From: Paramarasmius palmivorus
Taxonomy: Eukaryota > Basidiomycota > Agaricomycetes > Agaricales > Marasmiaceae
Assembly (NCBI GenBank): GCA_037176845.1
Contig: JAYKXP010000050.1
Location: 310,001 to 374,000, forward strand
Length of the DNA: 64,000 nt
Direction: 5' to 3'
Below are positions 1 through 64,000 of this stretch, one piece after another. The position numbers and the translations under genes were made by a program. Position 1 is the first letter of the stretch; each line of letters begins with the position of its first letter. The notes beneath the pieces were generated by a model, which saw only the letters and a list, made by a program, of their open reading frames with translations, had not been told where the DNA came from and did not search any database.

Positions 1-383
1 CGCCTCTGAGTCATTCATAGTGTTTTGAGGAGCGACATGAAAACGCATCGAAAGCGTCTTCTCGAGAGTTTACGAATCGCCGCGAAGGCGTCCTCTACCT
101 CGAACTCGCCAGCTTGTCGTGGTCACGGCGAGTATTTGAGAACTTGAAATCTATGTCAGTAGTACATTCGGTTGCTTTTGAGGCGAGGAGCCTACCACAT
201 AGGCTGAAAAAGCTCTACTTCCATCTAGCTCTTCCTCCTGACTGAAACCGCGTCGTTTCTGGCCCAAGGCTTTCGTCCCGGTCAGTTTCTTGAGTGATAG
301 GTATTGGGATTAGATAGTACTCTTTCTAATAGGCGTATAACACATACCTGGGTTCCTACGTCGAACTGAGCAGCACCAACCCT

Positions 384-785
384 TTATCCTATCAACGGAC
401 GCGCTACGCCATTGAAAATGAGCTTCCAATGATCATGGTTAATGAAATGTGACGTACCTATTTGTTGGTATCGAAGCTCTTTTCCCAAACGAATGCTCTG
501 GTTGAATGAGTAGGTAGTCTTCGAGAACCATGCCCGAAGGGAATTGAAAGAATGCATGACCAAATCTGCACCGTGTCCTTCTGAGTCGATGATGTTGCTC
601 CTGCGATTCCAGACAACAGTGACGTGCGGGATACCAAAGTTGGTTTGTATCGCTTCTGGGATCCTCGACGTCAACATCTGTTGGAGAGTGCGCCGGGAGT
701 TCTGAAATGGCTCCAACGGACGCACCACCAAGATCAGAGTGCTCGCAGTGCTCGAGCTAGAGATAGATCTCAGGAATCGGTCCAA
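384..785 (-). CDS. possible hypothetical exon, unrecognised
   Basis: An open frame of about 133 codons runs on the minus strand and ends at a stop near 384. I do not recognise the product. The composition (mixed charged and hydrophobic residues, few repeats) is compatible with coding, but no neighbouring exon with matching phase and splice signals was found. It lies just downstream, on the same strand, of the minisatellite-bearing exon at 1.1-1.3 kb and could be unrelated. It could equally be a chance open frame in decayed DNA. Confidence 0.2.
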   Translation of the reverse strand: MDRFLRSISSSSTASTLILVVRPLEPFQNSRRTLQQMLTSRIPEAIQTNFGIPHVTVVWNRRSNIIDSEGHGADLVMHSFNSLRAWFSKTTYSFNQSIRLGKELRYQQIGTSHFINHDHWKLIFNGVARPLIG

Positions 786-1072
786 ACCCTATCCAATGAG
801 GTAGTACGCACCTCTTGTTGGTTAATTGATGATGGATTTCTACTGTATCACGTATCAGCGAGTATTCAACGAGAAAAAGTAGTATCGACATGCCTGATAA
901 AGAACCTATGAAAGCAACGAGTATCCGATCTCTCTCTTTCTATACCTCTTCAAACGGGCGGCTCTTGCAAGTCCTCGAAAAGCAGTATACCCTGGGGATA
1001 GCGAGAGTACATAACCGCGAGCCTAAAGGATACCGAGCAGCATTTTGGAATTACCGGCTGGAGACCCTTCGT

Positions 1073-1276
1073 CTACTGAGCCATAACATTGTACGGACTA
1101 CCCATATCATTGTACGGACTACCCATATTGTTGTACAGACTACCCATATTGTTGTACGGACTACCCATATTGTTGTACAGACTGCCCGTATTGTTGTACG
1201 GACTGCCCATATTGTTGTACGGACCGCCCATATTGTTATACAGACTGCCCATATTATTGCCATAAACATAGTTGAA
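1073..1276 (-). pseudogene. exon fragment: I-S-G-G-T-F motif plus MGSPYNN repeats
   Basis: Read on the minus strand, a likely exon starts after a CAG acceptor near 1277. It begins with the residues SISGGTFNYVYGNN and runs into about eight seven-residue repeats of consensus M-G-S-[PL]-Y-N-N, ending at a TAG at 1073-1075. The opening motif matches the I-x-G-G-x-F-x-x-V segment in the genes at 39.2 and 49.8 kb. In the 49.8-kb gene the equivalent exon also begins right after an acceptor in the same phase. No convincing upstream exon was found, so this is either the last exon of an unresolved gene or a relic. Longer open frames through the same bases in the other two frames are shadows of the repeat. 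Confidence 0.4.
1081..1260. repeat. 21-bp minisatellite, about 8.5 copies
   Basis: Eight 21-bp units and a partial ninth run head to tail. Copies differ at a few positions (cgg/cag, act/acc, tac/tgc). Each unit is seven codons long, so length changes would keep the reading frame. The minus-strand frame giving Y-N-N-M-G-S-P is the one continuous with a recognisable upstream motif. Confidence 0.9.
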
Positions 1277-1654
1277 AGTACCACCACTGATGCTGAAGCC
1301 ACTTGATCAATAGAAGGACCTGTTCAGTGCCTTATGGTGTGACCTCGCAACTTATACAGTAGTGGAGGTCAACAGGAAAAGGAAGTTGATCGAGTGGAGA
1401 CTGCGACAGAGCTGAACGCAGAAGAAACGTTGACGAGAGGAATGTGTCGTACTTCCTGCGGCTGATACAGCAACAGAGGCCAATGAGATTGAGAAGAGCG
1501 GGGAAAGGCTTATTTGGTGGGGAGTGGCGAACAAAGATACGCTCGGGAACGATGCAGATGGGACCCAAGTGTTTGATGAACCGAGTTCCCTTTGGGACAA
1601 CGGTGTGAAGATGACGAGTAGAAAAGTGCAGTGTTAAAAAAAGGGGTTGACAAG

Positions 1655-2430
1655 GGACGTTGGACTGGACGCGCGACAAGACTGCTGTGTCGTCCTGACC
1701 TGGTCTTGGAGACGCCTGGTCAATCCTATTTATTTGATGTGGATAGTGGTGAGGGAAAAGGAGAAGAGTACAGGTGGCGGAAAGTTCAGAAGAAAAGGAT
1801 ATGGGAAAAGGAAGCGTGGAGGAATAAGGGGATAAGGAGCAGACTGATGGAAGAATGGACTGGACGTGCGACAGGACTCAGGACTGGTGTAACGCCTCGG
1901 GTTTTCGGAAACGCCGTGTTATGAGTGTCTCTTCAAGACGAGGACAAAAGGGTAATGATAGATTGGACCGACTGAGAAGGATGTTCAGAAGGTTGGAATG
2001 GATGGAAGGTGGACAAGAGTGGGATGAGGTTGGCGTGTTCGACAGTGGCGGGTGAATCGTTGCAGATCGCTTAGCCTGAGGTGATAGCGTAGGCTAACAG
2101 AGACAGGCAAGGTAGATGAGGAATGAAGGGAAAGAAGTGATTGAGATTCGAAGGACAGCGTAAGTGACCTCTAGGGATACGCCCGGGAAAAAGATGTGAA
2201 TGATAACCGGTAAGCTCCTAGGTGTCCGATGGAATAGGTGTTCCTTCAGGACGACGAAGGTCAGGGAAAGGATCGAAGAAGGGGATAGACGATGGGACGC
2301 TGGAATGGGCGTGCGACACGACCTGGATCAGAGATGTTCTGTTGAGCTTATGTTGGTTATGGAGGAAAAAGGAGAGACAAACCAGGAGAGGGGACAGGTG
2401 GAGAACGGGAAGAGACGCACTGTAACGTCT
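1655..2430. repeat. GA-rich tract with degenerate repeated segments
   Basis: The plus strand is strongly purine-rich over about 1 kb. A core of the form GGACTGGACGYGCGACA recurs near 1664 and 1857, with a weaker copy near 2303. Each copy is followed by a run of AGGA/GGAAA-like sequence. The spacing is irregular, so this looks like an old, diverged duplication rather than an active tandem repeat. Open frames through it on both strands show no recognisable protein. Confidence 0.35.
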
Positions 2431-2640
2431 CAAGCAGCGTCGCTTCGAGGTAATCCTTTATTTGGGATGGACGTTGGTGATGAAAAAGCAAGAGAGCAAT
2501 GTTCAGAACAGAACAGGATGCAGAGGATGGATGTAGAACGCAGAGGCTGGAGTGCTGGGACTCATGTCCTCCACAACATCGATGCTTCTACACGCTGTCA
2601 CCACATGTACACCAGCGAATTCATATCGATTTCCTTTTGT

Positions 2641-2765
2641 CACTGGGAGCAATTTCGCATAAGTCTAGTTTCTTTATGCCAGAATTATACAAACCTTATG
2701 AAAGGTCTAAGCATAAGTCTTTGAAAAAATCCCGAGACGTAACTTATGCTTTCTTGCTCCCAGTG
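2641..2765. mobile_element. MITE with CACTGGGAGCAA termini and TGT target duplication
   Basis: A 125-bp non-coding element begins CACTGGGAGCAA and ends TTGCTCCCAGTG, the exact inverse. The arms extend imperfectly for about 24 bp (to GCATAAG / CTTATGC). TGT occurs directly outside both ends (2638-2640 and 2766-2768). CACTR ends with a 3-bp duplication are the signature of the CACTA (CMC/EnSpm) superfamily, so this is probably a non-autonomous derivative. No transposase for it was seen in the window. Confidence 0.7.
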
Positions 2766-2768
2766 TGT

Positions 2769-4860
2769 ACTAGGGCTGTTTTACTGGCGTGTTGTAAGCG
2801 TGGAATAGTGACGCGAAGTATGATGAATACATCGCAAAGACCTTCTATGTGAGTCTCAGCATGAACACCTGGAAAGCGGAAAGTAATCTTACCTTTGAAT
2901 AGACGTGCTTGTGGTGGTAGAGCTCATAGCCGCCGCGAGAATTTCCACTCGACTTTCTTCACAGCCACCACCATGACCATCGCTCTTCGCTCATTCAAGA
3001 CGTGCATAGGCCAAAATTCCCGGAAGATTGCTCCGACTACTTGACTGGTATCAATCGGCCGCAAGAATAGAGGGAATTCAGCGAAAACACTGCGGATATT
3101 GTTGCGTGTTCTCTACCTAGCCAACTGCCAGTGACCTTGCAGTGGTTTCTCTTGGCTCTAGCACCGTCACGTATTAAAAGAAATTCCCATCTCACCATAT
3201 TTTGGAATTTGGAGAGCACGAGTTCGTGCAATTGAGGCCCACAGTCGAAGCTTCCGTGACGCTCACAACACTTTCACCTACCCCAGCCCCATTCCATCTC
3301 AAACGAACAGATCAAATGAACGACTAGAAGCCCTTCATCGCAATTCCAGAGTGCGAACACCCACCTCACCATTCATAACCGTACCTGGATGTTTGGGTTT
3401 CGATGGTAATACCAGTCAACGCACGACCGTGTTTCTTAGCGACATGGCTTGTACCGTCATCGATACGCTCTCCGTGTGACTATCTTCGTCGTAAAGCCAT
3501 TGGATTCGGTATCCTTTGGGCTACGCGATGATGTCCACTCTCACTGTCCTTGGAGCGTACTACTTTTCGCGGAAAAGAACCGCCCATTTGGTGAGGAAGA
3601 TAGAGAAAGATTGGATTGTTTGCTGTTGTCAGGCATGTCGATGTCGCTATTTTCTCTTTGAGATCTTGCTGATGATTAGTGCAGTACAAACGACAGATAG
3701 AGCGCCGTCACTAATGACCTATCATGAGGTACGTTCTAGTCTATTTAATAGGTTTTACACCGGTTCCTTAATCACATTTCTAGGTGAAGCACCGCGAGCA
3801 CTATGAGCCTTTCTCGTGCATCCGTTACAGCAATCTCAGAATTCCTCCACTCGAGATCCAACTACTGTTGAAATCGAGGATTCTAGCCAGGTATGTGTCA
3901 TACATGGATTAGAAACAATACTGTCTGATCTCATCACCTGTAGCCCAAGACTCTGACTGGAACGAAACCTCAAGCCGAGCTCACGAACGGCGCAAATACT
4001 CAAAAGGCTACCCAAGCAATGCACGTATATATCCTAAAACCAGCCCTTCATCGCTCTGAGTCTTATACCTCGGCTTTAGGTGTTCTAGTAGCTGTACTAC
4101 GCCCAAATTCCTCTCGTGGAGATGGTACTGGGAGTTGCAAAAATGAGCCATAGGTGAGTGCATTTGGCGTCATGGATTATGGATTTGCGTTGACGTTCCT
4201 TCATGATTCAGGATTCGGCGAAACTCTCGAGTTCTTCGGTCTTTACCTCGGCGCGCCTCTCCCTTTTTGACAAATTTCAAGCTCAAGCATGAGGATGCCG
4301 TCTTGGAGAGCACTCATAGCGGGATCGGAATACGAAAAGGGTCTCGGTGCAACGGAATGGATCTTTGGGCTGGACATGGATAGCTATGGATGGATGATAG
4401 AGATCGCAGCTCTGTTTTCGGTCCTTTGTGATAACTTTGGCTTAATGTATGGGGTGTACAGCTTTGAGGGCCCGCAATCTTGGTCGAGGGGGACCGAGAT
4501 TGAAAGGATGGATGCACGCGTCGAGGCCACATAGTAAGAAGAGGAGACGAGGGTGTCAGTGTATAAGCACTTTTGGGCGTTTAATGAAGGCGGCCCACGA
4601 ACGAACCTTTTTTCTACCTTACGGTACCTTCACCCCGTCTATAAAACTATCATATGTGTCACTTTGAGTATGGAAAGTGTTATAAATGAACAAGGTGACC
4701 GACGCGGTACCGGTGAATCTTGCATACCTGGAGCGTGGATAGAGTCGCGTTTCAAGACTACCACCATCGCAAAACCAGGCCTGTCATTCTATAGCTCACT
4801 AATTCGGGGTATGTCGTCCAAGCAACCTCTGCTTTGTTCTCTACTGACTACTTCACAGTA
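2769..4860. other. no gene supported
   Basis: Only short open frames occur on either strand and none gives a recognisable domain or a consistent exon chain. I see no clear repeat or RNA gene. Confidence 0.5.
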
Positions 4861-7318
4861 ATCGTCCATGCCTGTACCAATGAAATGTCTGAGTGTGGAT
4901 ACTTGGGTGCGTGGTCGTTCATCCACTTACTCCTCCGTTGATACTCACGTCCTCTTCACAGACTCAGCACTCGGATGTTTTCGACCAAGCCTCCTCAAAT
5001 CCCGACTATCCTTCCATTGCAAGCCCTCGAAAACACACCACGGCTACACCGTGTCATTCTACCCAACTCAGGCCCTTGATGATTCGCTGTCCTTTCTCCA
5101 TCTGCAACCACGACCACGCTAGAGCTACCGCGTAGACTCTCGCAACAAATGAACCCCGCAATACTTGACAATGCACCTCTATCTATTGACAGCCCGCACC
5201 TCTTCCACAGGATCATCTCGCTCAGCGAGTATTTCTTGAAATATCCCTCAACTTCCCCCTTCTCAAACTTGAAGTGGTGACCTTCCTGGCGATCAGACAC
5301 AAACTTACGACATTCTTCACGCTGTATCGCCGAAATCCTTCGATTGATCCCACCAAACTCGACAAGTACCATGGTTAACTGGTCGAAGAGGGTGCAATCA
5401 GAGGAATGGAACCGTGATGCAATGGGAGACTCGGTAGGTCAACATGAATTGATCAGACTTTGTATCTTGGTTAGATTCTGACAATTACGCAGGCAGTAGC
5501 GACGTGAACTAGGGCGGAAAGGGAATCATAGGCTATCATAGGCTTGGATTACCTGGCCTATGTACGTCCTCTCGTCGCTGATGTACTGCTCTTTCTAACA
5601 CTCACTTATATCAAGGACACGAGACTATCCGGACGCCTCACCTCGACTCCAGAACGGGTCATCTCAGCTTCGTTTAGTTCGCCTATCCGTGTGTGTTTGC
5701 ACGTTTGTCGAACTATTGTTTCTTCTAATATCTGTTTACCCCTCAAGCTCGAGGTCAATGCACGAAAGCGTACAGACGAAGAACACGCAGCCTGATTTTT
5801 CCCAGAGGCGGATGTATACCTTTGGGCACACGAGCATGCAACTCTCGATCCTGCCGGCCATTTGCAGAGGGCATTCGACAAGGTGAGCATTTGGCACTGA
5901 TACCTAGAGGCTACAGCTGAGCTCACATCTCCCAGAGCAAAACGAGCGCAAGACCGCGTGCTGGAAGATCAATATAAGATGTTCAAGAGCAACTCTGCTT
6001 TGATGAACAGTCGACATTTAAAGCTCGTAACAACGGTTGTGAAATGAGAAGGTAGGCTATTCGCAAATACCTTTGAGAGTCACTGTAGCTCTGACTGGTA
6101 CACACAGATCATCTCGGCTTACCAAGCTCTTTGTGACTGTCGGGGGCGCAACAGTTCTCTTTTCTCGACTACGATGAGCCTGTCCGCTCTGAATTCTAGC
6201 TCAGCTGTACCGACCTTTCTGGTCGACACGGTCACGGTACACAGCGTTTAAGACCATCAACCGACCACCTTCAGCACTCTTGGATTTCACCATGCCGAGG
6301 CGTGATCGTTCTTCTACATCAACTCCCTCAATTGGCATACGGTTTCTCAAATGAACGAATTTCGCGCGACGCACGTTGCCTTCAGGGTTTCAATCGACAG
6401 GTTCAGAATGAGGTTGGCTCACAAAGACATCTAGTCTACTTCATTGGCAAAGGCCACTACCAGAACGTGCGTATGGCAATCGATCTTTATCTGTCTTGCA
6501 TATTGATAGCCCTTTCATCTATAGATATACAAGTACACTCTCATCCTCGTCTGGCTACATCTTATCTATCGATAAACTCGCCATCATCGAAGTCTCGCGT
6601 TCCATAGGCAATGCGCCGGGCCTCATACAGCCAATACCGTTCCTCACCAGCCATGCTCCTTCACCTTGGAGACGTACTCGATCTATAGGCTACGATAATG
6701 GTCATAACATGACTATCCTCCAATACGCGGATGCACCAACTTCCAACTTAACCTCGGAGATCCTTCTCAGGGAAGCAGACGCAGGTGAATCTCAGTGCGA
6801 TGAGGTGTAGACCATACCATGGCATTTGCTATTACAATGGACCTCGGCCTTGCCTCGAGGTCCTTGTGCTGGTGCGAGGTGTGCGTGTGTATGAGTTGTT
6901 GCTGAAGGACCCAGGATTGGTGTTTGCGTTACCGAGAATGAGACGATCGAGGCAGCACGCATCCATTTCATTTACATGGGGTAAGTCCTCCGAGGGTTTT
7001 GGTTGACCGAATTTTGAGAGCTAATGAACGAAAAGCATGGACAGTGTTAGGCTTTACTTGAATGAACCTGTAAGAATCTTCTCTTCCGTGTGTTGCTGAT
7101 AGTGTATGTCAGGTTCGCCCGGAGTTTGTCCAGTTTTCGACAGCGGACTTGCAGTCGTCTTAGCCAAAGACCCTGAGGATAGAATGTTTGCGGACCCTGT
7201 ACCAGGTAAGATTCCTTGTTTGTACTCTTACATTTGGAGACTGTACCTGACTCGATGCGTGCCTATAGATGCTTGGAACTGGAAGGAACTTAACCTCAAG
7301 TATGAAGAGTATTATTAG
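4861..7318 (+). pseudogene. possible decayed intron-rich gene, unrecognised
   Basis: The plus strand has several short stretches with coding-like composition separated by plausible GT...AG borders: about 4,970-5,430, 6,240-6,470 and 7,100-7,320. They lie in different frames with stops between them. I could not chain them into one reading frame or recognise a domain. The pattern could be a decayed multi-exon gene, a gene whose introns I failed to place, or chance. Confidence 0.2.
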
Positions 7319-10230
7319 AGGTTCCTCCTGTTTGTTCAATGTCCGGTTTCAAGCTACAGAAATATGGGCTATTTGCACGTTGTGATATGTACCTGGCTGA
7401 TTGGATGCGGGTGCAATGGTTGCATATCTTTGAAAAGCGCTTGCAATTGACGCTCGTCTGTGAACTGACGTTAACAACTTTCTGTACTCTTCTATTCCCC
7501 AGCTTTTCCTACAAGTTCTAGCTTCGATTTTCAACACGGTAGGACTAGGGAACGTACATTCTTGTGGCGTAAAAAGTCCTTGTACCAGCTATGTTTCTCC
7601 GAGTGGCGAGTCTTGCTTTGCTGCTATCGTCAGAGCCCGGAACTTTATCATAGTTCGTTCATTTCCATCTGATTATTGACGTTAGCAGCTATTTTAGCCA
7701 TATGTTCATGTCACTAGCCCGAGGCCTCCAGACCTCATGTCTTGCTATAGAAAACAGTGGGTCGCCACTGCATGCACTGTCATTTTGACAGCATGCCTGC
7801 GCAATTTGGCTTGGAATAGTTCATGCATCTGAAGACTGAATGATATCATGCTATATACTCCGAGGTCAGAAGGTCTTTGCACGGGCTCTTATCCCTGAAG
7901 CCACGATGGAGTCGTACATCGGAAGCGAACTCAAGGGGAGCAACAGCATCCAACATTCAAGGTTCATTCCAGCAGACGCGGCTTTTTTAAGAACAAGGAC
8001 GTCAGACAGACGCCACCATTCGAGGCTTCTAACGGCTATTCATTTGAAGCTCGCAGCGCTCAGTAGCCCAAACGCTGATTGCACAGCACTATATCGGTGA
8101 CTCGCTGAAACCGGGCGATGACTCGTGAACAGGTGGTACATACTACATACATATGTCCTATCCCGGTGGTGCCGGAACGCTGCATACATTGCACAGGCCG
8201 GTGTCTTATCGTCTTTTGCTTCCAATGATATCGGACAGCAAAATGTCACGGAGTTACGGAGCGAAATGCCGAAGCGCTCAGTTACTACGTATACTGTAGG
8301 CGCTCTACTGTCTACGGTGAATTTCTCGTTTACAGCGAAAGATGTAGAATGGAGTATATGCGGTGAAATGTAGGTTTTTCTTTGTTCTAGAGTATGGGTC
8401 CAGGAATTTGATTTTGCGTGAACGCCAGTGGGTGTGGTGCACTAAAATGTACAACTTAGCTCATTGATTCGGGGAATGGACTATTTCTGTTCATGGTTCG
8501 AGAGCTAAGGCCGAAACGTTCTGATTCCCCAGACCCGCAACTTGCTCTCCACCAAAAGTATCAACCTGGACACTCGTTGTACGACATTCTCTTGGAAACG
8601 TTCCCAGACGGGAATCAACCCGTCGTATCAATATGTCGAATGTTCAGTAACATCTGTAGTGACTTTAGAAATCAGATTCAGCTCCATCTCCAAGGGGTCT
8701 AGCACACACCCACGTACATGGTATCTGATATGATACTTTGTATGACGCTATCTGTAATCTTCATTACCCCAATGTCCGACGTGCTAGTTGCTCATGCGGG
8801 GACCGCAAAGCATTTCTACGATGTGATGCCTTGAAATTGCTTTGACATGCGGCTTTCCCAAATGAATGCTAACCTCCAATCGTGTATATCAGTGTCGGGA
8901 AGGCTGAGAGCTAGACTCGTCGAGGAGATGAAAGTGGATCGGATTAATGCCTATCCGTAACACGAGTGTGACTAGAGCGTGGGCACACCGACAATCATCG
9001 GGGTAAAGGTCTCTTGCGGGGGGCGCCTCCGATGCAATTGTCCGTTTGGCACCTTTCGCCGATAGCAAGTTGATATGGAGTCTAGGTGGAAATGCTTTCT
9101 AATTATGACGGCGGCGATATGTATGAATAGTTTATCGAATGAGGAACAGGCTGGCGGACTGACGAGAGAAACAACGGGAGCTCATAGACCGAGACATGCC
9201 GATCGCGAATGTAAGTTTATTTGATAGCGGAGTGGGCGTCCTACTACGGCTGGGCCGAGCGCTTGACGATAGGTAACTTGTCGTGAAATAATAAGTAAGG
9301 GAATCCGGGGTTGATTGACAAGTGGTGCAGGGGTTCTATAGAAATGAATCTAAGACGAACATCGAAAAAAGCTAGGGAACGGTTGATAGTTTGGCATGAA
9401 TCCGACCTAGACTCCAAGACCGTGTGTGTTGAGCCAAATTTGGCGAGAGATATATGCATCATTTCAGTACATGCACGACAGTTGACAGGCCCAAGAGCCA
9501 ATGTGATGAAGTCTAGGGCCTTTGCACAGCGATCTACCTTTGATTTCCAACAGTAACTTTGAGGATATGCCAAGGAACAGTAAATCTGCGACTGGAAAAG
9601 GAAATTTGCATGGCCGTTTGTGACATGCGGAACGCCATCGGGGAACGAGGAAGATTTGCATGCTTACACTGAGGAAATGAACTAAGCGGCCGTAGCAAAA
9701 TCTTGCAGACGAAAGATCGCCAGAATGTCATGAGGCGAGATGAAAGTGTGGAGATGCAGGAGATCGAGGAACGCCAGTGAACCCTTAGACATTCATGTTT
9801 TGTTGAGATAACAACGACTTAGCCGAAGCCTGATCAAGAGCACGGGGCTAGCAAAACAACAGAACTACATAGACATTTTGGTGGAGTAGCTCGACAATAG
9901 CAGAGACAGCAGGGTCATTCTGAGAGGGACCGCTCCTGAAAGATAAGTTATCTCGAGATGGATCTTGGACTTGACTGCTAGACTGAGGGACAAGGTGACA
10001 TGACAACGGCCGGGTTTCGAATATTTTCTTCGAAGTGAAAAACCATAACGAGTAAATCGACCAGCTTGATGGATATGGGCGTAGAGTGTCTGGCGGAGCT
10101 GGTTACGGATTTGAGGAGCAATCTGCGGACAGCGGGTAGCCAATGAAAGGGCCGGAAATGCTTAGTCATGTGAAAAGTTGAATAAAAAGTTGGGGAACAA
10201 GAATTCTCAGTGGATCGTACCACCGCCCTC
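7319..10230. other. no gene supported
   Basis: This stretch of almost 3 kb contains only short, unrelated open frames. A small imperfect hairpin (GCATGC...TGTCA / TGACAGCATGC) lies near 7,770-7,797. Nothing else stands out. Confidence 0.5.
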
Positions 10231-10442
10231 TTATATTTTAAATAATTTCGGTTTCTTTCCCCTCACTCCCTCCTTGGAGTTCCCTTCTTTCCTCTTACCA
10301 TCACCACATAGACTCTGACGACAAGTAAGGATCATTTCAATACCTCTATTGGCTATGATTTACTGATGTTTCCGGTGAACAGCCTTTTGGATTGACTATA
10401 TAGACCGGTTCTCGACAGTAACCAGCGCATCTTTCCCCCAAA
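10231..10442 (+). promoter_or_regulatory. probable core promoter and 5' leader of HMG-CoA reductase
   Basis: An AT-rich TATA-like stretch (ttatattttaaataattt) at 10,231 is followed from about 10,250 by a pyrimidine-rich tract and then the first ATG of the reductase at 10,443. Pyrimidine-rich leaders are common at fungal transcription starts. A possible leader intron (GTAAGG at about 10,325) was noticed, with no clear acceptor. No sterol-response element was identified with confidence. Confidence 0.4.
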
Positions 10443-13400
10443 ATGCGCGCGTTTTTCAAACCCTTCGCAATACACGCGGCGTATTCCCCCATTGAAACCA
10501 TTGTATTCTTCTTCGTGCTCGCGACTCTCGCATACTTCCATGTCTTGTCGACCATAAAGCATTCGACATTCTTTGCCACATCACATCCCTCAACACTTCG
10601 TCCAACTTATCTCTTTCGTCGTAACCAAGACTGGAAGAAAGTCCCGGAATCAGCATGGAACATTCACGCAAAAGCAGGTGCAGACAGCACTGTAATCCCT
10701 GTGGAGTTGCAGCAGGTGGTTTTCGCTCTGGACTCGGTACACGGTAAAGATGTGAGTGCTGAATCAGTTTTGTCTTCTGATGGTTGGAATTAACACGCTC
10801 TCAGGTCGTTCCAGAATCCATCACTTTCGCTATCAATGAGTTATCGGGCGCCGTATCCAATATCACCAAGCATTTGCCCCGTTCATTGCAATCATCATCA
10901 GGACGGAACTTTGATAGCTCCTGCTACCGACCCTCTCTTGGTGGAGTCAACTTCTCAAATGCGGAGGTTCCGGTTTCATGCTTTACCGATGAAGTCGTCA
11001 ATGCGCGCGCGATTTACGAAACCTTGGCATTCGTCCCTGGGCAGAAGGAAGACTTTGCGTCTGCACTTAACCGTGTCTTGAAGTCATCAGTCAACGAGGA
11101 TGGCGTTCACTTCCAGGTTGAGGCCAGGCAGCCAGAGACTATTAGCGAAATGAAGGACAGCAAATGGATTGCTTATGCTGCGAGGGCATTAGTCGTACGA
11201 TTCTGGGATTTGACCAAGGTCAGACCACTAGCTCATATTCACACATATCTTTCTCTAACTGGAAATTTTTTCATCGAACCACAGAAGGCCGACTCGCTTG
11301 ACATAATGCTCATTCTTGCAGGGTACATTTTGATGCATGTGACGTTTATCCTTCTCTTCACACGTTCCCGGCGGCTTGGATCCAACTTCTCGCTGCCTGC
11401 GTCTATTCTGTCCTCCGCAATTCTCGCATTGCTGCTTGCACTCCCCATTGCCACATGGCTCCGCATCCCGATGGACCCAGTTGCGCTCACTGAGGCACTC
11501 CCCTTCCTTGTTTGCACTGTGGGCTTTGATAAGCCTCTTCGCTTCGCTCGTGCAGTCTTCAGCCACCCTCATCTCACCAGCCCTGTGGGCGGTGCCAGTT
11601 CCGGTGGAATGCTCAAGCCTGCCGGTGAGGTTATTCTGGAGGCACTGTCCAACATTTACAGTCCCATCCTCCGTGACTACATCTTGGAGATTGCGGTACT
11701 AGTCATTGGCGCCAACAGCAAAGTCAGCGGTTTGAAGGAAGTTTGCGCTCTTGCCGCTTTGGTGCTGGCCATTGACTGTCTTCTTCTGTGCACATTCTTG
11801 GCATCCGTTATGTGTATTATGATCGAGGTGAGCGTTTATTTCGGATGTTCGGCTTCTTGTTCTCTTTTTGCGTCCGTGCCTGTGGGCAATCCCACGTGGC
11901 ACTGCATGTTGTTGATGTTGTCCCGCGTTGAGCTCCTGTCTCGACTGCAGGCCTATATCCGTCTTAATGTTTCTCTCAACATGAATTAGTGCTGATCATT
12001 CTTATCTGAACTCCAGGTCAGAAGAATTCAGAACGTTCGTGCCAACTCATCAACCAAGCCTACCGGAGCTGTTACGTTCCCAGACGGATCATCAACCAAA
12101 GGCACCGCAACTCAAGCACCTCCGAGTTTGACACGAAAGCTGTCCAAGATGGTGTTGGGCGTTAAAGGTTCCAGCCTTCCCGCATCAGGTTCACGAGAGG
12201 CTAAGCAGGAAAGTCCGGTTGCGAGACTCAAGCTTCTTTTGGTGAGTCATACCATTTCTACTGTTGTTATAACCTTCAACATGCTGATGATGAACTTCAA
12301 TGAAGATTGCCGCATTCCTAACTCTCCATATCCTCAACTTCTGTGCTCCTCTTACTCAGCAGCGCCAAAGCAGCAGCAGCATCATCCCTAGCGCCGCTCC
12401 TATCGCTCGTCGCGTTGATGCTACCACTCCTGCATTCCGTCATGCTTTGACTGCGCTCGCCGCTACTGAGGAAGTCGGTCTCGAGACTGAAGAGACCGAC
12501 CTCAGCTTCTTGGTCAAGGTCAACCCACCTGTCCACGTTCGCGTTACACCTCCCCAGTCACTTCTTTCTGCCGCCGAGTCGACCAAAGCCGACTCTTCCT
12601 CCGGCGACTTCTTCGAGAACTTCTTGACCAACTGGACCCGACTTGTTGGTGACCCACTCATGTCCAAGTGGATCGTGGTTGTCCTGGCTATCAGCATCAG
12701 CTTGAACGGTTACCTGCTCAAGGGCATCGCAGCTGGTTTGGCCGGTAAGGGAGCAAGCACCAAGGGATCTGGTGTGAGATTCAGCGGAGGCGCAGAGGAG
12801 AAGATGGAAACTGCTGCACCTGAACCTGCTGTCGCCGCATCTGCCCGCAAGGAAATCGAGATTGCAAAGATCTCACCTCCTACTCCACCTCCCGCGATGT
12901 CTCCTCCCCATTCACCTCCCAGAATGCCTGCCACCTTCACCTTGGACGATGTCAGTCGCCGGCTCAAGGCTCGTAAGCTCACCGTGTCACCCCTCTCCAC
13001 CAGCACCTCGTCCTCCGACAACGAAGACTCTCCTGCCGAAGAAACTGTCAGATCTTTGGAAGAGTGTATTGAGATCTTCGAAGGCACAAAACCATCGAGC
13101 TTGGCCACCACTTTGTTGAACGACGAAGAGATCATTCTCTTGTGTCAGAATGGCAAGATCCAGGCGCACGCACTCGAGAAGGTTATTGGTAACTCTGACC
13201 TCGAAAGGGCTGTTAGGATCAGAAGATGTCTCGTCTGTGAGTAACTTTTGATTATGCTGTGTTGCCTTATACTTACATGCTTTGCAGCCCGTGCATCCGT
13301 TACCAAGACCCTCGAGTACTCTGACATCCCGATGAGCCACTACGACTACTCTCGTGTGATGGGTGCTTGCTGTGAGAACGTTGTCGGCTACATTCCCCTT

Positions 13401-14621
13401 CCCCTCGGTATTGCCGGTCCGCTCAAAATCGACGGTCATCTCTTCCCCGTTCCTATGGCTACTGCCGAGGGTACTCTCGTAGCATCGACATCTCGTGGGT
13501 GCAAGGCTTTGAATGCCGGCGGAGGTGTCACCACTGTTCTGCTCAAGGATGGAATGACCCGTGGACCGGCTATCGACTTCCCCTCTATCGTCGTCGCAGC
13601 CCAAGCCAAGGCTTGGATCGATGGTGAAGGTTACAGCATTATCAAGGAAGCCTTCGAATCGACTTCGCGTTTCGCCAAGCTCCGTAGCTTGCAGACCGCC
13701 ATGGCCGGACGCACGATGTACATCCGTTTCGCAACCGCCACTGGTGATGCCATGGGTATGAACATGATTTCCAAGGGTACCGAGAAGGCTTTGGAAGTTA
13801 TGCAGAAGCACTTCCCCGAGATGATTGTCTTGGCCCTGTCTGGCAACTACTGCACGGATAAGAAGCCTGCTGCGATCAACTGGATTGAAGGTCGTGGAAA
13901 GAGCATCGTTGCCGAAGCGGTTATTCCTGGGAAGGTCGTCGAGACCGTTCTCAAAACCACGGTAGACGCCTTGTGCAACTTGAACACCAAGAAGAACCTC
14001 ATTGGTTCCGCAATGGCTGGCTCTGTCGGAGGTTTCAACGCTCATGCGGCTAACATCCTTACTGCCGTCTTCTTAGCGACCGGTCAAGATCCCGCACAGA
14101 ACGTCGAAAGCTCCAACTGCATGACCCTCATGGAACCGTAAGTCTTACGTACTTCACTTCAAAGACTAGATATCTAAAACTCTTCTCACAACAGGACAAA
14201 CAATGGCAAGGACCTTCTCATGACTGTCTCAATGCCCTGTATCGAAGTCGGCACTGTCGGTGGTGGCACGGTACTCGCCCCCCAGGGTGCCGTTCTCGAA
14301 ATGCTCGGATTCAAGGGTGCACATCCTACACAACCTGGTCAGAACGCCCAAAGTCTCGCCCGTCTCGTTGCCGCCGCCTGTATGGCTGGTGAACTTTCTC
14401 TCCTCAGTGCTCTCGCCGCTGGTCACCTTGTCCGCGCCCATCTTGTGCACAACAGATCACAAGCCAACACCCCGGCTGTGTCCCAACCAGTAACACCAGG
14501 ACCTAACGCCACTGGTGCTCAATTGGTATCACCGAAGACATTGAAAAGCCTTGCTATGCCTTCGCTAACGCCGTCGTCATCGACAGCCTCCTTACCACCA
14601 TATTCATTAGAGAAGCCATGA
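10443..14621 (+). CDS. 3-hydroxy-3-methylglutaryl-CoA reductase
   Basis: Reduces HMG-CoA to mevalonate with NADPH, the committed step to ergosterol and other isoprenoids, in the ER membrane. I place seven exons: 10443-10751, 10805-11218, 11285-11827, 12017-12241, 12306-13236, 13288-14137 and 14195-14621. All phases close, giving about 1232 residues, in line with fungal enzymes. The N-terminal half is hydrophobic, with the sterol-sensing-type segment after [10 protein letters not shown] Ser/Pro-rich linker follows. The catalytic half carries [16 protein letters not shown], the catalytic Glu in [10 protein letters not shown], Lys in DKKPAAINW, Asp in GDAMGMNM and His in [11 protein letters not shown]. 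The Ser after that His matches the position phosphorylated by AMPK-type kinases in other reductases. It converges on Pds5. Intron 2 is 66 bases and stop-free. Confidence 0.96.
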
Positions 14622-15130
14622 TTTGACCCTTTACTTGTACTATAGACATTTTACTTGGTCGCTTCATTATTCGCCTACCCCATTTCGTTTAAATAGCGGC
14701 TGGCACGTAGGATAATACCTCTAATCTGTTCACCAGGAACCGAGGGTACTGTTTTGGAAAAGTCGGAGAATTGTTCTTGCTTTTTACTCTACACTTGTAT
14801 CAATTACCTACCTACATCCCAAATACTGCACACAATCGTAACTTAAGTAAACCATATCTTGGATCTTTCCCGTATATACTCAATGAATAAACGATTTGAT
14901 GACATTCAGAAAGGAACAATACCACAGAATTCAACGCCTGATTGTACATCAAAAGTATTAGGAAGTAACGCAATAGGACTGAGAAACAAATAACGATATG
15001 TATTACGAGGTCCCAAGAAAGCGAGTAGATTACAATACAACAAATAAGAAAGCAGCTGATAAATGCGTGAAGATATGGATCGAGAGCAAACGCGTAACAA
15101 GGAAATCGTGCAGGGGCGTAAAGCGTATCC
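14622..15130. other. shared 3' intergenic region of the reductase and Pds5 genes
   Basis: About 500 bases between two convergent stop codons. The DNA is AT-rich, as expected of 3' untranslated regions. No gene is supported, and the open frames reading across it are chance. Confidence 0.6.
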
Positions 15131-18100
15131 TCATTCGTCAGACAACGGGGATGACGGTGGGGTATCCTCCTTCTGCTTCGTCTTGGCCTTTCCTGTCTGT
15201 GTCTTCGCCTTTCTCTTTGCTCTTGCCTGATGGGATGTGAGGAAACAAGTGACAAAATCAGAATAGGCAGCATACCTTCGCTCGTCCGCGTGCTCCTCTT
15301 CCCAATTCTTCTTCACCGCCGGGTAACTCTTCTTCCTGGTCCGCTGGTTCCGGAGAGGATGTCCTTGGGTCTGGCATCTCCATATCCACATCGCTCGTGC
15401 CAAGATCTCCGTCCATATCGTCGTCGTCGCTCATCGCTGAACGGCGTTTCTTCTTTCGTGCCCGCCTGCAAGACATCGAAGATTAGATGGATGGCAGGAG
15501 CAGAGATCCTACACTCACTTAGGTTGTCCATTCGTCGTGGCTGCCGGCGTTTTCCGCTTTCGTTCTCGCTTCTCCTTTTGTGGCTCAACTAGTTCTGCAA
15601 CCCACGGTGCTGCTTCCTTTGGTAGATACGTTGTCTTTACCACCTAACGTGCAAGTCCGTGAGGATACAGAATGTACTGGAGGGGATGATAGGAATACCT
15701 GATTGACGACGTCCGCACTGGGCAACGGCCTTAGGATATCGGAGGGTAACTTCACCTTGCCCGGGTAACTTGTGATGTTCCAGCCTCGCTGCTGAGCGCG
15801 GGCTTTTAGCAGATCTTGAGCGACCTCGCAAAGGATATACAGGTTCTAGATTTGGACTTGAGTAAGGGAAGGAATGATGTGAGGTTAAGAGATGCAACGT
15901 ACTTCGCTATAAGGGTCCCCTTCCGCGTCCTGCACCGTCTTTCCCTTCATGGCCAAATGGTATAATAGTGATACGGTTTCAGGATTGGCAACGAGGTCAA
16001 CGTAGAATGTCATATATCTTGAAACGCAGAGATCGAAAAAGTGGTCAATAGCAAGAGAGCGAATACATACAGCATCATATCGGTCATTGAATTTTTTGTC
16101 GGTGTGTCCGGACAATCAGGATGGTGTGCGAGGACATGTAGGAGCCGTATGAAGACCATATCAAAATATCTCACTCTCTGAGGCGGTGAAAGGCGCCTCA
16201 ACTGTGATGCGACATAGGTCATGGCCTGTACGTTCAACTGGCATTAGCATTCCGCTCGATTCCTAAGCAAATCACGACCTACATAATGTTTGACCTCCTC
16301 CTCCGGGTCGTGCGCGGTTAAGAATGGAATGACATAGAACCGATCAGGGAGTTTGTGTATCGCAAGGAGGCTAACCAATTTCTGTATGAATCCTAATCGA
16401 ACTTCAAAACATGGATCCTGTGAAAGAGTGTGAATGACGGAGGCTCACCGCGAACTCGCAACACACCTGAATCATCAATGCCAGTTTCAAAAACCTTGGC
16501 GCAAGAGCGTCTGCGTATCTAGGTACTGTAGAAAGATGAAGCAGAGATATGGCGGCTTGCAAACGCATTCGGGAGAGCATCTTGCGGCTAAAGTGCTCAT
16601 AAGTATGTCAATGGAGGATGAGGTACCAAACACCTACTCTTGTTCCTCGTCAGCCACTAAGGCACCGTCTTGCTCTATCACCGTCGCAAGCATCTTTAGT
16701 ACCGGAGTTGACAACTCCAAAGCATTTGCTCTGTCTTTATGTGAAATACTTCGATGTCGAAATAGTTTTAGCGCAAGTATTCTGGCGCGTGTCAGGTCGG
16801 GAAGCAGAGCATCCTCACACCATTCGTCACCATCATCCATATCCTCCTCCTATTCGTCCAATTAGTTGAAATGGAGTGACAGTAAGAAGGCAAGGCTGAC
16901 CGACTGTGGGTTCGACACCATCAATAAATTCTTCAGCAAGAACCTCGTGATCACATCGCTCTTGCTCTCGAAAACGTCTGGCGCAAATCGGACTATCTGG
17001 TCAAGAGCTGCGATATGTGCGACCAGTTGAGGCTCAGTTGCATCCTCTAGCCCTTCCGCAATTTGCTTTGGGATCAAAAAAAGTCAGTACGAATCTTCGT
17101 GAATAGATACACAGAATGACATACCTCTACCACATTCAGACACACATTCTCTGCCTCCTCTCCGCAGACCGCCAGTAGCCGTGCAGCAAATTTAGCATGC
17201 CTCCTATTCGTCGTACTCAACGCCAACTCCTGCACCTTTCCCATTATCTGCTCCTTCTCTCCAAACGCTAATGAACGATCTGCTCGGACGACAGCCGCTA
17301 GTGATAACAACGCGACCTCCACTACCACCTCCCCTTCCTCCGATTCCACATCTTCGTTCAATAGTACCTCCGAAAACATTTCCACATGTGGTTTAAAGAG
17401 CACCGGGCACCACTTGGCTATCCATTGCAACATGATCTTTGCATGTTCTGCCCTTTTAACCGACTTCTTCTTCCTCGCTCCTGTACCCTTCGCACCTTCC
17501 ACGGCTTTCAGTAATGTTGGCACCGAGCTGGTGTTGATTACGCGTAGACAGGCCTTGTGAAGGAACGTTACAAAGGTGGGTAGTAGAGAAGCTTCTACGC
17601 GCTTGGTGAATTCATTTGTGACCTTGATCAGAGTTTTCAAGTCGGTTTCTGCATTGCAAGCGGTCTTGAGGAGTTTGAACAGGCGTTTATCGTTGTTGGA
17701 TGCAAAGGTCTGGAGATCTTCAGAAGTCTTGGTTGGGTCGGGGAATTGCGCTGTGATGGGAGTTGGAACAAACCCGCGAAATGAGAGGAATGACAAGAAA
17801 CCTTACATGATATCACTTGGGTAATGGCCTTTAACCGTCTAGTGATAACCTCCTCGTTTTCATCAATGACTCCACCCTGTGGGTTTATAATGAGCGCAGC
17901 TCGACGTTTGGTGTGAAAGACGTACGTTGTTAGCGATACACATATCTACGAACACTTCGTAACACGTCGGGTGGCTATAGAGCACCATGAGCTTCTTAAG
18001 AAAGATAGAATGAACAGAGGCACTGACACATTCTTCAAACCAGTCAAGTGAAGGAAGTTTTGCTGCAGCTGCTTATCCGGTATATAGCTGATGGTGGCTA

Positions 18101-19787
18101 GGAGATGGTTTGTCCATGCTGATTCATCCACATTGGAAGCAGAAGGTAGTGGAAGGATGTGTTCCGCAAACGCGCGTTCTATGGCTGGTCTGTAGACTAT
18201 ACGTGAATGTAGTTAATGATGAGGAATGATACCCACGTACCGGCACTCTGTTAAGTTGAGCATTCCTATCAACTTTTCCGGTATCCAAGAAAATTTCTCG
18301 ACTGCGACAGAGTCGTTGTTCTCTCTGCAACGAACAATCAGCATTGCAATCAGTGATCAAGAGGAATCGCCCACATCTCAGGTTGAGCAAGAATATACAG
18401 CTTAGCCATGCTAGTTGCTGCTTCATGCCTCACAACTGCTTTCCTGTCCGCCACACGCGCTAAAATAGCTTCAACTTGTTTCATCGATACATGATGGGCG
18501 ACCGTTTCATAATCGAGCTCCGAGTACAGCTTGCAAACAGCAGCGCGAACTTTTTCTTCGGGATCGAGCAGCTTGAGGTTAAGCGCATCTATTGAATGGT
18601 CTTAGATGTGATGTATAAAGGAAGAACGATGATATGCGCACTCTCGAGTGTCTCCCTCATCTCCAATGATGTACTCCCATACAGTGTCTTTGACGATTCA
18701 ACAAACCGAAGTCTGACCACAGTGCTCTTGTCGTTCGCCCTGGATAGCCACGCGGACCATGTACTCGGGAAGTTCTTCCACAACTCTGTTCCATTCTTGT
18801 CGCCGAACATCTCCCCTAAGGCCTGAACAGCGATGCTCCGAAGTTGAGGGTTAGACATATGGAGTTCCTCCTCTAGCTGGGGAATGACACTGTGTAAGAG
18901 GCCTGGACAAGAAGCATGGAGGCGTTTGATGAGTTCATGGGCTGTACGGATTTCTTTGGCGTCTTCTTCATTATTGGTTGCTGAAGAATCTGTATGAGAG
19001 AGGAGGATGTCACTGAAGTACAAGGAGACGTGTCGTTGGAGTTTGTCGGAGGTTTCATTACAAACTTGGACCGCGAGTCGGTAAGCAGGTTGATGTGGAT
19101 TCTATGGAATCAATCAGAAATAGAACAGGGCGTCAAAGAAAGGTAACGCACCGCGTCCTTGTCCATAAACTGGGCTAGGATGAGATCCAACACTCCAGGT
19201 GGTATGGTTTGGGCTTCATCGATGATAGCGACGAGGATATCTGCCATGAAGAGTTCGATCTTCTTGGCAAAGTTGTTCCTCACGAGCGCAAAGAAGTCCT
19301 TGAACACATCCCCCATGACCTCCTCTGCATTAGGGAGGTCACAAACCAAAACCACGCTCTTCACAGTCGAAAGGGATTCCAAGAGGTGAAAATACTGGTT
19401 GTAGTACGCCGAATCAGGTTTCAACCCGGTAGATAATTGACGGAAGAAGAATTGAAAGATGTCTCGGAGTTCTGGTTGGGTATATGGGGCATCCGGAGCG
19501 TATAAACGAAGGAGGTCGGCGATGCAACACGCAGCATACGCTCTGACTCCACGGTCCTTGTGGTGAAGAATTGTGTTGCTAATGAGATCCTTCCTGACTG
19601 CTCCGAGAGAATTGGTGTCGACTTTTTCCTGGTCAATTCCTGCGAGTTCTGTGTGGAGGGCTTTAAGCCTTTTGAGTAAGGCATCTGTAGAAGAGCCTTT
19701 TTGAACAAGTTTTTCGCGAAAAGATAGCTGGACGACTCCGTCTGGTGCAGACTGGCCTTCCGAGGCGCGTTGTCGAGTCGAAGGCAT
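15131..19787 (-). CDS. sister chromatid cohesion protein Pds5
   Basis: Pds5 binds the cohesin ring and regulates its loading, acetylation and release on chromatin. I place 18 exons, giving about 1260 residues, the usual family length. The first ten are 19152-19787, 18642-19101, 18375-18588, 18241-18324, 18030-18189, 17926-17994, 17807-17876, 17125-17750, 16901-17065 and 16638-16849, all with consistent phase. The rest run to the TGA at 15131. The N terminus has the family hallmark RLYAPDAPYT...DIFQFFFRQL, then YYNQYFHLLESLSTVKSVVL and later HEAT-like helical repeats (for example NPQLRSIAVQALGEMF). The C terminus is charged, with a KRKR-type basic patch, an acidic DDDDMDGD stretch and a Lys-rich tail, typical of a nuclear protein. 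The ATG at 19787 was chosen over an upstream GTG because conserved sequence follows soon after. Confidence 0.93.
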
Positions 19788-20788
19788 CGCGGAAGGGGCG
19801 AGTTCGTGGTGGCAGACAGTGAGCACGCGTCGTCTTTGTGCGTGACCGACTTCCCAACTGTTTCACAAGACCCGGCGCTTTTGGCTCCTGCACCACGAGG
19901 AATCGATCCAACTTGTACATGACCTCCATTCTTCAACAGCACAAAAAATATCATATCATTGGCTAGTCAAAATGGAACAAAGTAAGTAGTCTTGTACAGA
20001 TTTGAGATATTTTGGGTGACTGATTTTCACCAGAAGGTCAACAGCATTGTGGGTGGCCTTGCTTGACGTGACACTTAGGTCGGAGCATTTAGGGCTTCAT
20101 TTTTCTCCTGGTGAGCTTATTGAAGCGAGAAATATCTGCTCTTCACTGAATTTTACGGTTGTTGCCTTTCACTTGAGAAGGAACTTCCCTGCCCAGTAAT
20201 TAGGGTTTCATTCAGGTTTCATTCCAAGACGGCAACTTCCCGAAGAAGAGTCGATAGCCCTCTTCAGTTGTCGTCCTCCACCATCGTCACAGTGCGATAT
20301 CTTCACCTACTATCCCGAGACTTGCATTGTCGGCCAGCGGCAACGAAAAACGGTTGATCTCCCCCTATACTTAGCTATGATGCGCCTACGACGATAGTCG
20401 CCTAGACAAAGTATGTCATATATCACTAAAGTTGCCAGATCGGTGTATCACTGAGTAAAACAGCATGCAGAGCCGTGATACATTCCAAGAGAAATCGATA
20501 ACATACAAACTCCGCGATTCAGCCCAAACAACGTTCACGATAGCTGTCGTCTCTTGCATCGTATGTTTTGCACCAATTCCTATTCACCAATCACCGTTTA
20601 ACGTGGTCTCTTTGGATAGTAGCACGCGAGGAAGTGAAGGAGACAATCAAGACTCGTGCTGGCAACTGGACCATCTCAGAGAACAATGGGAAGCATCAGT
20701 CACAGTCACAGGCCACAGCAGAATTCGATGCTAAAAGCCCTGTGCTTCGCTTCAATGCTGAACATCATTTCCCTCTTTCATCACAGTC
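19788..20788. other. divergent promoter region between Pds5 and a FunK1 kinase
   Basis: One kilobase separates the divergent starts of Pds5 (minus) and the kinase at 20,789 (plus). It marks the border between the conserved block and the accessory region. Short open frames occur but none is supported as coding. Confidence 0.5.
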
Positions 20789-23066
20789 ATGTCTCCAGCA
20801 GAAACACCATGTCCTGACCCCCCAAAGGCGTCGAGCTTACCTCCAAAACCACGCCGAGACCTGTCCTTCCTACTCTCTGATATATCCAACGAGAAACTAG
20901 TACCACTCGAAGCCTACATGACCACTGTCTTACACATCCCTGAAGACACCCCTCCCCAGTTGGATGCCATCGCAGACTCGACCGCATTCCTCCAGCTACT
21001 GAAACAGTACTGCAACAAGGTGAACAGCGACGCCGATCGCTACCCGCGCTTCGTAGCACTGGTTAACCACACCATTGACGAGATGGTCAAGCTGGGTGTA
21101 ACAACCAACCCGGCAGAATTTACCGTCTGTTTATCGCGCCCAAAGCCTGTCGAAGGTGTGCCGCCGGAAATGACACCTAGCACAGTCGGTGTGAAGGCGT
21201 CAGCGATCGATGTTCGGATTAGCCAGGATGAGAAGGAATCAGGAAAGGATGTCCCTGCCGCTGCGCAGGCTAGTCCCAGCTCAGCGTTCATGTGGGACGA
21301 GCTCCTCACGTTCTTCGAGTTCAAGATGGAGAGGAAGACGATCAAGAATGGGATCCGAGTACCTAAAGCTGTTACAAAGAAAGGTAAAGTCTCTGCTTCT
21401 GTTGTTGTCTGTTCTAGTGCTGATGCACTCTTTCAAATGCCAGCTGGTCCCAAGCAACAACCACCTACTCCGCTCCATACATCTACTCCATCCAAAGCGC
21501 ATCGAAGGAGTATTCGCCTCGCTGAGATTCCATGTGATCCCTCACCAGCACCCGTTAGTGGTGTGAAGCGCCCCCTAGAAGAACCCGGTGATGATGCCGG
21601 CACTGTAACGGCGAAGCGACCTACCAAACGAGCCAGAACCTACAATTACTTCCAACAGCGGTTCCTGTGTGCAAGCTACGCCCTTGACATGCTCAACCTA
21701 GGTGGAATACGTACCCACGTCATCGGTGGGCTGGTTGTCGACGATAACCTTCAGCTCTTCCTCTATACTCGCTCAGGAATATGCCGTACGGAACCTTTTT
21801 CCTTCGTTGAGCAGCCACGTATATTCCTCCGCATACTTTTGGGGCTCTCTCGTATGACTCTTTCCCAGTGGGGTGTCTTTGAAGGCATGCTTACTCACCG
21901 ACTATCATGCACATCGGTACCTCCTGCTACTCCCCAGCTTCAACCTGATCGGACATTATACATGAACAAATCTTTCGTGTTGGGCGATTTTCAGTTTGTT
22001 GTTGGCTGCATTCTCGTCTTTCCTTCCAGCCTGACCGGCTCCGGGACGTGGATCATCCAAGCAACGTGTTTAAAGCTGTCTTGGCTCCGGCTTGTGATCA
22101 AATTCTCCAGTGTATCTGCGAAACGAAAGCCAGAGTGGGTGTTTCTTCAGGCAGCGTATCAAGCTGCCCAGAAGGACCAACAACACATCATGGTTCTAGA
22201 CCACTTGCCCAATTTGCTATGTTGGGACCAGTCTGAGTTTGAAAAATCGTTTGTGCCGCTGTTTGGAGAGGGGTTTGAGTGGAAGGAGATGAGGGTGATG
22301 GTAGTGGAGGAGTTGGTGCCTATTACACGTCTTTCGGATCCCGTCCATTTTACTCAAGCTTTCAGGGAGACCATCATTTGTAAGTGGTGTATCTGTGACT
22401 GCTGTTCCAGCCGGTAATAACTGAATCTATTCGGCAGGTCACAAGTGGCTCGTCGGCTACCCCGGGATTATGCATCGCGATATCAGCATGAACAATCTGA
22501 TGTTCCGGATGAACATAAATAAAAAGATCTGTGGTGTCTTGAACGACTTTGACCTTGCTTGCTTCATCAGCGAGATGAACGATTTTCAGGCTCTTCAGCG
22601 AGCTGGTACGAAACCATTTATGTCTATAGACCTCTTATGTCCACCGAACATCGAAATGGAGCCAATGCACTATGCACGATATGATCTCGAGGCGTTCGTC
22701 TATGTCTTTGCCGCGATAGTCGCCCACTACGAGGACGGCAGATATACCAGTAACCCTTTGTACGAAGAATGGTTCAAGGGTACTTGGGAATCTGCCGGCA
22801 CTGCCAAACGTGTTTGGCTAATGGAACCGTTGGCAGAGGAAAGCTTGACTGCCAACTACAAATCGCTCAAGGATTTGTTGAGTAGCCTCAGGACTCAGCT
22901 TCGATATGGAAGGAACGAGTTTCGGGAAGCTCTGGCTCGCAAACATCGACATGATGGGCAACTCAAGATGCTTGATGGGCAGCCGTTTGACCAAACAACT
23001 TTAGGTGGGTTTGTGACCTATGAACACATCCTCGCAGTCTTTGGGGATGTGTTTTCGTATACGTAG
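20789..23066 (+). CDS. FunK1 fungal protein kinase, copy A
   Basis: FunK1 kinases are a mushroom-expanded, protein-kinase-like family. Exons 20789-21383, 21444-22379 and 22438-23066 close in phase and give 719 residues. The N-terminal half has the family region (LVPLEAYMTTVLHI, then DADRYPRFVALVN) and a MWDE-LLTFFEFKM block. The kinase part has a catalytic loop with MHRDISMNNLMF, a metal-binding NDFD in place of DFG, GTKPF at the end of the activation segment and RYDLEAFVYVF. The final intron falls in phase 1 just before H-K-W-L-V, as in all other copies here. Intron 1 is 60 bases with no stop, so its retention would only add 20 residues. It is followed 458 bases later by copy B on the same strand. 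Substrates are unknown. Confidence 0.92.
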
Positions 23067-23384
23067 GTGCAAAAGAGTTGAGAAATTGTGTAACATTTAT
23101 GTGTTAAGACTCAATATGTATCAGAATAGCTCGTCGTCAGAAAATTGTAGTTATCTATCACAGATGCATCACCTGCATGCCAGCAGCTAAACTTGAGCTA
23201 ACCATGAATGATTCGCGGTTTCTGAAATGTGATGTGCTGTACAGTTGCAAGCCCAACTCCATGCTACTTGCGCGTGCTTCTGATGCGGTTTCTCCTGCTT
23301 TTGGAGATACGAGCATCCGGTGAACAACGCAGCAGTGAGTCACTAGCTTCACTTCGGGGATAAGCATTTGCCAAATGCGGACGA

Positions 23385-23523
23385 CAATGGAGGACAATGC
23401 ATGTCACGCATTGTCACATCACAGGCCACCATCAAGGCCACCATCAGATGACTCTGCAACTTTTTAAAGGCGCGTCTCTGTTCTCAACCATGTCGACCAA
23501 GTCTTTCATTCTTTCTCTAAGCC
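23385..23523 (+). promoter_or_regulatory. promoter of FunK1 copy B, shared with copy C
   Basis: A GACAATGG block, two GTCAC motifs (GTCACGCATTGTCAC) and CACATCACAGGCCACCATCA are followed by a TATA-like TTTTTAAAGGCGCG at 23,461. That box begins 63 bases before the ATG. The same order of elements and the same 63-base distance occur upstream of copy C at 42.1-42.27 kb. Confidence 0.6.
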
Positions 23524-26053
23524 ATGGCTTCTTCCAATGAGGCAGAGAATCCGAATCCTTCCCGTTTCGACTTCCAATATTCTCCCCATTCTCCCGTACC
23601 GAGATTCCACGACCAACAACGCTCCAGCACACCTACCGCTTTTGATAATTCTGCCAGTAGTTCTGGTACGAATTTTGAGGGATACGGTACGCGGAACTCC
23701 CACGATAAACCAATCATTCCACCCCCATCACATACCGACATTCCAATGACACCAGCACGTCCTAAACGCACCATCTCGCACCCCGCGAACGCTCTTTTGT
23801 CGAGGTCGGATGCATCATTCGAGCCTGGTGACGGCTCTCACGAAGCTAGCGTCAGTAATACACCCTACGGCAAGGGTTCTGTAGACCACGTCGATCACGA
23901 GAAACAACCACGGCACCAAGACTACAAGCCCTTCCTCATCGTCGATGTCCAGAATGAGAAGATTGTTCAGCTCGACCCTTATCTGACACATGTTCTCAAG
24001 ACCGATTCTATTACACCCGAAGATCAGAGCGCCCTGGACGATATCGCCAGCTCACCAGGATTTCAGGCGTTACTCGGCGCGTACACCAAGAAGATGGCTC
24101 ACGAACCCGAACGCTATCCTCCCTTCATCGACTTGTTCAACACCGTCATTCAACAAATGAAGGCCAGGGGGTTGACAGCAAACAGCGAAGACATTGCGCT
24201 ATGCATCGCCGACCCAGTAGCAATCCGAGGTTCTAGGTCAGATAGAAAGCCAGACGCCATCGGAGTGAAGGCCAAAACACTCTATGTTAGAACGGAGCAG
24301 GGGAACGCGGCATATGAGAAGTTGAAGAAGGGGAAGAAGAATGGGAAAGAGAAGGAGCTGGCTATTGACTATGACGAGGTGTATCAAGCGGCACGGCAGC
24401 CACCTTCTGCCAACAGTCGTTTCATATACATGTGGGACGACATTCTCTTCTTCATCGAGCTTAAAATGCTGCTGAAAGAGATCAAGAAGCTCGCACCACA
24501 ACCTCAACCTCAACCCAAACGTACACAAGGCACGTCTCCCATGTGAATGTTACCTATTCCTTCGCTAACGTCTCATTTTGGTTTAGCCAAGGGCAAGAAA
24601 CCCAGCCTCCTCCAACAGTCCTCACAAGGCGTGCGAAGAAGCAGTCGTCTTGCAGTCCAACAACGTCCCGCACAGTCGACTTCCGTCAGCGAAAGCCGCG
24701 ATCCCGGACCCTCTCGTTCTGTCGATGATCCTTTAAGCGTTGCCTCAAGTGCGGCCAAACGCTCACACGACGTACTGGATGCTGCCGATGATAGTGCTCA
24801 AGTTTCTGCAAAGCGACGAAAGCACAACGAATCTACTAGTGATTGGCGTCTACAATGCGCCAGCTACGCGCTGGAGATGTTCAACCGTGGCGCGGTACGC
24901 ACCCACGTCATTGGCACTCTCATCGTCGACGATGCATTGCAACTCTTCCTCTACACTCGTTCAGGATCATGCCGCACATCCAAATTTTCATTCGTCCAAA
25001 ACCCTCGCACTTTCCTTCGCATTCTCTTAGCGTTTTCTCGCATGTCCCTCGCTGACTGGGGTATCATTCCCCAGATACAACCCGCCAGACTCGTCGAACC
25101 TTCCCTTGCTCTTGGACCTCATATAATCGACCACTGGATCTTTTCCAAGCAAACTTTCGTCTTGAATGGCATCGAGTACGTTCTTGAGGAAGTTTACGTA
25201 TTCCCTCGCGGTCTCGTCAGCAGGGGAACGTGGATTATCCGAGCCACCTTCAAACGACAAAGTACAGCGATTCGTGCAGTCGTCAAAGTCTCTACTCCTC
25301 CTGCTCCACGACCCACGGAATGGAGCGTCGTCGATCGAGCTGTCACTACGGCGAACGCAGACCAGCAACATGCGTGGGTTGTAAACCATTTACCCAAGAT
25401 TTACGACAGGGGTGACTTTGATTTGGACTTGTTCTTATCATTGTTTGAGGTGGAGAAGCGAGCGCTCAGGTTTTTGGTGGTGGAAGAGTTGAGCCCTATA
25501 ACGGAACTTACGGACCCAAATGAGATGGCCTTGGTGTTTAAGGATACCATAGAGGGTAAGTCGTCTTTTCCGTCTTCTTCTTGCCTATACTCATGTTCCT
25601 GTAGCGCATCAATGGCTCGTTCTGTACCCAAGGATCATGCATCGCGACATCAGCGTGAATAACCTGATGTACCGGCGCATCGATGGCAAAGTTTACGGTG
25701 TCCTGAACGACTTTGATCTCGCATGTTTCATTGACGAACACAGTATGCCCACCTCGAGGCAACGCACCGGAACTAAACCTTTTATCGCCATACACCTTTT
25801 GGACTTTGTCTCGAGCCCGGATGGTGGAGACAAGCATTACGTGAGATACGACCTAGAGTCGTTCTTGTACGTATTTGCTTGGATCGTTGGCCGCTTCGAA
25901 AAGGGAACGCAAATCGGCAATCCACCATACGAAAATTGGTCGCGAGGTGAATGGGAGCAAGCCAGACAGGCGAAGAGTGACTGGCTCCATAATACGAATG
26001 GATACGCATTACGGAGACGTACAAGTCGCTGCTGTCTACGCTGGTTCGCCTGA
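23524..26053 (+). CDS. FunK1 fungal protein kinase, copy B, 3' end frame-disrupted
   Basis: Exons 23524-24529 (GC-AG border; a GT border at 24521 is the alternative), 24587-25555 and 25605-26053 give 807 residues. The family parts are present: DPYLTHVLKTD, EPERYPPFIDLFN, a YMWDDILFFIELKM block, catalytic loop MHRDISVNNLMY, NDFD, GTKPF and RYDLESFLYVFAWI. After SDWLHN near 26,000 the frame that matches other copies changes twice. ITETYKSLLSTLV is in a second frame, and the conserved C-terminal PDGRPFEYATLGGHVTY is in a third frame ending at 26,267. Two single-base losses would explain this. As it stands the protein stops at 26,053 with an altered tail but a complete catalytic core. Either sequencing errors or early pseudogenisation is possible. 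Confidence 0.85.
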
Positions 26054-26492
26054 TGACTCTGTTCGTCGCACGACGGATACTGCGACGTACAAGGACGCGG
26101 CCTCTGAAAGTCAACTGTTGGGAACGCCTGAGCTCACTCACCCCGATGGACGACCGTTTGAGTATGCGACTCTCGGTGGCCATGTGACATACGAAAGTTT
26201 TCTTTCAGTCTTTGATCGGGTAGTCCCTGGCAGACGCTCAGTGTCGCCGTCTCCCTCGAGTGACTAGTGTTGGAGAAACTTGGCGATGAAGGTGCTTCTG
26301 ATAATGACATATTACATTACGCTGCGGCATATACGCTATATCTTTCCGAAGGCTTCTATTGGAGTACACCCTTTTTCGATATGTTATGTTCTTTGCTTTC
26401 GAGTAACTGCTATGTACTGTAATGTGTACTTTACTTCTGAACTCGATTTACATAAATAGCCCAAACATCGCCCAATGGAACCATCGCAAATA

Positions 26493-28363
26493 TCAGTGAG
26501 ATCCAGACGTGTCATCGTCGGAGTCATAACTCTCATCGTCATCAGAATCAGAATCATGCTCCCACTGCTCGCATTCATACCGTGGCGGTCTCTGGTAGTT
26601 GGGATGCCCTGCAATTCAACATCAGACTAGAATCACACAAAAGACTTGCCAGCACCCACCAAGGGGACCGAAAAACATCCTTTGCCATGCCTGAGCACGT
26701 TCTGTCGGATTGGTCGCATTGACGATTTGTCTTCCTACAGCAGCACGTTCAGCTAAAGTGTACCCTAGATCGTCGACTTGAGTGTCGGGGGCTTGAGCGG
26801 GAAGTTCGATGTCTTGAGGATTTGTACTGCTTATACCATTGCGCCAGTCAACAAGACCGGTACGACCAGACGATGGGGAATCGGGTTCCGGTTCCAGTAC
26901 CGGTTCACCAATGTCGTCCTGGCTGGCATCCGAGGCAGGCTGTTTTTCAGGGTTGAAGGTGGTATCTTTTTCCACGTCGTCAGATTCTTCGTCAAATGTG
27001 GAGTCCGATCTGTTGAGCTGGCTGATTTGAGTGGCTTGGTCAACTGAAGGAGCCTGAGCACTGGCGACAGGCGCTTCGTTGGTAAGTGTACGGCCAGTAC
27101 TGTCGAGACTGGGCTGGGAAGGCTTGACCCGAGTCGCCACATCCTCAACGGCTTGGACAGCCGCATCCACTTTGGCGTAGAATTTGCGGGTACGACCAGG
27201 AGGTATATAATATATGAGGCCAACCAACTCAGCCAAGGCATCCCGATATAAAGAAAGGTAGATTTCTTGAGAACGAGTAAGATGCGTTGTATCGTTGACG
27301 GCTTGAACCTTGGAAGCGAAGCAGCAGATCATCGCAAAAGTGGAAGGGAAATCGCTCTTTTCTCTATTGCCCACGATACTGAACGTGACTGGCTCCCTTA
27401 TAGTTTCGCCGCGTTTCCTCTGTAGCCGAAGAGTGTCATCGATCGTGCACGGTATCCAGTCGGATTGGATTGGGGGCGGTGGGGAAGGGTCATTCGGTTT
27501 ACGAAAGGTGCGTTTTTCAGGATCCAAGATCATCAGAGGAGCATTGTCGGGGAGGTAATCGTTGGGATACAGGACGATGAGGCGCCAGGCGTGTTGATCA
27601 GGATCGTAGATAGTAGGTGTCTATCAGAAATGATCAGAAGAACAAGCATGCCATGGCGTGAACACGAACAAGTGGTCTTTCTCCTTCAGGATTCTCGTCC
27701 CAACGCTTATTATCTCTTGCTAGACATTGAGACAATAAGAAGAGGCTGCCCAGATCAAGGCCCAGTGCAATCAAGCCGTACATGTCCATAGCACAACGAT
27801 CTTCAACAGTCACTGTGGCAGCGTTGGTACTTAGTACCTGGAACAACCAACCTTGAATGATAATACCCACAAAGGCCAAGGTTTGGTCGTCCATCCAATC
27901 GGAAGGGAATGTCTCCATGGAATTTCAAACTCGTAAGCAGGTCTTCCTGTTCAAACCGCATCAGCATTTGCTGTTCAGAAAAATACAACCAGGGGCTTAC
28001 GATTGCCTCCTTCAGATTTTTGTAAGCTGTTTTTTGCTCGCTGTTGCCGTATTTGCTATCCATATCGTTCAGCCAGTGCGCAGCCAGGACCCCAGTCTTG
28101 GTAGATCCCCTAATCCAATCTCTCTGGTCAGAAAAAAGAAGCTTGTATAACAGTCTCTTTTTCTCCCTGTTGGCCTTGCGAGAGGCTTGAGATGGTGTGA
28201 GAGTTTTGGAGTCGTCGATTTTCGGATTCATGGCATCACTCTCTGTAACCGGCTGAGTTCTTGAGGCATGAGTTGTCCGCAAAGGATTTCTGGGCCGCTT
28301 CTGCACTGGAGGTTGTACATCGTAGCGTCCAGTTTCCTTATTGTAGCCCTTGAGGTCGACCAT
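26493..28363 (-). CDS. hypothetical protein with acidic C-terminal tail
   Basis: I do not recognise this gene. The likely start is the ATG at 28,363 (MVDLKGYNKETGRYDV, with KRPRN and RKANREKKR basic patches). One long block spans about 27,000-27,570, with conserved-looking text such as NDYLPDNAPLMILDPEKRTF. A last exon carries a very acidic end (DSDSDDDESYDSDDD) and stops at 26,493-26,495. The Pro/Ser/Asp-rich middle part (about 26,800-27,100) looks disordered. Introns are clear near 26,615-26,660 and 27,615-27,660, but the frame change around 27,900-27,950 is unresolved, so the exact protein is uncertain. Basic patches plus an acidic tail suggest, weakly, a nuclear protein. Confidence 0.6.
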
Positions 28364-29309
28364 CCTGGGTTAATCGGCGAGAGTGACTCGGAAGAAACTC
28401 ACCTCCTGGATGAAATTGCGTGGGAACCTGCCTTGAAATTTCTCAGGGCCTAGGCCCAGGCCCTTCCGAGTGACCTCTTCTTATCCTTCAGTTTTCACCA
28501 TCCTCATTCCCAACACATTCCAAATCCCCGAAACTCGAAGTTCGCTGCGTATCGTTTACCAAAGATATGGATGAACCTAAGGAGGAGAGATAGCGAAGCC
28601 GATGAATGAAAAACTCGGATATCACATATATCATTATGGCACTAAGCAGAAACCCAGGGCTTCAAATTGCGACGTAGTCTTCCGGTATCCCTCGCTGAAG
28701 CTCGACATGGAATTGGTTCGGCTTATAGTCTACTGTGACAATCTCTGGACAGGAAACGTACGCTTTTCAACTTCAGTGCGTGTAACTTTCCCGCTCGTTG
28801 CCTCAAGCACTGACCACTAATTTCGAAGCCTCCAGGTCGGTCAGGTTACTAGGTCCTGAATGCACCTATCAATGTCAATGTGCTGTATATAAACCTATAC
28901 CAATGGTGCATCAGTAGGACATCTCCCTGGACAGTCGATTCCTGACCGACGTCTTTCCTTCAAGCTCTTGTATTAGGGCAACGGGTTCTGCTATGAGAAG
29001 CTTTCTGTGATTTTTTTGTACCAGATGGAATGCCTTGCATGACGCTTGCAAGACCTAGGTCTTGGATACGCTGACGGAACGACAGTGTGTGTGCAAGGAC
29101 TGCTTCATGGTTCGTCTTCCAGTGAATTTCCTCGCTGTTGAGTTGCCATTAACATAATAAGGCTCATAGCAGGCCGTGCGCTCTTCCTTGAGCTGAATAA
29201 TGCCGCCAAAAATTGTACATTCATAGGAAATTGTACGCAAGAATACTATACATTATACAGGATATTTGACTCTGATTATTAGGGAAACGAATACTTGATG
29301 GGGTATAAA
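28364..29309. other. no gene supported
   Basis: Nearly 1 kb between the hypothetical gene and the zinc-finger gene. Only short open frames are present. Confidence 0.5.
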
Positions 29310-30095
29310 TCAATCGCCCAAGACACTATGAGTCATCTTGGAGGGATTCAATTTGCACGATCTACTGTGACGCTTGATATCCGATTTGGTGACCGTTTTC
29401 TGGGGACAAAAGGGACATTTGTACGGCCTTTCTCCTCGATGAGACCTGATATGACCTAATTCGAGCCCGTTTAGATGTTACTATCAGGATGTTGGATAAA
29501 AAAACAGCCTCGCTTTTTAAATTGTGGCGGGCTGTAAAAGTAGCCATGCAAGGCCAAAAGCCAGTGCACTGGTACAGCTTCTTCCCTGGAAGTCTTCGGT
29601 TCTCGTTTGCAGCCCTGACGCCCTCTGATGCTACGAACGGCTTGACAGCTTGCGGCGTGACTATAGAAACTATAGGCGTCACGGCGTGGAGACTGTGATT
29701 GCTGTTTGTCCGACTCGGAACCGGGTTCTCGCCACTGGTGTTGCATGACGAGCCCCAGTTTATCGCAAAGTACGTCGTGACGTTCTGATGATGGCGTATA
29801 TCCGGACCCAAAGACGGGGTAGTTGACAGAATTGGCGGAGGGCGGGAGCAAGTGGAAAGGAACGACATTCACCATGTATGTGCCTAAATGTGAGTCAATG
29901 GTCGGAACTGTTGCTGAAGTTTTTTTGTAGTAGTGCTGACCTTCTGACACCAGGTTGTCTTCCTTGTGGTACGATGGTGTACCCCAGGACCCGTCCAACG
30001 ACGGGCGTCTGGCTTTATGATCTGTGACGCTAAAAGATGGGTGAGGAGGTTAGCAGCTAGTGATAGGATATAATGGCGTACTGATCAGCGTTCAT
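29310..30095 (-). CDS. small C2H2 zinc-finger protein
   Basis: Five exons close in phase: 30082-30095, 29941-30029, 29808-29883, 29514-29734 and 29310-29455, giving about 181 residues. Two C-terminal fingers appear only after splicing. The first is C-x5-C-x12-H-x3-H (YQCTGFWPC...HNLKSHIRSH). The linker RGERPYK follows, and then C-x2-C-x12-H-x3-C (KCPFCPQKT...KRHSRSC). Such fingers bind DNA and the protein is probably a small transcription factor. The last intron has a GC donor (A|GCGAGG), and the 73-base intron at 29,735-29,807 has a weak GTCCGG donor, which is the least certain border. Without it the first half and the fingers are in different frames. Confidence 0.7.
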
Positions 30096-31841
30096 GTTGC
30101 GCGGCTAGCTTCAATCGGTAAAATCCAGACGTTAGCATTCCCCTTTTTATGTGCACACCTACAAAACCTAAACGGTTACTGCTGTACCATCTCGAAACCT
30201 ATTTCATAACATTCGTGCAGGAATAAGATACACCCGTGCCACCATCTCTGCATCGTTTCCATCTGACGCGTCCTGATGTTCAATTATGATTCTTGTCACC
30301 CAGGAGAACGAGTCGGTCCATCGACGACTCCGGACTACTGAATCAGGCATTCAAATTCACTAGCCGAGCTTCTACAAAGTTGTATGTCAGATCGATTGAA
30401 TGAACACGATCCCATAAGGGGACCGTAGTACTACAGCAGGATTGTAGGTTAACTCCTGTGGCAATTCTGTGGCGTACCAGTCACGAACCACTCGAAGCCC
30501 CATGTGTTGGCAAGTTGCTCGCTGTGAGTATAGTAGTGAATTGAACGACTGTAAGGTCTACGATCGTGCGTTTGCACGTCATGACGAAGAACTTTGAGTA
30601 GAGTCGCTGCAAGAACTTGACTCCAAAGGTCGTCGGACGCCTTGAGGCATCCGACCAGCTGGTAAGGCTTGCTGTAAAAATCTAGATGTGTTGATCTTGC
30701 GTGGCTCTGGGAACCACTGACCAACCACTGACACGATATCAGGAAAGCTGCATACATACTAGAAACGACTCAACAAAACGCGATCATCATGGAGTGAGAC
30801 ATACATAACGCGGCCCAATGCAACTTCCGAATGGTAACGAACCCAATGATTGTCCACATGCTAACTTTGAGCTTCTTGCGGAAAACATAATTCGATTGGG
30901 GTTATCTGGGTGCAGCACAACTACTCTGTGCTCTGTTGGTTGCTCCTGCGCAGCAAACACGTGAATTGTTAGCCTTTATATTTGAAGTATAAGTAGACAC
31001 GATGTCCGATGAGCCCAAAGTCCCGTCGATGTCACCACTTAACGCCCCCCCATCCCTTGACCACGATCACTATCCCCCACGGTGGCGTTACTAACCCCAA
31101 CCATTCACACAATACGCAAGAACACGGCGGTAAGACCCATAATGATTCTCACATACCTATCTTCGGATTGAAACCCTATCACAGCCCTGTGTGTAAGTGT
31201 TTGTACCGTCTGCGAAAACCGTGCGGGCTGAATTCTGCTGAATTCCGCACTGCGGGAGACGATTTTTCCCGCACTTGTAAGCAAGGACGGTTGGGTGATT
31301 GAATGATGTGGAAGATGTCGACGGCGTGGAAAGGTGCTTCGTTGATTTGATGGTACAGGATGGTACCAAGATGCCGTTTGCTGGAGGGGGTAGATAAAGT
31401 GTACAAGAGGTCATCTGGAAAGCGAACATCAGAATTCAGGACACGACGGTCGAAGGACTGACAGAGGCGGCTCACCAAAATGAGAACAGAAAGTGACAGC
31501 GCAACCCAGACCCTGGCTCGTTCGAAAGAGCCCTTTTGTCGTGGAATTTGGATTGTGGCGATTACGTGGGCAAACGATGAAACCGACAAAGAGACCCGTT
31601 GAAGCGGGCGGCTGAGGCATTGGGATAAGGGGTTACCTGCAAGACTGAAGATACTCATGGCAGACAGTGGTACGTGCGAAGTATATCTCAACATGTTTTG
31701 GGCAGTATCTGAGTTCGAGTTGCGGAAGGCACTAGTAGCTGGTTGACGATACTTTGGTCACGGTTTTCGTCGACAAAGTAGAGCGAATAGACTTGGGGGT
31801 TGAGGCAAAGCTTTCTCCAGTCTTGGGTCACCATAATTGAA
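30096..31841. other. no firm gene; left flank of the hAT element
   Basis: Minus-strand open frames at about 31,180-31,690 and 30,450-30,760 have no recognisable domain and no consistent exon chain. I list no gene here. Confidence 0.45.
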
Positions 31842-31849
31842 CCATGGAT
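31842..31849. repeat. left 8-bp target site duplication (CCATGGAT)
   Basis: CCATGGAT lies immediately outside the left end of the hAT element and is identical to 38,228-38,235. Eight base pairs is the duplication length made by hAT transposases. Confidence 0.92.
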
Positions 31850-32010
31850 TAGGGGTGGACACCGTACGCCATACGGATACGGCCGTACAAAGTACGACTA
31901 TCAACGGTATACGGTACAACCGTATCCGTACCGTATCGAGTCTCAGACAGATGCTTTTCGGACACGGGTACGGCTGTATATACGGTGTTACGGTCGTATG
32001 TACGGTACAG
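31850..32010. promoter_or_regulatory. left terminal inverted repeat and subterminal repeats of the hAT element
   Basis: After the 16-bp terminal repeat come many copies of GTACGG, ATACGG and their complements up to about 32,010. hAT transposases usually bind short subterminal repeats of this kind. The matching right end is 38,040-38,227. Confidence 0.7.
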
Positions 32011-32050
32011 GCTGTACTCAAATAGCCAATAAACTTGGAAGCAAAGTCAT

Positions 32051-34830
32051 TTACTCATCGTCTTCGTCATCTGAATCACCACAAAGATCCACCACAGCTT
32101 CTCGAGCCAAATGAAGCCGCTGCTTCACCAACATCAGTGTCTCAATTGTTTCCGGCTTGAGACTAGCACGTCGAAGAGATATAGTGTCTCTTCCACTCGA
32201 AAAGATACGCTCAACGGCAACGGCAGAGCCTGAAGTCATCAGTCCAACATATAAACAGCATTGGGCTCGAAGACATACCGGGAATAGCTAATAGGTCTCG
32301 AGCTAAACAATAGAGCTTCGGATATATCTTGCGGTGTCGGTACCACCAATTAATAGGATCAGTGGTATCGAAATCCTTCGGTTCAAGCTTGAAATAGTCT
32401 TCGAGCTCGTTGGTATCGACCCGTGCCTTCTTCTTGTAGCGGGCTGTGAAGTTCAGCTTGGTGGGAGAATGTTCTGGTGCAGTGGGCTGAGATGATGGAG
32501 TAGATGTGGCATCTGTGGAGCTTTGGTTATCCTGAGCTGCGTAAAATAGGTTGTAATATTCGAGGAGCTCGGCCTTGAAATCAGCCAAGTCACTCAAGAG
32601 GATATGGTCATCTGCGAAATCCTCTCGAAGACCAGCGTAGTTGATACGAGGATCAAGCACTAAACGGCAATTCAGCTTAGGTCAGAGCAATGTAAGTAGC
32701 ACTCACAAGAAGCCCATACATAGAATGGTGATTTATCAAATTTGAAGTAGTAGTCACTCAGTTTCATGTGCGACTTCACCAAGCCCTCCTTCAACTGAGG
32801 TGATACGTCATCGGAAAGAACGGAAAGGATGTCTCGTAGCTCGTCCTGAAGGCCGCGGAAGATTGCTTGGACTGTAGATAGCATAGGCTTTTTCGTCGTG
32901 GACATCTGGGTGGTTGCCGACCTAAATGCCTTGAGCCACTTGGATACTGTCTGAATCGAGTTCCAGTCCGTGTCGGAAAGATCATAGTCAAGCCGGAGAT
33001 CTCTGTCTCTTGCGACATATGAATCTACGGCCTCACGGTAATCCAGTGCACGTCCTATGAAGGAAATAAACATCGTAAACGATAACTTGTGCGAACGGGT
33101 AAAAGTCACTGGCTCACGTAGCATTTGGTGGGTTGAGGACCAACGTGTCCTGACATCAAGGATGAGGATGACTGCTGTTTCACTCTTGCTATTGGATTTC
33201 TCGTATGCGTGATGTACAGCACGAGTCCACAGCTTTCGGCGCTGTGGGCTTCCCCGAACAAATTTCACAATGTGGCGTAGCTGAAGCATCAACAAAGCAT
33301 TAGCAGCCTTCAAAGCCAATGAGGGACAATCCTTACCTTCTGAAGAGGAGAGATAACCTCATCGCCGAAAACTCCGTCGTCTTCAGCTGTGTCTTGGTCA
33401 TCTCCCTCTGTTCGAAATGCGGCATCATCATCATACTTGCGCGCAAGTGGTGCTGTGACAGTTTCCTGGTAGGGTGCCTTTCGAGAAGCCGCGGCGACAA
33501 AATCACGCTCAGAGATGGCATCCAAGCCTCGTAAAAGCTATATAAAAATATGAGAATCATAGTAGTTGATACAGAAGCAAGTAAGACGAACCTCCAAGGC
33601 AGCGAGATGGATCGTGTGTGGCATACATCTCAGACGAGCCTTGCGTGCTGAAAACGGGATGTTTTCACTACGACAGCGCTGCTCAATAGCCTGAAGCATA
33701 GTGTCATTGTTTGTAGCATTGTCCATTACAAATGCCATGACCTACACAATAAGAGAATGAGCTCAAACTAGTTCTTATTATCTGTAAACACGTACCCGGT
33801 GTTTGAGATTGTAAAATGACAATGTCCCCCACACCAGCTCTGCCATGTTCTCGCCACTATGCTCCCCTTTAAGCTCACGGAAATCAATAAGAAGCTCTTC
33901 TGCCATTGTGTGTTAGTAAAGGAATCACCGTAATCTGAGACTCAATGAAACGTACCAAGCTTGCCCTTGTTGGTGATGTAATGAGCAACGATAGCCATGA
34001 AAGCATACCCATTACTTGACGTCCATGTGTCTAATGAGAGTGATACCCTTGATTCCAGCTCCTGAAATGGATCGTTCAACATGCAGCTTGGAAAAGAAAG
34101 AATACAAGACAGGTACACTGAACATATCCCTAATGCTTTCCCGTGAATCCTGGCCCATCTTGAAGATCCTACTCCGAATGGCCTTCCGATCGGGAATCTT
34201 GAGACTTGGCGAGGGATGGTGCGTGTACTTCAATAGTGCCTGAAACTCCGGCCTCTCAACCTCTTCAAAAGGTTGGTCACAGGCAACAATCCATTCGGCG
34301 AGCAGTTGTTCAAACTTGTCTTGGTCCCATTCACCCTGTATACTCTGGTTAGCTCTAATTGAGTTGTATATAGTCGAAGTGAATGAACCATTTGATTTCC
34401 TGCCTGACGCTCAAAGGCCTTGACTATGTTTTCAGTGGCCGACTCAAGCTGACCAAGATATTGGCTAATAGTTTCAGAATCAAGAAGCTTGCGCCCAGAC
34501 GCTATGTCGAGCTCTTCTTGGGACGGAGGCTGATTTCGCAGCTGCATAACCTTGTACAGACGATACATGGCCGGAAAGTGAACACGGAGATGGTTTATAA
34601 GTCCTTGAAAAGTAGAATATTAAGCTATGTTGGATCAGAGAATGCAAACCTTACCAGTGAGGCTGCCTTTCATGGTCGGCGTGATGACCAGTGTTTTACG
34701 CTTGCCATGCCAGCAACGATATTCTTTATTGGTCTTCTCAGGTATGCGTCGGCCATGCTTATCAACATTGAGACCCAACGAGATGTTGCTTGACGTGATT
34801 CGATGCCATCCGATGCCATCTGAGAAATTC
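32051..34830 (-). CDS. hAT-family transposase
   Basis: Cuts and moves the surrounding element by a DDE/RNase H mechanism. About ten exons on the minus strand can be followed by homology. First is a BED-type zinc finger part (KEYRCWHGKRKT, then after an intron GLINHLRVHFPAMY). Next is a block with DPFEEVERPEFQALL-like sequence near 34,240. The catalytic-domain landmarks are LSLDTWTSSNGYAFMAIVAH (first Asp, near 34,000) and FVMDNATNND (second Asp, near 33,720). LDVRTRWSSTHQML (near 33,150) follows. The C terminus has the hAT dimerisation signature AVAVERIFSSGRDTISLRRA and an acidic tail DSDDEDDE. No stop or frame break was seen in the parts I could align. The 5' end is unresolved; the start is probably within 34,650-34,830. 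Confidence 0.85.
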
Positions 34831-34839
34831 GATGTCTGC

Positions 34840-35835
34840 TGATATTCACCTGACGTATACTCAGAAAATATATCTGGGACTTTACAAAATGGACAGAGGA
34901 ACTTGGAAAAACACGTTGAAAAGTTTTCGAGCTCGCGGCTGGTCCGTGCGCGAGTCAGGGTCAAATTGACTTCGAAGACACTTTCTCCCACGTCCCATTC
35001 TTTCCCTCCAACCACCACCATCTCCTCTTCCCGACCTATCCCAACCTCTATAGCCGCTGGAATGGTGTAGGACATGCATTTGGGATGACGGAAAAGCAGA
35101 TTCTTGGTATGGTTTGGGTTCAATGCTTTGATTTGTATTGAATTCTCACGGCAAGGCTTGTATAGGCTCGTTCCTCTACCGGTACTCCCAGAACGTTGCA
35201 GTGAGTCTTGGAGAGTTATCTAATTCTTGTCACCAACCTCACATTATCACATCATACAGGATCTCGTCGTCGCATAAGAAGAGTAGGAGCAAAGCCAGCG
35301 GTAGATCAAACGGTGCCCGTTGGAGAACGCAGTCTCGCCAGGACTTGTATGTCGGTTTCGGAAATGGTTGGGAGTTTGGAATCTGGGGACGGCAGGGCAC
35401 AGGGTTTAGAGCATCAGTTTCGTTGGGGGCAAGAGCTTTGGGGTTCGCTCGGGGTTCGTTAGCTGGGCCATACTTGTCGGAAACTGGATGTATTATACTT
35501 AGTAGTATGTTGTTGAATATATTCATTTTACACTAATAAACGTTGAGCCCTAGGGTGAACCGGAGCAAGAAAACCCATATGTAGCCGATTGTCAGGATCT
35601 ATCAGGTAACGTCTAATAGCATCGGATAACGTCCGCGAAAACTCCCACTTAAGGATGTCATTCGACACCATCCGACGTTATACGACAGATGGGCTGGGCA
35701 TCGAATCGCGTCGGATAGCGTCCAATAAAACCCCACTGGGATTGAGATCCTCATAAAAATGATATATCATGTTCTTTTTTACAGCCGGAACCTGTAGCCA
35801 TAGGTTTTCAAACGAGCTCAATCGAAGTCATCAAG
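34840..35835. other. internal spacer of the hAT element with repeated short motif
   Basis: No gene is supported. Between 35,590 and 35,740 the motif CGGATARCGTCC occurs twice (near 35,621 and 35,708), each followed by an AAAA-C-C-C-A-C-T-like run. Related fragments (CATCCGACGTTATACGAC, GATGCCATCCGATGCCATC) occur nearby and at 34,800-34,820. Open frames on the plus strand near 35,140-35,540 have no recognised product. Confidence 0.4.
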
Positions 35836-37407
35836 TCATACCTTCAGATTGGATGAGCTAGAGGCTCCAGAGTCCACTTGTTCTTCGACGTCTTCGATCT
35901 CAACAGCCTTTCGTTTCCCGCTCGACGCGGTACTGGCGTTAATTGCAGGCTCTTTGCCCTTAGTATGTCGGGAATGTGAAGGGTGTGTTTTTGACGGAAG
36001 GCTGGCCGAGAGCTAAATCACAAGTTAAAACTATATTTGTAGGTTATGACAAGTACTTACTTCCTCGTTCGTGATAATTTCTACTTCTTCATCCATTTCC
36101 GTATCAGAGCCTGAGAAATCACTCTCGCTCCCTGAAGCAATGTAGTCTTCATCTTCCGCGTCCGAGTCGGGCGCAGGATTGATGTTGGGATCAGCGTCAG
36201 CACCAACCACCTTAGCCTTTCGTACACGCAAAGATGAACTGCCTGGACGGCGGTGCTTGACGACCCCGTTCTCGTCTGCTTGCTCAGCCGCAATAATCTG
36301 AGCCATCCTGTCAGTCCGTTTTCGGCGGGTTTGTCTTGCAGCTTAAAGTAGGATTAGCCATATTTTTGGCACATGGAAGGTATCACCTACATGTACTTGG
36401 AGGCGACGAAACTGAAGGAAGGGGTATCTTGGAAGACGGTGAGTGAAAGAATGGGATATTTTGTGTCTTCTTCAATGTTCCATCGGGGTTCACGGCACAT
36501 TGATCTAGTTATGTCAGATTCGAATGGACAGACCATAGACAGATAAATGTGCTCACCATCATTGGTACCACCAAGCAAATGAATACGGACAAAGAGGCTT
36601 GACAGAGACTCGAGTCCAAGCTGCGCCACGTTTTCCGTACCTTTCAAGGGTGCTGCTTTGCCCGCAGAGTAAACCGAACGGCTGTATACAGGTATAGATG
36701 GCAATAGGCCCCGACAACTAAGAAGCTCGAGAACTTCATCGATATTCATTTTGCCGGAAACACCTAGACAAGTGATCGGCATGTGAATAACAGAAAATGT
36801 GAAGAACACTCACAAACAGGGATTGTTCGTGGACCAACATCGTGTACAAAAATTGTACGAGTGTCTGATTTGACCAGTTTGTTGAAACGGTCCATGCGCA
36901 TCTGCGAGACGTGATTGCGGCGATATCGAATTTGCTCGATGCCTGCGAAAAAAGAGAAACGCCTCCCGAGAGACTCTCGGTACCAGTATAGTGCTTTGTA
37001 GATGGCTCATAAATTGGCTGTTAAACAACAATGACAAGGAATAGACTCACCGAATACGACTTCGAACAGCAGCGCGTAACCGTAAAGCACCACAAGTGCG
37101 GTTGGGAGAGACGTGGGCTCTTTATCGGTTAGTACCAAAGCACGAGTGCAAATCAATGGTGTATAGATGAAGCAGCCCAGACCAAAAGGAATAAACAGTG
37201 CAAGGCAGAACCTGAAGATGAGGCCCAGAACCCAATTTGTGACCGATTTTTGAGTAGACGGAAGGAGACGAGGACCCGACCTAGCTGAGACGGCTTGAAA
37301 CACGCCTAAATACACCGTCAGCATTGAACGATAAAACACTTTCATGTGGGTGACATACCTGGGGAAGGAGGGAATTGACGGTGCATGAGTTTCTGGATGT
37401 TTGACAT
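35836..37407 (-). CDS. hAT cargo gene: predicted membrane protein with acidic tail, unknown function
   Basis: Seven exons close in phase: 37359-37407, 37051-37305, 36814-36942, 36557-36763, 36391-36504, 36061-36341 and 35836-36012. They give 403 residues starting MSNIQKLMHRQF. Two hydrophobic stretches (about residues 40-65, around WVLGLIFRFCLALFIPFGLG, and residues 83-100, around LPTALVVLYGYALLFEVVFG) look like membrane segments. The remainder is hydrophilic, with VNPDGTLKKTQNIPFF, a basic RQTRRKRTDR patch, a long acidic stretch (DAEDEDYIASGSESDFSGSD) and a Lys-rich end. It shares no motif with the transposase. It lies wholly inside the element on the transposase strand, 1 kb upstream of it. 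I do not recognise the family. The phase agreement of all introns argues it is a live gene. Confidence 0.75.
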
Positions 37408-38039
37408 GTTTCACTCTCGAGGAGAATGAAATGCTGCGGTGAGTTCTGCAGTGTCAAACTGAGCCTCCGTAGACCTTTATAGGACTGCGACATACCGTTA
37501 TTTCCGATTGCCAGTTGCTGGAATGCAAGGATACAACAAGCTACGTAGCCTCGAAAGCATTCGCGGACTTCAAAATCCTTTCGCGATGAGAGTTCAGCGA
37601 CACCTTTGGAATTTTGCGAGCATTGCATGTCTGTAGAATGCAGGTAGTTATCTATAGAGGGTTAGCAGAACTCGGCTGGGTGGTTGTGAGGGACGCATCA
37701 TGTTATCACTCCAACTAGGATTTCAGGGAAGATGATTTGCATTTCAATGATATCGATACGAGGAAATCGGACAGTGCTTAGCTATACGGTAGGGTGATCT
37801 CTACTTCACCACCAGAAACACTCCAAAATGACTGTCAAAGCTATGAGCATCTCTGAACAATTAAAAAGGGTTGAGCAACTCACAACGTGATATACTTATC
37901 CTACTAGTTGGTTCTTGATGACGCGTCCTAGTGGGTGGTTGTGAGCGCATTCCGAAGAGGGACAGCTCCAATCGGAAGTTTCCGTGAAACTGTACAGTTA
38001 GCCAATTAAACTTTGGCGCGTGATTTCAACGTTGATACC

Positions 38040-38227
38040 CATAACCGATACTCCGACCAAGTCCGTATGTACGACCGACAGTACGGTATACGGGGACCCC
38101 GTACGACAGGGACCCGTACACCCACCGAACCGTATTGTGGTCAACTTTCTGCACTCTCGGACACGGGTACGGGGCTATACGACCGGTACCGTGTCAACCG
38201 TATATACGGGCACGGTATCCACCCCTA
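38040..38227. promoter_or_regulatory. right terminal inverted repeat and subterminal repeats of the hAT element
   Basis: Dense GTACGG/CCGTAC/TATACGG motifs end in the inverted repeat ACGGTATCCACCCCTA. The 16-mer at 38,157-38,172 is identical to one in the left end. Confidence 0.7.
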
Positions 38228-38235
38228 CCATGGAT
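38228..38235. repeat. right 8-bp target site duplication (CCATGGAT)
   Basis: Identical to 31,842-31,849. The uninterrupted pre-insertion site would read ...ataattgaa-CCATGGAT-gaaatc.... Confidence 0.92.
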
Positions 38236-39155
38236 GAAATCTTTTAATGGATATCTTGCAGGAGTAACACGTAAGGAGAGCATTCGTTGCGCGATGTTTA
38301 TGGTCATGATTCGAAATCAAGGTACTTGCTCCGCGTTTCGGACTTCGCCATCTCCTTCCGTTTAACCTAGAGAACCCTTCAGCAGAATAACAGCTCGAAA
38401 GGAAACGAAACTCACGGCAAAGTTTATTTCGACAGTAGCTAGGACAAGCTCTGTGGAGGAAGTCGTTGGAGCTCGTTGTCGGATAATATCGGGCTTATTC
38501 TGGGCACGATTGAGGACGACGACCACCGTGAAAGTGTTCGCAAAGGCGTTGAGAAGATCAAGAGAAGATCGAGAAATGATGCCTCGTGTCGCGTCAGCTG
38601 GGATCGGAAATTTCTCCGACTCGGGGTCTTGCCCAGTTTCTTAATGGTCACGACTGAGGTAGACTGAGGTCGTCGCTCTCGGAGTAGTAAAAGGACACCA
38701 ATCTGGGGCATAAATGTCCTCTTCGTTGTTCAAGGTGCGTCATGTACAGTTTGCGTTCCCTCTTATTCACTGATTTGATAAAAGACGACAGTGAAATCTT
38801 TGTTCTTCTGCTGCTGTATCTTATCCCACCATTTTCTTGTAATTGTATTCAATTTCTCCGACATATCATGCTCATTATCAGTTCCGGTGAATGCCTTCGC
38901 AGAAGTACATGCTCGTCGAAGATTAAGCTTTAGGAATGCCTGCTGGATGTTCATGGAATATGACATACTTGCTGCGGCCACCGAACCCAGCAGGCATACC
39001 AATCAAAGACAGTCCACAGTCGAATATACATTTCCTCGCTGTTGCCTCGTTCACCTATGAATACCCTCAAAACATTGCTCGCAACATGATCACATCTTCC
39101 CAACCAACCTCCTCCTGGCTGACACGTTCAAAACGCTCTGTGGTTCGCTGTAGAC
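38236..39155. other. no gene supported
   Basis: A plus-strand open frame at 38,476-38,667 has a coding-like composition but no start context, partner exon or recognised domain. Nothing else stands out. Confidence 0.4.
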
Positions 39156-41699
39156 ATGGGGAATCGATTATTCTCGTCTCTGCGCCGTTTTTGGTCTCAT
39201 GTGAGGCGAGACAAGACTGTTCATGATCGCAAGGCAGGAGCTGATAGAGGAAAGGCGAACACTGCCATCAAGGCCGCCGGTACTGAAGGTATTGAATGTC
39301 GTGAAGAGTCTGTTGTGCCTCAGGCATCTCGGATTTTGGACGAGACAGGGACCAGTGGGTGAGCTATATTCCTTTTGGTTTTTGCATGTGCTTGTGAACT
39401 GAACTTCATTAGAAACCTTTTCTCTGAATCCTCCAACATTCATATAAGTAACAGTAATTTCAACATGGTCAACAGGGGCGCTCTTACTTGTTCCAGCTCA
39501 CTGCCACCTCCAACGTCGACTTCTTGTCAACTGTCCACCTCCACCACAACCACCGTTGGGTATCGACCATGAAAGTAGCGTATTATACGCCGACAGTGAA
39601 GCCAACGAAGCTTTCACACTCTCGTCATCCTCAAACCACGACCATCTCAGTCAGCCCCCCACTGACAGCGAAATATACGCACGCCAGCTCCTGCCAAAAC
39701 TCAATGGCTATCCTCTATGGAATCCTGACGTCTCCTGGGAGAAGCAGAAAAGAAGTGTCTCCATTGGCGACGTGGGCTACATTGACATCGATGGACGTTT
39801 TCATTATCTGTTCAACATCCTATACCCCGCCGATGACCCACGAAACGGCCCCCACCGTGTTCCGCCCACTTTCGAGCCTCTGAGTAACCTCAACCTTGGC
39901 ACACACACGCACAAGTACCCAAATCAATATGGCTTAGGTGCATTTGTGTGTAGCCCACAAATTGAAGTTCGCTCTCTACACCCCAAAGACATACAAAGCG
40001 ACTCGAGGTTCTGGGATATCTCCCAGTGGCTGGTGTGCGCTCCTACCACTGTTTACATCCTTTCCGAAACTCACTGTTCATTAGTGATGGCCTCATCCCC
40101 GAAGAAGTTGGCTACGGCTACCGAATCACTGGCAAACGTTCCGAGGGTGCGATTCTTATTCTTCCCGACGGTGCTGCTCGGACGGATTTCCTGGACGAAG
40201 ACCGCTTCGAAGAATATGCATACAAGAATGCCATCTCGTGGTATATCTACGCCAACGGCCAGCTTGGTCGTTGTATCGGGGGCAATTCACTCATGTTGGT
40301 AACCGGTCTGGACAAAGCCAAGACTTGGGGTGTAGCATCTTACACTTGCAGTGAACCGAATACCGTTCAGATGGACTTTGTTCCTGGCATTCGAGCGGCT
40401 ACTAAGTACCGATTCCGAAATGTCGGTTCTGCTACCGCGAATACTGGCCCTACTCGAACCCCTTCGGATGCTCAGGATCAGTGTGTTTTTGTTCGTGGTA
40501 TTCGTGTGGCTGTTCGGGAGCGTGGTCTTCATGTGGACGCACGCAGTATGAAGTCTATGTCGAGCCAGGAGGTGTTATACCGGAGCAAGTCGACACCTTT
40601 CCGGTACCATTTCATTGATGAAGATCATTGGGTTGTTGTACCAGACCAAGCTGGTCAGCAGGATCTTCAACTGAAGACAACTTTGAGGCCCGTATGAGGA
40701 CACCGCTGAAACGCCAATGCCTCTGCGAATGGTGAGCCATCACTCCTCGTGTCAATCCATCATACTTAAATTTAGGTCTTAGCCGTACCATCCTGCCGCT
40801 GTCATCAATGAACATCTGCTCAATTCGGTGTGTGCTAAGCTCTTACAGTATCTCCCACAATGCTCACGAATAGACAGTACCCAGAGATAGATACGGCTGT
40901 CACTCATGACAAGCAGTGGTTTGGTTTGCTTGGAGATGTGAGTTCGATTAAGTCCTGCGCCTTACGCCGTCTCATTAGACCTGACCACTGAGGCACTGTT
41001 TAGGGGGAAGACATCATGCCTGATGATCAAGAGCTTATTGGCCGCCTGGAGAGGAAGTTTGACGTCGTACCCATTCCTTCCGGTCCCGAAAGTGTCTTTT
41101 GCAGTTCGACCTGTGATCTTGGCGCTCAGCGCAGCAAAGGCACGAATCGCGTTCGGCTCGTGCCTAAAACATCCCCACGAGAGGATAATAACTCTGGGAC
41201 TGCAAGTTCACGAGAAATCATGGGAAATACTCCAGCATCGCAGGACGAGGCGGTATTTTCAGATCTCATGCGGACATCTTTGGTTTCTCTGCCTCCATCC
41301 AGTCGGGAAGGTGCGTTTTTGAATTGATATGAGGAATGTTATTGAAAGTAACGGAATGTCCCATAAGCAGCGATACCATCTCATAGCCAAAACGAAAGTG
41401 GTGAACCAAACCCTTCGAGTACCTCACAACCGGATCCAGAGTTCTGGCTGTTCGAAGAAACGGTACCTGTTGATATAGACCAGGAGTCTTCAACAAGTTC
41501 TTCAACGTCTAGCACCGACCGCGAAAGTACGCGTCAAACTCCGGATACCGAGATGGGTTTACACCAACTTGGGTTCCTAGAAGGAACTGATCCGTTGCTT
41601 GAGATGGCTTTCTTCGAGCTAGCTCCCGGAGTACTGAGTGATGCCGACAGTGAGTGGTGTCCTTTGATATGGAATTCTTTAGAGTCCTCATGGATCTGA
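39156..41699 (+). CDS. mushroom-specific family protein with I-x-x-x-x-F motif and acidic C-tail (paralogue of the 49.8-kb gene)
   Basis: Eight exons close in phase: 39156-39358, 39413-39559, 39597-40034, 40085-40691, 40783-40827, 40878-40937, 41004-41310 and 41368-41699, giving about 712 residues. The weakest is the 37-base intron at 39,560. The protein starts MGNRLFSSL, a Gly-2 start but with Phe rather than Ser at position 6. It has an HISNSNFNMVNRG motif early on. The core domain has SEIYARQLLPKLNGYPLW, IGDVGYIDIDGRFHYLFNI, ILPDGAARTDFL, NAISWYIYANGQLGR and LMLVTGLDKAKTWGVASY, and then HPAAVINEHLL and THDKQWFGLLGD. The Ser/Thr-rich end has acidic-hydrophobic patches (EFWLFEETVPVDIDQE). 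I regard it as a mushroom-expanded family of unknown function. Exon sizes of 45 and 60 bases are identical to those in the paralogue. Confidence 0.78.
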
Positions 41700-42119
41700 A
41701 AACCAGGAAAAATGATCAGGGCCCCGACGAGTGGGTGGTCTTCGCTACCAGATTTCCATTTACAATGCCAATCTGGTTCCAGGTGGCCTGCTCGCGATTG
41801 AGAGGCGTATGGATGGATGGATCTGCTTGACACATATGTACACAGATAATTTGTATTTGTATTTCACAACCGAAAGCTAGTAGACTATATATTTCTGAGT
41901 AGGAGGAGAAAATCTCTGGTGGTACGACTCGGATAAACCTTGTATGGCATATCAGAAACTTTCCAGGGCCGTTTCAAGTTCCGTGGATTTACGCTCACGC
42001 AGATAAACTCAGCGTAGTCTTAGAGCTTCTGATAGGTTCGTCTAGATCTTGGCGAATGTGATAATCCTGCAATTTCATGATGAATTGATGGCGAGTCATT
42101 TCGGAGATGAATCCAAATC

Positions 42120-42273
42120 CGGATGACAATGGATGAGAACAATGCAAGTCACACAATGTGACACATCACAGGCCACGATCACTACCACCATCACGGGCTC
42201 AGCTTCAGCTCTTTAAAAGGCGCGTTTTTTTTACGATTCATGTCGACGAAAATCCTTCAACTTTTCTTGAATC
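42120..42273 (+). promoter_or_regulatory. promoter of FunK1 copy C, shared with copy B
   Basis: GACAATGGATG, an inverted repeat GTCAC-ACAAT-GTGAC and CACATCACAGGCCAC are followed by CTTTAAAAGGCGCG at 42,211, 63 bases before the ATG. The equivalent in copy B differs by one base in the second arm of the GTCAC pair, making it a direct repeat there. Confidence 0.6.
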
Positions 42274-45021
42274 ATGTCTTTCCGTTCCAATGAGGACGAT
42301 CCACTTCGCACTCCGGTCAGAAATCGAACTGGCGGACCTCCAACAAGAGACCCAGATTTCCCACCACCTTCTCCACCCAGCCCACAAAGGCCCTTGTGGG
42401 ATCACGCTGAACGCGACGATGCCGTTCACCAGCAGTTCAGGGAATTGTTTCGCCAAACGGCAGAAGGAAAGGCCCGCTCCCAAGAAGAGAGGCCGCTCAG
42501 TCACGACCCTTCTTCTGCTTACTCCTCAGACGGCTCTTGGCAGACTAGCGTTAGCAACACTCCCTACAATCCTGGCGCTGCAGATCATTACGCCTACGAA
42601 TACAAGCCGACTCGCAACGACTACGATCCATATCTCAAATTCGATGTCGCCAACCAGAAGACAGTAGAACTCGACCCATATCTATCCACCGTCCTTCACC
42701 TCGACGACATTCTCGAAAGCGACATACAGGCTCTGACTCATATTGCAGAGTCTGACGAGTTCCACAGGCTACTTGCGGCGTACTGTGTGGACGTGAACGA
42801 CGAAATCAAACGCTATCCGCCCTTTGTGGAGTTGTTCAACTTTGTCGTCCGTGAGATGGTGAAAGCAGGCCTTACTGGGAACGAGCAGGACCTTGTACTC
42901 TGTATATCTCATCCAGTCCCAATTCGTGGGTCAAGGTCGGAGAGGAAGCCAGACACTGTCATCGTCAAGGCGTTGGCTATCTCTTTTCGACTGGCAGAGA
43001 GGCAGGCGAGGAAGGAAGCAGCGGCAAAGGCGAAGGGAGAACAAGGGAAGGCAGGGCCGAAGAAGGCTAGGGTTAGGAAGCCGAAGCTGGCAAAGGATGC
43101 AGAAGGAAAGGTGGCGGCAGAGCCGGAGGACACTAAGGACGTTAAGGACGTTGAAGTGAAAGACGGCGGAAAGAAAGGGAAAGGCAAGGGAAAGGATGCT
43201 GATGCAGTGTTGGAGACGGCAAAGAAACCACCTTCGGGCTCATCTCGATCGGCCTACATGTGGGATGATATCTTGACCTTTATCGAGTTTAAGATGTCAA
43301 AACACTCGATCAAGCTGACCCCCGATGAACCGCAGAGTGAGCAAAGCTCGTCTACATGTATGTCTTGCGCGCCTCATTCACGTTCTTCAAATACTAAATA
43401 TCTCTCTCTGTGTTACAGCTAGGAAGAAGACCCAGAAAAAGGGAAAGGGCAAACTTCCTACACCGACTAGCACCGAGCCCAGCGGCTCAGGACCCTCGTT
43501 CTCCTTCGAGACTTCCTCTGGTAACGTGACCAGCGGTTCGAAGCGTCCTTTGGACTTGTTCGATAGCGACTTTGTAGAGCCCTCCGCGAAGCGATCCAAA
43601 GGTGAAGGACTCGAGGTACACCGCCTCCAGTGCGCCAGCTATGCACTCGAAATGTTCAATCGTGGTGGAATCCGTACGCACGTCATTGGCAGTCTCATCG
43701 ACGACGACAAGATGTACCTCCTTCTCTACACACGTTCAGGGTCATGCCACACTGTGCACTTTTCCTTCGTTCACGAACCACTCACGTTCCTTCGCGTAGT
43801 GCTGGCGTTCACTCGTTTATCCTTTTCCGACTGGGGTTATTGTGACCAGCTTCTTCCCCAGAGACTCATCGAACCTTCCCTTGCTCTTCAACCTCGAGTT
43901 CCAGACCCCGCGATCTTCAAAGGTCGTACCTTCAAACTGGGCGAGCTCGAGTTCGTCATCGAAACCGTTCTAGTTTTTCCTCGTGGATTGATCAGTCGAG
44001 GAACGTGGATTCTCCTCGTCAAGTGCTTGACTTGGGGAGGTAAGGAAGTCGTCGTCAAGATCTCGTCCCCTGCTGTCAAAAGGACGGCGGAGTGGACCTT
44101 TGGGGAGAGAGCTACAGACTTTGCGAAGAAGGATCCGGAAACTCATGGCTGGGTCTTGAAGCACCTCCCAGAGATCTATGCCCATGGAGTGATCGAAAGT
44201 GCTTCGTTTGGGTCGTTGTTTGGGGATGATTTCGAGGAAAGGGAGGTTAGGTATCTGGTTATGGAGAGGTTGTATTCGATCACAGAGCTTACGGATCCTA
44301 TGGAGTTCTTGAAGGTGTTTAAGGATACTGTGCTGTGTGAGTCTATCCGCCTCTGTCCCATGGCGTGCTAACTTACTCTCACTTCCCTTTAGGTCACCAG
44401 TGGCTCGTGTTATATCCCCAGATCATGCATCGCGACATCAGTGTAAACAACCTGATGTTTAGACGGGAAGACGGGAAGGTTTATGGCGTTCTAAATGACC
44501 TCGACCTCGCGGTTTTCATTGAGGAACGCGCAGAGCCTTCGTCTAAACATCGCACTGGTACCAAGCCCTTCATCGCTCTCGACCTCTTGAACCCAAAGAA
44601 TGCTTATCCGAATGACGACAAACACTATGCGAGATACGATCTCGAGTCGTTCGTGTATGTTTTCGGTTGGGTTCTGGGTCGTTTTAAAGATGGGAAGCAG
44701 ATCGAGAATCCGCCATATAATGAGTGGGGCGAAGGGACTTGGGGGAATATCGAAGCCAACAAACAGAATTGGTTGAGTAGAGCGAGGTCTCGCGAGGTGA
44801 CATCGACCTACCAGCCGCTTATTGGTGTTTTGGACAACCTCTGTGCCCGGCTCAAGAGAGGACTTACGGCCTCTGAGGATGCATACATTGACAGTGGTCG
44901 TCGTCCTGAGAGGATGAAGGGATCCAACGGACAACCTTTCGATCATGTCACTTTGGATGGGCATGTCACCTACACGAAGTTCCTCGAGGCGCTCAAGCTA
45001 CCTGATCCTGAGTCGGATTGA
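42274..45021 (+). CDS. FunK1 fungal protein kinase, copy C
   Basis: Exons 42274-43357, 43419-44336 and 44393-45021 close in phase and give 876 residues, the longest copy here. The N-terminal family region (LDPYLSTVLHLDD, EIKRYPPFVELFN) is followed by a Lys-rich insert (about residues 245-325) absent from the other copies, and then the YMWDDILTFIEFKM block. The second half has GIRTHVIGSLIDDD, a likely ATP-site Lys in VVVKISS, catalytic loop MHRDISVNNLMF, NDLD at the DFG position, GTKPFIALDLL and RYDLESFVYVFGW. The last exon is 629 bases, exactly as in copy A. All catalytic landmarks except the usual Gly-loop are visible. It probably acts as a soluble kinase, with unknown substrates. Confidence 0.92.
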
Positions 45022-47079
45022 CTGTAAAACGATGTTCACTCCTTTCTCTATCTACTTAACTCTACATACATCTCGTACTATGCATTTATCCGTTGTTTAT
45101 GCTTTCCAATTGCTCTCGTATCGTTACTCTGCTGTATACATACATCGTATCTCAATCAACAGTTGTTGCACGCTACTGTTCACTGTTCTGCCATATACTA
45201 CATATACCAGTACTGTATGACGTCACCTACTGGGCCCGTAACGAGACAAATGGTTCCTGCTCAAGCTATTCCTCATGTTTGGACGTGCATTTTTGACTTG
45301 CCTCGCGAAACATTTTTTATCTTCACAACAATTACTCGAAATCCCTCCAAATTACAGCTGCAGGATCCTAGGATGTATACGCACCCTTCATGTAATTTTC
45401 AGAAATTCTGTGGGGGGAATTGAGTTCTCGAAACAGTGGGGACTGCGGTTAGAGTACGCGGGAAGGCCACGGTTCGTTTTGAATTTTTGATCTTTTTACT
45501 CGAGGTTTGTCGGTCGGCTGCCGGAGAATAGCCGAAAAAGTTCCCTTTTTAGCATTCAATAACCGTTGACACCACTTTTCTCTGGACCTTTTGACGCTTC
45601 AGGACACCCTTAAGATGACTATGTGAGGTTTTTGAAGACTCCAGTTTGTTATATTAAGAGGTGGACCTGTAAACGATACCAAGAGTAGTATAACGCGTAT
45701 GTTGGACTCCCGCCGCGACTTATGATGTTACCAAAAAGAATTCTGGGTAGATTCTGGGTCTAATCCTTTGAATCTCGTGTGTTTATGGTACGTAGGCCCT
45801 GCATTAGTCTCCATGAACACAATCGGCATACATTGACAACATAAGGATGCCTGTATTATTCTTTGCTCACTTCAAGGTGTTGCATAGAGTGGTACACTCA
45901 AGCGTTATTCGGCCCGGGTTTTCGGTTCTCTGTGATACATGTCTTGCGCTCCGTTATCATTCAATAACTTACTAAAATCATGGGAGGTCAACTTGGAGGA
46001 GGGATCTCATTTTAATGTTTCAATGGGAGTCAGTTACGGACTCGATCTCGAGCGAGAATGCAGATATTTACACCCGCTCGAAGTCCGGGAGCACTCCCCG
46101 GGCGCCAATCTACAGTCCCAAAGAAGAGGCCGTATTCTCACGCTCGTACATCCATGTTTTCTCACTTTTGGCCATCTTAAACGTTAGATGTAGGGGTGTA
46201 ATGTCTTGCATACAGTTGCCAACTCAATTTTATGTGTTTATATACCCGAGAGCCAGCAGAAGAAGTCACCCTAGGGTCCCAGCGATGTCCAATGTTGAAG
46301 CGCCGAAGCCGTGGGTCCGGGTGAAAAAGATCAAAAGATCAAAAATCGAACCGTGGCCTTCCCGCGTACGACATGCGGTTTGTCTCGGATCCGGGCCGGC
46401 GACAGTAAGTTTAACTGTGAGAATCGCGCCTGATGACCTGGGGCTCTACCCTGCTGCGCTTAGGTTCGATCGACTGTCATCAGCAGGTGGTTGCGTGAGC
46501 GCAATCTCTCCCGCGTCTTTCTTCTGAACCTCCAGCATCTGTCCATGGACAATCAAACACCTTGTAACTGACGCCTTCAATCTCGGAACGGTGGATATTT
46601 GTCAGTCAATAAATGCGACTCTTCAGAGTTGGTCCTACCAAGACAGAAAGCCGACCAACATACATCACTTTCGAAGCTAGCCCTCTACGGCCCAATTTGG
46701 ACCTATTACTTCCCGACGAGTACTCTTGAACAACGAAACCGGTTGCTCTGAATATGGAATGGGGAGGAAGGATGTTGTGGATGGTGGAGTGCATTGGTGG
46801 TGAGCGAGCTAATACATTTTCTGCTTCTGATACTTACCTTGCGGGTACTATACAGTTCGCGTCATGTATCCTCGACTTCGATGGTGAGGAATAAACGCCC
46901 TCGATTCTAGAAGAGCCCAGTAAGGATACTGTGGACCCTGCATCCTCGTGAGCAAAAGCTGACGTGGGGAGCCTGTTTCATACTGTACCCCCACCCGTCA
47001 ACCCTCTATCGACGATATGCTCAGATTGGCTGTCCTTCTGTGTGCAACTGGCCGTTGACTGACTTACTCTCTCTTAGAA
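45022..47079. other. no gene supported
   Basis: About 2 kb with only short open frames. A plus-strand frame near 46,015-46,250 has a mixed composition but no recognisable domain. Confidence 0.45.
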
Positions 47080-47965
47080 CATTCTGTTACACTCTCCGGC
47101 CTTTAGGAATTCCGCTATCATTGATCATCAACTCTCCGAAGCTTGTCGGTTCTAGGAAAACCTTCATGATCGAAGTGGCGAAGGCCTTAATAATAACAGA
47201 AGATTGGGTGCTGGATCAGTCGATCATTTGCCAAACATCCTTCATCGGGGCGAGTTTCACTTCCAATATGGATCGTTTGCGCCAACCTTTGGGAAATCAG
47301 AACCTTTGAGCGATGCAGTTTTGGAAGAGCTTTTACCAATTTCGGAGTATCATGTGTACACTCTTTCAAGGATACCATTGAGTGTGGGTTATAATTAGGC
47401 TGTTCTGTGCGGAGCTGTACTGATGTGATCGTTTTTCTAGGTCGTAGATCCAATTCAGTACGCTCCGTGACACCAGCACGAACAGCACGAACAGCTTGAC
47501 AAGGTTCGTGATCTCACCTTCATTCACGATCGGGACGTTCTCAAGTGACTAGAACCATGCCTTTCATTGTTATAGACATACTCGAGCTGCTGAAACAAGA
47601 TCTAGTAGGTAGTGACCTGAAGCGTTATTACATGAGAGGTACCTTTACTCGGTGGCATCATCGGTCTTTACAATGACAGGTCAAAAATCTGCTATACGAA
47701 GCATGCTGCATGGTCAAGACTCAATTGCTGGTATTTGGATGGAGGCCAGGACACCCAATCGACACCGTAATCATGAATGGGACGTTCTCAAGACCTATAT
47801 CATCCATATCACTTGAACGTGGAAGCATGGATTGCTTGCACTCGAAGTAACTTCTCCGAAATACCTGGACTACTGACTGGTACCTCGAATGGGCAGCCAT
47901 ACTATTCTCGCGACACTGGAAAGCTATGTTACATACGAAATGTTCGTTCGTGTCATCCCTCTTGA
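47080..47965 (+). pseudogene. FunK1 kinase relic
   Basis: Scattered matches to the FunK1 copies lie in order on the plus strand but in different frames. WVLDQ (about 47,205) is followed by DHLPNILHRGEFHFQYGSF and LEELLPISEY (about 47,210-47,350), which match the block before the last intron. A degraded IHDRD near 47,515 sits where the catalytic loop should be. SNGQPYY and ESYVTYEMF (about 47,885-47,960) match the conserved C-terminal NGQPFD...GHVTY. Stops and frame changes separate them, so this copy cannot encode a kinase. Confidence 0.6.
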
Positions 47966-48381
47966 TGGGCACCGAGCAATTATATATAGTATTAGTGACA
48001 TATGTGCGTATTTTGGTGTGCTCTGGTAAACTGGGATGAAGCGCCTCTGTATTGAGATCTGGTGTTGTAAGACTTGAAGACTGTACATCTCACTGAGAAA
48101 CACGCCCCCACAAAGTACCTCAGCGGCGAGTGAGGGCAAAAGGGTTACGCGGGAGGCACCGGACCGGCACCGGGACCGAAGAAGCACGATCGACAGAGCG
48201 TAGGCTAGGACGTATCTCGCGTTCTCACAGTGGACGGGTGCGGAGTCCGAAATTCAACCTTCGGCTGACCGGCGCGCCCAGGAGAAACCTCTAAGCGCCA
48301 GTATATGTTTTTTCACTTCCACCATTTTCCTCTCATTAATACCTCCATGCCCTAATTCTCACCTTAACATCGCTATATTTC

Positions 48382-48968
48382 ATGTCATTATCACAATCTT
48401 TGCATAATACACCCTCTTTACCCTCCATCCACACTCATTTGACACCACCACGTTCCCGCGCCAGCTATCGAATCAATTCAAAGCCATGGCTCGAAGCGTT
48501 ACTCTGCAAAGCCGCAAGTCTACCATCACTGCGAAGTTTTCAACTTGAGCATGCGAAAGATCTTGTTGATGGGAAGGATCTGTTCCTTGTGATTGCCACC
48601 GGACAGGGAAAGACTCTTGTTATGATAGCCCCTTTAATTGCTGCTCAAGCGCGTCATGAGAAAGGCATTGGGATTCTCATCGTACCAACAAAGATGCTGG
48701 TAGAGCAACATGTGCGTATTCTGGAAGCTGCTATCTTAATGTTTGATTGACATGTTCACAGGCAAACAATGCAGTCAAATACGGACTTCGTACCTTGGCC
48801 ATCAACGAGGACTCTGTACGCAATGCAGAATCAGAGATACCTCGCCGGGATCTATTCCGTGAACTCGCCTCTGGAGACGACGTACGTTTAGCAGTCATGA
48901 CACCCCAGATGATAATGGGCCCGCGTATGCTGTCATTGGAAACATATGTGAACTGCTGTCGGGTGTAA
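48382..48968 (+). pseudogene. truncated RecQ/DEAD-like helicase N terminus
   Basis: Two exons (48382 to about 48,712 and about 48,763 to 48,968) encode about 178 residues. The first contains a Q-motif-like start (LRSFQLEHAKDLVDG), a Walker A of the form ATGQGKT and the motif Ia region (ILIVPTKMLVEQ). The second has DVRLAVMTPQMIMGPRM, the motif Ib region, then loses similarity and stops. The DEAD/DEAH box, motif III and the second RecA domain are missing, and no further helicase sequence is found downstream. RecQ-like helicases are often amplified and truncated in fungal genomes. This is probably a dead fragment, although a short protein could be made. Confidence 0.6.
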
Positions 48969-49585
48969 CCAATCTCGGAATGCGGACGTGATACAGGTGT
49001 GGGTGATTCGAGTACGACGGGATAATGTGGTTGCGGATATGCAAGATGCGGTGTCGGGGTGGATTGAGGGGTTCCTACACTGTAACTCAGCATTATTTCT
49101 GAGAACAGAGCTTTAATAACATACCTGGTAAGTGCGGTGTGCCTGTATAACGAGCTGGAGTCCCAATCCCAATGCCATTCACATCCAAAGTTGCAGGAGG
49201 CGGAACATGCACAACTCCGCCGTGTGGATAGCTCAGATAGTGTCCTCCTTGGTACCAGTCAAAATGAGTCGAGGATTCGCGAGAATTGGGGCCAGTTCGG
49301 TGGGGTAATGTCTCTGAATCTTCAGTGGGGTTGCCCAAAGGCAAACCGTTGTCGTTTGCATCATCTTCAGCCTCGGACATGGAGAATAGAGCGATGAATT
49401 GAGTATGATATTGTCAGAGATATATAAGCAACAAAAATCTCGAGATATCGTGAGCGGGAGAGGCGGATATGGGACGTAGGACGCGTTTCGCGGTCGCGTC
49501 AAGGAACAGAAAGGCTTGAGCAAATTATTGCCGGGGTGCCGTTTCAAACTCCGAACCCGTCCACTGTGGGAACCCTTGATACGTC
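48969..49585. other. no gene supported
   Basis: A minus-strand open frame (49,093-49,380) has no recognised domain. The area may hold the 5' region of the gene starting at 49,831. Confidence 0.4.
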
Positions 49586-49635
49586 CAAGACTTTATTATC
49601 AGCGAATACCTGCAGCGTCCGATAATAAAGTCTTG
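49586..49635. repeat. perfect 15-bp inverted repeat (hairpin)
   Basis: CAAGACTTTATTATC at 49,586-49,600 and its exact reverse complement at 49,621-49,635 are separated by 20 bases. It lies about 200 bases upstream of the ATG at 49,831. It could be a MITE end pair, a binding site or a transcript hairpin. Confidence 0.75.
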
Positions 49636-49830
49636 AATCAAGACTAGACAGAGCGCTGATTTTTCATTAATTTTACTTTCTGTCATCCATCCTCATTCCT
49701 TCCTCGAGGCTCCATTGTATCAGTTGCAAGTGTCATTTATTTGCCTCCACGATGACATGTCGAACTCGCTGTTTATCTCACAATCCCACCTTACGACTGG
49801 CTTGGGCTCCCTCGATATCCTAGAGTTGAC

Positions 49831-52446
49831 ATGGGAGCGGTCAAATCTTGCTTGAAAGCCCTCTGCTGCTGTGGACCCGGAGAGGATACGGCTGCAAACA
49901 ATAGTAGAGAAACCGAACAAGCTCAAGGGGGAGGCTCCGAAGGAGTTGATGGTAGTCGGATTGAGAAGGTGTCGGATTTAGGCGAGAAATGGGTGACCGG
50001 CACTGAGAATCTGCACAGGACACCTCCTGCTGCACCATCCGCTGCAGAAATGGGCACAGATATCGACACGGGTGGAGTCGAGCTGGGCAAACCAAATGCG
50101 ACACCTCCGCAAGATGAGTTTGGAAACGGCAATTCGACGAAGATACCAAACGGCACGACTGTGGTGGTATCTAGCGATCCCCCCAATCCAGAGCCTTCTA
50201 GGGAAGTAAAAGATTCGATGAGGCAAGTCACTAGCAGCATATCATGATGCCTAAACCTCACATTAATTCTTTTAGCATCTTGTCAGGAGCCTCCGACACT
50301 AAAATATCAGGTGGTCAATTCATTAACGTAAACGGTTCAATGGTTATGTGGGTCCACCATACAAATAATTCACCTCTCATCCCACTGGGAGCGCCAGCCT
50401 ACCCCAGCGGTGGTAACGATATACAACAGGCTCAGCCTACCGACAGCGAAGTCTATGCATGGCATCTACTACCAAAAGCGAACGGTTATCCACTGTGGAA
50501 GCCTAATGCCGATACAGCACACATCGGCGATGTGGGTTACATGGACACTGACGGTGGCTTCCAATACTTATTCAACATCCTACTCCCCGCTGATCACATC
50601 CGAAATGGACCCAATTGTGTTCCGCGTCATTTTGAACCCCTTTATGTTCATGATCTTCCCCGGAATACGAAACAAACTCATCAATATCGGCCGGGTACCC
50701 TAGTGCATAACCCACCAGTCGAGGTGCAAAGAATCCTCAGTGACGACATCGAGGATCTTTCTGAGCGACAGGAAATATACTCGAGGCTTCAGTGCGTTGA
50801 AATCATCGCCATATGATATATCGTTCTACTGACTCTAATATTTAACACAGAAAAGGTGACATACCCAAAGAAGTCAGCTACGGCTCTCGGATTACTTCAA
50901 AGCATTCCGATGGCGCACTTTTACTACTCCCCGACGGAGCTTCGCGGAACGATTACCTAAACGAGGACCTCTTTGAAGACTATGCACGGGAGAATGCTAT
51001 CTCGTGGTACACCTATGTCAATGGCGATCTTGGCCGTTGTGTCGGAGGGAACGCATTAACATTGGTCACTGGGGTGGACAATGCCAAAACATGGGGTGTA
51101 GCGACCTTCTCTCGCAGCTTGCCAGATACGGTTCATTCGATGGACTTTGTCCCTGGCATCCAAACAGCAACCAAGTATTGGTTCCAGACTTACCGTTCTG
51201 CTATTGTAGACGCTGGACCAGTTCAACCTCACGATGAATTGGATCAATGCGTTTTTATTCGGGGGTTTCGGGTGTCTGTTCGAGAGTACGACGGTCACGT
51301 TGAAATGAAAAAGTGGAAACGTTTGCCAAATTCGGAGATTATGTCTATAGTCGAAACAATTCCCTTCCGACACCGCCGCCGTTCGATTCCGTCCAAAGAA
51401 CAAAGTCAAGTGGAACTCGATGATAGCGAGCAGGTCCGACATGGCAATGCAAAGCCGTTGCCTGTGAAGCTGGTGAGGCATCTCCCAGATGTCAATCAAG
51501 TCCACCATGTCACTGATTATCCGCTATGTAGCCGTATCACCCTTTGGCCGTCATAAACGACTATCTGCTCAGAACGGTGTGTTTGTCCTCTTTTTCTTCT
51601 ACTTATACTCATGTAGCCACAGAATCCGCAAGTTGACGTAGCCCTTACCCATGATAAACACTGGTTTCCTCTGGTTAAAGACGTGAATTCCTTTTTCATA
51701 TAATTTTACGAATTCCACCTCATCATAGGTCACAGGGAAGTATGCCTAGTAATGAGGAGCTCATCAGCCGCATGAGGGAAGAATTTGAGCTGACCTTTCC
51801 CGGAGGTGCGTATTCATCTAGTATCGAATTTAGTGCTTCGTTTTTAACATGTTGATTTTAAAGGCACCTCACGCGCCAAACTTGTACCGAAAGGAGACTC
51901 AAATCAGGCCGGTGGTGATTCTCCAGGGAAACCTATGCAAGAAGAGGTTGAAGACGATAGTCCTCTGGATTCTGCCTCGCCAATAAAAATGGCGGACAGC
52001 GAGTCACCGTTACTGCCTACCGAAAGAGAGCAGAGACCTCCGAACCGTGTTGGGAGCACCACAAATGGGAAAAATAGCCCTCAACAACCCAAGCACGTTG
52101 GACCCGCGTTCTCTGAACCAGTTTCAGATGCTCTACTTGCGGATGCTATATCAGAGCTGCCTTCCACTATAAGTAAGCCTTATCACCAAAGCAATTCATT
52201 CGAGACTTACCCGTCCATTCTCAGCAATACCAGCCATTGGGAATTCTGCGCTATCGAAGCCGTGTCGTCCTTGGTATGTTAACTGATGGTTATAGTTCTG
52301 AACCATTACTTACTGTTACTATGACTTGCAGCTCTCAACATGACCTTGAATGTGATAAAGTGATGCCTGTCTGCGAGAACTGTAGGCGTACCGAGCGGGA
52401 ATGCAATTACAGCAATAATGGTGCCGACTCGGAAGACGATAAGTAA
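49831..52446 (+). CDS. predicted lipid-anchored protein with C-terminal Zn(II)2Cys6 DNA-binding cluster
   Basis: Nine exons close in phase: 49831-50222, 50276-50791, 50851-51490, 51532-51576, 51623-51682, 51736-51805, 51864-52172, 52225-52273 and 52332-52446, giving about 731 residues. The N terminus MGAVKSCLKALCCCG fits N-myristoylation (Gly2, Ser6) with adjacent cysteines for palmitoylation. A disordered stretch and the motif TKISGGQFINVNGS follow. The core family domain has SEVYAWHLLPKANGYPLW, IGDVGYMDTDGGFQYLFNI, LLPDGASRNDYL and LTLVTGVDNAKTWGVATF, and then HPLAVINDYLL and THDKHWFPLVKD. A second linker leads to a Gal4-type cluster spaced C-x2-C-x6-C-x6-C-x2-C-x6-C (KPCRPC...ECDKVMPVCENC...ECNY). 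The second Cys codon is split by the last intron. The first intron is GC-AG (AG|GCAAGT). Membrane tethering, release and DNA binding are inference. Confidence 0.8.
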
Positions 52447-52627
52447 ATATGCAAGGACTTGTAGGACATGATCGTATGTATCAATGAGTGGACAATTAGG
52501 GAATTGTTGTACATTTAGTTCAGATCATCATGTTCAATTGCGATACTGATTCATATACACGAAATCACAACGTAGAAAAGCATAAATCAACGAATACATG
52601 TTACATACATATATGCGGGAAAACGCA

Positions 52628-53886
52628 TCAACCTGTTGACGATGGATCGTTCTGGTCGTCAAGGAAGGAGTCGAACACTGCAAGAAGATTCGCATATGTG
52701 ACATGTCCACCCAAAGTAGCACAGTCAAAAGGTTGTCCGTCTGATCCCCGCATAATCTCGATATCAAGACGAGGGGCAACATCAGCCTCATCAAAGGCCT
52801 GGAAACCACAACTGAAGCGTTTGCAGAGCTTGTCCAAGACATGTATAAGTTCCCGGTACGAGGGCGTGACCTTGCGAGATAACGGCCGAATCAACAATAC
52901 CCATTTCGACCCTTCAGCAAGCTCCATAGTACCTCTCACCCACATATTATACGGCGGGTTCGCGATTTGTCTTCCGTGCTCGTAGCGGCCGATAATCCAG
53001 GCAAAGACGTACAAGAACGACTCGAGGTCGTACCTCGCGTAGTGTTTGTCATGGTGTGCAGCTGGAAGAGGTCTTGGTACGAATAGGTCCAAGAGGTCGA
53101 CGGAAAGGAAGGCTTTAGTTCCGGTGAAATGTGTGGACGTGGGTGGGTCGTGCTTGTCGATATCGATCAGAACACCGTAAGTGTTCCCGTCCTCGTCGTG
53201 TTGATACGCCAAGTTGTTCAAGCTGATGTCACCGTGAATGAGTTTAGGGATGCGAACAAGCCATTCATGACCTGTGAGAATCAACAAGGCATCAGGACTA
53301 TTTCGAACGTGAAAACCTGTGGGACTTACACTTGATTGTATCCTTGAAAGCGTGGACGAGCTGAATGGGATCTGCGAGAGCCGTGATTGGTAGCAGCTTG
53401 TCTGAAAGAACCACACGAGTTGGAGCCTCAAAACCCCGAGCAAATGGTCCTTCTCCAACGCCCCGATATTGCTTCGAATGATTTGCGTCGTAGTTCTTCG
53501 CGGCCTGGATAAACATCCGTTCCGAGGTTCTTGACTCGAACCGCCACGAAGATTTGCTTATAGGGGGTAGATCTAGGGAGCGTGAAGCCTGAAGGTCATG
53601 CATGGAGGGCATAGGTGAATCAGTGTCGAAAAGTAGATATGATAGGGCATCGTTCGCAAGCTGTCTAGCCTCGACCGACCACAATCCTTCAAAGTCAAAT
53701 TTCGCTCTCTTAAATCCGTGTTCTTCAGCCCGGTCGTCATTAGACTCCTCTCGAGGGCGTTTCGGTATGTGACGCGAAGCTAGATTCAATACCACTAGTA
53801 TCTGTTAGACAGAACGATACAGAGACCAATTAAACCTGCTCACCATGATCATCGTACCCGGCTGGTGCTTCATCAACGAAGTTCAT
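52628..53886 (-). CDS. short FunK1-type kinase, copy D (N-terminal domain missing)
   Basis: Exons 53844-53886, 53330-53794 and 52628-53271 close in phase and give 383 residues, about half the length of copies A-C. The N-terminal family region and the YMWDD block are absent. After a KRPREES basic/acidic start, conserved parts are DKLLPITALADPIQLVHAFKD, catalytic loop IHGDISLNNLAY, IDID at the DFG position, GTKAF, RYDLESFLYVFAWI and DGQPFDCATLGGHVTY. The catalytic-loop Arg is replaced by Gly (HGD), while the catalytic Asp and Asn remain. HGD loops occur in active small-molecule kinases, so activity is possible. The last intron is at the position shared by all copies. The gene and about 220 bases of its upstream DNA are duplicated in inverted orientation at 60-61.6 kb. 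Confidence 0.8.
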
Positions 53887-54110
53887 TTTTGCCGTTCCAC
53901 AAAGCATCCCAATTCGAGTAGAAAGAATGGCTTGTTGGACTGGCTCTGATCTTGGATAGGATATCTCAAACTACTGGTGTTAGGGTGGTTGGTCTTTATA
54001 ACTGGCTGATGTGGCCCGACATCCATTGTCCTCCCATTATCTCCAAAAGCTGATACATAAAACAATCAATACGATATATGTTGAATATCAGAATACATAC
54101 TACTAAAGGA
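53887..54110 (-). repeat. upstream flank of copy D, duplicated upstream of copy E
   Basis: Read on the minus strand, this flank has GTATGTATTCTGATATTCAA, then GGAGATAATGGGAGGACAAT, GGATGTCGGGCCACATCAGC and a TATA-like TTATAAAGACCA. The same blocks in the same order precede copy E at 60,028-60,180 on the plus strand. The segment therefore holds the shared promoter and is part of a longer inverted duplication. Confidence 0.8.
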
Positions 54111-54434
54111 GTTTCGCAACTCGACACGAATACCAGCAGCCTCAGGCCCTAATCCCGAATCCGGTGTCGCGTCTCGCTCGGTATGTTTGGCAGATGAACC
54201 TTCCTCGTACTTGGCTAGCAGATTGACCTTGAAGTCATGGCATACGTAGGCACTCGATGCCTGCTAAATGATGAGGTATACGAGTCTGTTGCTGCCGATG
54301 AGCTCATCGGTGAGTGGAAAGAAGCTGTGTGACTCGCGTGACATGTAGTTGGCTCGGCTGCGGAAGCGAACGTCATCAAACTACTCTTTGACGTCGACCT
54401 TAGCGTCGAGCTCATCGCTACACTCGACGACGGA

Positions 54435-56661
54435 ATGGCTGATGGAGGAGTCGGTTCACGACTTCCATTACCAGTTCTCATTCTTACCGGACTGTGTACA
54501 TTCATCGCCGTCGTAATCTCTGCCACTTCAATATGGCTTCAACTGAAGAATTATCGAAAACCTGCTTTACAACGGTGTGTTCCCTGTCTTGCTGCTTGTT
54601 CATTGCTAATAAACCTGTAGAATGGTTGTACGAATAATGCTAATGGTGCCACTATATGCCATCTCTTCATTCATCGCCCTATTCTCCCTCTCCGCCGCCT
54701 TCTTCATCGACGCCATCCGTGACATCTACGAAGCCTTTGTCATCTACTGCTTCTTCGTCCTTCTCCTCTCTTACCTCGGCGGCGAACGTTCCCTTCTCAT
54801 CCTTCTCCATGGTCGTCCCCCAGCATCCCCACCATTCCCTATAAACTTTATCATGCGCGAAATAGACGTCAGCGATCCATACACTTTCCTATTCCTCAAA
54901 CGTGGAATCCTGCAATACGTCCAACTTAAACCCCTACTCGCAATCGCGACTATGGTGTTGAAAGCCACAGGAAAATATAACGACGGTGACCTCCGGGCCA
55001 ACTCTGGCTATCTCTACATAAGCATCATATACAATTTCAGTATATGTCTCTCTTTATACTGTCTAGCCATGTTCTGGATCTGCGTTAGCCAAGATCTCAA
55101 ACCATTCCGCCCCATGCCTAAATTCCTTTGCGTCAAAGGCATCCTATTCTTCAGCTTCTGGCAAGGCATTGCCGTTAGTATCTTGGTTGCTGCGGGTGTA
55201 ATCCGCTCTTTCGGCCCCTACACCGAAAGTGAATACATCTCCACCGGCCTAACCGACACCCTAATCTGCATCGAAATGCCTCTCTTCGCCATCGCTCACC
55301 TCTACGCATTCTCTTACACCGATTTCATACACCCAAACCAAACATACGTCGCGCGCATGCCCATCTCGTACGCATTCCGCGATGCCTTCGGCATCAAGGA
55401 CGTTTGGCAGGATATGAAGACGACGTTAAAGGGCGAAGGCATGGATTACAGGGAATTTGAACCTTCGGAAGGGTTTATGCATCAAGGTTTGGGGAGAGAA
55501 CGACGTATCAGAGCTGGATTGCGGTATAGCAAGGGCGGGAAGAGGAAGTATTGGTTACCACAACCAGGGGTTGGACAGCCTCCTGGGGTCGCGGAACGTG
55601 CTGTCAACCGAGCTATAACCAAAATCGCTGGTAGAGACCAAGGCGAAGAAGTCCACGCACCTCTGCTACCAAACCAAGCCGAGCAAGCGTATCATGACGC
55701 ACTGGATTTACATCCCGAACAAGTGGTAGACGTTTGGAACGTCAACGCGCAGAATAGGGAAGGAGGCTTCGAGTTACCTTTTGGAGATCCGGAAGATGAA
55801 GACGAGGAATTATACGAACATTGCAAAAAGTATATTTTTGGGGATTATAATTACCCTGTCGTTGATGTTAGCTCGGAGAGTGCGAGGGACACGATGTGGA
55901 GAGAGGAAGAGAGAGTTTTGAGGGATGAACAGAGTGCGTGGTTTGTCGGACCTGGAGCTGGGATTGGGAAGGTGAGATGGGAAGGGTATGGAGCTGTTGG
56001 GACGTCTGTGCCGCGTTCACAATACCATGGATATAGGGATCATAAAAAGGAGCGAGTTATTGATCACGACACGGAACGTGCAGAATCTAGCGCGAGTGGA
56101 TCGATGGATGTTAAGATGAGGTGGACGAAGAGGCCGCCTTCTCATTCATCCTCACCTTCTACGTCTTCACCTTCACCGTCTACTTCCAGACCTATCTCGA
56201 GAGTAAACTCAACACGCCACTCACCGCCTTCCAAACCGAGATCACGTGTCAACTCCCAACCGTCGCCAGCTAAACCGAAATCCCCGCTACCACCAGACGC
56301 AGTCGACTTGGTTGTTGAAGCCGCCCCTTCACCTACATCGCCTACCTCGCCTTCTCCGACAGGAAGAACACCCCTGAAGAAAGTCTACCGTCGGGGAATT
56401 GTCGGTCCAGAAGGTGAACATGCAGAAGTGCAAGTAAACACGAGTTCTCCGCGGAAAGGTGAAGAGGTGTTGAGTGCGATTGAGGATGAGGGGTCGATTG
56501 TTGAGGAGTTGATTGAAAGGGAAGAAGAGGCAGAGGAAGAAGGAGTGAAAGATGCAGAGATCGTTATGGGTGTGGATGTCAATACACAAGGTGAAGTGGC
56601 GAGAGTGGTGACGCCGCCGGCGCATGTGTATGGGATTGATGAAGGGAACCCGTGGAGTTGA
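54435..56661 (+). CDS. TMEM184 / organic solute transporter alpha (DUF300) family membrane protein
   Basis: Seven-helix membrane proteins of this family include the Ost-alpha transporter subunit. The fungal members are of uncertain substrate and sit in plasma or endo-membranes. Exons 54435-54574 and 54621-56661 give 726 residues. Hydrophobic helices are visible from PVLILTGLCTFIAVVI through to HLYAFSYTDFIHP. Family landmarks are NYRKPALQRMVVRIMLMVPL across the intron, DIYEAFVIYCFFVLLLSYLG, GGERSLL, FLKRGILQYVQLKPLL and the long cytoplasmic C-tail. The tail (residue 340 on) is acidic and then Ser/Pro-rich and probably phosphorylated. An extra upstream exon from an ATG at 54,237, joined by a 39-base intron, also closes in phase and would add about 66 residues. 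It diverges from copy D. Confidence 0.88.
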
Positions 56662-56923
56662 AGTTATGACTCTTATGATATTTAGTGTATATAGTGTACA
56701 GTTGCATCTGCATTCGTATTCTCGGGTATGGTATTGTTTTCAAACACGGTATTTTATACAGCATTTTCTGTTCCTTGCTTCCCCCAGGACCCGGCCTAGC
56801 CCAAGTGAGTCAAGAACCGTGAATCCTAGAAGCGAAGGAGAGTGGCGGAAGGTTTAACGAGAGCTTCATGCATATGGATCTATGTACATCGAACGGGATC
56901 GAACGACACTCTTCCGATGCCGA

Positions 56924-56943
56924 ACCGTTCACGCGTGAACGGT
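56924..56943. repeat. 20-bp perfect palindrome with ACGCGT core
   Basis: ACCGTTCACGCGTGAACGGT equals its own reverse complement. It lies 263 bases past the stop of the TMEM184-like gene and about 3 kb from the NACHT start. The centre ACGCGT is the MCB element bound by Mbp1-type factors in yeast. Chance occurrence of a 20-base palindrome is unlikely, but its role is unknown. Confidence 0.8.
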
Positions 56944-57114
56944 CACGCTGGTGACCAAATCGAGCGACTCGGTCGACTTGAATCTGCGCATTGTCGGGCT
57001 CTGGCCCGGGTACGAGGATTGGTATCTGCGGCGGACCACGAGGGATTTGGGAAAGCTAGCGAACTTGAGTAGATCTAGTGGACGATGGACGTTCCGGTAA
57101 AAAAAAAATGACGA

Positions 57115-57840
57115 TCAGACGCTGGTGACAGCTTCTCGGGGTTGGGCAGTACTAGTAATGCGCACTCCTAGGCCGGGTAGTAAGTATGTGTCGAGGACTG
57201 GCTGAGTGCTGTATTGGGGTTCTTCTTTTGCTTCTGCAACCATGTCATCAGATTGACACAGTGGGACGACCGCTACCAGGAGGGTGTCTTCCTGGAAGCA
57301 CACTGATAATTTTCTTGCGCTCATTAATGAAGGTCCTGAAATGAACCAGGTCTTCTTCCTACATGAGAATCAGGACGAGGTAGAGTTGACTTGGAAAGAA
57401 GCGCACCTCGACAAGGCCTCTTGTGACGGTTTCGCAAGTACCGTTTTCTATATCATTGACCAAGACTCGAAGTTTCACTCCATGAGCCCGTCTGGTCCAG
57501 CAGTCTACGATCCGATTAACTACCTCCATATTGAATTTCGTAATATGTACGATGATCCAGTCTTTGGGGACTATCATCGAACAATGAGGGTATTCGGACG
57601 GCAATACTACGAATTGATTCGGTTTCCGGTCGTCTGCTCCCATAGTGAGACGGGAAGCCCTCTGAAGAATATCCCGGTGGACATCAGGGGTTCCGATCGA
57701 GTTGCCCCAGAGGTCCCGTTCTGTGAAGAAACTTTGCCAAAAGATGGTGTTTGCGCCAGACTCTGGACGAAAAGCAAGTCAAAATTGCTGGATGGACAAG
57801 AGGCTTTCTATTCTCCTGGCAAAACTATCTGTCTCTGAGT
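57115..57840 (-). pseudogene. probable degraded 3' exons of the NACHT gene
   Basis: Minus-strand text here aligns with the C-terminal exons of the second NACHT gene. VVLPSEYP...IVPKDWIIVHITKFN (about 57,520-57,620) matches its LLFPSTYN...VLPKNWVTDHATQFN. EEDLVHFRTFINERKKI (about 57,310-57,360) matches EEDLVEFKALLYERRDL. The stretch nearest the NACHT core (about 57,700-57,830) has stops in the matching frame and the last part shifts frame, so the tail appears decayed or its introns are unresolved. The plus-strand open frame over the same bases is taken as a shadow. Confidence 0.5.
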
Positions 57841-57901
57841 TTCCTATTGCCTGCCAGAGGAATTCTTATTAGAAGATGCACTGGTGATTTGAAAGACTAA
57901 C

Positions 57902-59676
57902 CTTGGCCCACAGGTAGATCTTCCTAAAATCATCAAAAACCTCATAAGGACCACGAATCCAAACCATAAAGGAGATCTCCACTGTAAGTAAAGGATAAAA
58001 GTCAATTGTGGATAATGCTTCAAGTAGATCAGAGCTTAGAAAGAGGACTTCTGTACACGATCTCCAGACGTATAAGATTTCAACTAACACCTCATTGTGC
58101 AGATCTTTGAGCCTGGAATCCCACAGAGTCAAAGCCTCGGCAAAAGAATGTGGATGATACGGGGGATATTGTTGAGCAATGCCTGATAATGCACAGAGAC
58201 AGGCTGTGGCCACACAGTCATAGTACTCTGCCTTAGACATGACCGGAACGTGATATTGACGGGAACGATTCGGATCGACCAAGAACTCCCTGAACGAGGC
58301 ATGTGCGATGCGTATGTCACTAGACCATTTGCTCTTTGGGAACAAAAGTACAGAACATATTCTATCCAGCATAATTTCAACCTCGCTTTCCTCAAAGCCT
58401 GAAAGCCAGGCAATCATTGCAGGAGACTCTCGCCAGGAAACTCGTTCACGAGTCATAAGGGTCATCCTTTCCGGCATCCCATCAGGTGTGATAAGTAGTC
58501 GAAGAATAGGTTGCACCTTCTCCCATTTGCGGCACGTCGACAGAATCTGATAATAGAGTGCATCTAGCACTGGATAAGGTGACTCCATATCAGCCTTGAC
58601 CTGGATACGAAGAACAGTCGCCAAGCGATCCTGGGGAAGGTCATCGCGAGTGTCGATATATTTTATGACCGTGACCGCGAAGATCATCTGCTTGTCGGCT
58701 CTTCCGACCAGCTCGTTGACGACGTGATGCTCAGGCCATGAAGAGGCCTCTCGCCTCAAGACCCGGTAGTATTTTGTTCTGAGGATGGAGAACTGATCAG
58801 TGAGATATCGTTCAATATCTCTGTTCAGCTCGTTCAGCTCGTTCATGTCGAAGGTTTCGAGGATGCCATTGAAGGCTGGGTGTTGAAAAGCATGGCGGAT
58901 TTGAGCCTCGGGACGACTGCATATGAGAATATTCCACGAAGGAAGCCTGCAGACAGACACCAACGTGAGAAGTATTCTCAATACCCTTTCCCGCGAATCC
59001 TGATCAACGCATTCATCGAGACCGTCAACAATGAGGAGATTCGGAGATATTCTCCGTAATGCGGGTTCCACAACACTACATGGCTGAAGAATCAATTGCT
59101 GAAGCTGATTCTCACACGTGGTCCGAAAAATGTTGGGATGTGAACTGATTATTTTAATAATCTCTGGAGCAAGTACATTGCATAGAGGTGATCCAGCTTG
59201 GCAGAATTGGTATGCGATGGTCGGTATGAAAGAATGTATGTTGTCCCGAGTAGAATCGTTGCGCGAGAAAAAGAATGCAGCAGCAAGTCTGCCGGTAGCA
59301 GCGTATCTGTCTGCAAGATGTTGTGCGATCGCCGATTTACCGATTCCTGCGGTGCCATGCAGCCAGAAGAAATTGGTGGTCTTCGAGCTGTCCTCGATCC
59401 AGCGTGTTAGATCGTTGAGGAGCTGCACTCGGGTCTCTGGATGACAATTGGGCAAGGGGAAACGATGTTCGGCATCGTGACAAGCGTTGGGCGCAGCTTC
59501 CTCCGACAGGCGGTCGAAAGACTTCGAGTCTAAAATCCAGAATGAGCGGCAGTGACTAGGATAGAGCAGCACACGAACGCACGAGTTTCGTTCATACGAA
59601 CTATATTGATTTGATCCCTTTGTACTAGGTTAATGGCATCTCTGCCAATATTGACTCTCGAGCCATTGAAAGACAT
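57902..59676 (-). CDS. NACHT-domain NTPase (NLR-like), N-terminal and NACHT exons
   Basis: STAND-class NTPases of this kind act as switches in fungal self/non-self and immune-like signalling. Exon 1 (59598-59676) starts at an ATG and encodes only 26 residues with the Asn/Gly-rich motif NGSRVNIGRDAINLVQ. Exon 2 (57902-59529) holds the NACHT core: Walker A LHGTAGIGKSAIAQ, FFFSRNDSTRD, Walker B NLLIVDGLDEC, sensor-like ILICSRPEAQI and a winged-helix-like region with IAHASFREFLVDP. The exon ends after WAK at a GTTAGT donor, the same place as in the second NACHT gene. No ankyrin, WD or TPR repeats follow; the C-terminal exons at 57.1-57.8 kb look degraded. Without splicing at 57,901 the protein ends at 57,869. 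Confidence 0.85.
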
Positions 59677-60017
59677 GTCCAAGAGCAAACGGCCGCTGGC
59701 TAGTATGTTTGCGCTAAGTTCTACGTTCAGTCCTACCGTTGACAGAGAGAATGTCGGACTCGGAGGATGCAACGCTGTAGTCGGATATTGCGTGGACCGT
59801 GACGAATGGATAAGAGGGCAGGGGAATGAGGAAAGCAAAGCAACGATATCTTCAGTCCATGAATGATACTGTAGAAGGCTGTACACAGTACAGTGGAAAC
59901 CTCGGCCGTGATATGTGACATTCGTGACATTCAAGTTCCTCTCGTCCACATTTGGCACATTCGCCCAACATTCGCCGACTCATGAATGGCTTTGCGCAAA
60001 GTGTCCCCAGAAGGAAC

Positions 60018-60281
60018 GAAACTCTTTCAATTAAAAAAGTATGTATTCTGATATTCAACGTATAACAGATCGTGCTGATTGTTTTATGTGTCAGCTTTCG
60101 GAGATAATGGGAGGACAATGGATGTCGGGCCACATCAGCACCATTCATAAAGACCAACTACCCTACTTCAAGATACCCTATCCAAGATCAGAACCAGCCC
60201 AACTCGGCCAACTCACAGACGCGTATCGAACAACGCGATCATTTTTTTACTCGACTTATTAGGATTTGTGGAACGGTAAAG
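60018..60281 (+). repeat. upstream flank of copy E, duplicated from copy D
   Basis: GTATGTATTCTGATATTCAA, GGAGATAATGGGAGGACAAT, GGATGTCGGGCCACATCAGC and TCATAAAGACCA occur in the same order as upstream of copy D, in inverted orientation in the window. It starts about 340 bases from the NACHT ATG, so the two genes are divergent. Confidence 0.8.
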
Positions 60282-61631
60282 ATGTGCTTTGTTGATGAAG
60301 AAGCAGCCGGGTACAATGATGTCCATGGTGAGTAGGCTTAACTGGCCTCTGTATCATTTTGTTAACGGATACTAGTGGTGTTGAATCCAGCTTCGCATCA
60401 CAGAGCGAAACGCCCTCGAGAAGAGTCTGACGATGACCGGGCTGAAGAACACGGTTTTAAACGAGTGAAATTCGGCTTTGGAGGACTGTGGTCGGTCGAG
60501 GCTGGACAGCTTCTTGCGAACGATACCATATCATATCTACTTTTCGACACTCCTTCATCTGTGCCTTCCGTGCATGACCTTCAGGCTACGCTTAGTTATG
60601 CTTTGGCTTCTCCTTACCGTATACTTCCCCAAGGAACATGGATTACTCAGTCAAGATACACAAGCTGCCCAGATCTTCCTTTTATCAACAAATATTCGTG
60701 GAGGTTCGAGTCAAGAAGTTCAGAGTGAACGTTCATTCAGGCCACGAAGGACTACGTCGCGAAGGATTCAAAGCAAAATCGGGGGCCGAATCGGGGCGTT
60801 AGAGAAGGACCATTTGCTCAAGGTCCTGGGGCTACAAAAGCGTCAACTGTAGTTGTTTCGGACGAGCTGCTACCAATGACGGCTCTCACGGATCCCATTC
60901 AGCTCGCGCAAGCTTTCAAGGATACGATCAGGTGTAAGTCTCACAAATTTTCACATTCGAAAAAAATAGTTCTGATACTTTGGTGAATCTCATATGTAGG
61001 TCATGAATGCCTTGTTCGGATCCCAACAATCATGCACGGTGACATAAGCTTGAATAACTTGGCGTATCGACAGGACGAGGACGGGAAGACATATGGTGTT
61101 CTATTCGATTTCGATAAACACAAACCACCCACGCCCAGACACCTCACCGGCACCAAAGCCTTTCTTGCGTTCGAACTCTTAAACCCGTCATACGTTCATC
61201 TCGCTATATACAAACAATGTGCAAAATACGACCTCGAGTCGTTCTTGTACGTCTTTGCTTGGATCATTGGTCGCTACAAAGGTGGACAACAAATCCCAAA
61301 CCCGCCGTATAGTGCGTGGACGACTGGGAGGTGTGCCGAAGGATCGAAATGGGATTTATTGATTCGGTCTTCATCTCGCAAGGTCACATCCTCGTATCAG
61401 GATCTTATTCCCATCTTGCACGCCCTCTGCACTCACTTCATTAATGGTTTCCGAGCCTTTAGTACAACTACTATTGGCACCCTTCATGGAGTCTCGTTAT
61501 TGCAGGGAACGGACGGACAACCTTTTGACTATGCCACTTTGGGTGGTCATGTTACACACTCAAATCTTCTTGCGGCATTCGACCTCCTGCTGCATCCTAC
61601 TTCTGACGACCGCGATGATTCACTGCGTTGA
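60282..61631 (+). pseudogene. short FunK1-type kinase, copy E, with in-frame nonsense codon
   Basis: Exons 60282-60327, 60376-60933 and 61000-61631 close in phase over 411 codons and align with copy D throughout (KRPREES start, MTALTDPIQLAQAFKD, catalytic loop MHGDISLNNLAY, FDFD, GTKAF, YDLESFLYVFAWI, DGQPFDYATLGGHVT). A TGA at 60,726-60,728 interrupts exon 2 where copy D has Arg (CGG). Matching sequence resumes in the same frame straight after it, so a CGA-to-TGA type change is the simplest explanation. There is no frameshift. Unless the stop is read through or corrected, the product lacks the catalytic part. As in copy D, the loop is HGD. Confidence 0.8.
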
Positions 61632-61815
61632 TGTTTTTTTCCCGCGTCTATATTCGCTTACACTTTTCTATGTTGCCTTGTCATTACATGAACCCCTTTT
61701 CCTATGCTTATGTGCACCGGAGCAGTGACTTGCGCTTCGATAATTGCTGTACAGTTGTGTGTAATCTCGGTCATCGTGTTCTTCGAACACACTAGGCTAT
61801 TCATACAGTCCCGAT

Positions 61816-64000
61816 TCAGCGCTCAGGGGTTAACCAGAGTCGCCGAAGAATGCCAAACACTGGCGATAGCTTCTTGGTTTCGAGTAGCATGACCGTGTCA
61901 TCACCAGAGAACGAATCGCCCTTGGGGTGTGGCGTCGGTAGGTTTACGAATAGATCTCTGCGCTCGTACAAAAGCGCTTTGAATTCGACCAGATCTTCCT
62001 CCTGGTGAGATTAGTCAGCCGTCAACACGCTGATAATATGCCAAGTACTACCTTCACCAGCTTCCGACCGTCAATACTTTCCAAAGTATTGTATATTATA
62101 TCGCTATCGAATACCCCTCGAGCGTCTTCGTCAAGAGATTTGCGTATATAATACATCTTCCTCAGGATGTCTCCATTAAATTGTGTAGCGTGGTCTGTGA
62201 CCCAATTCTTGGGGAGTACCTCAACTAGGTTGTATGTGCTAGGGAACAGTAGCCCATAGAACCCCCCGTGTTCGTTCGACTCCGAGTCGTTCCACCATCC
62301 CTGGAAATACTTGCAAACGATATCGAGGATCTCCTCTCGGTCTTGCCAAATGTCAAATGTACAAAAGCCACACTCCACGGAGAAGGTCCTTCGAACCGCA
62401 TGCATTCGCCAAGTTGTTGGGCTATAGGCAATATGGCAGGCTTGGAAAAAGTCGTCCATTCTCTTGATAAATGTCACGGGCGCCTTTTCTCCGAGTGTCT
62501 AACTCGGTAATCAGATCATCTGGAGAAGCTTTGAAACGTATTGGCTCACCTTTGCCCATGCTACACAATCCTTCCAGTCAGAAAATACAAGTGCGATGTT
62601 GTAGGAGGAAAAGACAGTCAAATCCCCAACAAGGCAAGGATCGAATTTTTCCAATTCGGCTAGCAAGTTGGCACTTGGGAACTGAACTCGACGACGGTAA
62701 TCTGGCCAATACGTAATTGCAAAGTGGAGTAGGATATCATCGCTGCGAACCCTGTTTTGCCATTCATCGGACAAGGTACCGAACGCACGCGAATCCTTTG
62801 ATATGTGATATATGGGGTACCAAGTTGCGAAGGAAGAAAAAGTGTGAAGAAGGAGCACTGTAACATGATCACAGTACTCAGCCTCGGAGTATTGTTGTAC
62901 GCAATACTCTCCTGACCTAGCACTGCCGAGGAGAAATTCTGTAAACGAGGCATGTAGAATGTATATCGGTGAATATGCCTCCTCGGGAACATGCAATACA
63001 GCGTGCAGCCGAGATAGGAGTGTTTCAACCTGACCCCATTTCAGCTTAAAGAGGCCCGCAATGACCAATGGCGAATGCCAATGAATGTCCTGGGTGAGAA
63101 TACCGCGAAGATTCGGATGTGGGGTGACCAGTAGTCGAAGAATGGTCGAAACTTTGTCCCAAGCAGGGCATGCAGACAAAATCTGTCGATAAAGTATATC
63201 CAAGTCAGGGTACGGAGAACCCTGGATCTCTTTATTGGGTTTCGTCATGAGGATGGTCTCTAGCCGATCCTGTGGTAGTTCGTCGAGGGTATCTATATAC
63301 TTGATAACCGTGCTGGCAAATATAAACTGCCCGCTTGCTCTCCAGACAAGGTCCCTGACCACGTCTTCACTCGGCCACGTCTCTCCTTCACTCCGTAAGA
63401 CCCGCCGGTACTTCCTTCGGAGGGCACCAAATCTCTCCAAAAGATATTTCTGTATGTCCAAGTCTGCTTCAGATAGGTGGCCGAGGAACCGGATTGTTGT
63501 TCCTGAGATCTCGATGCGTTCGAGACATGAGCTGAAGGCTGCATTGTCGATAGTATCGCGGATCTGTGGTTCGAGTCGACTGCAGAGGAGAAAGATGAAT
63601 GGAAAGTGTCCTCCGGATGTGACTCGTGTAGTGAAGGTGATAGCGAGGTCGATGATTTCTATGAGCCTCACCTGCAACGTGAGGTCAACGCATTCGTCAA
63701 TCGCATCGATAACGATGAGATTAGGAAGCCCCCGACGCTGAGTTGGAATGATCTTCGAAAATGGCTCGAGGATTAATTTCCGAAGCTGGGTTTCAATCGT
63801 GGTATTGAGAATATTGGGATTCGAACGGATAGTGTTGATGATTATAGGACCGACGACATCCCTGAGGAGTTCTGACGTACAGCATTGGTATGCTAGTGTC
63901 GCGATGAAGGGGTCTAGCTTGTTTCGGGTAGAATCGTTTCGCGAAAAGAAGAAGGATCCGATGAGATGATGGGAGTAATCCTCCGAGATTTTTTGGGCAA
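61816..64000 (-). CDS. second NACHT-domain NTPase, 5' part beyond the window
   Basis: A paralogue of the NACHT gene at 58-59.7 kb. Visible exons are 62550-64000 (continuing past the edge), 62052-62498 and 61816-62001, all in phase. The window edge falls just after Walker A: the first residues seen, AQKISEDYS, correspond to those following GKSAI in the other copy. FFFSRNDSTRNKLDPFIATL, Walker B NLIVIDAIDEC, FLLCSRLEPQIRD and ILHASFTEFLLG follow. The C-terminal exons carry VRRTFSVECGFCTFDIWQD, LLFPSTYNLVEVLPKNWV and EEDLVEFKALLYERRDLF, ending at LTPER. About 690 residues are visible, with no ankyrin or WD repeats. It appears intact, unlike the 3' end of its neighbour. Confidence 0.85.

What the first reader, a model, noticed from the sequence alone, without database searches (positions are those of the whole stretch)
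49831..52446. Predicted lipid-anchored protein ending in a Gal4-type zinc cluster
When nine phase-consistent exons are joined, one protein begins MGAVKSCLKALCCCG (myristoylation plus palmitoylation context) and ends in a perfectly spaced Zn(II)2Cys6 cluster. Fungal Zn2Cys6 regulators normally carry the cluster near the N terminus and are soluble. A membrane-tethered one with a C-terminal cluster and a mushroom-specific core domain would be an unusual latent trans-acting factor. Directly seen: the N-terminal residues and cysteine spacing. Inferred: lipidation, tethering and release.
Basis: partly seen in the sequence, partly recalled or inferred. Interest (0 to 1): 0.88.

Follow-up and report, generated by a model that had tools for sequence, protein, structure and literature searches.

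The report
Lipid-anchored mushroom protein with zinc cluster
A mushroom gene appears to encode a protein with a predicted membrane anchor at its start and a Gal4-type zinc cluster at its very end, in a mushroom protein family whose tails differ widely, although this particular cluster lacks the usual DNA-reading residues and may not bind DNA.

Summary
Nine exons (49831-52446, +) encode 725 aa starting MGAVKSCLKALCCCG and ending in C-X2-C-X6-C-X6-C-X2-C-X6-C, 13 residues before the stop. NCBI's Paramarasmius palmivorus model VNI00_011581 has the same ends. A splice-aware scan (39,959 GT-AG pairs, both strands of the window) finds no other C6 pattern. First, MGxxxSC recurs in relatives from this genome and Moniliophthora, so the anchor motif is a clade feature. 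Second, the C-terminal slot varies: relatives end in ankyrin repeats, DUF6593, a probable GATA finger, or a canonical Zn2Cys6 cluster lying in one exon with the conserved module. The detected Zn2Cys6 members are not one clade (AU p = 1.7e-68): gained at least twice, or lost repeatedly. Against a classical transcription factor: the DNA-reading loop is SQHDLE, without Lys or Arg, and the C-terminal segment is net acidic; no cluster was detected in close relatives. Lipidation, release and DNA binding are untested; no structure could be predicted. New variant of a known kind.

The parts
49831..52446 (+). Whole gene, nine exons, 725 aa (NCBI VNI00_011581)
49831..49875 (+). N-terminal acylation-type motif MGAVKSCLKALCCCG
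   Evidence: MGxxxSC also in P0004, P0013 and the C99 paralogue; consensus MGXXXS/T from passages of PMC4736023
50223..50275 (+). Intron 1, GC-AG, phase 2, between anchor exon and GGxF motif; in the C99 paralogue a phase-2 GT-AG intron can be read at the same place
   Evidence: C99 read by eye from the sequence
50276..50339 (+). Short motif SILSGASDTKISGGQFINVNGS (residues 131-152), resembling FxxSSGFxINGGxF in relatives
50415..51286 (+). Conserved core, residues 178-448 (spans intron 2); no Pfam, NCBIfam or PDB sequence match
51359..51385 (+). Basic hinge IPFRHRRRS, possible nuclear localisation signal; basic patch at the same place in P0004, P0013 and C99, not in P0003, P0005 or P0014
51535..51805 (+). 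Second conserved module YHPLAVINDYLL..VDVALTHDKHW..MPSNEELISRM; its 45- and 60-nt exons recur in several paralogue models
52263..52404 (+). Zn2Cys6 ligands C685-C712 across intron 8
39156..41801 (+). Tandem paralogue (NCBI VNI00_011578, P0014, MGNRLFSSLRRFW...), same core and module, no zinc cluster detected; limits read by eye from the frames

Best explanation
This is a single real gene of an expanded agaricomycete family. Anatomy (read from sequence): acylation-type N-terminus, long linker, GGxF motif, conserved core of about 270 aa, conserved module of about 55 aa, linker, Zn2Cys6 at the C-terminus. Mechanism (inferred): the core and module sense or scaffold something at a membrane and the variable C-terminal domain is the output. 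In this copy the output is a zinc cluster parked at a membrane by N-myristate plus palmitate, and it could act in the nucleus after depalmitoylation or cleavage, as a latent regulator. Supported here: gene model, recurrence of the N-terminal motif, recurrence of zinc-type DNA-binding domains at the C-terminus of the family. Inferred: acylation, tethering, release, zinc binding, DNA binding.
For: Gene model and spacing. MGxxxSC in 4 of the 6 resolved N-termini of its clade and MG in 5 of 6, against MG in 0 of 18 database relatives outside it. Same chassis plus canonical Zn2Cys6 in C288a, C288b and C37; module motif and cluster share one exon in C288a and C37 (Pfam 29.1 bits for C288a and 31.5 for C288b). 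A GATA finger (63.3 bits) follows the module in C209 and C47 through a 48/51-nt stop-bearing candidate intron, in frame in both copies. The Zn2Cys6 members are not one clade. A downstream TF gene cannot begin at this cluster: 13 residues follow it, and the next recognised ORF is an opposite-strand kinase.
Against: Loop SQHDLE has no Lys/Arg (one His). The 3 paralogue clusters have 3-4 basic residues there, and the 5 clusters readable without a splice among 8 other loci, the genome's best-scoring ones, have 2-5, His counted. C-terminal 46 aa net -3. None of the other 13 rows of its clade shows a cluster, though P0003 and P0015 are partial, P0004 ends before the module and P0015 was not scanned. 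Zn_clus below Pfam's cut-off. No fungal_trans match. No orthologue with the same cluster was found, so conservation of the cluster itself is untested.
Confidence: 0.42

Rival explanations
1. The anchor is real and the Zn2Cys6 folds around zinc, but it does not read DNA. It is a structural or protein-binding cap, and the protein works at the membrane as a sensor or scaffold, like its ankyrin- and DUF6593-tailed relatives.
For: No Lys/Arg in the DNA-reading loop and a net acidic tail; clade relatives end in ankyrin repeats (P0005) or DUF6593 (P0013), not DNA-binding domains.
Against: Lack of the Gal4 Lys18 equivalent is not decisive: S. pombe Pho7 lacks it and binds DNA (title and passages of PMC5559640). 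Another branch of the family carries basic canonical clusters and a third a probable GATA finger.
Confidence: 0.36
2. Exons 8-9 are not the normal 3' end: the true transcript ends or splices differently and the cysteine spacing is fortuitous.
For: Closest paralogue P0014 has a different tail; weak codon bias; Pfam score just under cut-off; NCBI's model may itself be only a prediction. C6 patterns can lie outside core genes: one was found on the opposite strand of C47 and C209.
Against: Single C6 hit in 39,959 splice pairs of the window; usual donors, acceptors and branch-like sites; cluster in the same C-terminal position in three paralogue loci.
Confidence: 0.12
3. The locus is a decaying family copy whose cluster is a relic that has lost its basic loop.
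For: No basic loop; large family; no orthologue found.
Against: All nine exons open with usable splice sites and all six Cys kept. The second assembly copy on C30 is identical over exons 8-9, so it gives no test of constraint.
Confidence: 0.1

Closest known systems
Classical fungal Zn2Cys6 transcription factors (Gal4, Lac9, Hap1; Pfam PF00172)
   Same: Six Cys with permitted spacing; best PDB sequence match is Lac9 (E 0.0054), next Cep3 (E 0.0056)
   Different: Cluster at the C-terminus, no Lys/Arg in the loop, acidic tail, no fungal_trans match, acylation-type N-terminus
Yeast Ume6
   Same: C-terminal Zn2Cys6 that binds DNA (title of Anderson et al. 1995, seen only as a reference entry in PMC2447501)
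   Different: No mushroom core or acyl motif in Ume6 (recall)
NCBI VNI00_011578 (P0014) and Moniliophthora proteins P0003, P0004, P0005, P0013, P0015
   Same: Same core and clade; three of the six start with MG and two of those with MGxxxSC
   Different: No zinc cluster detected; tails are ankyrin repeats, DUF6593 or none recognised (P0003 and P0015 are partial)
Fungal NLR receptors with variable effector domains (PMC9815663, passages and section 28)
   Same: Varied terminal domains on a conserved chassis; short N-terminal motifs; many NACHT genes in this genome (85 matches)
   Different: No NACHT or NB-ARC match in this protein; strict GGxF pattern in 0 of 12 NACHT loci read

Membership tests
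Zn2Cys6 zinc cluster (PF00172) | Six Cys with C-X2-C-X6-C-X5-12-C-X2-C-X6-9-C | tested here: met
   (spacing range recalled)
Zn2Cys6 zinc cluster (PF00172) | Score over Pfam's curated cut-off (21 bits) | tested here: not met
   20.1 bits on the C-terminal 55 aa, 13.9 in the whole protein; paralogues 29.1 and 31.5
Zn2Cys6 zinc cluster (PF00172) | Lys/Arg between Cys2 and Cys3 (usual, recalled as the DNA-contact loop) | tested here: not met
   SQHDLE
Zn2Cys6 transcription factor | Zinc-dependent DNA binding and gene regulation | not testable with these tools
   needs protein or cells
Zn2Cys6 transcription factor | fungal_trans / middle homology domain (common, not universal) | tested here: not met
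   Pfam lists only Zn_clus and a weak CYSTM (7.3 bits) for the whole protein
Dually acylated protein (myristoyl + palmitoyl) | MGxxxS/T with nearby Cys | tested here: met
   MGAVKSC...CCC; consensus in PMC4736023 passages, which also say Ser6 is neither sufficient nor critical
Dually acylated protein (myristoyl + palmitoyl) | Lipid actually attached | not testable with these tools
   no predictor or assay available
Mushroom core family (unnamed here) | Conserved residues of the core (GYPLW, IGDVG, LFN, LVTG, FIRG) and of the HPxxVIN / THDxxW / MPxxxEL module | tested here: met
NLR (NACHT/NB-ARC) | Nucleotide-binding STAND domain | tested here: not met

The most novel reading that the evidence does not exclude
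Mushrooms use a family of one-component sensors in which one conserved core is plugged at its C-terminus into interchangeable outputs. In separate branches the output became a DNA-binding zinc domain (Zn2Cys6 at least twice, GATA probably once), and in the Marasmiaceae branch the sensor is held at a membrane by an acyl anchor, giving a lipid-tethered latent transcription factor unlike the soluble N-terminal-cluster regulators known from fungi.
Probability: 0.3. Interest if true: 0.78.

Novelty: new variant of a known kind. Interest (0 to 1): 0.56.

Why it matters
If the C-terminal slot is a genuine output socket, a large uncharacterised mushroom family becomes a set of testable sensors, and the present protein would be an acyl-anchored fungal zinc-cluster factor. 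Separate appearance of zinc-type DNA-binding domains on one chassis would be a natural experiment in how new regulators arise, and it names concrete genes (this one, C288a/b, C209) to compare.

Tried and rejected
Structure of the core: structure prediction was asked 19 times; each time the machine was full, so the fold of core and module is unknown and no fold search was run. A profile search of PDB sequences with 25 relatives found nothing up to E 1; NCBIfam found nothing up to E 1.

Allele test: contig C30 ends inside exon 7 and is collinear with the window at 93%. Apart from a mismatch and an indel at its very end it is identical through exons 8-9 and 116 nt beyond the stop, then diverges, so it cannot test constraint.

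NLR link: I suspected that the GGxF motif was the amyloid-like motif of mushroom NLRs. A strict pattern hit 0 of 12 NACHT loci (12 of 85 read) and 10 of 19 core loci, two of the ten being a VAGGGF on the strand opposite the core. Not pursued.

P0024 (Marasmius crinis-equi), where a TF-like segment follows the core, and P0010 (core plus peroxidase) are probably annotation chimaeras of neighbouring genes (judgement from sequence and recall) and were not counted. The other database fusions (P0005, P0011, P0012, P0013, P0022) were not checked against genomic DNA or transcripts. No donor of exons 8-9 was found in the genome; the best other match is 42% over 24 aa.

A half Zn cluster 3' of a C38 core locus sits behind kinase-like sequence and was not counted.

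Full report
What is there. The window is contig C50:310001-374000 of a 68.3-Mb assembly. The gene matches NCBI VNI00_011581 of Paramarasmius palmivorus, Marasmiaceae, Agaricales. My nine-exon model was built from splice signals and frame and gives 725 aa; NCBI's 722-aa model is the same except for three residues at the donor of intron 5. Relatives such as P0013 (LLEDGEQTIP), P0003 (LIKAGEEALP) and P0005 (LIKNGEDTVP) favour the longer form. Intron 1 uses a GC donor. The last three exons carry a linker and the zinc cluster; the second Cys codon is split between exons 8 and 9.

Is it more than chance? A scan that tries every GT-AG pair 40-120 nt apart found one C6 pattern in the window, this one, among 19,416 + 20,543 pairs on the two strands. 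Pfam Zn_clus scores 20.1 bits against a cut-off of 21 on the last 55 residues, and 13.9 bits in the whole protein. The best PDB sequence match is the Lac9 cluster, E 0.0054. Codon bias of exons 8-9 is best in the true frame (0.112 per codon; coding windows mean 0.153), but 40% of 389 random stop-free windows score as high, so this adds little.

The family. By six-frame search the genome holds 64 exon matches to the protein, which I cluster by hand into 43 core loci, this gene, its tandem copy and haplotype copies included. Database searches, two of them capped at about 8,000 candidates, found relatives in Moniliophthora, Lentinula, Gymnopus, Collybiopsis, Marasmius, Mycena, Cyathus, Panaeolus and Lactarius (25 proteins with the query). 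The core matches no Pfam, NCBIfam or PDB entry.

The anchor. In a tree of 46 rows (25 database proteins and 21 paralogue models, not all 43 loci) the gene and its tandem copy P0014 are sisters inside a 14-row clade (support 100/99) of P. palmivorus and Moniliophthora sequences. Six N-termini of that clade are resolved: P0001 MGAVKSC, P0004 MGGICSC, P0013 MGNLCSC, C99 MGAIFSC, P0014 MGNRLFS, P0005 MQTTQPW. So MGxxxSC is in 4 of 6 and MG in 5 of 6; MG starts 0 of the 18 database proteins outside the clade. P0003 and P0015 lack their starts. For the six other paralogues in the clade I looked upstream for MG exons and could tie none to a splice model, although C17 (L046) has a Cys-rich candidate, MGAALNCSYAVCGCNG, 335 nt upstream of its motif. 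In C99 the anchor exon can be joined to the GGxF exon through a phase-2 intron, as in this gene (read by eye). MGXXXS/T is the usual myristoylation consensus, though Ser6 is neither sufficient nor critical (passages of PMC4736023). Lipidation itself is inferred.

The C-terminal slot. The splice-aware scan was run on 25 of the 43 core loci (24, plus this gene as positive control; for three of the 24 only 1.5 kb of flank was held). A cluster follows the core on the coding strand in 4: this gene, C288a, C288b and C37, the last being 98% identical to C288a in the core and probably its allele. As a control, the opposite strands of the 24 loci gave 9 hits, all variants of one C6 pattern in the two homologous loci C47 and C209, so such patterns also occur outside core genes. 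In C288a and C37 the module motif MPDNQTLIERV and the canonical cluster (CTNCRRRQIKC, in C37 CTNCQRRQIKC) lie in one open exon, so no splicing choice between them is needed. The other 18 loci were covered only by the unspliced Pfam search, in which I saw no match close downstream of a core on its strand besides C288, C37 and a weak one in C38 that lies behind kinase-like sequence. Random coincidence is unlikely: 132 Zn_clus matches of any strength in 68.3 Mb give about 0.06 expected within 1.5 kb downstream of 43 loci on the right strand (my arithmetic). In C209 and C47 the module is followed by a GATA finger (63.3 bits on a piece I joined by hand across a further intron). A stop codon lies between module and finger in each, but a GT-AG stretch of 48 nt (51 nt in C47) holds it, and its removal keeps the frame in both copies. 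C24 has a match to the GATA segment and its flank with no core match, so a separate GATA gene at C209/C47 is not excluded. Other relatives end in ankyrin repeats (P0005), DUF6593 (P0013) or TPRs (P0011) by NCBI's models.

History. Holding the four Zn2Cys6 rows together costs 135 log-likelihood units (AU p 1.7e-68), and two changes are the minimum on the tree. The group was chosen for the trait, and rows without a detected cluster were scored as lacking it, partial ones included. Two gains, or one ancestral cluster lost many times, both fit; two gains is simpler.

Does this copy bind DNA? The six residues between Cys2 and Cys3 are SQHDLE. The paralogue clusters have RRRQIK, RGRKIR and QRRQIK, and the five clusters readable without a splice among eight other loci (the best-scoring ones, so biased to canonical) have two to five basic residues, His counted. 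The last 46 residues carry net -3, against +7 and +6 for stretches of 53 and 58 residues around the clusters of C288a and C288b. The Gal4 Lys18 contact is, however, also missing in Pho7, which binds DNA (title and passages of PMC5559640). A basic hinge IPFRHRRRS could be a nuclear signal; a basic patch sits there in P0004, P0013 and C99 but not in P0003, P0005 or P0014.

Place in the literature. DNA-binding domains of Zn2Cys6 factors are generally N-terminal (passage of PMC10141177), central in Pho7, and C-terminal in Ume6 (title of a reference entry in PMC2447501). Fungal NLRs show varied effector domains and short amyloid-like motifs (passages and section 28 of PMC9815663). The listings of my searches on the species, on Zn2Cys6 with myristoylation, and on membrane-tethered fungal factors showed no paper whose title or abstract start deals with this protein or an acylated zinc-cluster factor; the listings are partial and the library lacks most subscription journals. 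PMC5415576 was seen in passages only.

Surroundings. The tandem copy lies at about 39156-41801. Fungal-kinase ORFs (PF17667) lie at 20762-22414, 52631-53557 (-) and 60987-61628, an Ostalpha-type transporter at 54613-56658, and NACHT/NPHP3_N ORFs at 57872-59629 (-) and 62514-63998 (-, NPHP3_N only). Pfam was run on 17 chosen ORFs, not on every gene of the window.

Verdict. Its action as a DNA-binding latent factor is possible but weakened by the missing basic loop. The wider point, a mushroom chassis with a variable C-terminal output that became a zinc-type DNA-binding domain in separate branches, is the more interesting result.

Noticed in passing
L054 2800-3560 (C209) and L053 (C47): GATA zinc finger in frame after the core and module through a 48/51-nt stop-bearing candidate intron; a second kind of DNA-binding domain on the same chassis.
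   Followed up: partly
L053 1407-1487 + and its counterpart on the - strand of L054: C6 pattern CQPCEMLGKVCSREWLCRLCREEDRFC on the strand opposite the core, also without a strongly basic loop (EMLGKV).
   Followed up: no
window about 1297 (-): GGTF motif SSGFSISGGTFNYVYGNN followed by a tandem YNNMGSP-type repeat.
   Followed up: no
window 10781-11986 (+): ORF with a sterol-sensing domain (PF12349, 44.9 bits).
   Followed up: no
window 39156-41801 (+): Tandem paralogue P0014; its tail as I read the frames looks rich in acidic and hydrophobic residues and might be an activation-type region.
   Followed up: partly
L071 1700-3400 (C38): Kinase-like ORFs (by eye) and a half zinc cluster CNFCRARKV about 2 kb 3' of a core locus.
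   Followed up: partly
L046 (C17), 335 nt upstream of its GGxF motif: Open frame starting MGAALNCSYAVCGCNG, a possible second Cys-rich anchor exon, not tied to a splice model.
   Followed up: no
C30:567182-571220 and window 52004-56000: Second assembly copy collinear at 93%, identical over exons 8-9 and 116 nt beyond the stop, then diverging; C30 ends inside this gene. Looks like a haplotype junction or assembly overlap.
   Followed up: partly
window 57872-59629 (-), 62514-63998 (-): NACHT/NPHP3_N ORFs; the genome has at least 85 NACHT matches.
   Followed up: no
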